A DNA stretch of 63,326 bases from assembly GCA_025455485.1 (NCBI GenBank), contig JALOMJ010000004.1:1-63326 (forward strand), written 5' to 3'. Source of the stretch: Bacteroidia bacterium (GTDB lineage: Bacteria > Bacteroidota > Bacteroidia > B-17B0 > Aurantibacillaceae). Under the pieces are notes generated by a model. That model was not told the origin of the DNA, searched no databases, and was given only the letters and a program-made list of their open reading frames with translations. This document shows positions 1-63,326 of the stretch, piece by piece. The stretch's first letter is position 1. Each line of letters opens with the position of its first letter. The position numbers and the translations under genes were made by a program.

Positions 1-2
1 GC

Positions 3-113
3 CTGCATGAAGCCTGCAAAAACTACAAGCATCTAAAAGAATTAAAGGAAAAAGAAAAATACTATAAGGAGTTGTTGGATGAAATTGGTCGGAATATTCG
101 GAAAAAGAATTAA
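3..113 (+). CDS. Partial CDS, C-terminal 36 residues of an unknown protein
   Basis: The window opens inside a plus-strand reading frame that ends with TAA at 111-113. The 36 visible residues are highly charged (repeated K, E and Y, ending IRKKN) and look like the end of a helical or coiled-coil tail. Nothing in them identifies a family. It converges on the XRE regulator gene at 128-556 with only 14 bases between the two stop codons and no visible terminator. The basic, Lys/Glu-rich tail could belong to a DNA-associated or structural protein, but that is a guess. The frame is open to the window edge, so the gene must extend further left. Confidence 0.5.
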   Translation: MHEACKNYKHLKELKEKEKYYKELLDEIGRNIRKKN

Positions 114-127
114 ATAAACAGCTTTGC

Positions 128-556
128 CTATATTAATACATAAATTGGTATATCTCTCAAGGTATGCGAATCTGCCGAGATTTTTTGGCCTCTTCTTACA
201 CTTTCTTGTTTGGCCTGCAATAAGGCCAATTCTTTAATCAGCAAATGTTTTCGGTATAATTGAATTTGGAATTGAAGATCTTCTTTAGCGGCAATGTCAA
301 GCTGGTTAGTTGAATCAAACGCTGCGAAATACTCCAGGTTGTGCAGGTTTGTAAAATCATTAAGAGCTACATCAAAAAAACGACAAATAACAATAATCAA
401 CTCTTGAGTAAAGTGTTTTCTGCCATTTTCCAAATCGCTTAAATCTTGTTGCCGTTTTAATTTTAAAGCATTTATACACTCCTTTTGTGTAAAGTTGTGC
501 ATTGCTCTCAGCTTCCTGAGTTTTATACCGTAAAGAATATTTTTGCCTTCATCCAA
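128..556 (-). CDS. XRE-family helix-turn-helix regulator (module 1)
   Basis: A 142-residue protein. Residues about 8-68 form an XRE/Cro-type HTH: NILYGIKLRKLR, then a Q-containing recognition region, then LKRQQDLSDLENGR and an LI--IC--F segment. The C-terminal half is predicted helical and Lys/Gln-rich, and may mediate dimerization. The start is TTG at 556; it puts the N-terminus at almost the same distance from NILYG as the ATG of the related protein at 62935, which supports the choice. Both proteins share NILYG-KLR-L, LKRQQ-LSD, NGR and IC--F. The gene is divergent from a large T9SS protein gene; the intergenic region holds a long palindrome and repeated ACGGGT sites. I infer an autoregulator that also controls the secreted operon. 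HTH membership is well supported; the target is inference. Confidence 0.85.
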   Translation of the reverse strand: MDEGKNILYGIKLRKLRAMHNFTQKECINALKLKRQQDLSDLENGRKHFTQELIIVICRFFDVALNDFTNLHNLEYFAAFDSTNQLDIAAKEDLQFQIQLYRKHLLIKELALLQAKQESVRRGQKISADSHTLRDIPIYVLI

Positions 557-563
557 AAAAGAA

Positions 564-594
564 ACGGGTGTTTACGGGTTTTGTTAAAACGGTG
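564..594. promoter_or_regulatory. Phased ACGG half-sites in the XRE leader (module 1)
   Basis: Between the -7 box and the TTG start of the XRE gene the plus strand carries ACGGGT at 564-569 and again at 574-579, one helical turn apart, followed by ACGGTG at 589-594. The same core (TACGGC, TACGGG, AACGGT) recurs inside the palindrome at 656-702. The leader of the second XRE gene has the comparable pair TACACGGT at 62902-62909 and 62913-62920. This fits an autorepressor site overlapping the 5' leader. Binding is inferred, not shown. Confidence 0.5.
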
Positions 595-615
595 ATTTAG
601 CCTTTTTAAGTTATT

Positions 616-623
616 CAAATATA
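616..623 (-). promoter_or_regulatory. Bacteroidota -7 box of the XRE gene (module 1)
   Basis: The minus strand reads TATATTTG, a perfect match to the Bacteroidota sigma-A -7 consensus TAnnTTTG, 59 bases upstream of the TTG start. No convincing -33 TTTG lies at the usual spacing; the nearest TTTG is 14 bases upstream. The box is exactly 32 bases from the palindrome edge at 656, the same spacing as in the second module. Confidence 0.6.
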
Positions 624-655
624 TAACATTAGCTACACAAACAGATTTCTTTAAT

Positions 656-702
656 GTTAAATTATACGGCACTTTACGGGAATTTTAACGGTATAATTTA
701 AC
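656..702. promoter_or_regulatory. Long interrupted palindrome, putative operator (module 1)
   Basis: Perfect 12-base arms, GTTAAATTATAC at 656-667 and GTATAATTTAAC at 691-702, surround a 23-base centre containing TTTACGGG and TTTAACGG. It lies between two divergent genes (XRE at 556, T9SS protein at 729), so it is not a terminator. Nearly the same arms occur at 62796-62840 in the same position relative to a second XRE gene. I infer a shared operator for this regulator family. Confidence 0.65.
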
Positions 703-728
703 AGCCCATTTTCAACAAATGGTTTTTT

Positions 729-3700
729 ATGCGTCTACATTGCGGCGAATTGCTTTGCCACTTATGTATAAACGTAAATCTCTTTACTATGATTTTTTTT
801 AAATTTTATTTGAATGCTGCTTTTTTTAAGCAACGTATGCAAAATCTTACTTTTTGCCATGCTGTTTTTAGTTTAATTCTTTTTTTAACAATTGGGTTGA
901 GGGCACAAAACGTCCCGCCCCAATCGTCCTTATTGAATTATTCCTTATCTACAGGTATTGATCGCAATAATCCTAATGGTTTTACCCATTATCCAATAGG
1001 AACCATTGATCCGTTCTGGACCTGCAATTCTGGACCAACCAGAGTAATAACAGAACCAGGAGGGTGCTCTTGGTCGCAAGGATTTAATTCTAACAATAGT
1101 GCGCCCGGTAGTTGGATAGCGCCAGCTTCTGCATTATGCTCCGGAGGCTCTTCTGGATATATTGGATGTTTGACAAATCAGACTTATGTTTATGAAACTA
1201 CATTCACCATACCCTTAAACGTGGTGTTTCGAATTAACTGGTCCATGTGGGCCTCTGATTGGATAGAAGAAATATTTGTTAATGGAAAAATTGCATATAA
1301 ACGAAATGCCTCCTTTTTTTCTAATCCAATTCCTCTACATTCAAATATTGGTGGCATAAATTTTCAATGGTGCAAGGATTGGAACTACGGTGGATTAAAT
1401 AAAATTTCGGTTGTGGTAAATTCAGCCGGAAATCAATCGCCATATTGTCAATACACCGGCTTAAAAGTTACATCATGGGATGACCCGAGGTATCCCTTAA
1501 TTTTGGGAAACACAATAGTTTGCCCCGGTAGCACAAATATTTATACTATGGCTACAATTGCAAGTCTAAGTTTAACAACACCGCCCACATATAATTATGC
1601 ATGGCAATTGCCAAGTGGGGGTTGGGGGGGTCCGAACAGCACAACGAATACATTAAGTGTTATTGCCGGCACAAACTCAGGTATTATATATACTTACATT
1701 AACACACCCCATACCTCAACTTATGTAAATTGTGTGGCGGTTGCGGGTATCAGCGTAACCGTACCGCCTCCATTAACAGTTACACCTTCACATACTACTA
1801 TTTGTTCAGGGTCATGCCTTACTATATCGGCATTAGGAGCCACAAATTACTCCTGGTATGCACCCCCAAATAACACCCCACCTTTTTTAGTTGGATCACC
1901 GAATGCCAACGTTTGTCCTCTGGTAAACACAACCTACACGGTTAAAGGAATCACTCCGCTTGGTAACTGCATTTATACAAGAACAGTGCAGGTGGTTGTT
2001 ATGCCTAAACCATCAGCTTCAATTGTGGTGGCGCCAAGTAACAGTATTGTCTGTCTGGGCCATAATGCCTCGCTATTTGCTTCTTCAAACACCGGAAATG
2101 TAACGTATTTTTGGATGCCTATTTGGGCTATGGGCTCAGTTGTTTCAGTAACCCCAACGCAAAACACAAACTATACTTTAATTGTGCAAGCTCCAAACGG
2201 CTGTACAAATTCAGCCGTCGCTTCCTTAACTACTGTACCCACTCCAACAATATCAGTCGTTGCGCAACCGAGTGTTATTTGTCAGGGTTCGAGCTCTACA
2301 CTTACTGCATCAGGCGGAAATACATATTTATGGTCATTTAATTTTTCTCAGCAACCAACTGTTGTCGTTTCGCCTACACAAGCTGGTAACTCAGTATATC
2401 AGGTAACTGGTTATGGTGCAAACAATTGTTGGCAAACTAAAACGGTTCAGGTAACCATTTTAAACAGCCCCACGGTTATTGCAATGCCCCCAGTAATTTG
2501 CACAGGCATTCAAAACACCTTAACCGCGTCAGGAGCCAGCTCCTATACGTGGTATGTTGGTACGGGCACAAACCAAGTTATTTATACAAATACCTCCGCT
2601 ATTACCCTAAATCTTGCCAGCGCAACCCCTTATACTGTATGTGGAAGCGCTCCACAAAGCGGAACTTGCATTGCGTGCTACACAAACGTTATTCCAATGG
2701 GCAATCCTATTCCTTTAATTGCCCCTAATGTTACGCTTTGTACCAATGCAGGCCCTTGCGCGCCCATTGCAGTTACTTCAACGCTTAATGCCCCCTTTAC
2801 GGTTTCGTGGTCGCCTGGCGTTCTCCCTCCAACATCTAGCCTTATTGTATGCCCAACTGTGAACACAACTTACTCTGTAAACGTATTCCCCACTGGCACA
2901 TTAGGCTGCCCCAACTCGGCAACTTTGGCGGTCACTATTGAAACGAACTGCTGTTCTCAACCTACAGTCGGCATGATCGCGCTTAATCCCACACTCGGTT
3001 TAGGCGGAAACCACTTTAACAATTCCTATGTGTTAGGGGGTAATATTACTTTAACTGCCTCTACCTCTTTTTCTAATGCTGAGGTATGGATGATGCCCAA
3101 TGTACAAATTACCGTGCCTTCAGGAATGTTTCTTGAACTTGACAAAGTTCACCTTTTCTCTTGCGGCTTAAACATGTGGAAAGGCATAGTTGTGCAAGAC
3201 GGGGGTAGAATTAAAACAGCCCCGAATCATCCCCTGAGTTATAGCAGCTTAATTGAGGATGCTGAAATTGCAATCGATCTCAGCAATATTACTGTAACCA
3301 ATTCAAGTCCTAATCCCCCAATTAACTTACAAGGCGTAATTTTCAATAGGAATTTTATTGGTATTCGTATCATTAATTCTACAGCAACTTTAGATTCTTT
3401 GGCTTTAGGCATTAACGGCTGTGTGTTTTCAAGCCGCACCATGACATACACTACCTTTCAAAACCTACCGCTTAATTGGCCAAATTCCTCAACTAATTGC
3501 ACGGCAGGGGGCTTGCGTTGTGCGGTTAACCCAACATCCGGTTTAACACCTCCTTACACTTTGCAAGGATTTGCTCAGAGCTTCCTAAAACAACCTCATC
3601 AAAGTCAACCCGGCCATATTGGTATTCAAATCGAAAAGTTTGGTGATCCGGCAGGAATACATTCTAAGCCTGGTGTTCAATTCGGCATTACTTACCCCGG

Positions 3701-5381
3701 TCCTTTTCCTACTGACTTTAATCTATTTGATGGCCTGGGCTGCGGCATTGAAATTACTGATGCAAGTTTAACCACAATGAATAATGTTTTTCAGAATATG
3801 AAACGTTACAATTACCCTACGAACACTAATTTTACTTATGGTGGACAAGGCATTTCACAGGTCATTCAGCCTAACACACTCATGAATGCCAGATTGTACT
3901 TAACACAAAATGGTGCCCCCGGCAATCAATTCTGGAATTGCATTACCGGCATTTATGCCTTTAATGTGTACGATTTTTGGACAAGGAACTGTTTATTTAG
4001 AAGCGACCATAACATTGCTATGTTAAACAATTTTCAGCCTACAGTTGGAGACACCGGTATAAGTTTAACAACTAACCGTTTTAATTTTACTGCTATCGAA
4101 TCACAATTTAATAATTTACGTTACGGTATTGTTGTTAGCACACCAACAGATAATCTAAATTATGATGTTACAGGGAGCGGACCCATACTAGGGATACTAA
4201 TGAACAGTTTCACAATTGAAAGAAACTATTTTGGCCCATTGGTAACCAGTAATACCCCGTATAGTGGCGGTGGAGCAAATTCAGGACCATCCGAATACAT
4301 GGAAGAGGCAATTCGTTTACAATCTCCAAACACATTAGGTTGGGCTACACACCCCACACAATTTGGAACAAGTTTTGTAATCAGCAATAAAATAGATAGG
4401 GTGTATAGAGGCATTAGCCTGGATGGTTTTGAAGACACAAAACTATGGATAATGGCCAACGACATCTTTATTGAAGATGATTTTACTTTTGGCCAACCGG
4501 CTTTTGGGTATGGTATTGGAACCATCAACCATACGGATAATCTGGCAATTATCAATAACACACTAAACGCCCAACCCTGGTTTGTATTAGCGCCTAACAA
4601 TCCCACCGTATCTTTGGTGTATTGTAAAGATAATTTTGGAAGCAACTCGCCGAGGATAGAGTGCAACGCCACAAGCAACAGTTATTATGGTTTTCAGTTT
4701 GATGGCAGAAGCCCGGGCACCATTTGGGAAGGCAACGAAATGTGTACACATTTTGCTGGCATGGCGCTTACAAACTCTGCGGTTATAGGACCTCAAGGCT
4801 CAACATTAACTGGGCAGGGGAGTGGGAATGTTTGGTTGATCAATGGGATTTGTCAACCTTGGGGAGCTATCGGTCTTGCCAACAATCAAACATATGTAGA
4901 GGATAGCGACCCCACTTTATCTCCATTATATGTTTTTAATTCTCCAGATCGAGACCCACAAAATAACGGGTCAAATAGTCCTTTAGTTCAATTCTATATG
5001 CCTGGTGTAACAATAGACAACAATGCACCCGTTAATAGATTGGCTGATTGTGTACCTCAACATGGAGCTTTGCCCCCACCAAACTGGCGGATTAAGGGCT
5101 TTCAGCCAAACAATGAATTACTACATTTACAAAAAATCGATCAAATCTTAATTTATCCTAACCCTACAAATAGCTGGCTAAATGTTAAAAATCTTTCCGG
5201 TGAAAAGTTGAATCAGATAAAAATGCTGGACATGAATGGTAAAATTGTTTTCAATAGAGAAGCCATTAATTTAACAGAAACCAGTATCGATGTGTCAGTT
5301 TTACCTGCTTCTGTTTATGCAATTGAATTCACTTTGTTTGATGGAAGTTTGGTTTATAAAAAGCTTGTCAAATCAAATTAA
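729..5381 (+). CDS. Large T9SS-exported surface protein with Ig-like repeats and beta-helix
   Basis: A protein of up to 1550 residues. An in-frame ATG at 837 (residue 37) begins a typical signal peptide ending GLRAQ; ATG 789 gives a more basic N-terminus. The true start may therefore be 789 or 837 rather than 729. After the signal peptide comes a domain of about 200 residues. It is followed by about six Ig/PKD-like repeats (residues 260-740) marked by CxG-x-TL(T/S)ASG and TTYTV motifs and many cysteines. A long repetitive stretch (about 750-1450) with N-rich turns suggests a right-handed beta-helix. The last 80 residues form a T9SS type A sorting domain (IYPNPTNSWLNV to KKLVKSN). It should be exported and anchored or released at the surface as an adhesin-like protein. 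A second T9SS gene follows closely. It is divergent from an XRE regulator across a long palindrome. Confidence 0.85.
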   Translation: MRLHCGELLCHLCINVNLFTMIFFKFYLNAAFFKQRMQNLTFCHAVFSLILFLTIGLRAQNVPPQSSLLNYSLSTGIDRNNPNGFTHYPIGTIDPFWTCNSGPTRVITEPGGCSWSQGFNSNNSAPGSWIAPASALCSGGSSGYIGCLTNQTYVYETTFTIPLNVVFRINWSMWASDWIEEIFVNGKIAYKRNASFFSNPIPLHSNIGGINFQWCKDWNYGGLNKISVVVNSAGNQSPYCQYTGLKVTSWDDPRYPLILGNTIVCPGSTNIYTMATIASLSLTTPPTYNYAWQLPSGGWGGPNSTTNTLSVIAGTNSGIIYTYINTPHTSTYVNCVAVAGISVTVPPPLTVTPSHTTICSGSCLTISALGATNYSWYAPPNNTPPFLVGSPNANVCPLVNTTYTVKGITPLGNCIYTRTVQVVVMPKPSASIVVAPSNSIVCLGHNASLFASSNTGNVTYFWMPIWAMGSVVSVTPTQNTNYTLIVQAPNGCTNSAVASLTTVPTPTISVVAQPSVICQGSSSTLTASGGNTYLWSFNFSQQPTVVVSPTQAGNSVYQVTGYGANNCWQTKTVQVTILNSPTVIAMPPVICTGIQNTLTASGASSYTWYVGTGTNQVIYTNTSAITLNLASATPYTVCGSAPQSGTCIACYTNVIPMGNPIPLIAPNVTLCTNAGPCAPIAVTSTLNAPFTVSWSPGVLPPTSSLIVCPTVNTTYSVNVFPTGTLGCPNSATLAVTIETNCCSQPTVGMIALNPTLGLGGNHFNNSYVLGGNITLTASTSFSNAEVWMMPNVQITVPSGMFLELDKVHLFSCGLNMWKGIVVQDGGRIKTAPNHPLSYSSLIEDAEIAIDLSNITVTNSSPNPPINLQGVIFNRNFIGIRIINSTATLDSLALGINGCVFSSRTMTYTTFQNLPLNWPNSSTNCTAGGLRCAVNPTSGLTPPYTLQGFAQSFLKQPHQSQPGHIGIQIEKFGDPAGIHSKPGVQFGITYPGPFPTDFNLFDGLGCGIEITDASLTTMNNVFQNMKRYNYPTNTNFTYGGQGISQVIQPNTLMNARLYLTQNGAPGNQFWNCITGIYAFNVYDFWTRNCLFRSDHNIAMLNNFQPTVGDTGISLTTNRFNFTAIESQFNNLRYGIVVSTPTDNLNYDVTGSGPILGILMNSFTIERNYFGPLVTSNTPYSGGGANSGPSEYMEEAIRLQSPNTLGWATHPTQFGTSFVISNKIDRVYRGISLDGFEDTKLWIMANDIFIEDDFTFGQPAFGYGIGTINHTDNLAIINNTLNAQPWFVLAPNNPTVSLVYCKDNFGSNSPRIECNATSNSYYGFQFDGRSPGTIWEGNEMCTHFAGMALTNSAVIGPQGSTLTGQGSGNVWLINGICQPWGAIGLANNQTYVEDSDPTLSPLYVFNSPDRDPQNNGSNSPLVQFYMPGVTIDNNAPVNRLADCVPQHGALPPPNWRIKGFQPNNELLHLQKIDQILIYPNPTNSWLNVKNLSGEKLNQIKMLDMNGKIVFNREAINLTETSIDVSVLPASVYAIEFTLFDGSLVYKKLVKSN

Positions 5382-5411
5382 TTCTCTATCTTGAAACGTA
5401 AACTCTATTCA

Positions 5412-7316
5412 ATGAAAAACGCCTATAAATCTCTTCTGTTAACGCCGGTCTTTATTCTATTTTCATCTAAAACAATAGCCCAATTAGAAAACAGTAATTG
5501 GTACTTTGGTCAATTTGCTGGCTTAACCTTTTCGACATCGCCTCCAACAGCTATAATTAACAGTACCTTCTCTTCTGTAGAAGGTTGTGCAAGCATAAGC
5601 GATATTAATGGCAACTTTTTGTTTTACGCGAGCGCACAAGGTGTCTATAACAGTAATCATGTTCTTATGGCAAATGGTGGCGGTTTGTTTGGAGATGGTT
5701 CGAGCACACAGGCAAGCATGATCGTTAAACAACCCGGGAATAACAGTCTTTATTGTGTATTTACAACCTCAGCTATTGGAGCATATGCATATTCAATTGT
5801 TGACATGTCCCTAGCAGCAGGATTAGGCTCTGTAACAGTAAAAAACTCTATACTTTATTCACTCACCACAGAGAAGCAAGTAGCCGTTAGACATTGTAAC
5901 GGCAAAGATGTTTGGATCGTTAGCCATGAAATTAATTCTGATAAATTTGTTTCCCATCGACTTACAAGTTCTGGAATAAATCCTTCTCCAATATTTTCAT
6001 CAATTGGAGGGGTGATTTCAAGTACTACAGGTGCTGGGGCCGGGCAATTAAAAATTTCGCCTGATGGTAAGAAGCTAGCCATGGCAGTTTCAGGTAATTC
6101 AGTTAATGGTGGAGGTTTTTATCTCTTTGACTTCAACACTGCAACAGGTATTGTCAGCAATTCATTGGTACTTTATGATCAAATTTTGAATCAAAATTGG
6201 GCATATGGTATAGAGTTTTCGCCAGATGGGAGTAAACTTTATGGTTGTACTGGATTCTTTAATTTGCAACCAGAGTTACATCAATGGAATATTTGTGCTG
6301 CAAATAATCCTGCAATTATAGCTTCTCGTTATACAATCAATCCACCGGGAAGTCTTACTTATGGTTCATTACAAAGAGCAATTGATGGAAAAATATACCT
6401 TACGGTAAGTAGTCAACAAAGCTTATCTGTAATTAATAACCCTAATTTAAGCGGGGCTGCTATGGGTTTTTCATTTAATTCATTACCTTTTTCAACTACT
6501 GCATCAATCACAGCTCGCATGGGCCTCCCCAACTTCATCAACCCATACATCAAACCTTCCCCTCAGCCTTTTACCAATACCGTTGCCTGCAATCAGGTCA
6601 ATTTTTCTCCACCCCCCTTACCCACCTTCAGCAGTGGTTGCAGCAGCACGCCTTATCCCCCAAGTGGTTATTTATGGGATTTTGGAGAGCCTTCTTCAGG
6701 CACATCCAATACCTCAACTGCAAGCAGCCCAAATCACGTGTATGCAGCACCGGGTACATACACTGTAAAATTGGTTTTATTAAACGCTTGTACAAACGAC
6801 ACCTTAATGCAAGCAGTGAACATAACTACAATGGGCCCAACACCGGCTGTTGCAGGGCCCGATGTTATTTGCAAGGGCGATCGATACACCTATACTGTCA
6901 GTGGTGGCACTTCGTATTTGTGGAGCAATGGCGTTAGCACATCCACAGCGGCATTGCAACCTACACTCACCACAGTGTACACCGTTTCAGCCACAGCCAA
7001 CGGGTGTACTCAATCCAAAACCTTTACAGTAAACGTAAGCCCTTGTTTAGGCATTGAAGATTTGGAAACTGCCGGTACCCCGATGGCTATCGGGGGGAAA
7101 GTGTACCCCAACCCGGTGCTGAATGAGCTTAAAATTGAAAGTGCCTTCGAAGGAAGCTTAAAAGTGTTTGATTTAAGTGGGCGAGAGCTGCATCAAAGCC
7201 ATTTGCTTCAGGGAGAAAATACCTTTGATACCTCTTTCTTAAACACAGGTGTTTACAGTTTGCAATTAAGTAATGGTACTTTAACCCGGCATCTGAGAAT
7301 GGTGAAGGTGGAGTGA
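5412..7316 (+). CDS. T9SS-exported protein with propeller-like and PKD domains
   Basis: I start at ATG 5412 (634 aa) because it opens a clean signal peptide ending SSKTIAQ; a TTG at 5391 would add seven residues. Residues about 25-380 carry WYFG-FAGL at the front and repeated SPDGKKLA and SPDGSKLYG motifs, typical of a WD40/PD40-like beta-propeller. A PKD domain follows (YLWDFGEPSSG to YAAPGTYTVKL), then one Ig-like repeat (VICKGDRYTYTVSGG to YTVSATANGC). The end is a T9SS type A sorting domain (KVYPNPVLNELKI to HLRMVKVE). It lies 30 bases downstream of the 1550-residue T9SS gene on the same strand, so the pair is probably co-transcribed. The ligand or role is unknown. Confidence 0.85.
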   Translation: MKNAYKSLLLTPVFILFSSKTIAQLENSNWYFGQFAGLTFSTSPPTAIINSTFSSVEGCASISDINGNFLFYASAQGVYNSNHVLMANGGGLFGDGSSTQASMIVKQPGNNSLYCVFTTSAIGAYAYSIVDMSLAAGLGSVTVKNSILYSLTTEKQVAVRHCNGKDVWIVSHEINSDKFVSHRLTSSGINPSPIFSSIGGVISSTTGAGAGQLKISPDGKKLAMAVSGNSVNGGGFYLFDFNTATGIVSNSLVLYDQILNQNWAYGIEFSPDGSKLYGCTGFFNLQPELHQWNICAANNPAIIASRYTINPPGSLTYGSLQRAIDGKIYLTVSSQQSLSVINNPNLSGAAMGFSFNSLPFSTTASITARMGLPNFINPYIKPSPQPFTNTVACNQVNFSPPPLPTFSSGCSSTPYPPSGYLWDFGEPSSGTSNTSTASSPNHVYAAPGTYTVKLVLLNACTNDTLMQAVNITTMGPTPAVAGPDVICKGDRYTYTVSGGTSYLWSNGVSTSTAALQPTLTTVYTVSATANGCTQSKTFTVNVSPCLGIEDLETAGTPMAIGGKVYPNPVLNELKIESAFEGSLKVFDLSGRELHQSHLLQGENTFDTSFLNTGVYSLQLSNGTLTRHLRMVKVE

Positions 7317-7328
7317 GCCAAAGTTTTT

Positions 7329-7583
7329 GTCAAGCCGAGTTTTGCAGCAGAGCTTATTTGGGAAACAAAGTATCGAGGCGTGTTTCGGTATTTTAAACTT
7401 TTCAGAGTATCTTCTCGATACGCTGCTCTTCCCACATTTCCATTCAGCAGCTACTCGAAGCGACAAACTATTCTAAATTTTCTGTCAGGCCGAGTGGCGC
7501 ATCAAAGGCTGTGCGTTGAGCGCAGTATCGAGGCCTGTTATGAAACGATTACCTTTTCGGTATCCCTTCTCGATAGAGCAGCT
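7329..7583. repeat. Two degenerate tandem copies of a hairpin-forming repeat
   Basis: Copy A (7329-7430) and copy B (7484-7583) both start GTCArGCCGAG, contain GTATCGAGGC about 40 bases in, and end near CTTCTCGATA followed by GCnGCT. In each copy GTATCGAG pairs with a downstream CTCGATA(C): 7370-7377 with 7414-7421, and 7525-7532 with 7569-7575. The copies differ by many substitutions, so they are old. The region has no credible coding content. It resembles dispersed REP-like intergenic repeats, but the family name is unknown to me. Confidence 0.6.
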
Positions 7584-7593
7584 AATCCTCCCT

Positions 7594-7640
7594 AGCCCTT
7601 TGAGGTCTTGTTGATTTTTTTCGATTAGATCTCAAAGGGC
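7594..7640. repeat. Palindromic element, copy 1
   Basis: AGCCCTTTGAGGTCT (7594-7608) faces AGATCTCAAAGGGC (7627-7640) across an 18-base loop containing seven T. The same element, including the loop, occurs at 56917-56963 in the opposite orientation. The stem has one G-T wobble. It lies in the convergent gap before the infB terminator. Confidence 0.7.
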
Positions 7641-7643
7641 CGG

Positions 7644-7683
7644 GCATAAAAAAGCCCCCGAAACTCGGAGGCTTTTTTTATGC
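7644..7683 (-). terminator. Bidirectional intrinsic terminator after infB
   Basis: A stem formed by AAAAAAGCC-CCGA and TCGG-AGGCTTTTTTT with loop AAAC is extended by GCATA/TATGC. On the minus strand it ends with a T run 24 bases beyond the infB stop codon. The symmetric A and T runs allow termination on either strand, so it could also end plus-strand transcripts from the T9SS genes. Confidence 0.85.
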
Positions 7684-7706
7684 TTATGTTGAAATGGTTT
7701 CTGCTC

Positions 7707-10493
7707 TTAAAGTTTTGCTTTGATTTCCACCATGTCGTAACCTTCAATGATGTCTCCCACTTTAATGTCGTCAAAACCTTCAATGTCCAGTCCGCACTCG
7801 TAACCTGCGGCTACTTCTTTTACATCGTCTTTGAAACGTTTCAGTGAACCTAAACTTCCGGTGTGAATCACAATACCATCACGAATCACACGCACCTTGG
7901 TGTTGCGGGTTACTTTTCCATCCAGCACATAACAGCCGGCAATGGTACCCACCTTGGTGATTTTAAACACCTCACGAATCTCGATATTGCAAACAATCTT
8001 CTCTTCGAATTCTGGGGCCAGCATGCCCTCAATGGCCGCTTTAATTTCGTTGATGGCGTCGTAAATAATCGAATACAAACGGATGTCGATTTCTTCCACC
8101 TCGGCCAATTTCCTGGCGCTGGCGCTTGGCCTTACCTGGAAACCAATGATGATGGCGTTGGATGCAGAAGCCAACAACACGTCGCTTTCGCTGATGGCCC
8201 CTACCGATTTGTGTATGATGTTTACCGCTACTTTTTCGGTGGTGAGTTTTAGTAATGAATCCGACAAAGCTTCTATTGAACCGTCCACGTCACCTTTAAC
8301 AATCACGTTCAGTTCTTTAAAGTCGCCAATGGCCAAACGTCTTCCAATCTCATCCAGTGTAATGTGTTTGTGTGTGCGAATGCCCTGTTCGCGCTGCAAT
8401 TGCAGGCGGCGGGTGGCAATTTCGCGGGCTTCTCGCTCATCGTTCATCACATTAAACTTATCACCGGCAGTTGGCGCTCCGCTCAAACCAAGAACTTTCA
8501 CGGGTTGTGAAGGTCCTGCCGAGTCTACTTTTTGTCCGCGTTCATTAAACATGGCGCGCACACGGCCGCTGTATGAGCCGGCTAGCATCACATCGCCTAC
8601 ACGAAGGGTTCCGCTTTGAACCAAAATGGTAGACACGTAACCACGCCCTTCTTCCATACTGGCTTCAATTACCGAACCTGATGCATTCCGGTTAGGATTA
8701 GCCTTTAAGTCCATCATATCGGCCTCCAGCAATACTTTTTCAAGCAGAAGGTCGATGTTTTTTCCTTGCTTTGCCGATACTTCCTGGCATTGGAACTTCC
8801 CGCCCCATTCTTCCACCAAAATATTCATTTGCGAAAGTCCTTCGCGTATTTTATCAGGATTGGCTCCCGGTTTATCAATCTTGTTAATTGCAAAAATCAT
8901 GGTTACGCCGGCTGCCTGAGCATGATTTATGGCCTCTTTGGTTTGAGGCATAATGCTGTCGTCGGCCGCAATTACAATTATGGCGATGTCGGTAACTTTA
9001 GCACCCCTGGCACGCATTGCTGTAAAGGCTTCATGGCCGGGAGTATCTAAAAAAGTAATACTTCGCCCGTCATGCAATTTTACATTGTATGCACCAATGT
9101 GTTGAGTTATGCCACCGGCTTCACCAGCCACAACGTCGGCCTTACGGATATAATCCAGTAAAGATGTTTTACCGTGGTCAACGTGACCCATTACGGTGAC
9201 AATGGGTGCGCGGGGAACCAATTCCTCAGGCGCGTCTTTCTTTTCCTCATTAATGGATTCAATGTCTTCTGCAGTAACAAATTCTACCTTGTAACCAAAC
9301 TCTTCGGCCACTATGGATATGGTTTCTGCGTCCAAACGTTGGTTGATGGAAACAAACAAACCTAGTGACATACACGTGGAGATAATCTGAGTAACCGGCA
9401 CATTCATCATAGTAGCCAATTGATTGGCGCTCACAAATTCTGCAACCTTTAACACCTTCTTTTCCGCTTCGGCCATCTCCTTTTGTTCGGCCATACGGTC
9501 GCGAATCTCGTCGCGTTTTTCACGACGGTATTTGGATGTTTTAGATTTATTCCCCTTTTCACTCAGGCGCGCAAGGGTTTCTTTAATCTGTGCCTGAATT
9601 TCTTCTTCTGTTAGTTCATGGCGTGCCTTTGCCGGTGTTCCGGGCGCCGGTTTTTTGGCGCGTGGGTCGCCATATTTTTCTTTAGCGCGGGCGCGGGCAA
9701 TGGCCGATTGTTCGGTGCCCACCTTTTTAATTTCCTCTTGCGATAAGCCGCCTTTACGTATGCGTTTGCGTTTTTTCTTATCGGCAGCCGATTCTCCGTC
9801 AACAGGTTTTTTTGGCGTTTCTTTAACTGTTGGCAAAACCACCTTGCCTAAGATTTTTGGCCCTTCTAGTTTTTCGTATTTGGTGGCTAAAAATTCTTCC
9901 TTGGGTTCTTCCTTACCTTGCACCTCGTCTGTTTCGATAACCGGAGCAGGCGATTCAATACTATCCTGCACCAAAGGCGTTTTTTCAGGAGAAGGGGCTT
10001 CTGTGGCAGTTTCCGTTTTTTCCTTCTTCCCTTTTTTAGAAGGTTTTGTTTTAAGGTTCAGAGAATCGAGATTAACGGTTCTCAACACTTTTGGTCCTTC
10101 TACACTTTCCGGTTCGGTTTTTTTCAGAACGGGTTCTTCAGGGGCAGGTGGCTCCTCAGTTTTTGTTTCAATAACGGGTGCAGTAAGATCTTTAATAACT
10201 ACTACCTCAGCTTCAGTTTCTTTGCTTTTTTTAAGCTTAAGTTCATCCAGAACAATGGTTTCCTTCTTGAGTTTGGTGACCTGATGGGCAACGTGCTCTG
10301 CTTCTTCGCGTGCTGATTTATCGCCTGAAAATTCCTTCAGCAGCAGCGAGTACTCCTCATCGCCGATTTTTGCGTTGGGGTTGTTTTCTACTTTGTGGCC
10401 TTTTGAGGAAAGAAATTCAACAATTTTCCCGAGGGAAAGGTTGAACTCTTTGGCCACCTTACTTAATCGAAGTGTTTTGGTTCCTTCAGACAT
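7707..10493 (-). CDS. infB: Translation initiation factor IF-2
   Basis: A 928-residue IF-2, which brings initiator fMet-tRNA to the 30S subunit and promotes subunit joining. The N-terminus ([21 protein letters not shown]) is the IF2_N fold. A long acidic/basic low-complexity linker follows to about residue 310, then a second IF2_N-like segment ([17 protein letters not shown]). The G domain shows [13 protein letters not shown] and NKID. Domains II, III and C2 follow to DMVEIKAKL. The length suits Bacteroidota IF-2, which has a long N-terminal linker. It is the last gene of rimP-nusA-infB and is followed by a terminator. Confidence 0.98.
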
Positions 10494-10546
10494 ATCTATT
10501 TAATCTCTTATTAATTTTTTTGCTTTCCCACCGGAGTGGACAAGCA

Positions 10547-11806
10547 TTATTCTTCAAACTCAGCGCTCAACACATCTCTCACTTGTTTAATGGTTTCCTC
10601 ATCCAAACCTGTGCGGCGGGATAATTCTTCATCGCTCAGCTCAAGCACCGCTTTCGCCGTATCGCAGCCAATGGCTTTTAATTGTTCGATGATACTGCTT
10701 TCAATCTCATCTGAAAATTCTTCCAGATCCACGTCCTCCGTTTCAACATCAATGTCGGTATCTCTGAACACGTCGATTTCATATCCTGTAAGTTTACCGG
10801 CCAGCTTAATGTTATACCCGCCTTTGCCAATGGCCAAACTAATTTGGTCGGGTTTTAAAAACACTTCGGCACGTTTCGTGTCTTCGTCAAGTTTAATGCT
10901 GGTAATTTTAGCCGGACTGAGTGAGCGTTGAATTAAAAGACTTGGGTTACTGGTGAAGTTAATCACGTCGATATTTTCATTTTTTAATTCACGTACAATG
11001 CCATGGATGCGGGAGCCTTTCATGCCCACGCAGGCGCCAACAGGATCGATTCTGTCGTCGTAACTTTCAACAGCCACCTTGGCTCTTTCGCCCGGTTCGC
11101 GAACAATTTTTTTGATGGTGATGAGTCCGTCGAAAATTTCAGGCACTTCCGTTTCAAACAATCGCTCGAGGAATACGGGTGATGTTCTGGAAACAATAAT
11201 GGAAGGCGTTCCGTTTTTCATTTCAACTTTTGACACCACGGCTTTCACCGTATCGCCTTTTTTGAAAAAGTCGGATGGAATTTGCTCCGTTTTCGGCAAC
11301 AACAATTCATTACCTTCGTCGTCGATAAGCATGATTTCTTTTTTCCACACCTGATAAACTTCCGCTGTAATTACATCGCCAATTTTGTCTTTGTATTTGT
11401 TGTAAATCTCGTTTTTCTCGAGTTCTAGTATTTTTTGTACCAGATTCTGGCGTACCGACAATACCGCTCTTCTTCCAAAATCTTCGAGTTTAACAGGCTC
11501 AGAAACTTCTTCACCAATCTCAAAATCGGGTTCAATTTTAATGGCGTTAGAATATGAGATGTGTTTGTTCTCGTCGTAATCAAACGAATCCTCGGCAAAT
11601 TCATCGTCCACGATAACGCGGTTTTTATAAATTTCTACGTCACCTTTGTCGGGGTTAACGATTATGTCGAAATTTTTATCCGAACCGTACTTTTTAATCA
11701 GCATGTTTCTAAACACATCTTCAATAATGCTCATGAGAGTGGCACGATCGATGTTCTTGATGTCTTTGAATTCCGAAAACGATTCGATAAGGTTTACGCT
11801 TTCCAT
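10547..11806 (-). CDS. nusA: Transcription termination/antitermination factor NusA
   Basis: A 419-residue protein with the NusA N-terminal domain (residues 1-125), an S1 domain (about 130-200, GDVITAEVYQVWKKEIMLI), and KH1/KH2 domains (VGACVGMKGSRI, ISLAIGKGGYNIKLA). A short acidic C-terminal tail ends with a helix-hairpin-like segment (LDEETIKQVRDVLSAEFEE). NusA binds RNA polymerase and modulates pausing, termination and antitermination. It lies between rimP and infB, 15 bases after rimP and 53 bases before infB, in the order conserved across bacteria. Confidence 0.97.
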   Translation of the reverse strand: MESVNLIESFSEFKDIKNIDRATLMSIIEDVFRNMLIKKYGSDKNFDIIVNPDKGDVEIYKNRVIVDDEFAEDSFDYDENKHISYSNAIKIEPDFEIGEEVSEPVKLEDFGRRAVLSVRQNLVQKILELEKNEIYNKYKDKIGDVITAEVYQVWKKEIMLIDDEGNELLLPKTEQIPSDFFKKGDTVKAVVSKVEMKNGTPSIIVSRTSPVFLERLFETEVPEIFDGLITIKKIVREPGERAKVAVESYDDRIDPVGACVGMKGSRIHGIVRELKNENIDVINFTSNPSLLIQRSLSPAKITSIKLDEDTKRAEVFLKPDQISLAIGKGGYNIKLAGKLTGYEIDVFRDTDIDVETEDVDLEEFSDEIESSIIEQLKAIGCDTAKAVLELSDEELSRRTGLDEETIKQVRDVLSAEFEE

Positions 11807-11821
11807 TGTTTTTGTTATTGA

Positions 11822-12286
11822 TTAGTATTTAAGTTTAATTTTTGTTTCTTTCATTTCTGAAAATGGGATACGGTACTGTCTGATTACCGTAGTTTTGCCC
11901 TTTCCCAGTGTTTTATTTTCCCTCGTGCTCACCTCAAGGTCTATGCCTTCATCGTCGCTGCTCAGCAATTTACCTTCCATTTTGCTGCTGTCTGTTTTAA
12001 CAATTTCCAGTTCGCGACCAATGTGGCGCTTGTACTGGCGGGGAAAAGCCAGAGGCGTGGCAGCTCCGTGAGAACTGACGTCCAGCGAAAAATCTTCTTT
12101 ATCACGGTTCAGTTCACCTTCAATGGCCCTGCTAAGGGCGACACAATCTTTTATTGTTACCCCTTCGTCGCCATCAAGAAACACGTTAATTTTGTTATCA
12201 CTGCTGATTCTAATGCCGGTAACATATAAGGATGTGCCTGCCAAATGAGCGCTACAAATAGTGTTTATGGTTTCTTTGTTAATCAC
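11822..12286 (-). CDS. rimP: Ribosome maturation factor RimP
   Basis: A 154-residue RimP, needed for 30S subunit maturation. It starts at GTG 12286. Family features are IKDCVALSRAIEGELN, followed by FSLDVSSHGAATPLAFPRQYKRHIGRELEI, which matches the usual LEVSSPGLxRPL core with SHGA in place of SPGL, and a C-terminal Sm-like domain. It is the first gene of rimP-nusA-infB. The transcript leader contains a perfect hairpin 14 bases upstream of the start codon. Confidence 0.93.
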   Translation of the reverse strand: MINKETINTICSAHLAGTSLYVTGIRISSDNKINVFLDGDEGVTIKDCVALSRAIEGELNRDKEDFSLDVSSHGAATPLAFPRQYKRHIGRELEIVKTDSSKMEGKLLSSDDEGIDLEVSTRENKTLGKGKTTVIRQYRIPFSEMKETKIKLKY

Positions 12287-12300
12287 TTTTTCTCAATAAA

Positions 12301-12323
12301 ATAGGGGACTTTCTGTCCCCTAT
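12301..12323 (-). promoter_or_regulatory. Leader hairpin before rimP, candidate attenuator
   Basis: The arms ATAGGGGAC and GTCCCCTAT (9 bp, perfect) enclose a five-base loop. In the direction of rimP transcription the stem is followed by TTTATT, giving a weak U tract, and sits between the -7 box at 12347-12354 and the GTG start at 12286. This is the position expected for an attenuator or a leader-mediated control element of the nusA operon. Confidence 0.55.
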
Positions 12324-12346
12324 CCTTTATTTTCTATTTTCCTTCG

Positions 12347-12354
12347 CAAATATA
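12347..12354 (-). promoter_or_regulatory. -7 box of the rimP-nusA-infB operon
   Basis: The minus strand reads TATATTTG, a perfect TAnnTTTG, 60 bases before the rimP start codon. Transcription would begin a few bases downstream, so the leader includes the hairpin at 12301-12323. Confidence 0.55.
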
Positions 12355-12452
12355 GGCATATATTTCTGATATATCACAGCAATTTTGCCGAAATAGTTTG
12401 TGGGGCACCCAACCTGCAGGCATTTGGTTTCGTTAGGTCTTTTAAATCCGTT

Positions 12453-12686
12453 ATGATTAAACCACGCACACTATTTATTATGTGTTTGCTTGTTGCGCTT
12501 CTGTTTTTGCTGATAGAAGCAGCCGATGCGGGCTTTTTGAGCCTTTGGCGGCAGGAACTGGAACAGACTGTTTCCCCTTTTTTTGTTGTGTTTTCAGGGA
12601 TTGCCATCATGGTGTTAACTTTGGTTTATTTTGCGATTTTCGATAAAAGCCTCAACATTACTGAAGCGCGTGATAAAGAATTCTGA
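12453..12686 (+). CDS. Small two-helix membrane protein, unknown
   Basis: A 77-residue protein with two hydrophobic segments (residues about 6-24 and 42-64). The loop between them carries charges (WRQELEQT) and the tail is charged (ARDKEF). I do not recognise a family. It lies between the rimP operon, which is divergent, and acpP, and starts with ATG. The membrane-like composition and the absence of a better frame make it likely to be real. It could be co-expressed with nothing else, since the acpP promoter lies 160 bases downstream. Confidence 0.55.
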   Translation: MIKPRTLFIMCLLVALLFLLIEAADAGFLSLWRQELEQTVSPFFVVFSGIAIMVLTLVYFAIFDKSLNITEARDKEF

Positions 12687-12847
12687 GAATAGCCAGGGGA
12701 ACATTTTCCTGAGGCGGTTATATTCGAAAATTATTGTCTGGACTTCATAATTCGGAGTTTTCTTCTCATTTTCAGTTGATTGCGCTATTTGCAACCGTAA
12801 ACATCTAACAAATGCACGGGCTTGCACAAGCGATTATTAACTAAAAT

Positions 12848-12877
12848 TTTGTTTTAGACCTGATATTTCTATTTTTG
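12848..12877 (+). promoter_or_regulatory. Bacteroidota promoter for acpP-fabF-rnc
   Basis: TTTG at 12848-12851 and TATTTTTG at 12870-12877 match the -33 and -7 (TAnnTTTG) boxes, with an 18-base spacer. The -7 box is 25 bases upstream of the acpP ATG. It is the best complete Bacteroidota-type promoter I found in the window. Confidence 0.75.
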
Positions 12878-12902
12878 TGTCGAATTTTTAAATCGAACAA
12901 GA

Positions 12903-13142
12903 ATGTCTGAAATCGCAAACAAAGTAAAATCAATCATCGTTGACAAATTAGGTGTTGATGAAAAAGAAGTAACGCCAACCGCTAGTTTTACAAACGATCT
13001 CGGTGCTGATTCATTGGATACAGTAGAATTGATCATGGAATTCGAAAAAGAATTCAACATCGCTATTCCGGACGAACAAGCAGAAAAGATCGCTACAGTA
13101 GGAGATGCCATTTCTTACATCGAAACCAACGCGAAAAACTAA
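12903..13142 (+). CDS. acpP: Acyl carrier protein
   Basis: A 79-residue acidic protein matching AcpP along its whole length. The phosphopantetheine attachment Ser lies in [11 protein letters not shown] (about residue 38). It carries growing acyl chains in type II fatty acid synthesis in the cytoplasm. fabF follows eight bases downstream on the same strand and rnc after that, the usual acpP-fabF-rnc order in this phylum. A strong -33/-7 promoter lies just upstream. Confidence 0.98.
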
Positions 13143-13150
13143 TTCGGCTT

Positions 13151-14404
13151 ATGCAATTAAAGCGTGTAGTAGTTACAGGCCTTGGGGCCATTACGCCATT
13201 GGGCAATAGTGTAAACGACTATTGGAACAATTTGGTGAATGGTGTCAGCGGCGCTGCCCCTATTACACGTTTTGATGCATCCAAATTCAAAACCCGGTTT
13301 GCCTGCGAGGTAAAAGGGTTTAATCCCGAAGATTACTTCGATAAAAAAGAAGCCCGCAAATTAGATGCTTTTTCATGGTATGGCATTGCTGCCAGTGTGC
13401 AGGCTGTTGCCGACAGCGGCATTGATTCCGAAAAAATCGATAAGGATGAAGTGGGCGTTATCTGGGGCAGCGGCATTGGCGGGTTAGATACTTTTCAGGC
13501 CGAAACCTTCAATTTTGCAAAAGGAGACGGAACCCCCAGGTTCAATCCCTTTTTTATTCCGAAAATGATTGCCGATATCTGTTCGGGTCACATTTCCATT
13601 CGTTTTGGCTTTAGAGGACCTAACTTCACTACCGTTTCAGCGTGTGCTTCTTCAACTTCCGCCTTGATTGATGCCTTTACTTACATTCGAATGGGTAAAG
13701 CCAATGCCATTGTAGCGGGTGGTTCTGAGGCGGCCATTAACGAAAGCGGTATTGGCGGTTTCAACGCCGTTCAGGCCATGAGCACCCGCAACGATGCACC
13801 TGAAAAAGCTTCCCGACCATATGATAAAGACCGTGATGGCTTTGTTTTGGGTGAAGGGGGAGTGGCTTTGGTGCTTGAAGAATACGAACACGCAAAAGCC
13901 CGAGGGGCTAAAATTTACGCTGAAATCATAGGCGGAGGCATGAGTGGAGACGCGTACCACATTACTGCTCCACATCCTGAAGGCTTAGGTGCAACGCTGG
14001 TAATGCAGCGCGCGCTGAAAGATGCCGGTATTTCTCCGAATGAAATCGACTATATCAACACCCATGGCACCAGTACGCCGCTGGGCGATGGTGCTGAGTT
14101 AAAAGCCATTGCCAATGTCTTCGGCGAACAGGCTTATAAAATGAACATCAGTTCCACCAAATCCATGACCGGACATTTGCTCGGCGCTGCAGGGGCCATT
14201 GAAGCTTTGGCCACCATTTTGGCAGTTAAAAACGACATTGCCCCGCCGACCATCAACTTCGAAACTCCAGATCCGGAAATCGACCCGCGCTTTAATCTCA
14301 CGTTTAACAAGGCGCAAAAACGCACCATTCATGCTGCTATCAGCAACACCTTCGGTTTTGGAGGACACAATGCCGCGGTAATAATAAAAAAATACAACCC
14401 TTAG
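13151..14404 (+). CDS. fabF: 3-oxoacyl-ACP synthase II (KAS II)
   Basis: A 417-residue condensing enzyme that elongates acyl-ACP with malonyl-ACP. The catalytic Cys is in TVSACASSTSALIDAF, and the two active-site His residues lie in NTHGTSTPLGD and MTGHLLGAAG. The conserved GFGGHNA motif is near the C-terminus. Its length is normal for FabF. It lies between acpP and rnc, in the same operon as its carrier protein. Confidence 0.98.
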   Translation: MQLKRVVVTGLGAITPLGNSVNDYWNNLVNGVSGAAPITRFDASKFKTRFACEVKGFNPEDYFDKKEARKLDAFSWYGIAASVQAVADSGIDSEKIDKDEVGVIWGSGIGGLDTFQAETFNFAKGDGTPRFNPFFIPKMIADICSGHISIRFGFRGPNFTTVSACASSTSALIDAFTYIRMGKANAIVAGGSEAAINESGIGGFNAVQAMSTRNDAPEKASRPYDKDRDGFVLGEGGVALVLEEYEHAKARGAKIYAEIIGGGMSGDAYHITAPHPEGLGATLVMQRALKDAGISPNEIDYINTHGTSTPLGDGAELKAIANVFGEQAYKMNISSTKSMTGHLLGAAGAIEALATILAVKNDIAPPTINFETPDPEIDPRFNLTFNKAQKRTIHAAISNTFGFGGHNAAVIIKKYNP

Positions 14405-14412
14405 TTAACGCT

Positions 14413-15165
14413 TTGGCTATACGAAAATTATTATCGCTTCTCAAAAAACAATCCGGCGATAAAAATTTTAACTCGTGGATAAAATCCACTAGCGGTTATG
14501 CTCCCGTCAACCAGTCTCTTTACAAACAGGCGCTCTCTAGCCGAAGCCACAGCAGCGTTTCAAAATCTCCGGTAAATAACGAGCGCCTTGAGTTTTTAGG
14601 AGATGCCATATTGGGCGCCATCGTAGCAGATTATTTGTTTGAGATATACCCTTACAAAAATGAAGGGTTTCTTACCCAGCTCCGAAGCCGAATAGTAAAT
14701 GGTGAGAGTTTGAAAGGTCTGGCAAAAAAATTTGGTTTTGATCTGCACCTTAAAACCACTTCCCGCCGAAACGAAAGACCCTCGGCTTATGCTTTGGGCG
14801 ATGCCTTTGAGGCCTTTATTGGCGCATTGTATCTTGATCATGGCTACAATAAAACGAAAAAATTTGTCGTATCAAGAATAATTAAAACACACATCGACCT
14901 TGACAAACTCGTTCAAACCAATGAAGATTTTAAAAGTCAGCTGCAGGTGTATTGCCAGAAAAATAAACTTCAGCTCGAATACAGAATGTTATCTGAAGAC
15001 ATGAGCGGAAAAGACCGTCTTTACGTGATTCAGGTGTTTGTGAATAACAAACCTTACGTTCGGTTTGAGAATTTCAGTAAACGCCTGGCCGAACAAAAAG
15101 CCGCAGAACTCAGCTTAGAAGAACTCTTGAAAGAATATGGCGAAAGCGCACGTACTGAATATTAA
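14413..15165 (+). CDS. rnc: Ribonuclease III
   Basis: A 250-residue double-strand-specific RNase that processes rRNA precursors and structured mRNA. The signature NERLEFLGDAIL holds metal-binding residues; a second catalytic block is ALGDAFEAFIGALYLD. A double-stranded RNA-binding domain occupies about residues 170-245 (EDFKSQLQVYCQKN to KRLAEQKAAELSLEELL). The start is TTG eight bases after fabF. Its 3' end overlaps the next gene by 29 bases, which suggests translational coupling. Confidence 0.96.
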   Translation: MAIRKLLSLLKKQSGDKNFNSWIKSTSGYAPVNQSLYKQALSSRSHSSVSKSPVNNERLEFLGDAILGAIVADYLFEIYPYKNEGFLTQLRSRIVNGESLKGLAKKFGFDLHLKTTSRRNERPSAYALGDAFEAFIGALYLDHGYNKTKKFVVSRIIKTHIDLDKLVQTNEDFKSQLQVYCQKNKLQLEYRMLSEDMSGKDRLYVIQVFVNNKPYVRFENFSKRLAEQKAAELSLEELLKEYGESARTEY

Positions 15166-15625
15166 TGAGGAGGATTATGAATTCGCTTTATTGGGCTTGA
15201 GCATATTGCAAGACCAATATGAAACTGCCGTTAACATCAATGAAACTTTGCTCATCCAACTAGAACTTAACGATACGTTTAGTCTTGCCTTAAAAGACAA
15301 CAAACACTTTCGCTTCTCCTTGTTTTCCTACTTTGATAAAGAGTTTGGCATCGAGTACCTGCTTATTCCAAACGCCAGTAATTATGAGGAACCCAACATA
15401 AACACTGCAGGTAATGCCGATCTCTTTTCAGAAATTAGCGTTGAAGAAAGGAGTCTGCTGATTAAAGAACTACCCAAAACAGATTATTTTCTGATTCTTA
15501 AAGGTGAAGACATAGAGAGCTATAAACACAAAATTATCCGACGGATAAAAAGCATGAAAGACCTGCTTAGTGTACAGTTAATTGATGTATCTGATTTACC
15601 AAGTAAAAGTAATTTGGTGTTTTAA
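15137..15625 (+). CDS. IPExxxVDY-like family protein
   Basis: A 162-residue protein of the short family that sits just downstream of rnc in many Bacteroidota. The core segment with FSLFSYFDKEFGIEYLLIPN resembles that family. The rest is acidic and alternates helix and strand. The function of the family is not known. It overlaps rnc by 29 bases in a different frame, so the two are probably co-transcribed. The family call rests on the position and the core motif; confidence is moderate because the signature residues are diverged. Confidence 0.6.
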   Translation: MAKAHVLNINEEDYEFALLGLSILQDQYETAVNINETLLIQLELNDTFSLALKDNKHFRFSLFSYFDKEFGIEYLLIPNASNYEEPNINTAGNADLFSEISVEERSLLIKELPKTDYFLILKGEDIESYKHKIIRRIKSMKDLLSVQLIDVSDLPSKSNLVF

Positions 15626-15658
15626 CCTGAATTCGTAAATTGTAAATACCTTTATACA

Positions 15659-16309
15659 ATGGATGAACTTAAAAAGCGAATTACCCAGCTGAGAGAAGAT
15701 TTTATGCTTGGCAGTCTTTCAGAAAAAGACGTGAGCGAAATTCCGTCTCAGCAATTCGAGTTGTGGTTAAATGAGGCCATGACCGCTGAGATTCCCGAAT
15801 GGCAAGCCATGACCTTGGGTACAGTTTCGCCTGATTTACAGCCTTCTGCCCGCATCGTGTATTTGCGGCAGTTTGAGAATAACCGGTTCTGGTTCTACGG
15901 CAACTACAATTCGCGCAAAGCACAACACTTAAAACACAACCCAAATGCTTCGCTGAGTTTTTTTTGGCCCCAGCTCGAGCGCCAAATCCGACTGGAAGGA
16001 ACAGTTGAAATTTGTCATGACAGTACCAGCGATGCCTATTTTGATGGCCGTCCCTTTGAATCCAAACTCGGAGCCTGGGCCTCGGCTCAGAGTTCTGTTT
16101 TAAAAAGCAGAGAAGATCTGGAAGCAGAACTTGAACGCTACCGCCAAAAATTCGAAGACGGTAACATTTTCCGCCCACCTTACTGGGGTGGCTGGGTATT
16201 TACAGCCAGGTATTACGAGTTTTGGCAGGGCCGTAAAAGCAGATTGCACGACAGAATTACCTATGAACTTAAAAACGGGCAATGGCTCATTAACCGCTTA
16301 GCACCATGA
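15659..16309 (+). CDS. pdxH: Pyridoxine/pyridoxamine 5'-phosphate oxidase
   Basis: A 216-residue FMN enzyme that makes pyridoxal 5'-phosphate, the last step of vitamin B6 synthesis. The FMN/substrate motifs RIVYLRQ, FYGNYNSRKAQHL and FFWPQLERQIRLEG are present, together with the C-terminal signature PPYWGGWVFTARYYEFWQG and the RLHDR---Y--------W-INRLAP ending. The length is typical. Its stop codon overlaps the start of the arginase-family gene by four bases (ATGA), indicating coupled translation. Confidence 0.97.
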   Translation: MDELKKRITQLREDFMLGSLSEKDVSEIPSQQFELWLNEAMTAEIPEWQAMTLGTVSPDLQPSARIVYLRQFENNRFWFYGNYNSRKAQHLKHNPNASLSFFWPQLERQIRLEGTVEICHDSTSDAYFDGRPFESKLGAWASAQSSVLKSREDLEAELERYRQKFEDGNIFRPPYWGGWVFTARYYEFWQGRKSRLHDRITYELKNGQWLINRLAP

Positions 16310-17361
16310 ATAAAGAAGAAAAAATAAAAGGATTTGATTCCGGTGGCGTCGGGCAATACAACGCCGGCATGTACGGTTTGCCGTTTACTTTGGATGAATG
16401 CGAGACCATACTTATTCCCGTGCCCTGGGAGGTTACCGTAAGTTATGGAGGAGGCACAGCCAAAGGTCCGGAAGCTATTCTTAAAGCCAGTTACCAGGTG
16501 GATCTTTACGACCCTTTTGTAAAAGATGCGTGGAAAAAAGGCATTGCCCTGGATGAGATTTCCGACGAAATAAAAAATAAGAGTAATCAACTCCGTGCGC
16601 TTTCAGAGGAATACATAGATGCCCTGGCAAACGGCGCCGATGAGCACAACTCAGAGCTTTCGAAAATTTCTTCTCAAATAAAAACAGAATGTCTATGGCT
16701 GAATGAAAAAGTAAAACAACGCTGCCTTTACTTTTTAAATCAGGGCAAAACACTTGGTTTATTGGGCGGCGATCATTCAACACCATTAGGAATGATTCAG
16801 GCCTTATCCGAGAAATTCAATTCTTTTGGCATTTTGCAGATTGATGCACATGCCGATTTAAGAGATGCCTATGAAGGCTTTGAGTTTTCTCATGCCTCCA
16901 TCATGTTTAACGCCCTTAAAATTAAACAGGTGAGCAAACTGGTGCAGGTAGGCATACGCGATTATTGTGAAGACGAGTTAAACCTTATCCAAAATAGTGA
17001 AGGAAGAATTCAAACCTTTTTCGACCGCGACATTCAATACCAATTGTTCAGGGGCGATTCGTGGGAAAGAATTTGTAACCGTATTGTTTCTTCTTTACCA
17101 CAGCACCTTTACCTTAGTTTTGATATTGACGGTTTAGACCCAAAGCTCTGCCCCAATACCGGAACGCCCGTGGCCGGCGGTTTTGAGACCGAACAAATAC
17201 TCTACCTCTTAGAAAAAATTGTGCGCAGCGGCCGGCAATTCATAGCGTTTGATTTAAATGAAGTCTCACCCGGAGCCGAGGGAGATGAATGGGACGCTAA
17301 TGTGGCGGCACGCTTGCTCTACCGCATCGCTAATCTGGTAGCCTACAGTCAAAAAAAATAA
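16306..17361 (+). CDS. Arginase-family ureohydrolase (agmatinase or formimidoylglutamase)
   Basis: A 351-residue protein of the Mn-dependent ureohydrolase superfamily. The metal ligands lie in GGDHSTPLG, QIDAHADLRDAYEG and SFDIDGLDPKLCPNTGTPV. An insert of about 60 residues (about 90-150, Lys/Glu-rich) separates the N-terminal strand from the core and is longer than in E. coli SpeB. The substrate could be agmatine, formimidoylglutamate or a related guanidino compound; the sequence does not settle it. It is coupled to pdxH by a four-base overlap, and the next gene begins two bases later. Confidence 0.85.
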   Translation: MNKEEKIKGFDSGGVGQYNAGMYGLPFTLDECETILIPVPWEVTVSYGGGTAKGPEAILKASYQVDLYDPFVKDAWKKGIALDEISDEIKNKSNQLRALSEEYIDALANGADEHNSELSKISSQIKTECLWLNEKVKQRCLYFLNQGKTLGLLGGDHSTPLGMIQALSEKFNSFGILQIDAHADLRDAYEGFEFSHASIMFNALKIKQVSKLVQVGIRDYCEDELNLIQNSEGRIQTFFDRDIQYQLFRGDSWERICNRIVSSLPQHLYLSFDIDGLDPKLCPNTGTPVAGGFETEQILYLLEKIVRSGRQFIAFDLNEVSPGAEGDEWDANVAARLLYRIANLVAYSQKK

Positions 17362-17362
17362 A

Positions 17363-18598
17363 ATGCATAAACTAATCCCGTTTATTATTCTATTCTGGTC
17401 CTTCACTATGCAGCTACAAGCAAAAAAATTAAAAGCGGGCCCCTACAGAGCTGTTTTAATTTTAGATGAAGTTTCTGCTAAAGAGTTGCCGTTTAATTTT
17501 GAATTATATTTTGAAAATAAAAAACCCATCATCACCATACGCAATGGTGAGGAAAAGATTAGGGTTGATGAAATTCAGGTTAATAAAGATTCCCTTTTTA
17601 TCCGAATGCCTGTGTTTGATACCGAATTCCGGTGCAAGGTAAAAGGCAACATGTGGGAAGGGCTTTGGATTAACCACTATCGAAAAACAAACACCACAAT
17701 TCCTTTCAAGGCATATTTTAATCAATCGCACCGCTTTGAGGTAACGGAAGTGCAAACCTCAACCTCCGTTGAAGGGAAATGGGAAGTGACCTTTAAAGGT
17801 ACAGGCGGATCCGAAACCAGAGCCATTGGTGTTTTTCACCACATCGAACAAAGCGCCTTTGTTTCCGGCACTTTTCTCACAGAAACCGGCGATTACCGGT
17901 TTCTCGACGGGGTGCTGAACGGAAACCGTCTTCAATTGTCGTGTTTTGATGGAAGTCATGCTTTTCTCTTTGAAGCCACCCTTAGTAATAAAGACACTTT
18001 AGACGGTGTATTTTTCAGCGGCAGTCACTGGAAAGAGCGCTGGGTGGGGTTTAAAAACGACTCTGCAAAACTTAGACATCCGGAAGAAATTACATTCACC
18101 AAAAAAAAAGACTCGGTACTGTACTTCAAATACAAGGATACTGATGGCAAATGGGTGAGTTCGAACGATAGTTTTTTAAAAAACAAGGTGATAATTGTTC
18201 AGCTCATGGGCAGTTGGTGCCCTAACTGTATGGACGAGAGCCGTTACTTAAAACAAGTGTACGAAAAACACAACGCCTCTGGCCTGGAGATTGTGGCCCT
18301 TGCCTTTGAAAAAACAAGTGATGCTGAAAAAAGTAAAGCACAGGTACTACGTATGAAAAGCCGGCTTCAATTACCGTATACAGTTTTGCTGACAGAAAAA
18401 ACCGGCAAAGACAAGGCTTCTGAAGCATTTCCGTTTTTAAATGAAGTAAGTGCTTTTCCAACCACCCTGTTTCTTGATCGCTCGCATCATATTGTAAAAA
18501 TTCATACCGGTTTCAATGGTCCAGCCACAGGAGCTGCGCATGATGAGTTTGTAAAACAAACCGAGCTTTTAATTGAACGTTTGCTTCATGCACCCTAA
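17363..18598 (+). CDS. TlpA-like thioredoxin-fold secreted protein
   Basis: A 411-residue protein with a signal peptide (IPFIILFWSFTMQLQA). Residues about 25-240 form a beta-rich domain seen ahead of thioredoxin folds in Bacteroidota. Residues about 270-405 are a TlpA/ResA-like thioredoxin domain with the active site WCPNC (in LMGSWCPNCMDESRYL) and the cis-Pro region FPTTLFLD. It should act in the periplasm as a thiol-disulfide reductase. It starts two bases after the arginase-family gene and is probably in the same operon. Confidence 0.85.
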   Translation: MHKLIPFIILFWSFTMQLQAKKLKAGPYRAVLILDEVSAKELPFNFELYFENKKPIITIRNGEEKIRVDEIQVNKDSLFIRMPVFDTEFRCKVKGNMWEGLWINHYRKTNTTIPFKAYFNQSHRFEVTEVQTSTSVEGKWEVTFKGTGGSETRAIGVFHHIEQSAFVSGTFLTETGDYRFLDGVLNGNRLQLSCFDGSHAFLFEATLSNKDTLDGVFFSGSHWKERWVGFKNDSAKLRHPEEITFTKKKDSVLYFKYKDTDGKWVSSNDSFLKNKVIIVQLMGSWCPNCMDESRYLKQVYEKHNASGLEIVALAFEKTSDAEKSKAQVLRMKSRLQLPYTVLLTEKTGKDKASEAFPFLNEVSAFPTTLFLDRSHHIVKIHTGFNGPATGAAHDEFVKQTELLIERLLHAP

Positions 18599-18676
18599 CA
18601 AAGCCGAAGAGTATACCCTTGCCGGCTCTTCCCGGCCATAAATTCTTATTACATTTGAATTGTTTAATTATTTAGC

Positions 18677-19267
18677 ATGTTTACAGGCATTATAGAAACG
18701 CTCGCCAAAGTGGAGAAAATTGAAAAACAGGGTAGTAATCTGCTATTTGTGTTTTCCTGCCCTTTCACTCATGAGCTAAAAGTTGACCAAAGTGTTTCAC
18801 ACAATGGCGTGTGCCTTACCGTGGTGTCCTTGAACGGTTCAAACTATGCAGTTACTGCCATTAAAGAAACCTTAGACAGAAGTAATCTTGGGGATTTGTC
18901 TGTTGGCGATTTTGTTAATCTTGAGCGCTGCATGCCGGCGAATGGACGATTTGACGGGCACATTGTTCAAGGGCATGTGGATACCACGGCCTTATGTACA
19001 TCGGTTCGGTCGCTTGACGGCAGCTGGGAATTTGAATTTGAATACCCCGCCAAAAATGAACACATCACTGTGGATAAGGGTAGCATCACAGTAAATGGCG
19101 TGAGTTTAACTGTTGTAAGCCCGGGAACCAATTCATTTAAAGTCTTTATAATACCCTACACCTTTGAACACACCAATTTCAAAACCCTTAAACCTGGATC
19201 AAGCGTGAATCTTGAATTTGACATTATAGGAAAATACGCAGCGAAGCTATTGACCATGAGGGGTTAA
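18677..19267 (+). CDS. ribE: Riboflavin synthase, alpha chain
   Basis: A 196-residue enzyme that dismutates two 6,7-dimethyl-8-ribityllumazine molecules into riboflavin. It starts with the diagnostic MFTGIIE and contains the two tandem lumazine-binding barrels, each with an SHNGVCLTV or TVNGVSLTV-type motif, and GHIVQGHVD. The length is normal. A gap of about 80 bases separates it from the TlpA-like gene. I see no FMN riboswitch upstream. Confidence 0.97.
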   Translation: MFTGIIETLAKVEKIEKQGSNLLFVFSCPFTHELKVDQSVSHNGVCLTVVSLNGSNYAVTAIKETLDRSNLGDLSVGDFVNLERCMPANGRFDGHIVQGHVDTTALCTSVRSLDGSWEFEFEYPAKNEHITVDKGSITVNGVSLTVVSPGTNSFKVFIIPYTFEHTNFKTLKPGSSVNLEFDIIGKYAAKLLTMRG

Positions 19268-19342
19268 TATTTTCTTTGGCAAGCAGGCTATTTGGTTCTT
19301 TAATTTTTAATTGATTGTGTATTTTAACTCAAAATTTCGATC

Positions 19343-21193
19343 ATGAAAATCATGCCGCCACTTCGCCTTCTTTTTCTCTTTACTATTTTTTTAGTTTCCG
19401 GAAATAATCTGGCACAAAATAACAATTCAGGCTTACTTGATTTGGATGGCGTGGTGTATGGCTACAATTACAACCCATATACCAAAGGTATTTTTAAAAA
19501 AGAAAAACAAATTGTTTTAGAAGGTACGCTTTCCGGGGTTGAACTCACGGTGTTTGAAAACAACCAACTGGTACTAAAATCTGTTTCCAATAAAAAGGGA
19601 GAATTTAAATTTAAACTGAAATTAGGTAAACTCTACCGTTTAGAATTGGTTAAAGCCAACCACAACAGTTGTTATTTATTGCTGGACCTAAGGAATATTC
19701 CAACGGCCATCTACACCTCAGGGTTCAGTTTTGACGCCATGGAGCTGATATTAAACAGTTACCTGAGCAAAGACACAGTTAACAGCAAACTACCTTTTGG
19801 TCGCTTGTACTTCAATGCCAAAGGAAATTTTATGGACTTTGAGGAGATGCTTCCAAAAAACAAAAAAAATCTCGAAATCCGGAAAAAGGAAAACATGACC
19901 CCAATTAATTTTATCCGCAAATCAGTGGAAAAAAATAAAGGCACCATTTTAGGAGACTATGCAGAGCCGGTGAATAAAACAACAAGTAAAAAAACAGTTG
20001 CCGTTAAAGATACCAGCAGTGGTACAGACAGTTTGGCTGTTCCGGTAAAAGTTTCAATGGTTAAACCACTGGAGCGCAAACCCCTGTCGCTTAATTTTGA
20101 TGCCATTACAGAAGATGACATCACAAAAAAGGAACTTGAATTATCAGACATAAGAAGACAGATTGAGCTGGACAAAATAAATGCAGTGACTCATGAAGAT
20201 AGTTTAGCTTTTCAGGAAAAAGAAAGAATTGTAGAAGCGGCCACAGTTGAGCTTAACAATGCCAAAAAGCTTATTGCCCTTCAAAAACAGGAGATATCCA
20301 GTCAGAAACGCTTGCTGATTTGGGCCGGTATCAGCATAGTGTTTATTTTATGTTTTCTGGGCCTCGTTGTTAAATATTATATCGACAAACGTAAATCCAA
20401 CCACATTCTCAGTGAAAAGAACAGGCGAATTACTGAGAGCATCAATTATGCCAAACGCATACAGCACGCCATCCTGCTCAGAGACGATGAAATCAGAAAA
20501 ATACTGCCCGATTCGTTTATTTTTTTCCAGCCCTTAAACATTGTAAGTGGCGATTTTTACTGGATTTCGAAACACGACAATAAAGTGGTGGTAGCCGCCA
20601 TTGATTGTACGGGACATGGCGTTCCGGGAGCGTTTATGTCTTTAATATGCAATTCCATTTTGTATGAAACCATCATGGATAAAAAAATATTGAACCCATC
20701 TGAAATTTTAGCCCGACTGAACAAAGGCATAATTAATTTATTACGACAGGAAAACGACGAAAATTCCAGCATGGACGGCATGGAGCTGTCCCTTTGTGTT
20801 ATCGACCACCAAACATCCATTATAGAGTTTGCCGGCGCCATGAACCCCGGCTTTATTGTACGAAATGGAAAAGTAGACATGCTGGAAGCCGATATACAAA
20901 CTATAGGCGGGATGAATTACTTTTTGGATAAAAGTAAGGATGCGGAATTTACCACCACACGTGTGCACTTGGAAAAAGGCATGAGTTTGTATCTGCTTTC
21001 CGATGGTTTTACCGACCAGTTTGGCGGACCTGATAACAAAAAGTTTAACAACAAACGTTTTAAACAGCTTTTACTTGACATTCAGGCACTATCAATGGAA
21101 GAGCAGAAGGAAGCCATTAACAAGGCGCTTTTGGACTGGATGGGCACTCAGGAACAGATTGACGACATTCTTATTATGGGCATCAGGTTTTAA
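19343..21193 (+). CDS. Membrane-bound SpoIIE/PP2C-family phosphatase (SiaA-like)
   Basis: A 616-residue protein with a signal peptide (ending NNLAQ). It has a carboxypeptidase-regulatory-like beta domain (about 30-125), a Lys/Ser-rich linker, a coiled coil (about 255-320), one membrane span (about 324-346) and a cytoplasmic PP2C domain. The phosphatase shows INYAKRIQHAIL, GDFYWIS, DCTGHGVPGAFMS and LLSDGFTDQFGG, which carry the metal-binding aspartates. Its 3' end meets the SiaC-like gene on the other strand; both stop codons use the TTAA at 21190-21193. In Pseudomonas, SiaA dephosphorylates SiaC while SiaB phosphorylates it. I infer that this enzyme is the phosphatase of the adjacent partner-switching set, with an extracytoplasmic sensor. 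Confidence 0.88.
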   Translation: MKIMPPLRLLFLFTIFLVSGNNLAQNNNSGLLDLDGVVYGYNYNPYTKGIFKKEKQIVLEGTLSGVELTVFENNQLVLKSVSNKKGEFKFKLKLGKLYRLELVKANHNSCYLLLDLRNIPTAIYTSGFSFDAMELILNSYLSKDTVNSKLPFGRLYFNAKGNFMDFEEMLPKNKKNLEIRKKENMTPINFIRKSVEKNKGTILGDYAEPVNKTTSKKTVAVKDTSSGTDSLAVPVKVSMVKPLERKPLSLNFDAITEDDITKKELELSDIRRQIELDKINAVTHEDSLAFQEKERIVEAATVELNNAKKLIALQKQEISSQKRLLIWAGISIVFILCFLGLVVKYYIDKRKSNHILSEKNRRITESINYAKRIQHAILLRDDEIRKILPDSFIFFQPLNIVSGDFYWISKHDNKVVVAAIDCTGHGVPGAFMSLICNSILYETIMDKKILNPSEILARLNKGIINLLRQENDENSSMDGMELSLCVIDHQTSIIEFAGAMNPGFIVRNGKVDMLEADIQTIGGMNYFLDKSKDAEFTTTRVHLEKGMSLYLLSDGFTDQFGGPDNKKFNNKRFKQLLLDIQALSMEEQKEAINKALLDWMGTQEQIDDILIMGIRF

Positions 21194-21573
21194 GCCGATA
21201 CTTCCTCTAACTCAAATGGGATTTTGAGCATACGCTTAAATTCCTTGCCCTTAATTTCCATTAAATCGTCTTCTTCGTCGTATTTCCATACAATCTTTAC
21301 CTCTTTTCCCGTATCCATTAACGACTCAATGGTTTTAAACAGAATCAGGAGTTGTTTTATGGAGCTTGAATTGAAATACTCAAAATGTGTTTTTAGCTCT
21401 GTTACTGGAAGTGGATCTTTTACATACTCCCGCATCCACTCTATAACCGGCTGATAAAATTGAAAGGAATCTTCCGGCAGAGAGCGGCCTGATATGGTAA
21501 ACACTTTTGCTTCCTTATCAAACATCACTTCAGGCGATTCTTTACTGCCTTTTAATTTTAGTGCCTTTTGCAT
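21190..21573 (-). CDS. SiaC-like regulatory phosphoprotein (DUF1987)
   Basis: A 127-residue protein matching the DUF1987/SiaC family. It shows SPEVMFDKEAKVFTISGRSLPED, which is the characteristic opening, then YFNSSSIKQLLILFK, which holds the expected Ser/Thr phosphorylation region. In Pseudomonas aeruginosa, SiaC phosphorylation is set by the SiaA phosphatase and SiaB kinase and governs a diguanylate cyclase; no SiaD homologue is visible here. It lies two bases downstream of the doubled SiaB-like gene and converges on the PP2C gene. Confidence 0.88.
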   Translation of the reverse strand: MQKALKLKGSKESPEVMFDKEAKVFTISGRSLPEDSFQFYQPVIEWMREYVKDPLPVTELKTHFEYFNSSSIKQLLILFKTIESLMDTGKEVKIVWKYDEEDDLMEIKGKEFKRMLKIPFELEEVSA

Positions 21574-21575
21574 TC

Positions 21576-22682
21576 TTATATGGCTATGTTAAGTGAAAAA
21601 AATGACAAGTCGGTTCCTGACAATGGCTCAAATTCATAGGTTAAATCTTTCCCCCCAAATTTAATTATTTCCATAAAGCCAACCCCTGCACCGGAGCCTT
21701 TTTTATTACTGTCCTCATTTAAAATTGTTTCAGTATAGAGTTCGTCCATTCTTTCGGGGTGTTCGGCCAATTCTCTAACTTTATTTATGTGTGTTGAAAT
21801 AATGTCCTTTTTTGCATTCGGCACAAAGTTCCCCGTCATCACATGGTATTTCCCTTCTTTTAATAAAATGGCAAATACGCCTTCCTTCCCTTTTTCCATT
21901 GCCACGCCGTGCCTGCTGATGTTTTGCAACATTTCAATCAGGATATAAATGATTTTTTTTCTGGCGCCAACGTGTTTAATGGTATCCAGGTTGGTGGTTA
22001 TAATGTCCAGCAAAGGCAAAATGGCTTCTTGCGAAAAATCTCCCTTTTGAATCATGATGACATTTTCTTCCACCATGTGTTTATACAAACGTTTCACTTC
22101 TTCAATGTTGGCCTTATTTTGCGACTCCACCATCCTTTCGTTGGATAAATTAAGCACCAGCTGCATGTGAAACATGGAAAATGAACCGTTAAGGTCGTCA
22201 AAGGCAAATTCAAGCGGGTAATTGGTCTTTCTGGCCATTTCTATTAATCCAATGCCCGCGCCGCCTTTTGCCGAAAGGTTATTGTTCATCAGAGAGTTTT
22301 TATACACTTCCTCAAGCTCTTCAATGGAATAAGCATTTACCGAATTGAATTTTGAGCTCAGGCTGTCTTTGATCCCGTTGTCAATTAAATTACTTGAGCC
22401 AATATAATACGCATCGTTAATGTTCCTTACCAAAAACATCATGGGATGATTCAGCCCTTGTGCTTTTGCCTCCGATGTGTCGGAGTGCCGGATGATGTTC
22501 TGATAACACTCGTTCATCAGAAAAAAAACCCGCTTTTTAATTGTACCTGATTCGCCTCCGCTGGCCTTGTTTAAAAGCAGAAACTCGTATGTGAGTTTGT
22601 CGTTAAATTCGCCCAAATAAATCAGACTAAAATTATCCTGTGCCAGGGTTTTATAGAACGAGTATATGGTGTTTTTGCTCAA
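21576..22682 (-). CDS. Tandem SiaB-like kinase (two DUF6272 domains)
   Basis: A 368-residue protein made of two similar halves, each resembling the SiaB/DUF6272 GHKL-type kinase. Half 1 has NECYQNIIRH (about 57-66) and GGAGIGLIEMARK (about 140); half 2 has EMLQNISRHG (about 249-258) and GSGAGVGFMEI (about 330). The N-box Asn and glycine-rich loops survive in both copies, so both could bind ATP. Known SiaB proteins are single-domain, about 180-190 residues. The gene lies directly upstream of the SiaC-like gene and is presumably its kinase. The doubled form could give an intramolecular dimer with separately tuned sites. Confidence 0.85.
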   Translation of the reverse strand: MSKNTIYSFYKTLAQDNFSLIYLGEFNDKLTYEFLLLNKASGGESGTIKKRVFFLMNECYQNIIRHSDTSEAKAQGLNHPMMFLVRNINDAYYIGSSNLIDNGIKDSLSSKFNSVNAYSIEELEEVYKNSLMNNNLSAKGGAGIGLIEMARKTNYPLEFAFDDLNGSFSMFHMQLVLNLSNERMVESQNKANIEEVKRLYKHMVEENVIMIQKGDFSQEAILPLLDIITTNLDTIKHVGARKKIIYILIEMLQNISRHGVAMEKGKEGVFAILLKEGKYHVMTGNFVPNAKKDIISTHINKVRELAEHPERMDELYTETILNEDSNKKGSGAGVGFMEIIKFGGKDLTYEFEPLSGTDLSFFSLNIAI

Positions 22683-22864
22683 AGAATGTAAATTATAACT
22701 ATGAATCCTTGGTAATCGTGGATAAATTTTAAGGGACTAATATATTAATCATTTATTTCAACACCTTACACAATTACAAAAAAAATAAAAAGTTATCCTT
22801 TTTGACTTTTAACAAGGGTATGGGCTTGCCTTTTAACAATAGTACAAAACTACCTCTTAGCTGT

Positions 22865-23365
22865 TTAAGGATGTTGTTTAAGCGTAGCTTTTAGTTTTTC
22901 AGTGATCTTAAGCACTGCAGGGCAAACCAGCGTGTTTCTGAAGGTGAGTTCAAGAATCTGTCTCATCCTTTTTCGGTTGGTGTGGGGGTATTCTCTGCAA
23001 GCGGCAGGCCTGAAATCATAAATGCTGCAAGCGTTGTCTTCTTTTAAAAAGGGGCAAGGTATGGTTTTTGGAATGTAATCTTTGTCTTCATCCACCCTCA
23101 GGTACTTTTCAGTAAACTCTCCCGGTTTTAACCTCAGCCCCCGCGCAGCCCGTTCTATATCCTTTTCATAGAATATTGGTGCCGTGGTTTTGCAGCAATT
23201 GGCGCAGGTAAGGCAATCGGTTTGGGCAAAAACCTCTTCGTGTAATTCCAAAAAAAGAAAGTCCAGATCATCGGGTGGTCTGGACTTTAGTTTTCTGTAA
23301 AAATTCTGATTTTCCTTTTTTAAGCTTTTGGCTCTGGCATTAAACTCCTCAAGCTTTGTATTCAT
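22865..23365 (-). CDS. YkgJ-family cysteine cluster protein
   Basis: A 166-residue protein with the UPF0153/YkgJ pattern: DCLTCANCCKTTAP, then CPFLKEDNACSIYDFRPAACREYPH. These cysteines are expected to bind a metal or Fe-S cluster. The molecular role of the family is not established. It lies alone between the siaB-like gene (182-base gap) and the bTHX gene. Confidence 0.9.
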   Translation of the reverse strand: MNTKLEEFNARAKSLKKENQNFYRKLKSRPPDDLDFLFLELHEEVFAQTDCLTCANCCKTTAPIFYEKDIERAARGLRLKPGEFTEKYLRVDEDKDYIPKTIPCPFLKEDNACSIYDFRPAACREYPHTNRKRMRQILELTFRNTLVCPAVLKITEKLKATLKQHP

Positions 23366-23416
23366 CTCAAAATTGGGATTGAAATTTCAAATTGCCGGGT
23401 TTTGAGCCAGGAATTA

Positions 23417-23584
23417 TCAGGCTTTTTTTGCTGCAGCCTTTTTAGCGGGTGCCTTTTTTGCTGCGGCCTTTTTAGGCGCTGCTGCTGCCTTTTTCACGGT
23501 TTTTTTCTTTTTTTTTGGTCGGCTCACGCCTGTACTGCCAATGTGTATTTTACCGCGCTTTGATCTTTTGTCTCCTTTTCCCAT
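23417..23584 (-). CDS. Small ribosomal protein bTHX with a Lys/Ala-rich tail
   Basis: A 55-residue protein. It begins MGKGDKRSKRGKIHIGSTGV and continues SRPKKKKK, matching the bTHX (30S THX) family, a short basic peptide that sits in the head of the small subunit. After residue 28 it adds a low-complexity tail of repeated K, A and P (KKAAAAPKK, AAKKAPAKKA), longer than the usual 25-40 residue protein. The tail resembles histone H1-type repeats. The gene is divergent from rnpA. The THX identity is firm from the N-terminal motif; the tail's role is unknown. Confidence 0.9.
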   Translation of the reverse strand: MGKGDKRSKRGKIHIGSTGVSRPKKKKKTVKKAAAAPKKAAAKKAPAKKAAAKKA

Positions 23585-23688
23585 AATGAAATTAAATTAT
23601 ATGCGTAAATGTAAAAAATTATCTTTACCCTCACAATTAACGTCTCTGTTGTTTTACAGAAAAGGCACTGAACCATAACCCTTTTACC

Positions 23689-24075
23689 ATTAAAAATCGA
23701 TTTCATAAAGAAGAACGGCTCTGTAGCAAAAAACGCATTGAGTTACTTTTCAAAATGGGGCGTGCAATAAACCGTTATCCGGTAAAACTAATCCACCTGT
23801 CAACCGACATAAAATTAAAGTTTCCTGCACAGGCTTTGTTTGTTGTTCCCAAGAAAAACTTCAAACATGCGCACGACCGCAATCAGTTGAAAAGGAGAAT
23901 GCGGGAAATATACCGCCTGAATAAAAACGAGATGTACCTGAAACTGGGCGATAATAAACACCTGCTCGCGTTTGTTTACTTTTCGAAAAAAAAAGAATCC
24001 TACGCTTTAATTGAAAAAAACATGAAAGCGCAGCTTGATGAAGTGGCTGTAGGAAAGAACCCTAACGTTTGTTAG
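23689..24075 (+). CDS. rnpA: Ribonuclease P protein component, non-canonical start
   Basis: The RnpA core motif RNQLKRRMREIYRLN is clear. The first ATG (23755) would remove the conserved N-terminal segment FHKEERLCSKKRIELLF, which is encoded in frame immediately upstream (23701-23754). The frame is open from 23641, after TAA at 23638, but contains no ATG, GTG or TTG before 23755. The best start is ATT at 23689, giving MKNRFHKEERL and 128 residues, close to the usual length. CTG at 23668 is the alternative. RnpA assists the RNase P RNA in maturing tRNA 5' ends. The gene overlaps the convergent hemD by 14 bases. Confidence 0.85.
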   Translation: MKNRFHKEERLCSKKRIELLFKMGRAINRYPVKLIHLSTDIKLKFPAQALFVVPKKNFKHAHDRNQLKRRMREIYRLNKNEMYLKLGDNKHLLAFVYFSKKKESYALIEKNMKAQLDEVAVGKNPNVC

Positions 24076-25159
24076 CTTCCTTGATGTATGCATCAAGTGC
24101 CCCGGTCATGCTGGGGTTTTTAGGATTTGGAGCAAAAATATCGAGTCGGTATCCCAAATTTTTAACTGCAAGCCCCGTAACATGACCAAATGCTGCAATG
24201 CGTGTATTGCCTTGTTTAAACTTAGGAAAATTCTTTTTTAGTGAGCGAATGCCAACAGGAGTAAAAAACACCAGCACATCAAATTCATCCAATGACTTTA
24301 TGTCGCTTAAATCAGCTTCAACCGTTTTGTAAAACTTAGCTTTTGTATACGTAATTTTTATCTCATCCAGCAAATCCACAATTTTTTCCTTATGCACATC
24401 GCTGGCCGGCAGTAAAAAGCGTTCGGCACGGTTTTTACGTATCACGTCAACCAAATCAAGGATGGTACCATGTCCGAAAAAAATCTTGCGTTTACGGTAT
24501 TGAATGTATTTCTGAAGATAATACGCCGTTTGCTCATTGATACAGAAATATTTTAGGGATTCAGGCACAGTAACCCTCATTTCATTACAAATTCTGAAAA
24601 AATGATCAACGGCCAGTTTACTGGTTAAAATCACGGCGCCGTGTTCAAGAATTTCAATCCTCTGGGTTCTGAACTCCTGAGAGGTTAAGCCCTCTACTTT
24701 AATGAACTGACGGAAAGTAACATTGATGTTGTGCTTTTTAGCAAGTTCAAAATACGGGTTCTTATCGGCCTCAGTAGGTTTTGGCTGAGAAACCAAAATG
24801 TTTTTTACTTTAGTTTTTGGATGATTGCTCACCTCCATGGGCGGAGGGGGCATAAATGCAACCAGGGGCTTTTTACCGGACTTTTTTTGACGTTTCGCTA
24901 CACTCGCTTTTTCGATGGTTTCTCGCGGCTCGGTATTGATGAGAACAATCTTGCCTTTTAATTTGCCATTCAGGGATTTAGAGGCGGGCGCCAAAACTGC
25001 CTTTTTAGATGGTTTAGCAGCCTGTTTTACTTTTCCCGAAGAGCCAGTACCTGCTTTTGGTTTTTTTGTCTTTATTGCCTTGGTGGCTGCAGTGGCGGAT
25101 AATTTGGAAACTTTGGAGGAGGCAAGTGCCTTCTTTTTGCTTTTTTGAACTGACATCAA
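24062..25159 (-). CDS. hemD: Uroporphyrinogen-III synthase with a basic N-terminal extension
   Basis: A 365-residue protein. The C-terminal 240 residues match the Bacteroidota HemD fold, with TSQEFRTQRIEI, GAVILTSKLAVDHFF, FLLPASDVHKEKIVDLL, DVLVFFTPVGIRSL and IAAFGHVTGLAVKNLG. It cyclizes hydroxymethylbilane to uroporphyrinogen III. The first 120 or so residues are very rich in K, A, S and P and look disordered. HemD usually has about 240-260 residues, so this extension is notable. It is followed without gap by the DUF4271 gene upstream in the same direction, an association common in the phylum. Confidence 0.85.
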   Translation of the reverse strand: MMSVQKSKKKALASSKVSKLSATAATKAIKTKKPKAGTGSSGKVKQAAKPSKKAVLAPASKSLNGKLKGKIVLINTEPRETIEKASVAKRQKKSGKKPLVAFMPPPPMEVSNHPKTKVKNILVSQPKPTEADKNPYFELAKKHNINVTFRQFIKVEGLTSQEFRTQRIEILEHGAVILTSKLAVDHFFRICNEMRVTVPESLKYFCINEQTAYYLQKYIQYRKRKIFFGHGTILDLVDVIRKNRAERFLLPASDVHKEKIVDLLDEIKITYTKAKFYKTVEADLSDIKSLDEFDVLVFFTPVGIRSLKKNFPKFKQGNTRIAAFGHVTGLAVKNLGYRLDIFAPNPKNPSMTGALDAYIKEANKR

Positions 25160-25933
25160 TTACCCTGCTTTAAAAGTTTCAATTGTATATTTTACCAGTA
25201 CCAGTTGCGGTAAAATTTCTAGAGCGCAAAAGTAGGTTAAAATTTGTAATATTCCTAAACCTTCCTCGCCCACACAAAGAAGAAGGCCTTTAATCCATTT
25301 TATCAAAATCATAATGCACAGGAGGGCCAACGATAAAACAACGGTGAGATATGGGTTTGCTTCAGAAAACCCGAATAACATAAGAATTGGGAACAAAAAC
25401 ACCCCGGTTACACGGTTTAGGTTGCCCGAAACTGCCCTGTATTCCTGAATAAATTTTCCCTTGGAGGAAACCCATGTTAAAAGTCCGTTTAAAAAGGTTT
25501 TCCAACTGATGAGCAAAAAAATTACCCCTGCAAAAAAAAAGGTTTGGAACAGAAAATCTTTGCTTTGAAGGAAAATGCCAAATGTGGTGTTAACCATATA
25601 AGCCAGAAAGGAAAGGTTAAGAATGAAAAAAAGGTTAAGCAATTGGGAATACAAATCTCCGCGACCCAGGTCTTTTCTTTCAAACTTTCTGTGGGTGTCG
25701 AAAGTAAATCCAAATTGAATGTTTCTGATAAGGTGTTGCAAAGAGTACTTCTTTACTGTGGTTAAAATCACCACGCCGGTTAAAAGGTATACCGAAATCC
25801 AAATGGGTTCTGAACTTTGAAGCATGACAATCCCATCATGGTTGGATGGCCTCAGCAAATGCTCATTAAAAATATGTGCAAATGACCCTTGCTTCAAATT
25901 AAAGTGCAAACGTGCGTGAAATACAGAAACCAA
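25160..25933 (-). CDS. DUF4271 membrane protein
   Basis: A 257-residue protein with about six membrane segments. It shows the DUF4271 pattern SLQHLIRNIQFGF near residues 63-75 and LLNLFFILNLSFLAYM, and ends with LVKYTIETFKAG. Its function is unknown, but in many Bacteroidota it lies next to hemD, as here. Its ATG at 25933 overlaps the end of the upstream DUF5777 gene by 35 bases; a second in-frame ATG at residue 37 is possible but would trim part of the conserved N-terminal region. Confidence 0.75.
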   Translation of the reverse strand: MVSVFHARLHFNLKQGSFAHIFNEHLLRPSNHDGIVMLQSSEPIWISVYLLTGVVILTTVKKYSLQHLIRNIQFGFTFDTHRKFERKDLGRGDLYSQLLNLFFILNLSFLAYMVNTTFGIFLQSKDFLFQTFFFAGVIFLLISWKTFLNGLLTWVSSKGKFIQEYRAVSGNLNRVTGVFLFPILMLFGFSEANPYLTVVLSLALLCIMILIKWIKGLLLCVGEEGLGILQILTYFCALEILPQLVLVKYTIETFKAG

Positions 25934-26846
25934 ATTTTATTTGTCCGTCAGTCCAGCTGTCTGTAGTGTAAGGAAGGAAGTTGTTTTCAATTATTCCTGA
26001 AGCGTTTGTAAACAACAAACTAAACACGTGGCCACCGGTTTCAACTTCAAAACCCAAAGCCAAAGGAAGTGTAACCGAAGGGTTGTTAATATAATACGGT
26101 GAAAAATTGAAAAAATAATCGCCGATAATGCTAAAACGTTTGCTGAGTTTCAACCTGCCACCAAACCCCAAACTAAAAAACCCATTCACATCCGCTTCCG
26201 AGGAATTGGTGTTGTAACTTTCCTTAATAAAGTTTCTGTACATGTAGGTTGGTAAAAGTTCAAGCGATAACCAATCGGTAACTTTACTCGCAATAATTAA
26301 TTGCGTGCAATAACTGAAGCGGTGCCGTTCATCGGTTTCAAAATCTTTTTGAACGCCGGAATACAACTCATTCGTTGGGGCAAAAGAATACCCCACGCTT
26401 TCAAACAAAGCCATGGAAACGGGGATTTTAAAATCAGAGGTTTGTTCAAGAAACCTCCACTTAAAATTCCCGTCAAACAATTTGTTCATTTTGCTTCTTC
26501 CAATGCCAATGCAAAGCTTGTCTGTAAGGCCATAATCAAAGCTAAACCGAATGTCAGTTACCTGATCAAACCCGAAAAACGTTTGAAACGTGTTGTTTAT
26601 GGGATTAGGCACTGTGGCATCATAAATGTTGCCAAAACGATGCAGTATTCTAAAATCGAGGTGTTTCTTTTTTACGGTCTCAATGGTTTGGGCATTGGCT
26701 ATGCGCATGGTTTTAAAGGTGGCGTATACCTTTTTTGGTCCTTGATCGTTTTCGGCAATCAAACTCAGTAAATCTTCATCCTGCGACTGTAGTGTAAATG
26801 CAGTAAGAACCACTACTGCCAGTATGTTTAGTTTTAATGACACCAT
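25899..26846 (-). CDS. DUF5777-like outer-membrane beta-barrel protein
   Basis: A 315-residue protein with a signal peptide (ending FTLQSQ). It shows KHLDFRILHRFGNI, FGFDQVTDIRFSFDYGLTDKL and alternating aromatic strands ending SFCISRTFAL-like, typical of the DUF5777 beta-barrel family. It is likely located in the outer membrane. It lies between yceI and the DUF4271 gene on the same strand, and in Bacteroidota these genes often follow YceI-like proteins. The substrate, if any, is unknown. Confidence 0.8.
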   Translation of the reverse strand: MVSLKLNILAVVVLTAFTLQSQDEDLLSLIAENDQGPKKVYATFKTMRIANAQTIETVKKKHLDFRILHRFGNIYDATVPNPINNTFQTFFGFDQVTDIRFSFDYGLTDKLCIGIGRSKMNKLFDGNFKWRFLEQTSDFKIPVSMALFESVGYSFAPTNELYSGVQKDFETDERHRFSYCTQLIIASKVTDWLSLELLPTYMYRNFIKESYNTNSSEADVNGFFSLGFGGRLKLSKRFSIIGDYFFNFSPYYINNPSVTLPLALGFEVETGGHVFSLLFTNASGIIENNFLPYTTDSWTDGQIKFGFCISRTFAL

Positions 26847-26863
26847 ATAAAAAGTTTAGTCTC

Positions 26864-27421
26864 TTATTTTTTCTGAAAAGCTTCTAATGTAGAAACAATG
26901 CTTACATCAACGATTTCAGCAATATTTTTAACGTACATATTCGGCACTTTAATGTTGTAATCGGCCACCTTCACCTGAAACTTGCTTTGAATTTTGTATT
27001 CGTTTCCGGTTTTACTGATTGTGCCATTAAGTGTGATGTCTTTTTTAACGCCATGCATGTCCATCACGCCGGTAATGGTCACATTGTTTTCACCATCTTT
27101 GGTGTGATCTATCGTTTCGTTAATTTTTCCTTTAAATTCTGCGTTAGGAAATTTGGTGCTCTCCATGTAATTTTCATTAAAATGCTCTTCCATCAAAGCA
27201 TTTTTAAATTTAAAATTTTGTATGCTAACCCGTATTTGTATGTCGTTGGTGGTTGTTTTATAAATAATCACCGCGCCTTTGTTCTGGGCTTCAATATCTT
27301 CAAGCGGAGCTGAGGAAAAGAAGGTAATTAAGGTGCTGCCTTGTTTGGCTGTATAAATTTGTGCCAAAGAATTAAAAGCAAGCGCAATAAACAGAAATAA
27401 AAAAGCGGCGAGTTTTTGCAT
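26864..27421 (-). CDS. YceI-family periplasmic protein
   Basis: A 185-residue protein with a signal peptide (ending FNSLAQ) and the YceI lipocalin-like fold. The FPNAEFKGKI, GVMDMHGVKKDITLNG and FQVKVADYNIKVP segments are characteristic. YceI proteins bind isoprenoid-like lipids in the periplasm. It is the first of three minus-strand genes with DUF5777 and DUF4271, 17 bases upstream of the DUF5777 gene. The exact ligand is unknown. Confidence 0.9.
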   Translation of the reverse strand: MQKLAAFLFLFIALAFNSLAQIYTAKQGSTLITFFSSAPLEDIEAQNKGAVIIYKTTTNDIQIRVSIQNFKFKNALMEEHFNENYMESTKFPNAEFKGKINETIDHTKDGENNVTITGVMDMHGVKKDITLNGTISKTGNEYKIQSKFQVKVADYNIKVPNMYVKNIAEIVDVSIVSTLEAFQKK

Positions 27422-27440
27422 AATCGATTTTTAATCAAAA

Positions 27441-28505
27441 TTAAACTATTTCCCTTAATTCACAATCCTTCAGGAATTTAACAAGAAGTTGAGAAAAAGG
27501 ATAGGCGCTCAGGTCTTTCAAAGCGATGTTCTCGGTTGTGGCATTTTTAAACTTCACCGGTTTAAACACATAAAAACACGCATGAATTGTTTGGTGACTC
27601 AGTAAGTGTTTGTAGTTTCCCGATTGGTATATCAGCTTTGACCGGAGTGCGCTTAGGCCAAACTTTTTTTCAGCCAGGGCAAGTGCTTTTTTAAGACTGA
27701 TGGGCTCGCTGCTTTCAATTAAAGGGAATTCATACAAACCCTTCCAGATGTCGTTTGACGTTCTTTTTTGAAGGCTAACCCGGTTGTTAGTGTCAATCAA
27801 AACCACATAATTAAAATATCTTGGCACTACTTTGGTTTTCTTTTCTTTAACCGGCAAAGATTCTACCAAAGATTTTTCAAAAGCCATACAGGTGTGCGAA
27901 AATATACAGTTTTGACAATCAGGTTGGCGCGGTTTACAATATCTAGCGCCAAACTCCATAATGGCTTGATTATAGGTGGCAGCTTTTTTATTTGGCAGCA
28001 AGGCCGTTGCCAATTCCTGAAATTGTTTTTTTCCTGCAGCAGTATCAATCGGCACCTTGAGATTAAATACCCTGCTCAATACCCTGTAAACATTGCCATC
28101 TACCACAGCATGCGGTAAATTAAAAGCAAAACTGGCAATGGCCGCTGCGGTATAATCTCCAACGCCTTTGAGCGCTCTAATTTGATTGTAATGTTTGGGG
28201 AACTTTCCTTTGTATTGGCTGGCGATAATTTTTGCGGTGGCGTGCAGATTTCTGGCTCTGGTATAATACCCCAAGCCTTCCCACAGTTTCATCACCTGAT
28301 TTTCAGATGCCTCGGCCAGCGCTTGAACCTTTGGGAAGTGCGTAATAAATTTTTGATAATAGGCCAGTCCTTGAATTACCTGCGTTTGTTGCAGTATAAT
28401 TTCTGAAAGCCATATTTTATAGGGGTCTTTTTCCTCCCGCCAGGGTAAATCCCTTTTGTTAAGCTGATACCATACCAGTAGCTTCTCAGAAAACCAGGTA
28501 TTCAT
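27441..28505 (-). CDS. mutY: A/G-specific adenine glycosylase MutY
   Basis: A 354-residue base-excision repair enzyme that removes adenine opposite 8-oxoguanine. The catalytic Glu is in SEIILQQTQV, the HhH motif in LKGVGDYTAAAIASF, and the catalytic Asp in VVDGNVYRVLSR. The iron-sulfur cluster cysteines follow in CKPRQPDCQNCIFSHTC (about 190-206). The C-terminal NUDIX-like 8-oxoG recognition domain spans about 230-350. The length is standard. It starts upstream of yceI, 19 bases away, on the same strand. Confidence 0.97.
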   Translation of the reverse strand: MNTWFSEKLLVWYQLNKRDLPWREEKDPYKIWLSEIILQQTQVIQGLAYYQKFITHFPKVQALAEASENQVMKLWEGLGYYTRARNLHATAKIIASQYKGKFPKHYNQIRALKGVGDYTAAAIASFAFNLPHAVVDGNVYRVLSRVFNLKVPIDTAAGKKQFQELATALLPNKKAATYNQAIMEFGARYCKPRQPDCQNCIFSHTCMAFEKSLVESLPVKEKKTKVVPRYFNYVVLIDTNNRVSLQKRTSNDIWKGLYEFPLIESSEPISLKKALALAEKKFGLSALRSKLIYQSGNYKHLLSHQTIHACFYVFKPVKFKNATTENIALKDLSAYPFSQLLVKFLKDCELREIV

Positions 28506-28699
28506 GACAAAATTCCAAAGTTTTGGGTGTACATTGCTGCAATATGGTTGTTTTTTGGCTCATTTTTTAAAAAAACACGCCCTTTTTAACAAAAATGTGT
28601 TCGCTTAAGTCCAATTTCAAGTGTCTCTAATACTTAAGTGCTTATTTTTTAAAGACCATTGTCTTTTCAAAAAAAATTTTCATTTGTTGATATATATAG

Positions 28700-28707
28700 T
28701 ATCTTTG
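28700..28707 (+). promoter_or_regulatory. -7 box of the HU gene
   Basis: TATCTTTG matches TAnnTTTG exactly, 46 bases upstream of the HU ATG. The region before it is very A+T-rich. A TTTG at 28683 is only 13 bases upstream, shorter than the usual spacer, so the -33 element is not clear. Confidence 0.55.
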
Positions 28708-28753
28708 CTGCCCGTTTTAAATTACAATTAATTGATTTTAAACAATTTGTAAA

Positions 28754-29068
28754 ATGACCAAAGCAGATATTGTAAATGAAATATCAGAAAAAACAGGCAT
28801 CGAAAAAATGGCTGTTCAGGCTACCGTTGAGGCCTTTATGAAAACGATCCGCAACTCCATGGTAGAAGGTAAAAACGTGTACCTCAGAGGGTTTGGAACG
28901 TTTTTAGTGAAAAAACGTGCTGAAAAAATTGGCCGCAACATTTCAAAGAATACTACTGTTGTTATTCCTGAACATTATATTCCCGCATTTAAGGCAGCCA
29001 AAACGTTTGCCGAACGCGTGAAACGTAATGTAAAAAGTGCTGAACCGTTGCCTAAAAATGAAGATTAA
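28754..29068 (+). CDS. HU-family DNA-binding protein
   Basis: A 104-residue protein with the HU/IHF fold: MTKADIVNEISEKTGIEK, then GKNVYLRGFGTFLVKKRAEKIGRN and the DNA-binding arm region up to VVIPEHYIPAFKA. The extra basic C-terminal tail (ERVKRNVKSAEPLPKNED) is longer than in E. coli HU. It should bend and compact DNA. It is followed six bases later by a TPR gene and then by the 29-residue basic protein and rng, which is a common Bacteroidota order. Confidence 0.95.
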   Translation: MTKADIVNEISEKTGIEKMAVQATVEAFMKTIRNSMVEGKNVYLRGFGTFLVKKRAEKIGRNISKNTTVVIPEHYIPAFKAAKTFAERVKRNVKSAEPLPKNED

Positions 29069-29073
29069 TCATA

Positions 29074-29901
29074 ATGAGCGCTAACACAACCAGGCTGTTA
29101 CTGATTTTAGGCGCTCTGTTACTTTTCGTTCTTTTATTTATTTCTCCACGTCAAAAAACACGCTCCGGTTCGGAAGCAGGAATTGACGCTGCCTCTGCCA
29201 AACCAATGGTAACGGCTAAAAAAGAGGCCTTAGCTGTGTTTTTGAAGCAAGCCGTGAATGCCCTTTCTCCGGAGCTAAGAAAAAACCACGATGCATTTCA
29301 AGCCAACAAACACGTGGATAGTTTAACGGTTTTCTGGGATAAACAGAAACGGCCGGATTTGGCGGCATACTACACCGAAGCCTTAGCAGAAAAAAAGGAT
29401 AGCGCCAGCGCCTGGTACAAAGCCGGTAATCGCTATTATTATTCCATTCCGTTTGTAAAGGATGAAAGCGAAATCCCCTTGTTATACAAAAGGGCCGTGT
29501 TTTGTTTTGATAAAAGTTTGAAGCAAGATTCTTTAAACACCGATGCTAAAATTATGCTGGGCGCATGTATGGTTGAAGGTAGCGAAGACCCTATGAAAGG
29601 CATTAGCCTGTTGAGGGCGATAGAAAAAACCGACAGCAACAATGTAAAGCTGCAAATGACTTTCGCGCTATTTTCGGTAAAAAGCGGGCAGCTAGAAAAA
29701 GCGGTGGTAAGGTTCAAAAAAGTGCTTCAGATCGACAGCGCAGCGATAGAAGTTTATCTGCACCTAGCCGATGCTTACGAAAAACTTAATCAACCTCAAC
29801 TCAGCTTGAAGATGTTGGAGACCTATCAATCAAAAACAACCGATCCCATTATTAAGATGGAAATCGGTAAATACATAGATCAATTAAGAAACAGTAATTA
29901 A
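29074..29901 (+). CDS. Membrane-anchored TPR protein
   Basis: A 275-residue protein with one N-terminal membrane anchor (RLLLILGALLLFVLLFIS) and a periplasmic helical region. At least three TPR-like repeats are visible (AAYYTEALAEKKDSASAWYKAG, FDKSLKQDSLNTDAKIMLG-type, and VVRFKKVLQIDSAAIEVYL-type units). The family is common in Bacteroidota next to HU and rng, but the role is not known. It probably forms a scaffold for another envelope protein. Confidence 0.8.
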   Translation: MSANTTRLLLILGALLLFVLLFISPRQKTRSGSEAGIDAASAKPMVTAKKEALAVFLKQAVNALSPELRKNHDAFQANKHVDSLTVFWDKQKRPDLAAYYTEALAEKKDSASAWYKAGNRYYYSIPFVKDESEIPLLYKRAVFCFDKSLKQDSLNTDAKIMLGACMVEGSEDPMKGISLLRAIEKTDSNNVKLQMTFALFSVKSGQLEKAVVRFKKVLQIDSAAIEVYLHLADAYEKLNQPQLSLKMLETYQSKTTDPIIKMEIGKYIDQLRNSN

Positions 29902-29919
29902 CCAAAAAAAAGAAAGATT

Positions 29920-30009
29920 ATGCCAAGCGGTAAGAAAAGAAAGAGACATAAAATGGCGACACACAAACGTAAAAAACGTTTGAGAAAAAACCGTCATAAA
30001 AAGAAATAA
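29920..30009 (+). CDS. 29-residue basic protein, AURKAIP1/COX24-like
   Basis: An ATG-started 29-codon gene encoding MPSGKKRKRHKMATHKRKKR followed by LRKNRHKKK. More than half of its residues are K, R or H. It matches the very small AURKAIP1/COX24-domain proteins that are annotated next to rng in Bacteroidota; related mitochondrial (mS38) and actinobacterial (bS22) proteins sit in the small ribosomal subunit. It lies 18 bases after the TPR gene, preceded by an AAAGAAAGATT run. A ribosomal role is inferred from family relationships. Confidence 0.88.
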   Translation: MPSGKKRKRHKMATHKRKKRLRKNRHKKK

Positions 30010-30186
30010 TTGAAACCAACAGTTGGCTTTAAACTTCTGAGTACTTCATTAGTTTAATTTGCTTCTCCATTTTCAATTCATTTATTAAGTTATTAACCCA
30101 TCCTATAAGGGTCATTGGCTCGTGTATTGCGCGTTACAACGTCGTGTTCCCAAGCCAAGCCCTTTAGTGATTAAAATACTACGTGC

Positions 30187-31743
30187 GTGAATCAAGAATT
30201 AATTATTAATTCCACGCCTAACGAAGTGGTGATTGCTCTGTTAAACGACAAGCGTTTAATAGAACTGCACCGTGAGAAGAACAATTCCAGATTTTCGGTA
30301 GGCGATATTTATTTCGGCAGAGCAAAAAAAGTAATGACAGGGCTCAATGCCGCTTTTGTGGATGTAGGCTATGAAAAAGATGCTTTCCTGCACTACCTAG
30401 ATCTGGGGCCGCAAGCCCTTTCACTGATGAAGTTTGTTGAGAATGTTAAAAGCGGTAAACAAAACGTTAGCAATCTCATGTACTTTAAAAATGAACCCGA
30501 GATTAAAAAAGACGGAAAAATCAATGAACTGGTAAAATCGGGCCAAAATATTTTGGTTCAAATAGCCAAAGAACCTATCAGCGCCAAAGGACCAAGAATT
30601 ACAACTGAAATAAGTTTAGCAGGCCGTTATCTGGTGCTCATTCCGTTTTCAGATAAAATTTCAGTGTCTTCTAAAATCAGAAACATTGAGGAAAAAAACA
30701 GGTTAAAAGATCTGATGCATTCCATTAAACCCAAAAACTTTGGGGTGATTGTGAGAACCGTTGCTGAAAACAAATCGGTTTCCGATCTTGAAGCCGATCT
30801 TACGGAATTGGTTGGTCGATGGGACGAGTGTTTTAAAACACTTAAATCTTCTCAACCTCCGGCCAGAGTGTTGGGTGAAGCCGACAGAACCAACGTTATT
30901 CTTCGCGATTTTCTCAACGCCAGTTTTAATGCCATACACGTAAATGATCAGGAGGTGTATGAAGACTTAAAGTCCTACATTAAAACCATATCCCCCGATA
31001 AGGCGGAAATATTAAAATTACACACCGGCAAGGTGCCCATTTTTGATGCCTTTGGTGTTGAAAAACAAATCAAGGGCCTTTTCGGAAAAACGGTGCACAT
31101 GAAAAGTGGAGCCTACCTTGTTGTTGAGCACACAGAAGCTTTGCACGTATTTGACGTGAACAGCGGCAACCGCGCAAAAAGTGAAAATAGTCAGGAACAA
31201 AACGCCCTTGATGTTAACCTAGAAGCAGCCGTGGAAGTTGCCCGTCAGCTTCGTTTAAGAGACATGGGAGGTATTATTGTGGTTGATTTTATTGATATGC
31301 ACCATGCCGAAAACCGCAAGTTGCTTTACGATAAATTGAAAGAGGAAATGAAAAGCGACCGGGCAAAACATAACATCCTGCCGCCAAGTAAATTCGGCCT
31401 TATTCAAATTACCCGGCAGCGTTTGCGCCCTGAGGTGAATGTGGAGGTGCTCGAAACCTGTCCGGGTTGCGGGGGTACGGGAAAAGTACAACCAAGCATT
31501 TTATTTGTTGACCAAATCGACAACACCCTTCGCTACATTTTAAAGGAACAAAACCAGAAAAACATCAGCCTTACCATTCACCCTTATATTGAGGCTTACA
31601 TCAAAAAAGGCGGTTTGTTCAGAAGTCTGCAGTGGAAATGGTATTTTGAATTTAAGCAGTGGATTAAAATTCAAGCTGCCGCCAGTATGGGAATAATGGA
31701 ATACAAGTTCTACAATAAAGACATGGACGAAATTGTAGTTTAA
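30187..31743 (+). CDS. rng: Ribonuclease G/E family endoribonuclease
   Basis: A 518-residue RNase E/G catalytic protein that processes rRNA and decays mRNA. It starts with GTG. An S1 domain occupies about residues 38-130. The catalytic aspartates lie in LHVFDVNSG (about 322) and VVDFIDM (about 364). The zinc link is CPGCGGTGKV (about 424). The length is that of RNase G rather than RNase E, which has a longer scaffold tail. A 177-base leader region separates it from the small basic gene; I see no clear promoter box there. Confidence 0.97.
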   Translation: MNQELIINSTPNEVVIALLNDKRLIELHREKNNSRFSVGDIYFGRAKKVMTGLNAAFVDVGYEKDAFLHYLDLGPQALSLMKFVENVKSGKQNVSNLMYFKNEPEIKKDGKINELVKSGQNILVQIAKEPISAKGPRITTEISLAGRYLVLIPFSDKISVSSKIRNIEEKNRLKDLMHSIKPKNFGVIVRTVAENKSVSDLEADLTELVGRWDECFKTLKSSQPPARVLGEADRTNVILRDFLNASFNAIHVNDQEVYEDLKSYIKTISPDKAEILKLHTGKVPIFDAFGVEKQIKGLFGKTVHMKSGAYLVVEHTEALHVFDVNSGNRAKSENSQEQNALDVNLEAAVEVARQLRLRDMGGIIVVDFIDMHHAENRKLLYDKLKEEMKSDRAKHNILPPSKFGLIQITRQRLRPEVNVEVLETCPGCGGTGKVQPSILFVDQIDNTLRYILKEQNQKNISLTIHPYIEAYIKKGGLFRSLQWKWYFEFKQWIKIQAAASMGIMEYKFYNKDMDEIVV

Positions 31744-31785
31744 TTTCTGATTTGCTCCAATGCTTCACCCCATTCATAAAACAGC

Positions 31786-31811
31786 AAAAGCCTTGAAATC
31801 AAGGCTTTTTA
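31786..31811. terminator. Bidirectional terminator between rng and tRNA-Arg
   Basis: AAAAGCCTTGA (31786-31796) pairs perfectly with TCAAGGCTTTT (31799-31809) around a two-base loop, followed by T. It lies 42 bases after the rng stop codon and seven bases before the tRNA 3' end, which is on the other strand. The symmetrical A and T runs suit termination of both transcripts. Confidence 0.8.
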
Positions 31812-31817
31812 ATTTTG

Positions 31818-31891
31818 TAGTCCCACTTGGATTCGAACCAAGGGCCGCAGGTTTAGAAAACCTGTGCTCTATCCAGCTGAGCTATGGGACC
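31818..31891 (-). tRNA. tRNA-Arg (anticodon TCT)
   Basis: The minus strand folds into a 74-base cloverleaf. The anticodon arm is CAGGT-TTTCTAA-ACCTG, giving anticodon TCT, which reads AGA/AGG. The D arm is GCTC-AGCTGGATA-GAGC. The T arm is CTTGG-TTCGAAT-CCAAG. The acceptor stem GGTCCCA/TGGGACT has a G1-U72 wobble pair and discriminator A. CCA is not encoded. Confidence 0.95.
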
Positions 31892-31973
31892 GTGTTTTTA
31901 AAACGAAGCGCAAAGTTAATAAAAGAAAAGTTCAAAACCACCATACTTATTTATTAGCGTTTCCGTTTACATC

Positions 31974-33929
31974 GTGCTGCAACTCTCCATTATCATAGTT
32001 AACTACAATGTCAAGCATTTTCTTGAACAATGTTTGTATTCTGTTTATAAAGCATTGGGGGATATTTCGGCCGAGGTATTTGTTGTCGATAACAACTCTG
32101 TTGATGGCTCAATAGGCTTGATAAAAGAAAAGTTCAGGGAGGTCATCATCATCTCAAACAAGGTGAACAAAGGGTTTTCTGCTGCCAACAATCAGGCCAT
32201 ACTCCAATCCAAAGGCAAATATGTTTTGCTACTGAACCCCGATACAGTGGTGCAGGAAGATACCTTCAGCAAAACCATTGCCTTTATGGATGCACATCCT
32301 GAAGCCGGCGGGCTTGGCATAAAAATGCTGGATGGTAAAGGGAATTTTTTGCCGGAAAGTAAACGGGGCTTACCAAAACCTTCCGTAGCATTCTACAAAA
32401 TATTCGGCCTTGCAAAATTGTTTCCGAATTCCAAAAAATTCGGGCAGTATCACCTTACCTACCTTGATAAAAACGCCAACCATCAGGTGGATGTGCTCAG
32501 TGGTGCCTTCATGCTCATCCGCAAGGACTGCCTTGATAAAGTTGGTTTACTCGATGAAACGTTTTTTATGTATGGGGAAGACATCGATCTTTCTTACCGG
32601 ATTACCCAGGCAGGTTATAAAAATTATTATTTCTCAGAATCCAGCATCATTCATTACAAAGGCGAGAGCACAAAAAAAAGCAGCGTTAACTACGTTATCA
32701 TTTTTTACAAGGCCATGGCCATTTTTGCCGGAAAACATTTTACGCAGAGTAATGCCCGCTTTTTTAACTTTTTAATCTACCTCGCCATTGCCCTTAGAGC
32801 CGGCGGCGCTATTTTTTCGCGTATATTAAAGCAATTGCTTTTTCCTGTGTTCGACCTTGCAAGCATGCTGGCGGGCATGTACCTCTGCAAAACACTCTAT
32901 GAAACGTATTTCAAACTTTATCCCAATTTATACTCAGAACAATTAACGAACGTGTTCTTTCCTCTTTACACGGTAACATGGATGTTTTTCGTTTATCTCA
33001 GCGGAGGGTATGATAGTCCGTTAAAATACCGAAGAATTTTGCGTGGCGTGCTGGTAGGTATGGCTTTTATTTTAATTGTTTACGGCTTATTGCCTGAACA
33101 GTATCGCTTTTCAAGAGCTTTGATTCTTATAGGCTCTGTAATGGCCTTATTTTATTATGTTCTCAGCCGCTGGGTGTTTGGTAAAATGAACATTCAAAAA
33201 TTTAAACACGGCAGCTATAAAACCAATACCCGTATTGCCATTATTGGCAGCGAAACTGAGTTTAAGCGGGTTATGGATTTGCTGGAAAAAACAAAAATCA
33301 AAACCGGATTTATTGGTTTTATCAGTAACGAAAGCAACGGCACTAAAAACCAGTATTACATTGGGAATTTTGATCAGCTGGACGAAACCATTCAAATCCA
33401 CCGCATCACTGAAATTATTTTTTGTGCCAGAGACGTTTCTTCCAGTGACATTATTGGGAAGATGATAAAACTGGTGACAAGGGGCGTCGAATTCAAAATT
33501 GCCCCTCCGGAAAGCTTATCCATTATCGGAAGCAACAGCATAGATACGGCCGGTGATCTTTATGTAATTGACATCAATAATCTTGGCCGACCCGAAAACA
33601 GGCGAAAAAAGCGTTTATTCGACATTTTACTAAGCACTGTTGCTTTGGCCTTCAGTCCTGTTATTATTTGGTTTCAAAACAACAAGCTGCGTTTTATCAG
33701 CAATACTTTAAGAGTATTTTTTGGTTTTTTCTCATGGGTAGGCTACGGTAAAAACGAACGCCTTGATCTTCCCGAAATTCGACCCTCAGTTTTTACGCCT
33801 GCGGATGGTTTAAGTCAGCAGTTAAATGAGGAACAAACCAAGAGGGTGTTTTTAAATTATTCGAAAGATTACCAGAGTGAAAACGATCTTAAAATTATTT
33901 TACGCAACTGGAGGAAGCTGGATCAATAA
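31974..33929 (+). CDS. GT2 glycosyltransferase fused to a degenerate sugar-phosphate transferase-like region
   Basis: A 651-residue protein with a GTG start. Residues 1-250 are a rhamnosyltransferase-like GT2 (LSIIIVNYNVKHFLEQCLYSV, VVDNNSVDGS, GFSAANNQA, LLNPDTVV, FMYGEDIDLSYRI). Four to five membrane segments follow (about 270-400). Then comes a Rossmann-like region (TRIAIIGSETEFKRVMDLL) and a piece resembling the start and end of a polyprenyl sugar-phosphate transferase (KRLFDILLSTVALAFSPVII, then SWVGYGKNERLDLPEIRPS). The catalytic middle of that family, about 100 residues with the usual basic and aspartate motifs, is missing. The protein probably makes a cell-surface glycan. Confidence 0.8.
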   Translation: MLQLSIIIVNYNVKHFLEQCLYSVYKALGDISAEVFVVDNNSVDGSIGLIKEKFREVIIISNKVNKGFSAANNQAILQSKGKYVLLLNPDTVVQEDTFSKTIAFMDAHPEAGGLGIKMLDGKGNFLPESKRGLPKPSVAFYKIFGLAKLFPNSKKFGQYHLTYLDKNANHQVDVLSGAFMLIRKDCLDKVGLLDETFFMYGEDIDLSYRITQAGYKNYYFSESSIIHYKGESTKKSSVNYVIIFYKAMAIFAGKHFTQSNARFFNFLIYLAIALRAGGAIFSRILKQLLFPVFDLASMLAGMYLCKTLYETYFKLYPNLYSEQLTNVFFPLYTVTWMFFVYLSGGYDSPLKYRRILRGVLVGMAFILIVYGLLPEQYRFSRALILIGSVMALFYYVLSRWVFGKMNIQKFKHGSYKTNTRIAIIGSETEFKRVMDLLEKTKIKTGFIGFISNESNGTKNQYYIGNFDQLDETIQIHRITEIIFCARDVSSSDIIGKMIKLVTRGVEFKIAPPESLSIIGSNSIDTAGDLYVIDINNLGRPENRRKKRLFDILLSTVALAFSPVIIWFQNNKLRFISNTLRVFFGFFSWVGYGKNERLDLPEIRPSVFTPADGLSQQLNEEQTKRVFLNYSKDYQSENDLKIILRNWRKLDQ

Positions 33930-33995
33930 GTGTTAAACTATGTTTAGTGCTTGTTTTCTTAAAAGTTTAAGCTGAATTTTAATTAAAAATAAAAT

Positions 33996-34445
33996 ATGAG
34001 GATTATTCATTTGCTTTGCCTGTTGTTTGTTAGTTCGTTCAGCTTAATTTCTCAACAACAAAATCCAGTAGTTTGGACGTCAAGCTACAAAGCCATCTCT
34101 GCCACTGAAGGCGAAATTATACTTCTTGGCACCATACAAGCCGGTTGGCACACATATTCTCAGCGCCCTACCGATGCCGGTCCTATTTCTACAACCATAC
34201 GCTTTAACCCCTCAGGCACTTATGAATTAGTGGGCCAAACACAGGAAGTTAATGTACACGAAGAATACGATAAAGCCTTTGAAGCCAAGTTGTTTGTGTT
34301 TTCGGGTCAGGCCGAATTCAGACAGAAAATTAAAGTCAAAACCAAAGCCGCCTTTACCGTTCCTGTTTCTGTAGAGTTCGTTTGCTGCAACGATAACATG
34401 TGTTTGCCGCCAAAAACCATTGAATTAAGCGTTAAGATTCAGTAA
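33996..34445 (+). CDS. Stand-alone DsbD N-terminal-domain protein
   Basis: A 149-residue secreted protein with a signal peptide (ending FSLISQ). It matches the DsbD alpha-domain (ILLGTIQAGWHTYSQRPTDAG, then VEFVCCNDNMCLPP). The following gene begins with a second copy of the same domain (KANPEPGWHVYSQIETPDG, then MTCNESQCQAFSPP). The two are evidently duplicates. It may be a reduction partner of the DsbD membrane protein. The gap between the genes is 44 bases. Confidence 0.82.
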   Translation: MRIIHLLCLLFVSSFSLISQQQNPVVWTSSYKAISATEGEIILLGTIQAGWHTYSQRPTDAGPISTTIRFNPSGTYELVGQTQEVNVHEEYDKAFEAKLFVFSGQAEFRQKIKVKTKAAFTVPVSVEFVCCNDNMCLPPKTIELSVKIQ

Positions 34446-34489
34446 ATAATAATAGTATTTTTACCCTTTTAACCACTAATTGCATTGAC

Positions 34490-36544
34490 GTGAAGAGACT
34501 ATTCATTGCCTTAATCACCCTCCTTTCAATAACATTTGCCTTCGGACAGCCAAAGAATTATGTTACCTGGAGTTTCAGTCAAAAACAAATTGGGCCGGAT
34601 GAGATTGAACTTCAGTTCAAGGCTAATCCTGAGCCGGGCTGGCATGTGTATTCTCAGATTGAAACGCCCGACGGACCAACGCCCACAAGCTTTGAATTTG
34701 TAAAGTCGAAGGATTATCAATTGTTAGGTAAAACCATTGAACCAAAACCTCATGAAACTATTGAGCCTTTGTTTGACAGCGCCATTGTGCGCTCTTTTGA
34801 TGGTCCGGTGGTGTTCCGGCAAAGAATTAAGGTCTTAAGCTCCAAACCCTTTGTTGTAAATGGTGAGATTTATGGCATGACCTGTAATGAAAGCCAGTGT
34901 CAGGCCTTTTCTCCACCAGTTGTATTTCAGTTTTCCTGCTCAGCAGCAGCAGCACTTTCGGGCGCTGAAGTGCCTACCCAGGATGTAAACAGCTTACCCG
35001 TAAAACTTGATACGGCCGTCACAGCATCTTCTCCAAAATCAAGTATTCAAGACATTAAAAGTGAATTTAAGGCAGCGATGCCTAAAAAAGCAAAGGATCC
35101 TTTGTGGTTTATTTTTATCGCCGGTTTTATAGGCGGCTTGGTTGCCTTGCTAACACCCTGTGTATTTCCAATGATTCCTATGACGGTGAGTTTTTTCACC
35201 AAACAAAGTAAGTCCAAAGCTGCCGGTGTTCGCAATGCTCTCATTTATTCTGTTTCCATTATAGTTATTTACATCGCTTTGGGTCTTGGGGTAACCCTCA
35301 TTTTTGGAGCCGATGCCATGAACAACCTAGCCACCAATGTGTGGTTTAATCTGGCCTTTTTTGTGTTATTGGTAGTGTTTGCGGTTTCTTTTCTTGGCGC
35401 TTTTGAAATTACCCTGCCCTCCTCGTTTGTAAATAAAATGGATGCCCGTTCTGAAAAAGGCGGTTTGCTTGGTATCTTTTTTATGGCCTTCACACTTGGC
35501 TTGGTTTCCTTTTCCTGCACAGGCCCAATTATTGGAACTCTTTTGGTGGAAGCCGCCGCTACAGGTGCGCTTGCCGGCCCTTTCTTTGGCATGTTTGGTT
35601 TTTCTTTAGCCTTAGCCTTACCCTTCGGTTTATTCGCTGCCTTTCCGGGTTGGCTGAATACGCTTCCAAAATCAGGCGGCTGGCTCAATTCGGTAAAGGT
35701 TACGCTTGGTTTTCTTGAGTTGGCTTTGGCTTTAAAATTCTTATCCAATGCCGATTTGGTTGTTCAGGCCGGCATCATTACCCGAGAAGTCTTTCTTGTG
35801 TTATGGATTGTTATTTTCGGTTTATTAGGAATGTATCTCCTGGGTTGGTTCCGTTTATCACACGACAGTGAAACCAAAACCTTATCGGTTTCTCGCCTTA
35901 TGTTGGCCATTCTCACTCTTTCATTCACCGTTTACCTTATCCCGGGTTTATGGGGCGCACCCTTAAAACTTATTTCAGGCTTCCCGCCTCCCGATTTCTA
36001 CTCAGAATCGCCGGAAGGTTTTGGCGGCAAAAAAAGTGAAACCGGTACTGCAAGCCATGCGGCTGATTTGCCGGAACACGCCCATCGCGGACCCAATGGC
36101 ATACCGGCTTTTAACGATTATTACCTTGCCCTTGAATACTCTAAAAAAGTAAAAAAACCACTTATGATTGACTTCACCGGCTGGGCCTGTGTAAACTGCC
36201 GAAAAATGGAAGGGCAGGTTTGGAGTGACTCGGATGTGAAGCGCAAACTCAGTGAAGATTTTGTGTTGGTTTCGTTGTATGTTGATGATAAAAAACAATT
36301 GGAGCAGGATCAGCAAGTTGAGGTGATGTGGAATGGCACCAAACGCACCCTGAAAAGTGTAGGCAACCGTTGGAGTTATCTGCAAAACACAAAATATTTA
36401 TCCAGTACTCAGCCCCAGTATTGGATTATTGACTGGAATGAAACCCGTTTAAGCGATTCTACAAGTTATGATCCCGACATTAAGAAATACATTCAATGGC
36501 TCGATAAAGGCTTGCAAAAGTTTAAAAGCGTTCACAAAAATTAG
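34490..36544 (+). CDS. dsbD: Thiol:disulfide interchange protein DsbD
   Basis: A 684-residue protein with a GTG start and signal peptide. It has a periplasmic alpha-domain (about 20-150), a Ser/Lys linker, a membrane core of about eight segments with the redox Cys pair in TPCVFPMIPMTVSFF and FSCTGPIIGTLL, and a C-terminal thioredoxin-like domain with FTGWACVNCRKME. It transfers electrons from cytoplasmic thioredoxin to periplasmic thiols. Its length exceeds E. coli DsbD (about 565) because of the longer inter-domain region and C-terminal domain. Confidence 0.93.
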   Translation: MKRLFIALITLLSITFAFGQPKNYVTWSFSQKQIGPDEIELQFKANPEPGWHVYSQIETPDGPTPTSFEFVKSKDYQLLGKTIEPKPHETIEPLFDSAIVRSFDGPVVFRQRIKVLSSKPFVVNGEIYGMTCNESQCQAFSPPVVFQFSCSAAAALSGAEVPTQDVNSLPVKLDTAVTASSPKSSIQDIKSEFKAAMPKKAKDPLWFIFIAGFIGGLVALLTPCVFPMIPMTVSFFTKQSKSKAAGVRNALIYSVSIIVIYIALGLGVTLIFGADAMNNLATNVWFNLAFFVLLVVFAVSFLGAFEITLPSSFVNKMDARSEKGGLLGIFFMAFTLGLVSFSCTGPIIGTLLVEAAATGALAGPFFGMFGFSLALALPFGLFAAFPGWLNTLPKSGGWLNSVKVTLGFLELALALKFLSNADLVVQAGIITREVFLVLWIVIFGLLGMYLLGWFRLSHDSETKTLSVSRLMLAILTLSFTVYLIPGLWGAPLKLISGFPPPDFYSESPEGFGGKKSETGTASHAADLPEHAHRGPNGIPAFNDYYLALEYSKKVKKPLMIDFTGWACVNCRKMEGQVWSDSDVKRKLSEDFVLVSLYVDDKKQLEQDQQVEVMWNGTKRTLKSVGNRWSYLQNTKYLSSTQPQYWIIDWNETRLSDSTSYDPDIKKYIQWLDKGLQKFKSVHKN

Positions 36545-36595
36545 TTTTTAAAGGCTTGCGGCTTTTTATGACAAAACAATGCTCTCTTAATTCCT

Positions 36596-36603
36596 TATAT
36601 TTG
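36596..36603 (+). promoter_or_regulatory. -7 box of the ferritin gene
   Basis: TATATTTG matches TAnnTTTG exactly, 14 bases upstream of the ferritin ATG, so the leader is very short. I see no clear -33 TTTG at the expected spacing. Confidence 0.6.
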
Positions 36604-36617
36604 TAAAAATTTAAATC

Positions 36618-37148
36618 ATGCTATCTCCTCAAGTCAGTAAAGCGCTAAACAAACAAATTGAACTCGAAGGCTTCTCTTCTCAATATTATCTGGCCATGGC
36701 CAGTTGGGCAGAAACTCAAGGCTTAAACGGGGTTTCAGCTTTTTTGTACACCCATGCCGACGAGGAAAGATTGCACATGCTTAAGCTGATTAAGTTTGTG
36801 AATGAGCGCGGAGGGCATGGTGTTGTTCCTGCCTTAAAGCAACCTCCGGTGACTTTCAAATCCGTAAAATCCGTTTTTGAAGAAATCTTAAAACACGAAA
36901 TTAAAGTTACAAATGAAATTAATGGGTTGGTGGATGCTACCCTAAAAGAAAAAGACTATACCACTCACAATTTCCTTCAATGGTATGTGAGCGAACAAAT
37001 TGAAGAAGAAGCTTTAGCCCGTCAGATAGTGGATAAGTTAAAGCTAATTGGAGACGACAAAGGCGGCCTCTATTTCTTTGACCGAGATTTGGAATCAATG
37101 GCTGGAGCAAAACCAGCCGACACCGGAGATTCTAAAAAAGGAAAATAA
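36618..37148 (+). CDS. ftnA: Ferritin (non-heme)
   Basis: A 176-residue four-helix ferritin that oxidizes and stores iron in the cytoplasm. The ferroxidase residues are in IELEGFSSQYYLAMASWAE, HADEERLHMLKLIKFVNERGG and QWYVSEQIEEEALARQIVDKL. The length fits prokaryotic ferritin rather than bacterioferritin, since there is no heme Met. The C-terminal tail (ADTGDSKKGK) is short and polar. It has its own -7 box immediately upstream. It ends two bases before the convergent ftsB-like gene. Confidence 0.95.
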   Translation: MLSPQVSKALNKQIELEGFSSQYYLAMASWAETQGLNGVSAFLYTHADEERLHMLKLIKFVNERGGHGVVPALKQPPVTFKSVKSVFEEILKHEIKVTNEINGLVDATLKEKDYTTHNFLQWYVSEQIEEEALARQIVDKLKLIGDDKGGLYFFDRDLESMAGAKPADTGDSKKGK

Positions 37149-37150
37149 TT

Positions 37151-37453
37151 TTAACGGGTAACAAAAACAAAAAGGTCCTCGTTTTCTTTTTTCATCAGGT
37201 ACTTTTCTCTGGCAAACGTTTCCAGTGTTTTCGAATTTTCTCTGAGTTCGTCAAGTTCCTTCTTGTTGTTTTCTATCTCTTTCAGATAATAGTCCTTTTC
37301 GGCATTTAATTTATGACATTTTTGAATGAGTTCGTATTGCGTGAATACATCGTTTTTATCAAAAAACACTAACCATACCAATATGAGCAGCACACTCAAC
37401 AGGTATTTGTTTTTCAGTTTAAACAGAACATGTTTCACCCTGTAAATATACAC
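37151..37453 (-). CDS. FtsB/DivIC-like septum formation protein
   Basis: A 100-residue single-span protein: a basic N-terminus, a membrane segment (YLLSVLLILVWLVFF), then a coiled coil (residues about 40-80) and the C-terminal FAREKYLMKKENEDLFVFV, which is diagnostic for the FtsB/DivIC family. It would join the FtsQLB complex of the division septum. In Bacteroidota this gene often stands apart from the division cluster, as here. It converges on ferritin. Confidence 0.88.
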   Translation of the reverse strand: MYIYRVKHVLFKLKNKYLLSVLLILVWLVFFDKNDVFTQYELIQKCHKLNAEKDYYLKEIENNKKELDELRENSKTLETFAREKYLMKKENEDLFVFVTR

Positions 37454-37566
37454 ATGCTTTTCACGGACTTTGGCGTAGTGGCTAAAAGAATATGAAAAAC
37501 ATGCTGTTAGTTTCTCATTTCTATGGCTTCAACGGCAAATCGCTAAACTATCTTTACCTTCGTGCC

Positions 37567-37938
37567 ATGAGAATCCAACCAATCGCACGGGTATTTTTGT
37601 TTTTTGCGGGGCTGTTTATATTCACATTCTGTAAGGAAAAAAGTGCAAACAAGAACAAACCTCCCAATTTGATAGCGGAAGAAGCTTTTGTGAATGTGTT
37701 GGTTGATTTTTCAATTTGTGAAAGTGCTTCCAGCATTAACATTAAACAAGTTTCCAATTTAAAATTCGATTCTGTATATGCTTTCAATCCGTTAGCAGAG
37801 CATAAAATTCGCAAAGGTCAATATGATTCTACTCTGTCCTATTATGCCGGCCATATAGATGAATACAAGGCCATATACGAAGCTGTGCTGGAACGCATTG
37901 CTGCCAAGCAAGCTGAGCTTAAACAAACAAAGCCTTAA
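37567..37938 (+). CDS. DUF4296 lipoprotein
   Basis: A 123-residue lipoprotein from ATG 37567 (an upstream TTG/ATG at 37492 would add 25 residues that read poorly as a signal peptide). The lipobox is FIFTFC. The family core with MxxVLxD-like VNVLVDFSICESA and FNPLAEHKIRKGQYDSTLSYY is characteristic of DUF4296. Its function is unknown. Its stop codon overlaps that of the next gene, on the other strand, in a shared TTAA. Confidence 0.78.
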   Translation: MRIQPIARVFLFFAGLFIFTFCKEKSANKNKPPNLIAEEAFVNVLVDFSICESASSINIKQVSNLKFDSVYAFNPLAEHKIRKGQYDSTLSYYAGHIDEYKAIYEAVLERIAAKQAELKQTKP

Positions 37939-39449
37939 AACTCAAGAAGAGCGAATTTTTCCTGTTTACCATTGGTGAAATAAAACACCGCATCTTCTGT
38001 TTGTGATGATTTATATGGTATTGGAATAAAATCAAACGTTGCGTTGTAATGCAATTTTTGTTTTAAAAGTTTAGAATCAGCTTCAGCAGAATATAACATA
38101 AGGTAGCAATTGGCAAGAGAGGCTTTCTTTTTTAATTGATAATAGCGAATGCTGTTTGGGTCTGATTCAACGTTTGCCGGAGCCTCTGCCATAAACAAAC
38201 GGTATTTGCTTTCGGAAACGGCAATGCCGGCTTGCCCAATGTTAGTATAGCGACTCCAGGTTTCAGAAGACAGCATGCGCCGTGGGATAAGGTATTGGCC
38301 AACTACCTGCATTCCGGAATTCCGGATTTTCCAGAGGATAAGTTCTTTGTATACATCCCCCTCCTTTCGTTCTGTAAGGTGGTAGGTAAATTCTTTGTCT
38401 GAGTATTCACTTAAAAACTCAAATTCCTTGTCTGCGGCCTGGTCAAAATCGGTGCCGTCATAATAGGTTAGCCGGCTTGTTAAGTCAGAGCGCAAAGGAC
38501 TTGTGTTTGCAATAACCTTATCAAAAAACGTTATACTGCACTTGAAACCAAACAACATGAGCTGTTGTGTGCTGTCGGCCTGTTTTGCTGATACTTGAGC
38601 CAAAACCCTAACGTTGCCTGAGTCGCAGCTCAGTTGTAAACTATGAAGTGCATTCAACTTACCGAGTAAATACTTTCTCTGAAGGTTTTGATTAGCAGCG
38701 GGTAATTTATGTAAATGCAAAGAATCATAATACATAACAGGAACCATTATTTGTGCGTGCTTAATGTATTTTCGCTGATAGGAAACGATTTGGGCTTTAA
38801 CCATCACATAAAAGAGGTCGAGTTCGGGACTCAAACAAAAGCCTTTGCTATAGCCGGTTAGGGCGTTTTCCAAAGGAAGGTTTTTTGACCAGATTTGGTG
38901 CTTACGTTCGGGATCATACACCATGACCGTTTTTTTTGTGGTTTGGTTAAAAAACGTTTGAGTGGCAATGATCAGGAGTTTTCCATCAAACACGCCGGCC
39001 AATTCAAACTTAAAATCGCGCCATGCAGGATCTCTCTCCATTCGGCAAATTTCAGTAAACCCGCCTGTCTTTCCGAGGGAATCGATTCGTTTAAAATAGA
39101 TTACTTTTTTGTTGTTCAGACTTTTTTCGAAAACGAAATATGTAAAATAATTGTGCTCAAACAAACGGTATTCCAAATTGGAGTAATTGAATATGTCTGA
39201 GTTTACACTGTCAAGTTTTAAGGGGGTAAAACTGATGATTTCGCCTCCAGACTTAGCTCTGCGTTCAAGCGTTACGTCGTGGGCTTTGCGGTTGTACCTT
39301 AACACATAAAAGTAGGCGTGCGGAGAATTTTGAATTAAAATCGGTAAATTTTTCGAAACGGTAGGGAACAACCTACTATATACAAGTTCCTGAGCATGCA
39401 GGAAAGACCAAAACGCAAGACCGAAAATAAGCGTTGCTTTTCCCGGCAT
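37935..39449 (-). CDS. Secreted protein of unknown function (504 aa)
   Basis: I do not recognise this protein. It has a signal peptide (ending FLHAQ), then about 480 residues of alternating strands with few glycine-rich turns, possibly a beta-propeller (for example LYYVMV-like, KHAQIMVPVMYYDS, LILWKIRNSG). There is no T9SS domain at the end (ending EKFALLEF). It shares the TTAA stop with the convergent DUF4296 gene and lies five bases downstream of glmS on the same strand, so the two may be co-transcribed. Confidence 0.7.
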   Translation of the reverse strand: MPGKATLIFGLAFWSFLHAQELVYSRLFPTVSKNLPILIQNSPHAYFYVLRYNRKAHDVTLERRAKSGGEIISFTPLKLDSVNSDIFNYSNLEYRLFEHNYFTYFVFEKSLNNKKVIYFKRIDSLGKTGGFTEICRMERDPAWRDFKFELAGVFDGKLLIIATQTFFNQTTKKTVMVYDPERKHQIWSKNLPLENALTGYSKGFCLSPELDLFYVMVKAQIVSYQRKYIKHAQIMVPVMYYDSLHLHKLPAANQNLQRKYLLGKLNALHSLQLSCDSGNVRVLAQVSAKQADSTQQLMLFGFKCSITFFDKVIANTSPLRSDLTSRLTYYDGTDFDQAADKEFEFLSEYSDKEFTYHLTERKEGDVYKELILWKIRNSGMQVVGQYLIPRRMLSSETWSRYTNIGQAGIAVSESKYRLFMAEAPANVESDPNSIRYYQLKKKASLANCYLMLYSAEADSKLLKQKLHYNATFDFIPIPYKSSQTEDAVFYFTNGKQEKFALLEF

Positions 39450-39454
39450 GGCGT

Positions 39455-41299
39455 TTATTCCACAGTTACACTTTTAGCAAGATTTCTTGGCTGATCCACA
39501 TTACAGCCGCGCATTACCGCAATGTGGTAGGATAACAACTGCAATGGAATCACAGCAATAAGCGGCACCAAAAATTCATCCGTTTCAGGTATTTCAACAG
39601 CGAAATCGGCCATGGCCTTTACTTCTTTATCTCCGGAAGTAACCACCGCAATAATTTTTCCTTTTCTGGCTTTCACTTCCTGAATGTTGCTCACTACTTT
39701 TTCATAATTGGCGCCTTTGGTTGCAATAACGTAAACCGGCATTTCTTCATCAATCAGGGCGATTGGTCCATGTTTCATCTCGGCTGCCGGATATCCTTCG
39801 GCGTGGATATATGAAATTTCCTTAAGCTTTAGTGCTCCCTCCAACGCTACCGGAAAGGACACACCCCGGCCTAAATACAAAGCATTTGAGCTGTCTTTAT
39901 TGGCAAAAGCAATTTCCCGAACCTGATCATTCAATTTTAACACCTGTTCGATTTTTGCAGGAACAGCGTCCATTTCGTAGCACAATTGTCTGTATCGGCT
40001 TTCGCTGATGGTGCCACGCACTTTGGCCATGTGCAGCGCCATTAAGGTTAATACGGTAACCTGGGCAGTGAAGGCTTTTGTTGAAGCCACGCCAATTTCG
40101 GGACCGGCGTGGGTGTAGCTGCCACCGTGCGTGGCTCTTGCTATGGATGAGCCAACCACATTACATACCCCTAAAACGGTGGCGCCTTTTGATTTGGCAA
40201 GTTCAACCGCAGCCAGTGTGTCGGCTGTTTCCCCACTTTGTGAAATGGCAATCACTATATCGTCCTGATAAATTACCGGGTTTCTGTAACGAAATTCCGA
40301 GGCGTACTCAACCTCAACCGGTACTCGGGCAAATTCTTCAAAAAGGTACTCACCCACCAAACAGGCATGCCAAGAGGTACCGCAAGCAACAAAAATAATG
40401 CGCTTTGCTTTTTCGAACTTTTTCTCATGATCAATAATGCCCCCCATTCGAATCTCACCTTCATCGGCTTTCAGGCGGCCGCGCATGCTGTCTCTAACCG
40501 AACGTGGTTGCTCATAAATTTCCTTTAGCATAAAATGGTCGTAACCACCTTTCTCTATGGATTCAATTTCTATTGTTAATTTCTGAACATATGGTGTAAT
40601 CTCTTTGTCCTTGAGGTTACGTATCATCAAGTCCTTTCCCTTTCGGAGCACGGCAACCTGCTCGTCCTCGAGGTACACCACATTTTTTGTGTACTCAACA
40701 ATGGGCGAAGCGTCGGAGGCCACATAAAAATCATCGTTGCCAATGCCAATCACCATGGGGCTACCTTTTTTTGCTGCCACAATGGTGTCGGGGTCATTTT
40801 TATCCAGCACAACGATTGCATATGCACCAATCACCTGTTTGAGCGCGGCATGAACTGCCTGCCCCAGCTTTATCCCTTCGTGTTGCTGAATGTTTTCAAT
40901 CAAATGAATGAGGACCTCTGTATCGGTTTGAGATTGAAACACATTTCCTCTTTTTTTCAGTCCTTCTTTTATGGAGGCGTAATTTTCTATAATGCCATTA
41001 TGAATCATTACCAAATTTTTCGACTGAGAATAATGCGGGTGAGAATTCACGTCGTTTGGTTCACCGTGTGTAGCCCAGCGTGTGTGGCCGATGCCAACAG
41101 TTCCGCTCAGGTCTTTGCCTTTTGCAAATTCCATCAGGTCGCTTACTTTTCCCTTGCGTTTGTATACATTCATGTTGCCGCCGGCAGTAATCATGGCCAC
41201 GCCGGCACTATCATAACCACGGTATTCAAGGCGCTGAAGTCCTTTAATCAAAATGGGGTAGGCTTCTTTACTGCCTATGTAAGCAACTATTCCGCACAT
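39455..41299 (-). CDS. glmS: Glutamine-fructose-6-phosphate aminotransferase (isomerizing)
   Basis: A 614-residue enzyme that makes glucosamine 6-phosphate, the first step towards peptidoglycan and LPS amino sugars. Cys2 of the N-terminal glutaminase domain is in MCGIVAYIG. It contains two SIS domains (IFVACGTSWHACLVGEYL and GRGVSFPVALEGALKLKEI). The end is PRNLAKSVTVE, the family signature, which carries the substrate-binding Lys. No glmS ribozyme is visible upstream. The rluB-like gene lies 50 bases upstream in the same direction. Confidence 0.98.
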   Translation of the reverse strand: MCGIVAYIGSKEAYPILIKGLQRLEYRGYDSAGVAMITAGGNMNVYKRKGKVSDLMEFAKGKDLSGTVGIGHTRWATHGEPNDVNSHPHYSQSKNLVMIHNGIIENYASIKEGLKKRGNVFQSQTDTEVLIHLIENIQQHEGIKLGQAVHAALKQVIGAYAIVVLDKNDPDTIVAAKKGSPMVIGIGNDDFYVASDASPIVEYTKNVVYLEDEQVAVLRKGKDLMIRNLKDKEITPYVQKLTIEIESIEKGGYDHFMLKEIYEQPRSVRDSMRGRLKADEGEIRMGGIIDHEKKFEKAKRIIFVACGTSWHACLVGEYLFEEFARVPVEVEYASEFRYRNPVIYQDDIVIAISQSGETADTLAAVELAKSKGATVLGVCNVVGSSIARATHGGSYTHAGPEIGVASTKAFTAQVTVLTLMALHMAKVRGTISESRYRQLCYEMDAVPAKIEQVLKLNDQVREIAFANKDSSNALYLGRGVSFPVALEGALKLKEISYIHAEGYPAAEMKHGPIALIDEEMPVYVIATKGANYEKVVSNIQEVKARKGKIIAVVTSGDKEVKAMADFAVEIPETDEFLVPLIAVIPLQLLSYHIAVMRGCNVDQPRNLAKSVTVE

Positions 41300-41349
41300 A
41301 ACACTGGAAGATTTTTTAACTCAATTCAATCCTATAAAGTTACAGTTTT

Positions 41350-42660
41350 TTACCCAATCATTTGCAGGAAGCTTATCTCTTTTGCGCTGAGAAAACGGTA
41401 TTTTCCTCGTGGCAAATCTTTTTTTGTAAGGCCTGCAAACACTACCCTGTCGAGTTTTATTACATCGTAGCCAAGGTGTTCGAACAGGCGCCTCACAACC
41501 CGGTTTCGTCCGCTGTGAATTTCAACACCAACTTCTTTTTTGCCCTCCCCCACAAAAGCCAGATCATCTACGTTCACTTTACCATCTTCAAGTTCAACAC
41601 CTTCAATTATTTCTTTGAAATGTTCGGGCTTTAGACTTTTGTTCAAACTAACGTGATATACTTTTTTAATGCCATGTTTTGGATGGGTTAATTTAGTGGT
41701 GAGCTCGCCATCATTGGTCATTAATAACAAGCCGGTTGTGTTTCTGTCTAAGCGGCCCACAGGGTAAATTCTTTCTTTGCAGGCACCTTCCACCAATTTC
41801 ATCACTGTTTTTCGGTCGCGCTCATCTTCCATGGTGGTGATGTAATCTTTAGGTTTATTGAGCAGAAGGTATACTTTGCGCTCGCCTTTCACCGACTGAT
41901 CGCCATACGTTACCTTATCGCCGGGCCTTATTTTTGCGCCAAGTGTGTTTACTACTTCGCCATTAACTTTTACTGCTCCACTTATGATGAGCGTATCGGC
42001 ATCACGGCGGGAGGCAATTCCGGCATTGGATAAATATTTGTTTAAGCGAATCAAACCCTGATCGTCTGCATTGCGGTTGGATTTGGAGGGGGTGCCCTTT
42101 TTAAATTCCTTGTTTGGACTCTGTCTCTCAAACCCTTCTCCTGAAACAAACTCATCGCGCTTAAAACGTTTTTCCCCGGATGGAGACGATGATCGCCCTT
42201 TTGGCTTGCTAAATCTTTCGGACTTAGTTGTGTTTTCCCGAAATGGTTTTCGTTCGGCATCCGCGCGGCGTGGGGATGGGCTATAGGTTTTACGCGACCC
42301 TTTCGAGTTACTTCTTTTGCTTGTTGTGTTACGTTCATCGGGTGTATTAAATTCCCGATTATTTTCCCTGTTTCCATCCGCTTCCTTTTTAAAGAACCTT
42401 CTGCCGCTCGGCGCTCTCCCTGACTCTTGTTTGGCCGCTCTTTTTTCCCTTGGCCGCTCATCATGACTGTCCTTTGCGTTTTTTTCCGGGTGGGTCTTTC
42501 TGTCGTCTCTTCCTCTGAAAGCAGGTTTTGCAGGTTTGCCCGGGCGTTTTGTTTCCATAAACTGTTTAAACGGATGTTTTGCTTTGTCTGCACCCGATTT
42601 GCCGCTTTTTCTGGTTGCGCCGGTTTTTTTTCTGTCGAAACTTGGTTTTGGTTTGCTCAT
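41350..42660 (-). CDS. rluB: RluB/RsuA-type pseudouridine synthase with a basic N-terminal tail
   Basis: A 436-residue protein. The last 240 residues contain an S4 domain (IRLNKYLSNAGIASRRDADTL) and the pseudouridine synthase catalytic motif YPVGRLDRNTTGLLLMTNDG with its Asp, then SGRNRVVRRLFEHLGYDVIKL. It would modify a uridine in 23S rRNA. The first 195 residues are highly charged, rich in K, R, S, P and G with no folded motifs, and are likely a disordered RNA-binding tail. Such tails are common for Bacteroidota RluB. Its ATG overlaps the yraN stop by four bases. Confidence 0.9.
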   Translation of the reverse strand: MSKPKPSFDRKKTGATRKSGKSGADKAKHPFKQFMETKRPGKPAKPAFRGRDDRKTHPEKNAKDSHDERPREKRAAKQESGRAPSGRRFFKKEADGNRENNREFNTPDERNTTSKRSNSKGSRKTYSPSPRRADAERKPFRENTTKSERFSKPKGRSSSPSGEKRFKRDEFVSGEGFERQSPNKEFKKGTPSKSNRNADDQGLIRLNKYLSNAGIASRRDADTLIISGAVKVNGEVVNTLGAKIRPGDKVTYGDQSVKGERKVYLLLNKPKDYITTMEDERDRKTVMKLVEGACKERIYPVGRLDRNTTGLLLMTNDGELTTKLTHPKHGIKKVYHVSLNKSLKPEHFKEIIEGVELEDGKVNVDDLAFVGEGKKEVGVEIHSGRNRVVRRLFEHLGYDVIKLDRVVFAGLTKKDLPRGKYRFLSAKEISFLQMIG

Positions 42661-43034
42661 AATGGTTTTACTGATGTGGGGAAAAAAGCCCCTTCTAAGT
42701 GAATAATTTCATTTCTTTTCTCACTAAGTGCAACTATATCGAAGCGAGATTCGTATTGAATGTCATGTAACGCGATGTAGGCGTTTGCAGCCTTAATGAT
42801 GAAGTTTTGCTTTTTTCTGTTCACAAAAAGTTCCGGTTCGCCGTATTCATCGTTTTTCCGGAATTTAACCTCTACAAAAATTATGGTGTTTGTCAACTGG
42901 GCAATCAGGTCAATTTCGAGTTTGGCATGCCTCCAGTTTGTTTCCAGTATTTTATACCCTTTTTCCTCCAAATACGCCCTGGCTCTTTGCTCACTTTCCC
43001 TCCCTAACCTGTTCGTATCATTTTCCATCCCCAC
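42657..43034 (-). CDS. YraN-family (UPF0102) nuclease-like protein
   Basis: A 125-residue protein with the endonuclease-like fold: RLGRESEQRARAYLEEKGYKI, LEIDLIAQL and the FVEVKFRK motif, in which Asp, Glu and Lys correspond to a PD-(D/E)XK site, then RFDIVAL. The biological role of the family is unsettled. The gene starts at 43034 and its last bases overlap the rluB-like ATG. It is divergent from the secreted protein at 43083, 48 bases away. Confidence 0.92.
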   Translation of the reverse strand: MGMENDTNRLGRESEQRARAYLEEKGYKILETNWRHAKLEIDLIAQLTNTIIFVEVKFRKNDEYGEPELFVNRKKQNFIIKAANAYIALHDIQYESRFDIVALSEKRNEIIHLEGAFFPTSVKPL

Positions 43035-43082
43035 TGTTATTTCACACTAAAATACATAATTTCGTCTTATAAAACCCCCATC

Positions 43083-43721
43083 ATGAAAAATTCTCTGCTT
43101 CTCATCGCCTGTTTCTGGTTCTACTTGTCCGGCTTTTCGCAAAGTTTTAGTGGCAGCATCGATTTCAAATATTATACGCAAAAGGACACCTCTCTCAATT
43201 ATTACCTGATAAAAGAGCCTTTGGTAAAACTGGATCGTTTTGGTGAGAAAAGTAAAACCGTGGAAGGCAGTTTTATTTTTGACCTTAATGCACACGAAAT
43301 AAAATGGATTAACCCAAAACGTAAACTTTGGGGAAGTCAGAAAAGCGAAACGCCACAGGTTATTCGCGGAGCCTGCATTGTGAGCAAAACAGGAAACATC
43401 AAAAAAATATTGGGTTACCGATGTTTTGAATACATTGTAAGGAATACCGAAGAGAACATTGTTATTAGTTACTGGATAACCACCGATAAATTTGATTTTT
43501 TTATTCCCTTACTGCAATTGTGGAACCGTAAAGACAAACAAAGTATTTACTTTGGGCAAATTAAGGACCTGCCAAAAGGGAGTATGCCTTTGTTGAGTGA
43601 AGAGAAGCAAATTAGTGACGGGAAAGTTTTAACCAGATTGGAAGCTATTAAAATTACCTCGGCAGTGCCAACGGATGATAGCATGGGAATACCGGCAGGC
43701 TTCACCAAATTAGATCAATAA
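43083..43721 (+). CDS. Secreted GLPGLI/DUF4412-like protein
   Basis: A 212-residue protein with a signal peptide (ending YLSGFSQ). The pattern fits small Bacteroidota secreted proteins: SFSGSIDFKYYTQKD, NPKRKLWGSQKS, KKILGYRCFEYIVRN, ISYWITTDKFDFF and the terminal MGIPAGFTKLDQ. I favour DUF4412-like over GLPGLI because the KxILGYxC and IPxGF motifs are present. The function is unknown. Confidence 0.65.
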   Translation: MKNSLLLIACFWFYLSGFSQSFSGSIDFKYYTQKDTSLNYYLIKEPLVKLDRFGEKSKTVEGSFIFDLNAHEIKWINPKRKLWGSQKSETPQVIRGACIVSKTGNIKKILGYRCFEYIVRNTEENIVISYWITTDKFDFFIPLLQLWNRKDKQSIYFGQIKDLPKGSMPLLSEEKQISDGKVLTRLEAIKITSAVPTDDSMGIPAGFTKLDQ

Positions 43722-43730
43722 CCTTTTTTT

Positions 43731-44096
43731 TTAGAAATTCCGGTCTGAATCTCCGGATTCGCTTATTTTATTTATCCCTAACACGGCATTCAAAAAGCCG
43801 TTCGTGATGGACAAGGCGATGCTAAACAGCAAGGCCCACCAAAAGCCGTCAACGGTAAATCCCTTCACTAAACTTGATGCTATAAGCACCATAAAAGCAT
43901 TGATGGCCAGTAAAAAAAACCCAAAGGTAAAAATGGTAATAGGTATAGTTAACAGCGTTAAAATTGGTTTTACTATGGCATCAAGAAAAGCTAATGCCAG
44001 GGCCACCAGAATTACTGTAAGTTGGTCGTCTATCTGAACATGAGGCATTATCATCGCCACCAGATAAATGGCGGTTGCCGAAACCAGTATTTTTAT
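43731..44096 (-). CDS. YvlD/phage-holin-IV-like membrane protein, non-canonical start
   Basis: A four-span membrane protein: DAIVKPILTLLTIPITIFTFG and FWWALLFSIALSITNGFLNAVLG fit the YvlD (phage holin family 4) group. The first GTG (44060) begins in the middle of the first hydrophobic segment. Upstream, in frame, the sequence continues FLIKILVSATAIYLVA, which completes that segment. The best start is ATA at 44096, reading MKILVSATAIYLVAMIMPHV; there is no ATG, GTG or TTG before the upstream gene's stop region. The length from 44096 is 121 residues, normal for the family. It is a chromosomal membrane protein, not a sign of prophage. Confidence 0.7.
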   Translation of the reverse strand: MKILVSATAIYLVAMIMPHVQIDDQLTVILVALALAFLDAIVKPILTLLTIPITIFTFGFFLLAINAFMVLIASSLVKGFTVDGFWWALLFSIALSITNGFLNAVLGINKISESGDSDRNF

Positions 44097-44112
44097 TAAA
44101 AATTGCAGACGA

Positions 44113-45396
44113 TTAGGTTTTTTGCTTTTTCTTTTTTGCTGCCGGAAACAAAATGTTATTTAAAATCAACCGGTAGCCGGGTGAATTCGGGTGCAGGCTC
44201 AGTTCGGTTGGGGGTTCTTCCACGCGATGTTCATAGTCTTCCGGGTCGTGCCCACTGTAGTAAGTCCAGGTGCCTTTTCCATAATCTCCATGAATGTATC
44301 TTGCCTCGCCCCAGGCCTTTGTTTCGCCCATGATTAATACGCTTTTTTTGATGTAGCGTTTATCAAATGCAGCGGTTTGTCCCCAAAACCCTTTCAGCGT
44401 AGTTTCATGGTTTTGACAAAGCATACTGGGCACGGGGTCCCACTTTGCTGAGAATTCAAACAATGTAAACTGGTCGTTTTTTTGGTTAGGGCCATATTGC
44501 CTTCTGGAGGCGTAAGTATCAATTGTGGAGTATTCATACTCCATGGGGTTCATACTCAGTTTATACTTTTCGAATGCAAAGCCTTTCGAGTAATCCAGAT
44601 GATTATTCGCATCTTTTTGTGCAGGATCATGGTCGAACATGGTTTCACAAATGTCTAAGCCTTCGGCTGCCAAAGCAATGTCGTAACTGTCGGTTGCGCT
44701 ACACATGGCAAACAAAAAGCCTCCACTGAAAACATAGTCTCTGATTTTTTTTGCCGTGTTAAGCTTCATTTGAGATACCTTAGAAAATCCCAGTTTTTTT
44801 GCCATGGCTTCATTTTCCCTCACTTCATTTTGGTACCAGGCAGCCTGATGAAAAGAACTATAAAATTTTCCGTATTGGCCGGTAAAATCCTCGTGGTGCA
44901 GGTGAAGCCAGTCGTAATCTTTGAGTTTATCGAGATACACTTCTTCATCATAAATCACGTCGTAGGGAATTTCAGCATAACTTAACACCAGCGTTACCGC
45001 ATCATCCCAGGGCTGCTTGCCTTTTGGAGAATACACAGCAATTCGTGGGGCTTTCTCGAGTTTAATGGCATCCTGATTAACTTCCGGATTTGCGATATCT
45101 GATAAAATGGAATTGCTTTGGGCGTCGGAAATCACTTCGTAGCTTACCCCGCGAATCAGACATTCATTGGAAACCGCTTTCGCGTTGGGTATTAGAAAAC
45201 TTCCGCCACGGTAATTAATTAACCACTGAATTTCAAGCTCTCCTTTCAGCGCCCAATAAGCAATGCCATACGCCTTTAAATGATTTTTCTGGTTCTCATC
45301 CATGGGAATGAGAATTTGTGCCGAAAAAGCATAAAGAGAATAAATTACAAACAGGGTAGTAACTCTGACCTTATTTATGAAGTGTGCACCAAGCAT
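44113..45396 (-). CDS. 'Asparagine synthetase B' family periplasmic protein
   Basis: A 427-residue protein with an N-terminal signal-like segment (VIYSLYAFSAQ). It matches a Bacteroidota family often labelled asparagine synthetase B, but it lacks the Cys-initiated glutaminase domain and the ATP-PPi motif of true AsnB. Visible blocks are AYWALKGELEIQWLINYRGGSF, YDWLHLHHEDFTGQYGKF and FLFAMCSATDSYDIALAA, which resemble a class I glutamine-amidotransferase-like fold. The end is GYRLILNNILFPAAKKKKQKT. I would treat the enzyme name as a misnomer. It lies upstream of the YvlD-like gene, overlapping its extended frame region only by neighbouring bases. Confidence 0.7.
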   Translation of the reverse strand: MLGAHFINKVRVTTLFVIYSLYAFSAQILIPMDENQKNHLKAYGIAYWALKGELEIQWLINYRGGSFLIPNAKAVSNECLIRGVSYEVISDAQSNSILSDIANPEVNQDAIKLEKAPRIAVYSPKGKQPWDDAVTLVLSYAEIPYDVIYDEEVYLDKLKDYDWLHLHHEDFTGQYGKFYSSFHQAAWYQNEVRENEAMAKKLGFSKVSQMKLNTAKKIRDYVFSGGFLFAMCSATDSYDIALAAEGLDICETMFDHDPAQKDANNHLDYSKGFAFEKYKLSMNPMEYEYSTIDTYASRRQYGPNQKNDQFTLFEFSAKWDPVPSMLCQNHETTLKGFWGQTAAFDKRYIKKSVLIMGETKAWGEARYIHGDYGKGTWTYYSGHDPEDYEHRVEEPPTELSLHPNSPGYRLILNNILFPAAKKKKQKT

Positions 45397-45459
45397 TGCA
45401 GCACTAAGTTAAACTAAATAAGGGCAGCTTACTAAAGAGAAATGCGAAAATTTTCTAAA

Positions 45460-46293
45460 TCAAGAGGTGGCGCTAACCACATTTTTTCTTAGGTCGCTTA
45501 TTTTTTGTGAAATGCCAGCGATAGCAGCTTTGTCGTAGGAGGTAGAGGTTTCTGCTACTTCGTAAATTTTATGCAGCTCCCTTAAGTCCTTCACCAGAAA
45601 AAGTTCGTTTTCTTTTAATTCAACAGATTCGAGCAAAGCCAAAAGGTTGTGGAGAGACTCTTTTTGAGAAAGAATGGTTTTGAAAATGCTTTCGGCCGAA
45701 ACAACTTGGGCCATTTGGCAGGAAACATAAAGTCCCTCAATCCAGCAGCCTGCTAAAATAATTGCAGACGTGCCGGGGCGGTTGTTGTTTTTTAGAATCT
45801 CATCTACTTTTTTGAAAGATTCCGTAATAATCTGAAGAACCGAATCTTTATTGTTATCGTTACTTTGGATTCGATCGAACATGCGCTGATCAAAGGCTGC
45901 ATTAACCCCCAGGTTGCCCGCCAGCACATTTACGCATTTTAAGAACACCATACTTTCCTGCGTTTGATCAAAGGTGCTGGAAATGGTGAGATCGGAACCA
46001 TAAATACCCAAATTGATGGCTTTAAAAAACTCAATGTTATATTTAGTTACGAGATTCGGGTCGTTCAAAAAATCAGGATTGTATTCGAGGTTGTTCTTTT
46101 CAATCAGACTTAACACCAGTTCTTTATCCGGGAGGGTATTGAATACATTTTGTGCACTGAAGGCTACTTTTTTTGAATCGATAGACGGTGTGTGTTCCTC
46201 ATCCACCAATTCCTCATTTTTCTGAGAATCACCGCAAGAATAAAACAAGGCCGTTCCTGTGAGGAGTAAAAAAGCGTAAATGAATTTTTTCAT
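45460..46293 (-). CDS. Predicted lipoprotein, unknown (277 aa)
   Basis: A lipoprotein with the lipobox LFYSC (Cys about residue 20). The rest is predicted mostly helical, with FFKAINLGIYGSDLTIS and GCWIEGLYVSCQMA as the more conserved-looking segments. I do not recognise the family. Homologues with the GxYxxDLxY-type and GxWIEGL-type motifs seem widespread in Bacteroidota, but I cannot name one. It lies downstream of the MORN protein, 37 bases away, on the same strand. Confidence 0.7.
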   Translation of the reverse strand: MKKFIYAFLLLTGTALFYSCGDSQKNEELVDEEHTPSIDSKKVAFSAQNVFNTLPDKELVLSLIEKNNLEYNPDFLNDPNLVTKYNIEFFKAINLGIYGSDLTISSTFDQTQESMVFLKCVNVLAGNLGVNAAFDQRMFDRIQSNDNNKDSVLQIITESFKKVDEILKNNNRPGTSAIILAGCWIEGLYVSCQMAQVVSAESIFKTILSQKESLHNLLALLESVELKENELFLVKDLRELHKIYEVAETSTSYDKAAIAGISQKISDLRKNVVSATS

Positions 46294-46330
46294 AAGCTTA
46301 AGCTTTAAACAAAAGTATCAAATTTATTCC

Positions 46331-48067
46331 TCATTTCCTTACGCCGTTCACATAGGTGCTGCGATTAATTTCATTTCCGTTTTTGTCGTAATAAATCCAG
46401 GTTCCGTCGGGTACACTTTGGGATTTACCCTTTCTTGAATCCATAACAATGGTATAATACGACACGCTTTGAATGGCAGAATTTGGGTAATACGACACGC
46501 TTTTCCCGCTGAGTTTACCATTTTTAAAATTTTGCACTCTGCTTAAACCGCCGGTTTCAAAATAGTATAACCACTCTCCATGTTGATGGCCCTTGTTGTA
46601 TTGACCTTTGGTGTCTGTAAAACCGCCCTTTTCGAACCATTGTTGGTAATCTCCGTGTTTAATACCATTCACATAATTACAAATTTCTCTGGGTTTGCCC
46701 GACTCGTAAAAATACTTCCATTCCCCTTCTTTTGCGCTGTTTTTATTGTATTTACCTTCGTAATTTTGTGAACCGTTAGGGTACCAGCCTTGCCAGTTAT
46801 CCTGCAGTTTGCCTTGCTCAAAGAAGCCTTCATCTTTTTTACCTCCGTTTTCCCACCAGCTTTTCCATAGGCCCTGCTCTTTTCCATTTGCGTAAGGTCC
46901 TTCCTGAAGTTTAGTGCCGTTTTCAAACCAAGTTGTCCAAATCCCTGTTTTAACCCCTTTTTCATACTCCCCTTCCCGCCACTTTTCGCCGGTTTTATAA
47001 AAGTATTGCCAGGTGCCGGATTGCAGGTTAGTTTCAAATTTCCCCTGCGATTCTATTTTACCGTTGGAATAATAATACGTCCAATCCTCTTCTCTGCTGT
47101 CTCCCCTCAAAGTGCCTTTCATTTCAAGCACACCGTCTTTCGTATAAAATTTCCAAAGCCCGTTTTTTAAATTATCGGTGAAATTGCCTTCACTTTTTAT
47201 GTTGTGATTCATGTAATAGGAAGAATAGTAGCCGTTGAGTAACCCGTTTCTATAATTCGCTTCATAATCAAGCTCTCCGTTGGCATGAAAAAACCGCCAG
47301 GTACTGTCTTGAACACCGGCTTTATAAAAGCCCATAGCCCTGATAATGCCATTGTCGTAACTGGCCGTAAAACTTCCGTTTCCATTGGCAACCAATTGTT
47401 TTCCGGTGTTGTCCCATAAATCCATTAACAATACAAGTGTGTCTTTGTATTCTTTTACAAATTTGGGTTTGCCGTTTTCGTAATATTCTTCCCAGGTGCC
47501 ACACAGTTTGTCAGAGCAATAGTTTTGCGTTTTCAAGCGGTAGCCCTGAGGGTGCCAGGTCTCTACTTTCCCTTCTTTTTTATCTTTTGAAAAATTGCCT
47601 TTGCTTTCAATTTTTCCGTTATCAAAATAATACACCCACTCTCCTTCACGTTTTCCATTATCGAAATTTTCCCGACTTTTTACTTTGCCATTTTCGTAAT
47701 AGGATGTCCAGGTACTGTCGGCCATGTTGTTCTCGTATTTTGTGAGCTGACTAAGCTGCCCGGTTTTAAAATAATAGGAAAATGTGCCCCATTTTTTACC
47801 GCTTACAAAATATTCAGCAGCCTTTTTTCGTCCGTCTTCATAATAAAAAGTCCAGGTGCTGTCTTCCTTACCGTATTTGTAAAACCCTTTTGTGCTGATT
47901 TTTCCGTTTTTATGGTATTCAAGGTGAAGCCCGTGTGGCATGCCGCGGTAATAATCGGTTTCCGATTTAGGTTTTGTTTGAGCACCATCATAATACTCCT
48001 TACGAAGCTGGGCTTTCGAAAAAGAAAAAAACAAAACCAATAACATTACGAAGTACTTTTTCTGCAT
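46331..48067 (-). CDS. YwqK-family MORN-repeat protein
   Basis: A 578-residue secreted protein with a signal peptide (ending FFSFSKAQ). Almost all the rest is repeats of about 22-24 residues of the type WTYYYSNGKIESQGKFE-N-, about 20 copies. This is the MORN/YwqK pattern. Databases label such proteins a toxin-antitoxin antitoxin, but no toxin gene is adjacent and the protein is exported, so that name does not fit here. A surface or periplasmic structural role is more likely. The gene ends 37 bases before the lipoprotein gene. Confidence 0.85.
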   Translation of the reverse strand: MQKKYFVMLLVLFFSFSKAQLRKEYYDGAQTKPKSETDYYRGMPHGLHLEYHKNGKISTKGFYKYGKEDSTWTFYYEDGRKKAAEYFVSGKKWGTFSYYFKTGQLSQLTKYENNMADSTWTSYYENGKVKSRENFDNGKREGEWVYYFDNGKIESKGNFSKDKKEGKVETWHPQGYRLKTQNYCSDKLCGTWEEYYENGKPKFVKEYKDTLVLLMDLWDNTGKQLVANGNGSFTASYDNGIIRAMGFYKAGVQDSTWRFFHANGELDYEANYRNGLLNGYYSSYYMNHNIKSEGNFTDNLKNGLWKFYTKDGVLEMKGTLRGDSREEDWTYYYSNGKIESQGKFETNLQSGTWQYFYKTGEKWREGEYEKGVKTGIWTTWFENGTKLQEGPYANGKEQGLWKSWWENGGKKDEGFFEQGKLQDNWQGWYPNGSQNYEGKYNKNSAKEGEWKYFYESGKPREICNYVNGIKHGDYQQWFEKGGFTDTKGQYNKGHQHGEWLYYFETGGLSRVQNFKNGKLSGKSVSYYPNSAIQSVSYYTIVMDSRKGKSQSVPDGTWIYYDKNGNEINRSTYVNGVRK

Positions 48068-48208
48068 GCCTTAAATTTACGTTACATAAGCAAACAGGCA
48101 GCTTTAGGTTACAGCTTTTGTCAACAATTGTTAGGTTCAAATCGAATTTTGTGCAAAACCACAGCTTGTGTTTGAGATGCATTCAGGCTTTTTGATTTCA
48201 TTTGTGCT

Positions 48209-49663
48209 GTGCAAACAACACATACTATTTTCCGATTACTGACCGCCTTGGTTTTGGCTGTGTTTTTTCTGCCTGATTTTTTTCAGCATGGCCTGTTTAT
48301 GGATGGCACCCAATACGCGGTGGTTGCCAGAAATCTTGCCGAAGGACATGGCACATTTTGGTTTCCCTTCCTTTCTGAAACCTGGAACCGGGAAGGATTG
48401 AACGCCTTTATGGAACAGCCTCCCTTATTTTATTTTTTGGAATCGCTTTTTTTCAGAGCCTTTGGCGACGGGTTTTTGGTTGAAAAACTCTTTTGCCTTT
48501 TTACCTTACTCTCAAGTGCCTTTTTTATTCAAGGCATCTGGAAAATGCTCTTCAGAAAACAGCCCGAGCTACTTGCGTTTTACTGGTTACCGGTATTGCT
48601 TTGGTTTATAAGCCCAAGTGTTTCCTGGGTGTTTAAAAATAATTTAATAGAAACCCTTATGAGCTGTTTTGTGCTGGCTTCGGTTTATTTTTCTTTAGCC
48701 GGCATACAAAATACACATGCATTAAAATGGCTATACTTGATTTTAGCTGGTTTTTTTATTTTTTGCGGAAGTCTAACAAAGGGCCTGCCCGGATTTTTCC
48801 CGATTGTTGTTCCGGTTTTTTATGCTCTTTTCCATAATTCGCTCTCTTTTAAAAAGTCGCTACTACATACAGTAGTAATTAGTGTTATGCCTTTGCTAAT
48901 TTATTTTTATCTCTGGCAATTCAGTGTTTCGGCAAAAGAAAGTATTGGATTTTATATAGAACACCGGCTTCTTAATCGTATTGAAAACGACCCTACTGTG
49001 AATAACCGCTTTACCATTTTGTTGTGGTTGTTTATAGATCTTTTACCCATGCTGTTCGTGTTTGTTTTTGTATTTCTGTTTTTTAAACAAAAGCTGGCGG
49101 GCATCCAAAGAGAAAAAACCACCCTCAAAACAGCTGTTTTCTTCTTTTGTGTCGGGCTGTCGGGGGTTTTACCTCTATGTATAACCAAAGTGCAACGTGA
49201 AATGTATTATGTTCCGGCTATTCCGTTTTTTGCTCTCGCCATGAGTTTTTTTATTGCTCCTGTAATTCTTAAAAGCGCGATACATTGGCCACAAGCCCTC
49301 TTGCGTAAACTTGGTTTGGTGTTAGCCGGACTATTCCTCTTTACCTTAGGGTACAGTATTTTTAAAGCCGGTTCAGATGCCCGCGACCATGAGGTGCTGC
49401 AGGATGTAAGAGCCATAGGAAAAATCATAGGAAAAAGCGGGAAGCTCTACTCACCCTATTTGGTGTATCGTCGTTGGGATTTGCAATTTTATTTGTTGCG
49501 GTATTTTAACATCAGCCTTTCGGGTGAAGTTGGTGCCCAAGGGCTTTCACGAATTTATAGTAAAAATCAGATGCCTGATACGCTCAAAGGGTACCACAAA
49601 CTGAATGTGGGTTTACGCACAGTGGATTTATTCCTGCGTGATGCGGCCCCGGTAAAGCATTAG
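48209..49663 (+). CDS. GT39/ArnT-like membrane glycosyltransferase
   Basis: A 484-residue protein with about ten membrane segments and the N-terminal catalytic loop FQHGLFMDGTQYAVVARNLA, in which Asp lies just after the first membrane segment as in ArnT and protein O-mannosyltransferases. It probably transfers a sugar from a polyprenyl carrier to a lipid or protein in the periplasm. It starts at GTG 48209. Its 3' end overlaps the convergent GH16 gene by 36 bases. The sugar and acceptor are not deducible. Confidence 0.8.
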   Translation: MQTTHTIFRLLTALVLAVFFLPDFFQHGLFMDGTQYAVVARNLAEGHGTFWFPFLSETWNREGLNAFMEQPPLFYFLESLFFRAFGDGFLVEKLFCLFTLLSSAFFIQGIWKMLFRKQPELLAFYWLPVLLWFISPSVSWVFKNNLIETLMSCFVLASVYFSLAGIQNTHALKWLYLILAGFFIFCGSLTKGLPGFFPIVVPVFYALFHNSLSFKKSLLHTVVISVMPLLIYFYLWQFSVSAKESIGFYIEHRLLNRIENDPTVNNRFTILLWLFIDLLPMLFVFVFVFLFFKQKLAGIQREKTTLKTAVFFFCVGLSGVLPLCITKVQREMYYVPAIPFFALAMSFFIAPVILKSAIHWPQALLRKLGLVLAGLFLFTLGYSIFKAGSDARDHEVLQDVRAIGKIIGKSGKLYSPYLVYRRWDLQFYLLRYFNISLSGEVGAQGLSRIYSKNQMPDTLKGYHKLNVGLRTVDLFLRDAAPVKH

Positions 49664-50854
49664 GCTATGCTTTCTGTTGTAGAGGGTCACCTTTAAAAAA
49701 ATTTTGGTGTCCATCGTAAAGTTAAATGCCGTTAGTCCATATTTTAGAGGTTGTATCACTAGTGTTTTACCACTTTCATCCAGCAATTCGAAATTGGTGT
49801 CCGGTATTTTTTTCCCCAGTACCGTCATTTCGTATCCGTTTTCTTTAGGAAAAACAGAAAGGCTTACCCCTTCATTTTTATGAAGTTTTTTAGGCCCATA
49901 GGTGGCTCTGCCGGTATTTCGCATACTGCTGAATTGAATTGATTTGGCAGTATCTGTTCTACCTTGCGCAAAAACACGTAAATCTACCGTGTCTTCTTTA
50001 GACCAGACCCTTATGTAATCAATTTCAAAATCGCCGGAATGCATGATTGAATCAGGAGGGCCCGGTTTAAAGGGGCCATTATTAGAAGGCACTGCGATGT
50101 TAGCCACCAGGTATTTTGGGCAATTCATGCTGATGGGACTGTAAGCAATCAACTCTCCATTCAAATAATATTTCAAATGGTCCTTGGTCCACTCCCCTGA
50201 AACGATATGGTAACCTGCGCCTAAATTACCATTGATTTTTACCCACTCGCCCCAGGCCCTTTTAAACGGCCCTTTTCGGGTAAGGTTTTCTTTGGGGTTT
50301 TGGCTGAAGCGCCCAATGTGCAAGCGGTTTGGGAATTCGGTTTTTAATTCCATCATGTCTATCTCTTCGTTCGGACTGCACCCGTATAACCAAAAGGCCG
50401 GCCAGAAGCCGGGTTGTAATGGCATACGAAATTTAATTTCAAAATACCCATATGTAAAGGTGTGGTTAGAGTGCAGCATGCCGGCTGTGTAAGCAAACTC
50501 ACGTAAGTTGGGGCCATAAGTAATGCCCTTTTCTATTATGCTGTCCTGTTCGTTTTTCCAATCAATAAGCTTTTTGGTAAGCGTTTTTTTCTCGGCAAAA
50601 AGGGCCAGGGTACCATTGTTCAGGCGGTGGTTTAAACCATCGGTATAATATTGTTGTTCTTTGTTCGGGTAAATGCTGCGTCCCCAGCCAAAATGGTAAG
50701 ACCAATAGCCGGTATTGATTTCCGGTTCATTGAATTCATCGCCCTGGCTGTAATGCCACACGTGGGTGCTGTCTTTGTTAATTTGCAGTAAAATTTGGGA
50801 ACGACTCCCTGAAAGCAGAAAGACAAAAACGAGTATACACCCGGTTTTTTTCAA
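49628..50854 (-). CDS. GH16-family secreted glycoside hydrolase
   Basis: A 408-residue secreted protein with a signal peptide (ending SGSRSQ). The GH16 catalytic motif is EIDMMELKTEF, with the E-x-D-x-x-E arrangement (nucleophile and acid/base glutamates). Upstream are FRMPLQPGFWPAFWLYG and downstream WVKINGNLGAGYHIVSGEWTKDHLKYYLNGEL, typical of the beta-jelly-roll fold. The last 120 residues form a small beta-rich domain without a T9SS motif. The likely substrate is a beta-glucan-type polysaccharide. It lies directly downstream of lepA on the same strand. Confidence 0.9.
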   Translation of the reverse strand: MKKTGCILVFVFLLSGSRSQILLQINKDSTHVWHYSQGDEFNEPEINTGYWSYHFGWGRSIYPNKEQQYYTDGLNHRLNNGTLALFAEKKTLTKKLIDWKNEQDSIIEKGITYGPNLREFAYTAGMLHSNHTFTYGYFEIKFRMPLQPGFWPAFWLYGCSPNEEIDMMELKTEFPNRLHIGRFSQNPKENLTRKGPFKRAWGEWVKINGNLGAGYHIVSGEWTKDHLKYYLNGELIAYSPISMNCPKYLVANIAVPSNNGPFKPGPPDSIMHSGDFEIDYIRVWSKEDTVDLRVFAQGRTDTAKSIQFSSMRNTGRATYGPKKLHKNEGVSLSVFPKENGYEMTVLGKKIPDTNFELLDESGKTLVIQPLKYGLTAFNFTMDTKIFLKVTLYNRKHSLMLYRGRITQE

Positions 50855-52645
50855 TTAATCGTTGAGTTTAAGCACGGCCATAAATGCACTTTGTGGAATT
50901 TCCACACTGCCCACTTGTTTCATGCGTTTTTTTCCTTCCTTTTGTTTTTCAAGGAGTTTACGCTTACGGCTGATGTCGCCTCCGTAGCATTTTGCTGTCA
51001 CGTCCTTGCGCATGGCGCGTATGGTTTCGCGGGCAATAATTTTAGCACCAATGGCCGCCTGAATGGGAATTTCAAATTGCTGGCGGGGGATGAGTTCTTT
51101 TAATTTTTCACATATCTTCTTCCCAAATTCATACGCATTGCTGCGGTGAATGAGGGCAGAGAGTGCATCTACTTGTTCTCCATTCAAAAGAATATCGAGC
51201 TTGGCCAAATCTGATTGTTTTAAGCCGATAGGATGGTAATCGAAGGAAGCATAGCCCTTGGAGATGGATTTTAATCGGTCGAAAAAATCAAACACCACCT
51301 CCCCCAGAGGCATTTCAAAAACCAATTCCACCCGGTCGGCGGTAAGGTAATTCTGGTTCACAATTTGTCCGCGCTTTTCAATACACAAACTCATGACCGG
51401 CCCAATAAAATCTGACTTTGTAATGATGTTGGCTTTGATGTAGGGTTCTTCGATGTAATCAATACGGCCTGGATCCGGAAGGTCGGTTGGATTATTAACG
51501 GTTACTATTGTGCCGTCAGTTTTGTGAGCAAGGTACGACACGTTGGGAACGGTGGTAATCACAGTCATGCCAAATTCGCGCTCCAAACGCTCTTGTACTA
51601 TTTCCATGTGCAGCATGCCTAAAAAGCCGCAGCGGAAGCCAAAACCAAGGGCTGCAGAACTCTCCGGTTCCCAGGTGAGGGAGGCATCGTTGAGCTGTAA
51701 TTTTTCCATGCTGTAACGCAGTTCCTCGAAATCTTCAGTATCCACCGGATAAATGCCTGCAAACACCATGGGCTTCACGTCTTCGAACCCTTCGATGCCT
51801 TTTTCACAAGGACGATCAAAGTGTGTTATGGTATCGCCTACTTTCACTTCCTTAGCTTCTTTAATGCCGGAAATGATATAACCAACATCGCCCGCACTTA
51901 ATTCGCTGCGTGCCTCTTGTTTTAATTTTAATACCCCAATTTCATCGGCATTGTATACAGCGCCGGTGTTTACAAATTTTACTTTCTCGCCTTTTTTAAT
52001 GGTGCCATTTGTGATTTTAAAATAAGCGATAATCCCTCTAAAGGAATTAAACACCGAATCGAAAATCAAGGCTTGTAAGGGCGCTTTTGGGTCGCCCACA
52101 GGGGGATGAATGCGTTCTATAATTGCAGCAAGAATGGCTTCAATGCCCATGCCGGATTTGCCGCTGGCGGGAATCACTTCATCGCGCCCGCATCCTATTA
52201 AATCAACAATCTGGTCGGTGACCATTTCCGGCTCTGCGCTTGGCAAATCCATTTTGTTGAGCACCGGAATGATGGTGAGATCGTGTTCAAGGGCCAGATA
52301 TAAATTGGAGATGGTTTGAGCCTGTATGCCCTGAGCAGCATCCACAATGAGTAAAGCCCCTTCACAGGCGGCAATGGAACGGGATACTTCGTAAGAGAAA
52401 TCCACATGACCGGGCGTATCGATAAGGTTAAGCACATACTCTTCGCCTTTGTATTTATAGTTCATTTGAATGGCGTGGCTTTTGATGGTAATGCCGCGCT
52501 CTTTTTCAAGGTCCATATCATCGAGCACTTGGTCTTGCATTTCGCGTTTAGAGATAGTGCCGGTATATTCCAGTAAACGGTCGGCCAGGGTGCTTTTTCC
52601 ATGGTCGATGTGGGCTATGATACAAAAGTTCCTGATGTGCTTCAT
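50855..52645 (-). CDS. lepA: Elongation factor 4 (LepA)
   Basis: A 596-residue translational GTPase that acts on stalled ribosomes and in ribosome assembly. The G motifs are [34 protein letters not shown] and [11 protein letters not shown]. The LepA-specific C-terminal domain ([21 protein letters not shown]) is intact, and the protein ends [11 protein letters not shown]. The length is standard. It is immediately followed by the GH16 gene, whose start codon abuts the lepA stop. Confidence 0.99.
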
Positions 52646-52901
52646 TGTGCTGTAAACGGTGGTTTTTTAAGGGTGACAAATATAGCAAATCCCTGCAAAT
52701 AAGAGGGTTGAAATAGTAAAGCGGGAAAGCAGAATTAACATTTCCTGTGCCATTGTGGTCAGGGTGAGCGGCAAGCGCCCTACCCTGTTTGCTTTTGCTG
52801 TTTAAATGGCCAGTTCAAGGTTTAAACCGGGCGATAATGCGCTTTGTTTGTGTGGAGTGGGTTTATCCCAAAACGTGTGGGTTATAGAAAACTATTCTTT
52901 A

Positions 52902-53300
52902 CTAATACGAGACCCCAATTCTTACCTCACCGTTTTCCATCACAACTTCTTGGCCCCCTATTCCGCCGCTAGAGGATACTTTGTTTGTGGTGACCTTAAA
53001 TTTACCCTGAGCGCGAATGGTTCCACTTTGGTCTTTTACCTCCAATTTGTATTTACCGGCTTTAATGGGTAGAGGCAAGGCGTATTTTTTTATGGAATCG
53101 CCGGTAAAACCAATTTGTTTGGTGTTGATGAATGGGAGAGCGCCTTTGTTTGAACCGTCGAGATAAAGCCACAACTGCCCTTCAGAACCGGGTTGAGAAG
53201 AATAAAAATACCCGTTAAAGATGGTGTCGTCTTTTTTGCAGCCGGAAAACGCTGCAAGAAAAACCATACTCATTATAAAAACACCTTGCTTACATTTCAT
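52902..53300 (-). CDS. Small predicted lipoprotein
   Basis: A 132-residue lipoprotein with lipobox AAFSGC at about residue 21. The remainder is a small beta-rich domain (FNGYFYSSQPGSEGQLWLYLDG, KYKLEVKDQSGTIRAQGKF). No family is recognisable. It follows the PNGase F-like T9SS gene on the same strand after 36 bases, so the two are probably in one transcription unit. The 256 bases between it and lepA contain a short CAGGGT/ACCCTG inverted repeat (52760-52787) and nothing else I can identify. Confidence 0.7.
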   Translation of the reverse strand: MKCKQGVFIMSMVFLAAFSGCKKDDTIFNGYFYSSQPGSEGQLWLYLDGSNKGALPFINTKQIGFTGDSIKKYALPLPIKAGKYKLEVKDQSGTIRAQGKFKVTTNKVSSSGGIGGQEVVMENGEVRIGVSY

Positions 53301-53336
53301 GGTTCAAATTTTTTAAAAAACGTTCTCCCCAAACAT

Positions 53337-56300
53337 TTATTGTACCACAATTTTTTTCACCGCTGTATCATCGCCCTTTATAATTTGAATAAAATACATG
53401 CCGGGTTTCAATTCACTGCTGTTGAACTCGATTCTGTTTTTTGAGCTGGTATAGGGCACATTAACACGCTTGCCCAAAACATCCACAACAAAAACTTCAG
53501 CACCTTCCAGATTGCCATCCACAACGAAACGTTCGCTTGCCGGATTTGGATACACATTAATAACGGCTGCCAGACTGCCTTGTTTTTCTATGGATAAAGG
53601 CGAATCAGTGGTAAAACTGAATTGAAATCCTCCACCAAAATCGGCATTGAAACTTTTAATAATTTGTCCGCTTGCATTTTTAAAACGCACAAAACCACTG
53701 CCCTGACCCGCGTTGGCCCACCACGATAAACCATCCTGACCAATATCTTCGACCACAAATGTGTAACAGCCGTTTAATTCGTAATTATCAAGGTACGTGG
53801 TGTTGGCTGCGGTAAAATTGCTTTGCCCAACAACGTTTCCTGATTCGTCATAAATTTTATAGGTTTGGTGGGTAGGCAAATTGTTGGTTCTGAATTCTAC
53901 TGAAAACAAGGAAGGGATGGTTTCAGGAATTACAAACGCAGAGCGGTAGCTGTTGTTGTGGCTGTATTGATCGGCCACACTGTTTACCTTTACAATTTCT
54001 GCATGAAACACGTTTCCACTTTGCTGAACACCATTTAACCAGAGTAATTGTTTCGGTAATTCGATGCTGAGGGTATCCATATACGCCAAATTGCCTGACC
54101 AAAAGTGGGTTTGTTTTATTGTGCTGTTGTTCACCCAATAGTGAATTTCAAGGTCATTAATGATTGTATTGCCGGTATTGCGCACCACAATGATGGGATT
54201 GTTGCAAATTGGGTTTCTTCTGGAATACAAAACTTTGGTGCTGGGAGATATTACATCCTCAATTGCGGCATCGAGAGCATGGTTAGGACCTCCATAACTC
54301 ACCAATTGGTGGGCCACCAGATAGCGGTAATCGCCGTTCACAAATTGCGGGTTCGAACAACTGTAATCCAATGTAACTGTATTGCCGGGTGTAATGTGCG
54401 GGGTTAAATCCAACATTTTGGTTAAAGACGCTTGTCCGGGGCACCAGCCCTGACGGTCGTAAACCCAGGTACCACCCTGAGGATAAATTACATTAAACGA
54501 ACACTCTTCGTTAACCGACCAACTGAATTCGTTTGGACCACCATTCACATTAAAGAAGTGTGTAATGGGGCCGCCATTTTGCTGAAATTCTCCTTCTGCC
54601 CCATGTCCGGTAATGGTTGATCGTAGTTTAAATTGCTGCGCGTTACTTTGTGTAGGCACGCTTAAAATGGGAAAACGGATATCATTTACAACAGAATTTA
54701 TTCCGGCTCCACCATCGCGGTAAGCACCTTGCCAGAGTTGATTAAAATTTAAAACCGTGCGTGGCGGTGTTCCAACAATAAACCAAAAATCGATGTCCAT
54801 TTGCTCTTGATTTTCACCACCCATGCCCATCACAAAACGCTTTGGACCTTTTAACAGTGGCTCAAAATCACTAACATCAAAAAACCAGGTTTTACCGTTG
54901 ATGCCCATGTTTAAACCCAAACCGTAAGGCGTAACAAAAGACATGATTTCGTTGTAAAATGGAAAACGGCGTATGTAATTGAGTTGTGAAATGTTTATCG
55001 TGCCTTGAGCCACTGCCGCCAATGTGCCCGTTAAGGCACCGGTATCACCATCGTAAATTTTTATTGGAGCAGCAGAATAGGCTGTTGTTGTGGTTACCAA
55101 ACTTACCACATCGTGCGCCATAGGCACTACCGTGGCATTGTTGGTAATGGAATACGAACTAATGATGGTTAGCGGTCGTATCACAGAATCTTTAACAATA
55201 ACTGTTCCGGTGCTCATGCTATAGGTGCCGCGTAAAAAACTGATGTTCGGCCGCACGTTGCCGGTTTCGAACATTCTGTTGAGTTGAAGTCCTCTGTCAT
55301 AGGTCCAGCGCAGGTTGGTGCCGGGCGAAGTAAGAGCGTTTTGTGCGTCAGTTACTGTAGTACCACTGCCTTCATTCAGTTTAAAATAAGAGAGTAAGTT
55401 GGCGAAGAAAGGGTGAGAGGCATCTACACTGCGGTTCATCCAGGCTTGAATGTCGGCCTGGGCTAAGGCTTTATTAAAAATGCAGAGTTCATTCACTTTT
55501 CCTTTGTAATTGTTAAGATAATTGTTGTCTTTACCTAGTATAAGGTTCATGAGTGCAATGGGTTTGGTTTTAGCGGTGCCACTGTGCCACAAGGCGCCGT
55601 TCAGATAAATGTTCATCACCCCTGTTGCAGTATTTTTTGTAAAGGCCCAGTGGTTCCATTGCCCTGCAATTTCATTGGTTGTTGCCAATTTGTTGATGCG
55701 GTCGTAATTGCCGGCGCTAAAACCGCAATCAAAATAAATGTTAGAGTTGTTCCAAGGGTGGTGTAAGTTGAGGTTTCTTTGAGCGGCGTTGTTTCCCCAG
55801 CCGTATAAAAGCGAGGTGTTGGCGGGCAACAAATTAGCGTCGCCATAGGCCCAGAAACTCACAGTTATTTCAGTATTAATGGCAGAGAGCGCTGATGCAT
55901 TTAATACAACATGCCCGTTGTATGAAAGGTCGAGGGCATAATTGTTTCTGGCGTATAAACAAGGGTTGGCGGAGGAATTGTGCCCGTTAAACACAATTGG
56001 GTTGGAAGGATTGGTGTTTGTAAAAGAAAGTTGAAGAAGAATGTTATCCGTGCCGTTCCATACAAAAGGCGTATGAAATTGTATTCTGTTGTTGCCTGTA
56101 ACAAAAGAAAAATTCTGGTTGTACACATTGGTGAAGCCTGTTAATACCAGCGAAGTGTTGGTTAAAATGGATGCGAGACTGTGTTGAACATCTACTCTGA
56201 AAAAATTAACTCCGCCGCCTGCGTTCGCTACATTTAAAAGTAGTGCATCGATATTGCCGGCAGTAAATCCTGCTGCTGTAAGTTCTGCTGCGGTCACTAA

Positions 56301-56801
56301 AATTTGGGTTTTGCCGGAGCGTTCATCGGATTTTAAAATATCGGGGGCGGCCACCGTTCCAGTGCCAATAGCAGTAGCCGTTTCTGAAACCACAGCGTTT
56401 AGAGTAACATTGGTTTGGAGGAAGTTATAATAATCAAAAACAGGCGCATTGCTGTAAGGAAAGGTGGTGCCTGTAAAATTGGAAATGATGTGACTGGGGG
56501 CCGTATTTAAGTTCTGCTCAATGCGGGTAGAATCAACAACAAAGGTGTTGCAGGAATAATCCCATTCGCCGCAGCCCAGGTTGGGTTGGTTGGAGTTGGA
56601 CACCAGGCCGTTTTTACACCGCATGTTGTACTTCATAATGATTTTCTCATACGTGAGGTTGTTGTTAGGGAACTGTATGAGCGTATCGCGGGTGCTGCTG
56701 CCGTATTTAAAGGCTTTTACAACAATGGTGTCTCCGGGGTTTTGGGACAAAAGAATGCCGCCGCACAACAGGGCTGCGAAAAGGAATAGACTTTTTTTCA
56801 T
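53337..56801 (-). CDS. PNGase F-like T9SS protein with a LamG insert
   Basis: An 1154-residue protein with a signal peptide (ending GILLSQ). Residues about 25-130 and 560-800 match the two jelly-roll halves of peptide-N-glycosidase F: CGEWDYSCNTFVVDST, then later MGMGGENQEQMDIDFWFIV, STITGHGAEGEFQQNGG and CSFNVIYPQGGTWVYDRQGW. Between them sits a LamG-like domain (about 290-470, including GQWNHWAFTKN and NVYLNGALWHSG-like). Ig-like beta domains follow, then a T9SS type A sorting domain (INVYPNPASERFVVDG to KKIVVQ). It would deglycosylate N-linked glycoproteins outside the cell, or only bind glycans if the active site is lost. Asp in EWDY is the candidate catalytic residue, as in PNGase F. Confidence 0.8.
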   Translation of the reverse strand: MKKSLFLFAALLCGGILLSQNPGDTIVVKAFKYGSSTRDTLIQFPNNNLTYEKIIMKYNMRCKNGLVSNSNQPNLGCGEWDYSCNTFVVDSTRIEQNLNTAPSHIISNFTGTTFPYSNAPVFDYYNFLQTNVTLNAVVSETATAIGTGTVAAPDILKSDERSGKTQILVTAAELTAAGFTAGNIDALLLNVANAGGGVNFFRVDVQHSLASILTNTSLVLTGFTNVYNQNFSFVTGNNRIQFHTPFVWNGTDNILLQLSFTNTNPSNPIVFNGHNSSANPCLYARNNYALDLSYNGHVVLNASALSAINTEITVSFWAYGDANLLPANTSLLYGWGNNAAQRNLNLHHPWNNSNIYFDCGFSAGNYDRINKLATTNEIAGQWNHWAFTKNTATGVMNIYLNGALWHSGTAKTKPIALMNLILGKDNNYLNNYKGKVNELCIFNKALAQADIQAWMNRSVDASHPFFANLLSYFKLNEGSGTTVTDAQNALTSPGTNLRWTYDRGLQLNRMFETGNVRPNISFLRGTYSMSTGTVIVKDSVIRPLTIISSYSITNNATVVPMAHDVVSLVTTTTAYSAAPIKIYDGDTGALTGTLAAVAQGTINISQLNYIRRFPFYNEIMSFVTPYGLGLNMGINGKTWFFDVSDFEPLLKGPKRFVMGMGGENQEQMDIDFWFIVGTPPRTVLNFNQLWQGAYRDGGAGINSVVNDIRFPILSVPTQSNAQQFKLRSTITGHGAEGEFQQNGGPITHFFNVNGGPNEFSWSVNEECSFNVIYPQGGTWVYDRQGWCPGQASLTKMLDLTPHITPGNTVTLDYSCSNPQFVNGDYRYLVAHQLVSYGGPNHALDAAIEDVISPSTKVLYSRRNPICNNPIIVVRNTGNTIINDLEIHYWVNNSTIKQTHFWSGNLAYMDTLSIELPKQLLWLNGVQQSGNVFHAEIVKVNSVADQYSHNNSYRSAFVIPETIPSLFSVEFRTNNLPTHQTYKIYDESGNVVGQSNFTAANTTYLDNYELNGCYTFVVEDIGQDGLSWWANAGQGSGFVRFKNASGQIIKSFNADFGGGFQFSFTTDSPLSIEKQGSLAAVINVYPNPASERFVVDGNLEGAEVFVVDVLGKRVNVPYTSSKNRIEFNSSELKPGMYFIQIIKGDDTAVKKIVVQ

Positions 56802-56916
56802 GCAATTAGGTTTAATAAGGGCAGAGGTAAATGTAGGAAAATTAATGGCTTGATTTTCCGGAAATATTGATTTTACGGGCGGGTTATTTTATCTGGGATT
56901 CCCTTAGCAATACCCA

Positions 56917-56963
56917 AGCCCTTTGAGGTCTATGCGAAAAAAACCAACAGACCTCAAAGGGCT
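56917..56963. repeat. Palindromic element, copy 2 (inverted)
   Basis: AGCCCTTTGAGGTCT (56917-56931) and AGACCTCAAAGGGCT (56949-56963) form a perfect 15-bp stem around 17 bases. Its reverse complement aligns with the element at 7594-7640, including the loop (seven T followed by CG). It lies in the gap between the PNGase F-like gene start and the secreted operon end. Confidence 0.75.
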
Positions 56964-57014
56964 AAGGAGGTGCAGGGGCGCCGCGAGAAGAGACTTTTTA
57001 AATTTATCATTGCA

Positions 57015-57131
57015 CGTCATTGCGAGCAAAACAGTTTAAATAGCATTGGTTTTGCAAAGCAATCTGTAACTGGCAATATTCAAATTTCGTTTAGATTGCT
57101 TCGGCCCTCTGTGCTACGCCTCGCAATGACG
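57015..57131. repeat. CGTCATTGCGAG-type dispersed repeat
   Basis: CGTCATTGCGAG (57015-57026) and CTCGCAATGACG (57120-57131) form terminal arms of 12 bp. Inside, AGCAATCT (57058-57065) pairs with AGATTGCT (57093-57100). This nested arrangement is the well-known intergenic repeat found in many unrelated bacteria. It holds no gene. It fills the 371-base gap between 56802 and 57172 together with the palindrome at 56917. Confidence 0.8.
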
Positions 57132-57172
57132 GGGTGTTTTGAATTTCTCAACTCCCAACCTGCCGTGTCATT

Positions 57173-57874
57173 TTACTCCAATAGCACCGCAGTTTTTACA
57201 ATATCAAAACGTTTTTCAAACTTGAATCTAACGCCATCTATAACATGAAATTCACGCTTTATTAGACTTAAGGTAATATACACAGTTTCAGCATTTAATA
57301 AACTCAACTCGTTCGCAAGAACAGAAACGCTTGTTTGGGTGCCTGGCAAATTTTTGTTGTAAGGGCATATTACTCTGGGATTTCCATCCCAAAAGGCCAG
57401 CTCAATGCGATCGGTGTAAATTGAAGAATCAAAAACCAAATACAGACTATCGGATTTATGAACCGTATCGGGCAAAACAATAGCCGCATTTGAAAAGGAT
57501 GGGAAACTGTCTACAACACTGGTTGTAAAGCTGGGCATTCCACCGGTGCCTAGCAATTGCCATGTCTGGCCTTCATTGGTTCTCCTTTGAAGTGTATCAA
57601 AGTATAATTTAATAGTGCTGTTGTAATGTAATGAGGTTCCATTAAAGTATACTGTACCTAAAGCCCCAGCGTATGAAGAAAGCATTTCATTCACAGTGTC
57701 TGTGTAAAGTAGAGATGTCGCATGATAATTGACCAGAGGCCTTATTGTATCGAAACTGCTGACAATTTTTCTAAGCCTAAACTCACCGTAATAAAACGGG
57801 TCTTGGGCTCTGAGTTTATGTAGAGAAAAAATAGAGGAAGCAAGGATGGCAGAAAAAAAGATTTTTTTCATCAT
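57173..57874 (-). CDS. Secreted protein of unknown function
   Basis: About 233 residues from ATG 57874; an upstream ATG at 57907 would overlap the preceding gene by 32 bases. The signal peptide is KKIFFSAILASSIFSLHKLRAQ. The mature protein is beta-rich, with LVNYHATSLLYTDTVNEML and GTVYFNGTSLHYNSTIKLYFDT. There is no sorting domain and no family I recognise. It is the last gene of the minus-strand operon that starts near 62740, directly after the 843-residue T9SS protein. Confidence 0.65.
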   Translation of the reverse strand: MMKKIFFSAILASSIFSLHKLRAQDPFYYGEFRLRKIVSSFDTIRPLVNYHATSLLYTDTVNEMLSSYAGALGTVYFNGTSLHYNSTIKLYFDTLQRRTNEGQTWQLLGTGGMPSFTTSVVDSFPSFSNAAIVLPDTVHKSDSLYLVFDSSIYTDRIELAFWDGNPRVICPYNKNLPGTQTSVSVLANELSLLNAETVYITLSLIKREFHVIDGVRFKFEKRFDIVKTAVLLE

Positions 57875-57875
57875 A

Positions 57876-60407
57876 TTACTGTATGGTAATTCTGTGGGTT
57901 TCTTCATGACCGTTTGAAAACTTTACATGCACAAGATAAAGCCCTTTTGAACGATCGCTAAAGTTTACCGGATAAGTAAATATTCCAGCGAGATACTTTT
58001 CTTCAAAAATGACAGCACCGACCAAATCTGTAATACGAACATGTGCGGTTTCATTGGCCACTAAATTTAAATCGATATTAAATTTACCTGCACTTGGGTT
58101 GGGGTAAACCTTTACTTTAATGTGATTGCGTATTAAGGACTTTACCTCTTCTAGCTTTTGATTTAATATGCTCATGTTGCTTTTGTGAATGGAATCAATT
58201 TGCGCAACAAGTGAGTTGGTATTTAGCGGATTAGTATGCTTAATGTATTGTTCTTCTAAACTTTTAACTGGATGTTGGTTACTCAAAGGCATAAAATCAT
58301 CTAGTACTGATCCGTTGGTTCTCATAGCGTTATTTATATATGCGCAACTGTCATAATTATTTATATATGCCCCGAACTGACTGCCGGAGGCGGCAGAAAA
58401 ACCGCTGTTGCCCCCGCTTGCATCGGGTAACAAAGCAATTTCTTTACCCGCCCTGAATACTGCGCCACCATTGGATGCGATGTTCTTTCTTGATACTAAA
58501 TGCTCAAAAGCACCATAATTACCAGGAGTTGAGTTTGTGAAATTGGAATTGTATGGATAATCAACCGAAACCTCCCTGTCTATAAAATCTTCCATTCCAT
58601 ACTGGTAGCCCTCTGTTAAATAAAACAAATTGTGCATTAACATATAGTCCAAACCTGCATACTCCCCTAAAAAATTCGGACAAACAGTTTTGCTCCATAA
58701 GCGGTCGGGCCTGTCAATAAAACAGGAAACGCCCCAGTGACTGCTATTGGGCATATAATTACTTGAATTGTTTGATTGAGCAAAATTATAATTCCCTTCG
58801 CAAGGCGCATCATTCAATATCCCTACAACTGTTGGCTTTACAGCATTATGACTCCAGGGCGCTGTACTTGCAAGCCATTGTAACCAATTGGGTATGCCGT
58901 TATTATAGCCGTGTAAAATATCACGTAAGTAAATGCCGTAATACAAATCCGAACCATTGTGTTGCACTGCGCCAGTAGTGCAATGGGGGTATACAACTGC
59001 ATTGATCTCTGTGTTATACTTTAACCTTTCGTCAGTATCATTGATTTGTACTGGCATGAAAAGCTGACTCATAAGTGTACTAATTGTTGCCTGTAAAAAA
59101 TTAAGCATAGTTTGAAGAGTAAGATAAAGAACATTGATGGCGGCCTGTAAAAAATCAGTCATCCATTCAGGTATATTAAGGTTATCAATTTCCTGTTGCA
59201 GCCACTCATGCGCTTCAGCTATGGCTTGTTGTGCCGTGGCGATGGCTGCTTCTACCACTAGATTTTTCATCACAATACTTGAAAAAACATTATTGCCACT
59301 GCCGGCAAGACAGTGGAAAAAGCCTTGCATGTCAGGCGTAATGCCTCCTCCACTAGTCGCTAGCAACTGGTATGTGCTGGCAGCAATCGGGGAATCCGAA
59401 TATAAATTCCCAAAATCGGTACAAGGGTTTTGAGGAAAAGTTAATGGCAAGCCAATGTAACAGTATGGCAAGGGTTGCCCGTACTTTATAAAGCAGCCAA
59501 GGTTGTCTAAAGCATAAGCGTATGCGATGGCCTGTGCTCCACAATTCTGACACGGTGGATTTCCTGTGTTAGGGTCATTAATTGTCCATATTGAACTTGA
59601 CTTAATGTGGTTTATTATTCTTCCTGCAATATTCGCTGCCTCAACAGACAACTTGGTTTCTCCACTTCCATAACCGAAAACATTGTTTCCTGCTGTATCA
59701 TTTACATCAACCAGTTTGTTTACAAGGGTTAAGCCCATTAATAGGTAATAAACCTGATCTTGACTCATCGCGGGCACATTTGTGTGGGTTCCATCTGCAT
59801 CCGATTGAGTTATATCAATTCCTTTACCCATTCCAATTCCGACATCCAATTGAGTAAATCCAAAATGATTATGAGGAGGATTTTTGGGGTAACCGGATCC
59901 GGTTGTGTCAAGCTCTTCATCATCATAGAAGTAGTTGAAGTGCCTGTAATTCTTCTTTACAAAATAATTAGGGATATCGTCCCTAACAAAAAACCCATTT
60001 AGATTAGGGGCATGGCTTGAATTTCTGAGTGGTTCCGCAAAATAATCAATCCTATTCACTGCATTAAGTGCGCAGAAAATTTCATATTTAATTCTGCCCA
60101 AATTCTTCCCATTGTTTTTTAACAACTTATACTCGGTAGCTAAAGCTCCCAAATAAATACCGAGTCTGGTGCCTGCATCACCAGCTTTAATAACCCTTGA
60201 ATTATTATCCAAATTCACTACGTTATAATAAGATCTCCTTTCATTAAAGGGTATACTTTCCCCTGAGTCCAATCCAATCTTAATAAAATCATTATTTAGC
60301 CTTGATTTGTAGTACCAATACTTTTTATGATTATCCAGTTCATTTTGAGCACTTAAATTATAAGTTAAAGTGAGAAAAAGGAGGAGTATTTTAAAATGAT
60401 TATGCAT
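57876..60407 (-). CDS. T9SS-exported protein with a helical insert, unknown
   Basis: An 843-residue protein with a signal peptide (ending TYNLSAQ) and a T9SS type A sorting domain (VKVYPNPSAGKFNIDLNL to HRITIQ). In between are a domain of about 370 residues rich in Tyr/Asn, then an amphipathic helical stretch (about 400-470, with QQAIAEAHEWLQQEIDNL and a run of LLQT-type heptads). A Cys-containing domain follows. The helical stretch is unusual in T9SS cargo, which is mostly beta. I do not recognise the family. It is followed at once by a smaller secreted protein gene (gap of one base to ATG 57874). Confidence 0.75.
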   Translation of the reverse strand: MHNHFKILLLFLTLTYNLSAQNELDNHKKYWYYKSRLNNDFIKIGLDSGESIPFNERRSYYNVVNLDNNSRVIKAGDAGTRLGIYLGALATEYKLLKNNGKNLGRIKYEIFCALNAVNRIDYFAEPLRNSSHAPNLNGFFVRDDIPNYFVKKNYRHFNYFYDDEELDTTGSGYPKNPPHNHFGFTQLDVGIGMGKGIDITQSDADGTHTNVPAMSQDQVYYLLMGLTLVNKLVDVNDTAGNNVFGYGSGETKLSVEAANIAGRIINHIKSSSIWTINDPNTGNPPCQNCGAQAIAYAYALDNLGCFIKYGQPLPYCYIGLPLTFPQNPCTDFGNLYSDSPIAASTYQLLATSGGGITPDMQGFFHCLAGSGNNVFSSIVMKNLVVEAAIATAQQAIAEAHEWLQQEIDNLNIPEWMTDFLQAAINVLYLTLQTMLNFLQATISTLMSQLFMPVQINDTDERLKYNTEINAVVYPHCTTGAVQHNGSDLYYGIYLRDILHGYNNGIPNWLQWLASTAPWSHNAVKPTVVGILNDAPCEGNYNFAQSNNSSNYMPNSSHWGVSCFIDRPDRLWSKTVCPNFLGEYAGLDYMLMHNLFYLTEGYQYGMEDFIDREVSVDYPYNSNFTNSTPGNYGAFEHLVSRKNIASNGGAVFRAGKEIALLPDASGGNSGFSAASGSQFGAYINNYDSCAYINNAMRTNGSVLDDFMPLSNQHPVKSLEEQYIKHTNPLNTNSLVAQIDSIHKSNMSILNQKLEEVKSLIRNHIKVKVYPNPSAGKFNIDLNLVANETAHVRITDLVGAVIFEEKYLAGIFTYPVNFSDRSKGLYLVHVKFSNGHEETHRITIQ

Positions 60408-60427
60408 GTAGTATTACAGAAAATTAT

Positions 60428-60943
60428 TCAAACATTGATTTTAATAAACTCGATTTTGTACATTCCAGTGTCAGTCTTAAGTTGTATACTCAATTCATCC
60501 CCAAACAATTTTGTTACCTCCCACCTTGCTACTGCACCTTGTTCTGACCTAAATGGAGTTACAAACAATTTGTCAAAAGTTTTAGTTGTTATAAACGGGT
60601 CACTAGGGCCTAATTGTAAATATGAATAATCATCAAATGCATTATTACTTCTATATCCTGATGTGCCAAAACCACTAATACTAAACTCCCATCGATGTTC
60701 TTCTTTAATATATGAGTAGCCTAGTTGCACACTTTCTGTCAAAATGCAAGCACATATCATATTTAATGTGTCAATTATATTATTGCTTTTAAAAGTATAA
60801 GTTTCAATTCGCCAAGCCCCTTCCAATCTCTCTTTGGGCGTTTTTTTAGATTTATCTGGATCATCCGAGTAGCGGTGTTCTTTTTTGCATTGGCTAAGTG
60901 CCAATAGAAAAAAGAGTGGGAGTATAAATTTTGATAGCTTCAT
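60428..60943 (-). CDS. Predicted lipoprotein (171 aa)
   Basis: I start at ATG 60943; an upstream TTG at 60952 overlaps the previous stop. The lipobox is LALSQC, followed by KKEH. The rest is a beta-rich domain with WRIETYTFKSNN and WEFSISGFGTSGY that resembles small lipocalin-like Bacteroidota lipoproteins. Function is unknown. The next gene upstream encodes another lipoprotein with the same opening design and a similar closing segment (VTKLFGDELSIQL here, NIDKLTTEEFVMS there), suggesting related folds. Confidence 0.65.
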   Translation of the reverse strand: MKLSKFILPLFFLLALSQCKKEHRYSDDPDKSKKTPKERLEGAWRIETYTFKSNNIIDTLNMICACILTESVQLGYSYIKEEHRWEFSISGFGTSGYRSNNAFDDYSYLQLGPSDPFITTKTFDKLFVTPFRSEQGAVARWEVTKLFGDELSIQLKTDTGMYKIEFIKINV

Positions 60944-60948
60944 GTATC

Positions 60949-61500
60949 TCAATAGCTAAGCGCTTTGGCTCGTATAAAAGAAAGCCGGTAGTTTTTGGAC
61001 ATGATACAACTCATAACGAACTCTTCAGTTGTTAACTTGTCAATGTTCCAGGTAATTTCAGCTCCCCGACTCTTTTTCTCTGAAGGCAGGTAAAGGGTGT
61101 GCGGCTGACCAATGATGCCAAGGTTGTTAAAATAGCCCGTATTATAACTCGCTTCCCTAGGGCAGGTTTGCCAACAGCCAGTGGTGCTGAATTTTAAACC
61201 ATCCTCACTCAGCTCAAAATTTGCCATATGATCGTAAGTGTAAACGGAGGGGGGGTAATATTTAGTCCCTGTTTCTCTTTCTTCTTCTGGCTTAAAGTTA
61301 TAAAGCTTTGTTTTTACATGCGTTATAGATTTAGGAAAGTACAAGAGGGTTGAATCTGCCCCATTCACTTCCATTTTGTAAACATACCAGTCCCCTCCTT
61401 CGGCAAAAAGTTTTTTTTCAGCTTCAATTTTGCCCTGATCTTTCTTTTTGCAGGTAAAAAAGAGTAGCCCTACAAGTAATAGAAAAAATGTTTTTTTCAT
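60949..61500 (-). CDS. Predicted lipoprotein (183 aa)
   Basis: A 183-residue lipoprotein with signal KKTFFLLLVGLLFFTC and lipobox LFFTC, then a Lys-rich spacer. The mature domain contains GDWYVYKMEVNGADST and WNIDKLTTEEFVMSCIM, resembling lipocalin-like folds. Function is unknown. It lies 22 bases downstream of the interrupted tail-fibre-like gene, in the same operon. Confidence 0.65.
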   Translation of the reverse strand: MKKTFFLLLVGLLFFTCKKKDQGKIEAEKKLFAEGGDWYVYKMEVNGADSTLLYFPKSITHVKTKLYNFKPEEERETGTKYYPPSVYTYDHMANFELSEDGLKFSTTGCWQTCPREASYNTGYFNNLGIIGQPHTLYLPSEKKSRGAEITWNIDKLTTEEFVMSCIMSKNYRLSFIRAKALSY

Positions 61501-61522
61501 GGTTAAAGTTTTTAATCCTCCT

Positions 61523-62740
61523 TTAGCGGAGTTCTTGTTTCAGTTTTTCAAGCTCAGCCTTTGTTTTCCTTAGTTCTTGCTGTTGCTCTATTAAATATAG
61601 GAAAATTTCTTCGATTTTCTGCATCTGTAGTTTTTGCATTTCTGCTAAGGATAAGCCCTCTTTTGCCAAATCAACCGCAGAAGGAATGTCCGGTAAGTGT
61701 TTTTCTCTTTCAATAAAGGCATCCACCTCCATTAAATCTTTTAGTTTATAGTTCTTATTAAACACAAAGTCTGCCCAATTGCTGGCGTGTATGTTCACCC
61801 AAATTTCTTTTGCCAGAATTTTTCCGTCGACTGATAATCTTGCATTGGCATGAGAGCCTGTAGATTTTGGGATTTCGGGTCCAATGTATAGATTGCCCTG
61901 CACCAATTGCATGTGAGTAGTTGCGCCATTACCCCAAAGTTGAACATCGTCATATGGTCTTCTTTCCCACCAGGTTTTAGTGTCAGTACCGGGGGTAAGA
62001 AAAGAGAAATCTATGGAAATACCATCGTGCAAGCCAACCGTTAGCCAATCCGTTCCATTCATTTTGCGCCGTAACCAAAAGTTATTGCTAAAAACGTTTG
62101 TACCCGCAACACCGGAGATTCTGGTCAGTAATTGTGTGTTGTTTTGAGTTGTGCCAACAGCTGTAGGTTCATATACTGTTAGTCTTGCGCCGGGTGTAGC
62201 CGTTCCAAGGCCAATATTGCCATTGGTTCGATTAATCCAAAGGCGGTTAGTGTTGTTGGCTTTTAAAATATAGTCATAGTTGTTACAAGTTCCTGCCGTG
62301 TTATTTCCATTGTTTCCAATAGTATTTCCTCCTTCGTACCAGGGCGTTGAGTTGACTATGCAAGGAATACTAGGTTGCGGCATAAGATCTTGTGGGGGGC
62401 AGTATTCGCAACCAATTTCATTTACACCTTACTCTCCACCACCTCTGTAAAGATTACCTTCTGCATCAGCAAATACAACACGAAAGCCGGTCCCTTTTAA
62501 ATTATTAATCTTTACTTTACCCAAACTATCCACCCACATGCGTAATGAATCGTTTGTTAGGAACCTCAGAGACCTATTATTCTCAGTCCCAACATTGGCA
62601 TTAATCGTTCCCGTTACTTCTATTGGGTCTGTTGTCCAATGCTGTTGTGCCGAAAGATTAGTGATTAGGCAAATAAAAGCTAAAGCGGAAAGATGCCTGA
62701 GTGGTATTTCAAAAAGGAAATTGTTTATGTACATTCTCAT
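61523..62740 (-). pseudogene. Tail-fibre-like secreted protein interrupted by one in-frame stop
   Basis: The frame from ATG 62740 encodes a signal peptide (ending LITNLSAQ) and a beta-repeat region (TGTINANVGTENNRSLRF) but meets TAA at 62429-62431. The same frame then continues open through 15 codons to ATG 62383 and on to 61523. The second part has the typical pattern of Bacteroidota tail-fibre-domain proteins: LWINRTNGNIGLGTATPGARLTV, then DAFIEREKHLPDIPSAVDL and a terminal coiled coil. The intact product would be about 405 residues. A single base change would restore it, so this is a recent nonsense mutation, a sequencing error or a functional stop. It heads the secreted-protein operon down to 57173. 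Confidence 0.8.
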
Positions 62741-62795
62741 TGCAAAAGTTTTGGTAAAACTATTGCCGAGAGGGTAGCAAATAAAAATTAAACCC

Positions 62796-62840
62796 GTTAA
62801 ATTTTACCGAGTATATTTCGGTAGGCTTCTAAAATTTAAC
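62796..62840. promoter_or_regulatory. Long nested palindrome, putative operator (module 2)
   Basis: The outer arms GTTAAATTTTA (62796-62806) and TAAAATTTAAC (62830-62840) are perfect 11-mers. Inside, TACCGA (62805-62810) and TCGGTA (62818-62823) form a second palindrome around GTATATT. The outer arms match those at 656-702 at 10 of 11 positions. It lies between two divergent genes (secreted operon at 62740, XRE at 62935). Confidence 0.65.
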
Positions 62841-62872
62841 ATATGAAAATTATTTTATCACAGTTAATTTAC

Positions 62873-62880
62873 TATTTTTG
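62873..62880 (+). promoter_or_regulatory. -7 box of the second XRE gene (module 2)
   Basis: TATTTTTG matches TAnnTTTG, 54 bases before the ATG at 62935 and exactly 32 bases from the palindrome edge at 62840. The spacing equals that in module 1. Confidence 0.6.
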
Positions 62881-62901
62881 AATGTGTTGACGTTGAATGT
62901 T

Positions 62902-62920
62902 TACACGGTAGCTACACGGT
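62902..62920 (+). promoter_or_regulatory. Direct repeat TACACGGT in the XRE leader (module 2)
   Basis: TACACGGT occurs at 62902-62909 and again at 62913-62920, 11 bases apart, between the -7 box and the XRE start codon. The placement and ACGG core parallel the ACGGGT pair at 564-579. A repressor bound here would block the transcript's start. Confidence 0.5.
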
Positions 62921-62934
62921 TAAGTTTTTAAATT

Positions 62935-63326
62935 ATGCATTTGAAAAACATACTTTATGGACAAAAACTTCGTGATTTGTGGATCAAATCCGGCAAAAAG
63001 CAAGCCGCTTTGGCAAGTGAACTAGGCTTAAAACGTCAACAAGAATTATCAGACTACATTAACGGCAGGTTAGAATTTAATTCGAAATTAATTGAAAGAA
63101 TCTGCATAGTGTTTAACATCTCTCGCTCAACATTTTTAGAAATAGACGCTTCTGCGTTAAATACTAAGTCTTATACAAGTGATTTTTCAGATTCGGTTAC
63201 GGTTCCACTTGCTGAAAAGGAATGGCTGGAACTGCAAATCCTGCAAAAAGAATTGGAACTGGTACACTTGAAGCTAAAAACAGCATGTCTTTTAAGGAAG
63301 CACCAAATTGGAATGCCAAAAAGTAT
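62935..63326 (+). CDS. XRE-family helix-turn-helix regulator, partial (module 2)
   Basis: The gene starts at ATG 62935 and runs off the window edge after 130 codons. Residues about 4-65 form the HTH (NILYGQKLRDLW, QAALASELGLKRQQELSDYI, NGRLEF). These blocks are shared with the regulator at 128-556. The C-terminal part is helical with leucine- and lysine-rich stretches (WLELQILQKELELVHLKLK). It is divergent from the tail-fibre-like operon across the palindrome at 62796-62840. I infer a dedicated regulator of that operon and of itself. Confidence 0.85.
   Translation, partial: MHLKNILYGQKLRDLWIKSGKKQAALASELGLKRQQELSDYINGRLEFNSKLIERICIVFNISRSTFLEIDASALNTKSYTSDFSDSVTVPLAEKEWLELQILQKELELVHLKLKTACLLRKHQIGMPKS

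Follow-up and report, generated by a model that had tools for sequence, protein, structure and literature searches.

The window, meaning the whole stretch of 63,326 nucleotides that was analysed, contains three adjacent genes resembling those of a SiaABC partner switch: a kinase gene encoding two SiaB domains in one chain, a siaC gene and a gene for a SiaA-like sensor phosphatase. The features are as follows:

21576-22682, minus strand: double SiaB (DUF6272 twice) kinase gene, 368 aa, TTG start
22152-22664, minus strand: N-terminal SiaB domain, residues 7-177, with E58, N62, N98 and G143/G145; the more constrained half
21579-22094, minus strand: C-terminal SiaB domain, residues 197-368, with E250, N254, N285 and G333/G335; the faster evolving half
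21190-21573, minus strand: SiaC (DUF1987, STAS-like) phosphoprotein, 127 aa; Pfam PF09345, aligned to P. aeruginosa SiaC (6k4f/6kko_C)
21367-21369, minus strand: SiaC Ser69 codon, aligning with the phosphorylated Thr68 of P. aeruginosa SiaC
19343-21193, plus strand: SiaA-like sensor phosphatase, 616 aa; signal peptide and outside region, transmembrane segment, SpoIIE/PP2C domain at residues 346-616

The siaC gene lies 2 bases downstream of the double SiaB gene (21573 and 21576) and the phosphatase gene is convergent on it, overlapping its stop codon by 4 bases, which agrees with the original prediction that kinase, target and phosphatase are encoded together. The TTG start of the double SiaB gene is supported by a relative (locus L047), as this starts at the same aligned position. 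Beyond these three genes, no neighbours common to the module were found among the loci compared.

Sequence and predicted structure of the proteins

In the 368-residue protein DUF6272 (PF19788) matches two stretches (183.2 bits, cut-off 26.6) and the SiaB family kinase model NF038262 matches twice (201.7 bits, cut-off 85), whilst the score against the biofilm kinase SiaB equivalog NF038264 is 80.6 bits, below its cut-off of 225. Direct alignment of the N- and C-terminal halves gave a BLOSUM62 score of 164, compared to 32 +/- 5 for shuffled sequences (maximum 49, n = 500): the likeness of the two SiaB halves is therefore not due to chance, and the presence of two SiaB copies in one chain holds. 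The proposed retention of the N-box Asn and the glycine-rich loop in both copies was likewise confirmed, with each half also displaying the catalytic Glu and the second Asn. Loss of the ATP site in one half can thus be rejected for the window protein, since the motif residues are present in both. Structure prediction (AF2, using an alignment of 26 sequences) returned a model with a pTM of 0.83 and two alpha/beta halves. The closest solved relative of this model is SiaB from P. aeruginosa (6kko_A; Z 17.5 over 165 residues, 2.5 Å), followed by SpoIIAB and RsbW with Z of 10-12; these comparisons fall mostly over the C half, and the superposition on 6kko_A concerns the C-terminal domain. The fold that we assign to the N half derives from a phmmer match to 6kko (residues 52-173) together with the secondary structure of the predicted model.

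In case of SiaC, the Pfam PF09345 match reaches 122.5 bits (cut-off 24.5), and the Ser/Thr characteristic of the family is present: Ser69 aligns with Thr68 of the P. aeruginosa protein (NSSSIK and NTSSIK, respectively), the residue that is phosphorylated there (PMC7647112). The SpoIIE domain of the phosphatase scores 83 bits (Pfam cut-off 25), carries the metal-binding Asp motifs of PP2C/SpoIIE phosphatases (DCTGHG, SDGFTD and IDD) and is closest to the SiaA PP2C structure 6k4e (2e-31). Against the SiaA equivalog NF038263 the protein scores 174.5 bits, with a cut-off of 700, and here the match covers the PP2C part only. A single transmembrane segment, judged by eye, lies near residues 325-347.

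Distribution and origin of the fused kinase

Other genomes were searched for fused DUF6272 proteins. All of the best 80 database loci (from a collection of named genomes) carry the SiaB-SiaB fusion, with SiaC directly downstream in 67 of them, and their hosts include Nafulsella, Cesiribacter, Crocinitomix, Salinivirgaceae and many Bacteroidales and Flavobacteriales MAGs. A long double SiaB match was also obtained in about 41 of 198 genomes evenly sampled from the class (a manual count of matches covering both halves), 1 of these being partial. Among the loci fetched from 60 relatives, most genus members with the fusion again have SiaB-SiaB, SiaC and a convergent phosphatase in this order. The fusion is hence neither rare nor a product of assembly: it is a widespread Bacteroidota variant, and the suggestion that a doubled SiaB is exceptional does not hold. 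The original prediction had named a fused form both common and already described as an outcome that would speak against it, and here the two parts separate: the form is common, but no description of it was found in the open-access literature, where DUF6272, "SiaB family protein kinase" and Bacteroidetes partner switching with SpoIIE and STAS proteins also yielded no paper. The window locus is a real and complete switch of the SiaABC type whose kinase is fused, a variant that is common in Bacteroidota and apparently undescribed.

Trees of the separate halves show that N halves of the main fused family cluster apart from C halves (93 SH-aLRT, 49 rows), and the split between the halves is therefore old. 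A recent internal duplication is rejected, as N halves and C halves each group separately across families. In locus L067, the N half falls among the B1 genes of unfused A-B1-B2-C operons, and the C half among their B2 genes; judged from these groupings, L067 is an independent fusion and there are at least two independent SiaB-SiaB fusion events. Loci L068-L071 may represent a third, the deep branches of the trees being weak. Neighbouring but unfused B1-B2 pairs of SiaB genes exist, and together with L067 they indicate that two non-identical SiaB proteins side by side are a recurrent arrangement. In one such tandem pair the first gene (L072:8057-8590) is without both the glycine loop and the second Asn, and is likely to encode a pseudokinase paired with an intact SiaB. 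Locus L048 (1920-4502) contains a tandem pair of SiaB-SiaB genes, giving four SiaB domains ahead of one SiaC.

Two further chains join components of the switch. The first (L170:5322-9944) is a 1540-aa protein in which a regulator propeller, Y_Y_Y, a SpoIIE phosphatase and a pair of SiaB domains are joined, with a SiaC gene next to it downstream; the second (L159:2331-3887) is a 518-aa SiaB-SiaB-SiaC fusion from a Draconibacterium-labelled MAG. These natural fusions support phosphatase, SiaB and SiaC as a three-part unit.

Proposed mechanism of the switch

The locus shares with the P. aeruginosa SiaABCD system the DUF6272 kinase domain, the DUF1987 target whose T68 position is Ser/Thr, the SpoIIE-type membrane phosphatase and the adjacency of the genes, whereas it differs in the doubling of SiaB within one chain, the replacement of Thr by Ser and the convergent phosphatase gene; furthermore, neither SiaD nor any GGDEF protein was found in the window genome, which is 82% complete. 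In Pseudomonas, SiaB phosphorylates T68 of SiaC and SiaA reverses this modification (PMC7647112), whilst SiaB residues involved in "SiaB dimer formation" have been described (PMC7278518). By analogy with this dimeric SiaB, the double SiaB chain would most simply act as a covalent dimer, the two sites of which would be free to diverge. The sequence shows the domain make-up, the conserved sites, the order of the genes, the natural fusions and the absence of GGDEF, whilst the kinase activity of each half, the pairing of the halves and the output are what we infer. We consider it probable that the locus encodes a partner switch of the SiaABC type, with SiaB as a covalent and asymmetric dimer that phosphorylates SiaC and with a target other than a diguanylate cyclase. 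In such a switch, the single chain with its two ancient, diverged SiaB domains would phosphorylate SiaC from the adjacent gene, with Ser69 as the most likely site; the membrane phosphatase would remove this phosphate once its outside region senses a signal, and unphosphorylated SiaC would then engage its target. The halves of a fused chain would presumably pair with each other, although an assembly of four domains, made up of two chains, is also conceivable.

The halves are not equivalent, and this bears on whether both act as kinases. Mean identity between proteins is 41% for N halves and 31% for C halves, and in 96.5% of the pairs compared the N halves are closer than the C halves. Of 119 distinct double SiaB proteins, 108 have all five motif residues in both halves, and amongst the 11 with a broken motif it is the C half that is affected in 9. 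R151 is Arg or Lys in 118/119 N halves, compared to 57/119 at the matching C-half position: the C half of the other 62 proteins is missing the Arg/Lys after the glycine loop and may therefore be weakly active. These differences all favour a reading in which the N half does the kinase work and the C half, on its way to becoming a pseudokinase, mainly serves as a scaffold or as a regulatory sensor of nucleotides, tuning the N half or docking SiaC; the loss of the glycine loop from one B1 protein of the unfused pairs (L072:8057) has also been counted in its favour. However, C halves retain the Glu and N-box Asn in 119/119 cases, the second Asn in 118/119 and the full motif in 110/119, which is too much for a dead domain, and we regard this division of labour as a serious contender that falls somewhat short of an even chance.

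Conservation of both sites also weighs against the idea that two neighbouring gene copies simply merged, neutrally and without any effect on function. Such a merger would fit the existence of unfused B1-B2 neighbours and the repeated origin of the fusion, but the main fused family is old and extends across many families, making this reading improbable. We find it similarly unlikely that each half has a SiaC protein of its own, with the fusion acting as a cross-talk or branching kinase: whilst the window genome contains six SiaC matches and five SiaB domains, and two of its SiaC genes are without a SiaB neighbour, a single SiaC lies directly downstream in most of the best fused loci (the 67 of 80 given above) and the SiaB-SiaB-SiaC fusion of L159 has only one SiaC. 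The covalent, asymmetric dimer acting on the neighbouring SiaC is thus the reading that we retain.

Compared with the SpoIIAB/SpoIIAA/SpoIIE and RsbW/RsbV/RsbU systems, the module has in common the GHKL kinase fold, a STAS-like target and a PP2C phosphatase. SpoIIAB and RsbW are separate homodimers and also bind a sigma factor; no sigma factor neighbour of the window module was seen. The fused SiaB offers single-chain material for asking what role each kinase site plays in a GHKL dimer.

Output of the switch

No GGDEF domain was found near the locus, in the window genome (82% complete) or in 59 relatives, with 53 of these 60 genomes being at least 90% complete and the same search positive in 8 of 14 control genomes. 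The output must therefore differ from the c-di-GMP output of Pseudomonas, in keeping with what had been proposed from the lack of a diguanylate cyclase nearby. In Pseudomonas, the known role of SiaABC is that of a c-di-GMP switch, yet here SiaABC is abundant, often with a fused kinase, where no c-di-GMP synthase was found: its general role must thus be something else. The interest of the locus lies less in the doubling than in this c-di-GMP-free setting and in an association with an exporter, which offers a concrete, testable output.

This exporter is a protein of about 1025 aa with ABC and ABC-2 membrane domains (ABCG-like by NCBIfam) that adjoins several SiaABC operons. For the N-terminal 250 residues, structure prediction gives a helical part like TerB (2h5n, Z 9.4; 2ou3, Z 7.5) and, after it, a sandwich resembling FHA (Z about 6; 5.6 with Rv1747 FHA-2); all of these Z scores are moderate. 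Canonical phosphothreonine-binding residues were not recognisable by eye in the FHA-like domain, and we therefore make no claim that it binds phospho-SiaC. In two related genomes (L080:10525-11649 and L077:3140-4273), proteins of 374-377 aa that combine the TerB-FHA-like N-terminus of the exporter with a C-terminal SiaC are encoded just upstream of the exporter gene.

Exporter and SiaC are both present in 48 of the 60 genomes and both absent from 9, with 3 discordant; taking one genome per family, the corresponding numbers are 14, 8 and 2 (Fisher p about 1e-4). Of 15 family representatives, 8 have the exporter gene no more than 2 kb away from a SiaC gene (1e-7 by a rough estimate of chance). 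Seven genus members have a second copy of the exporter along with a fused-SiaB locus: in six of these the two lie in the same fetched stretch, and in the seventh the contig breaks. The exporter of the window genome (TerB-like, FHA-like, ABC and ABC-2; C126:9108-12203, L169) is not beside the window module, and most exporter-linked cases involve a single-domain SiaB-SiaC module. Since it is encoded on another contig and the links are mostly to single-domain modules, the exporter is only a lead for the window module: it is the best candidate output in the class, and one that we put forward tentatively for the window module.

Extending this genomic link, we would suggest with similar reserve that in Bacteroidota free of c-di-GMP the SiaABC switches, of which many have a doubled and asymmetric SiaB, use SiaC to control an ABC exporter. 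Either phosphorylated or free SiaC would bind the TerB-FHA region, providing a post-translational export gate under a periplasm-sensing phosphatase. A precedent for a STAS protein controlling an ABC ATPase is MlaB-MlaF (PMC7367683), and Rv1747, an FHA-ABC exporter, provides one for the FHA part, although both belong to different transporter families. On a further contig of the window genome (C49; L043:6231-12195), a gene for a 1515-aa multi-sensor SpoIIE phosphatase is followed by tightly spaced SiaC, SiaB and SiaC genes.
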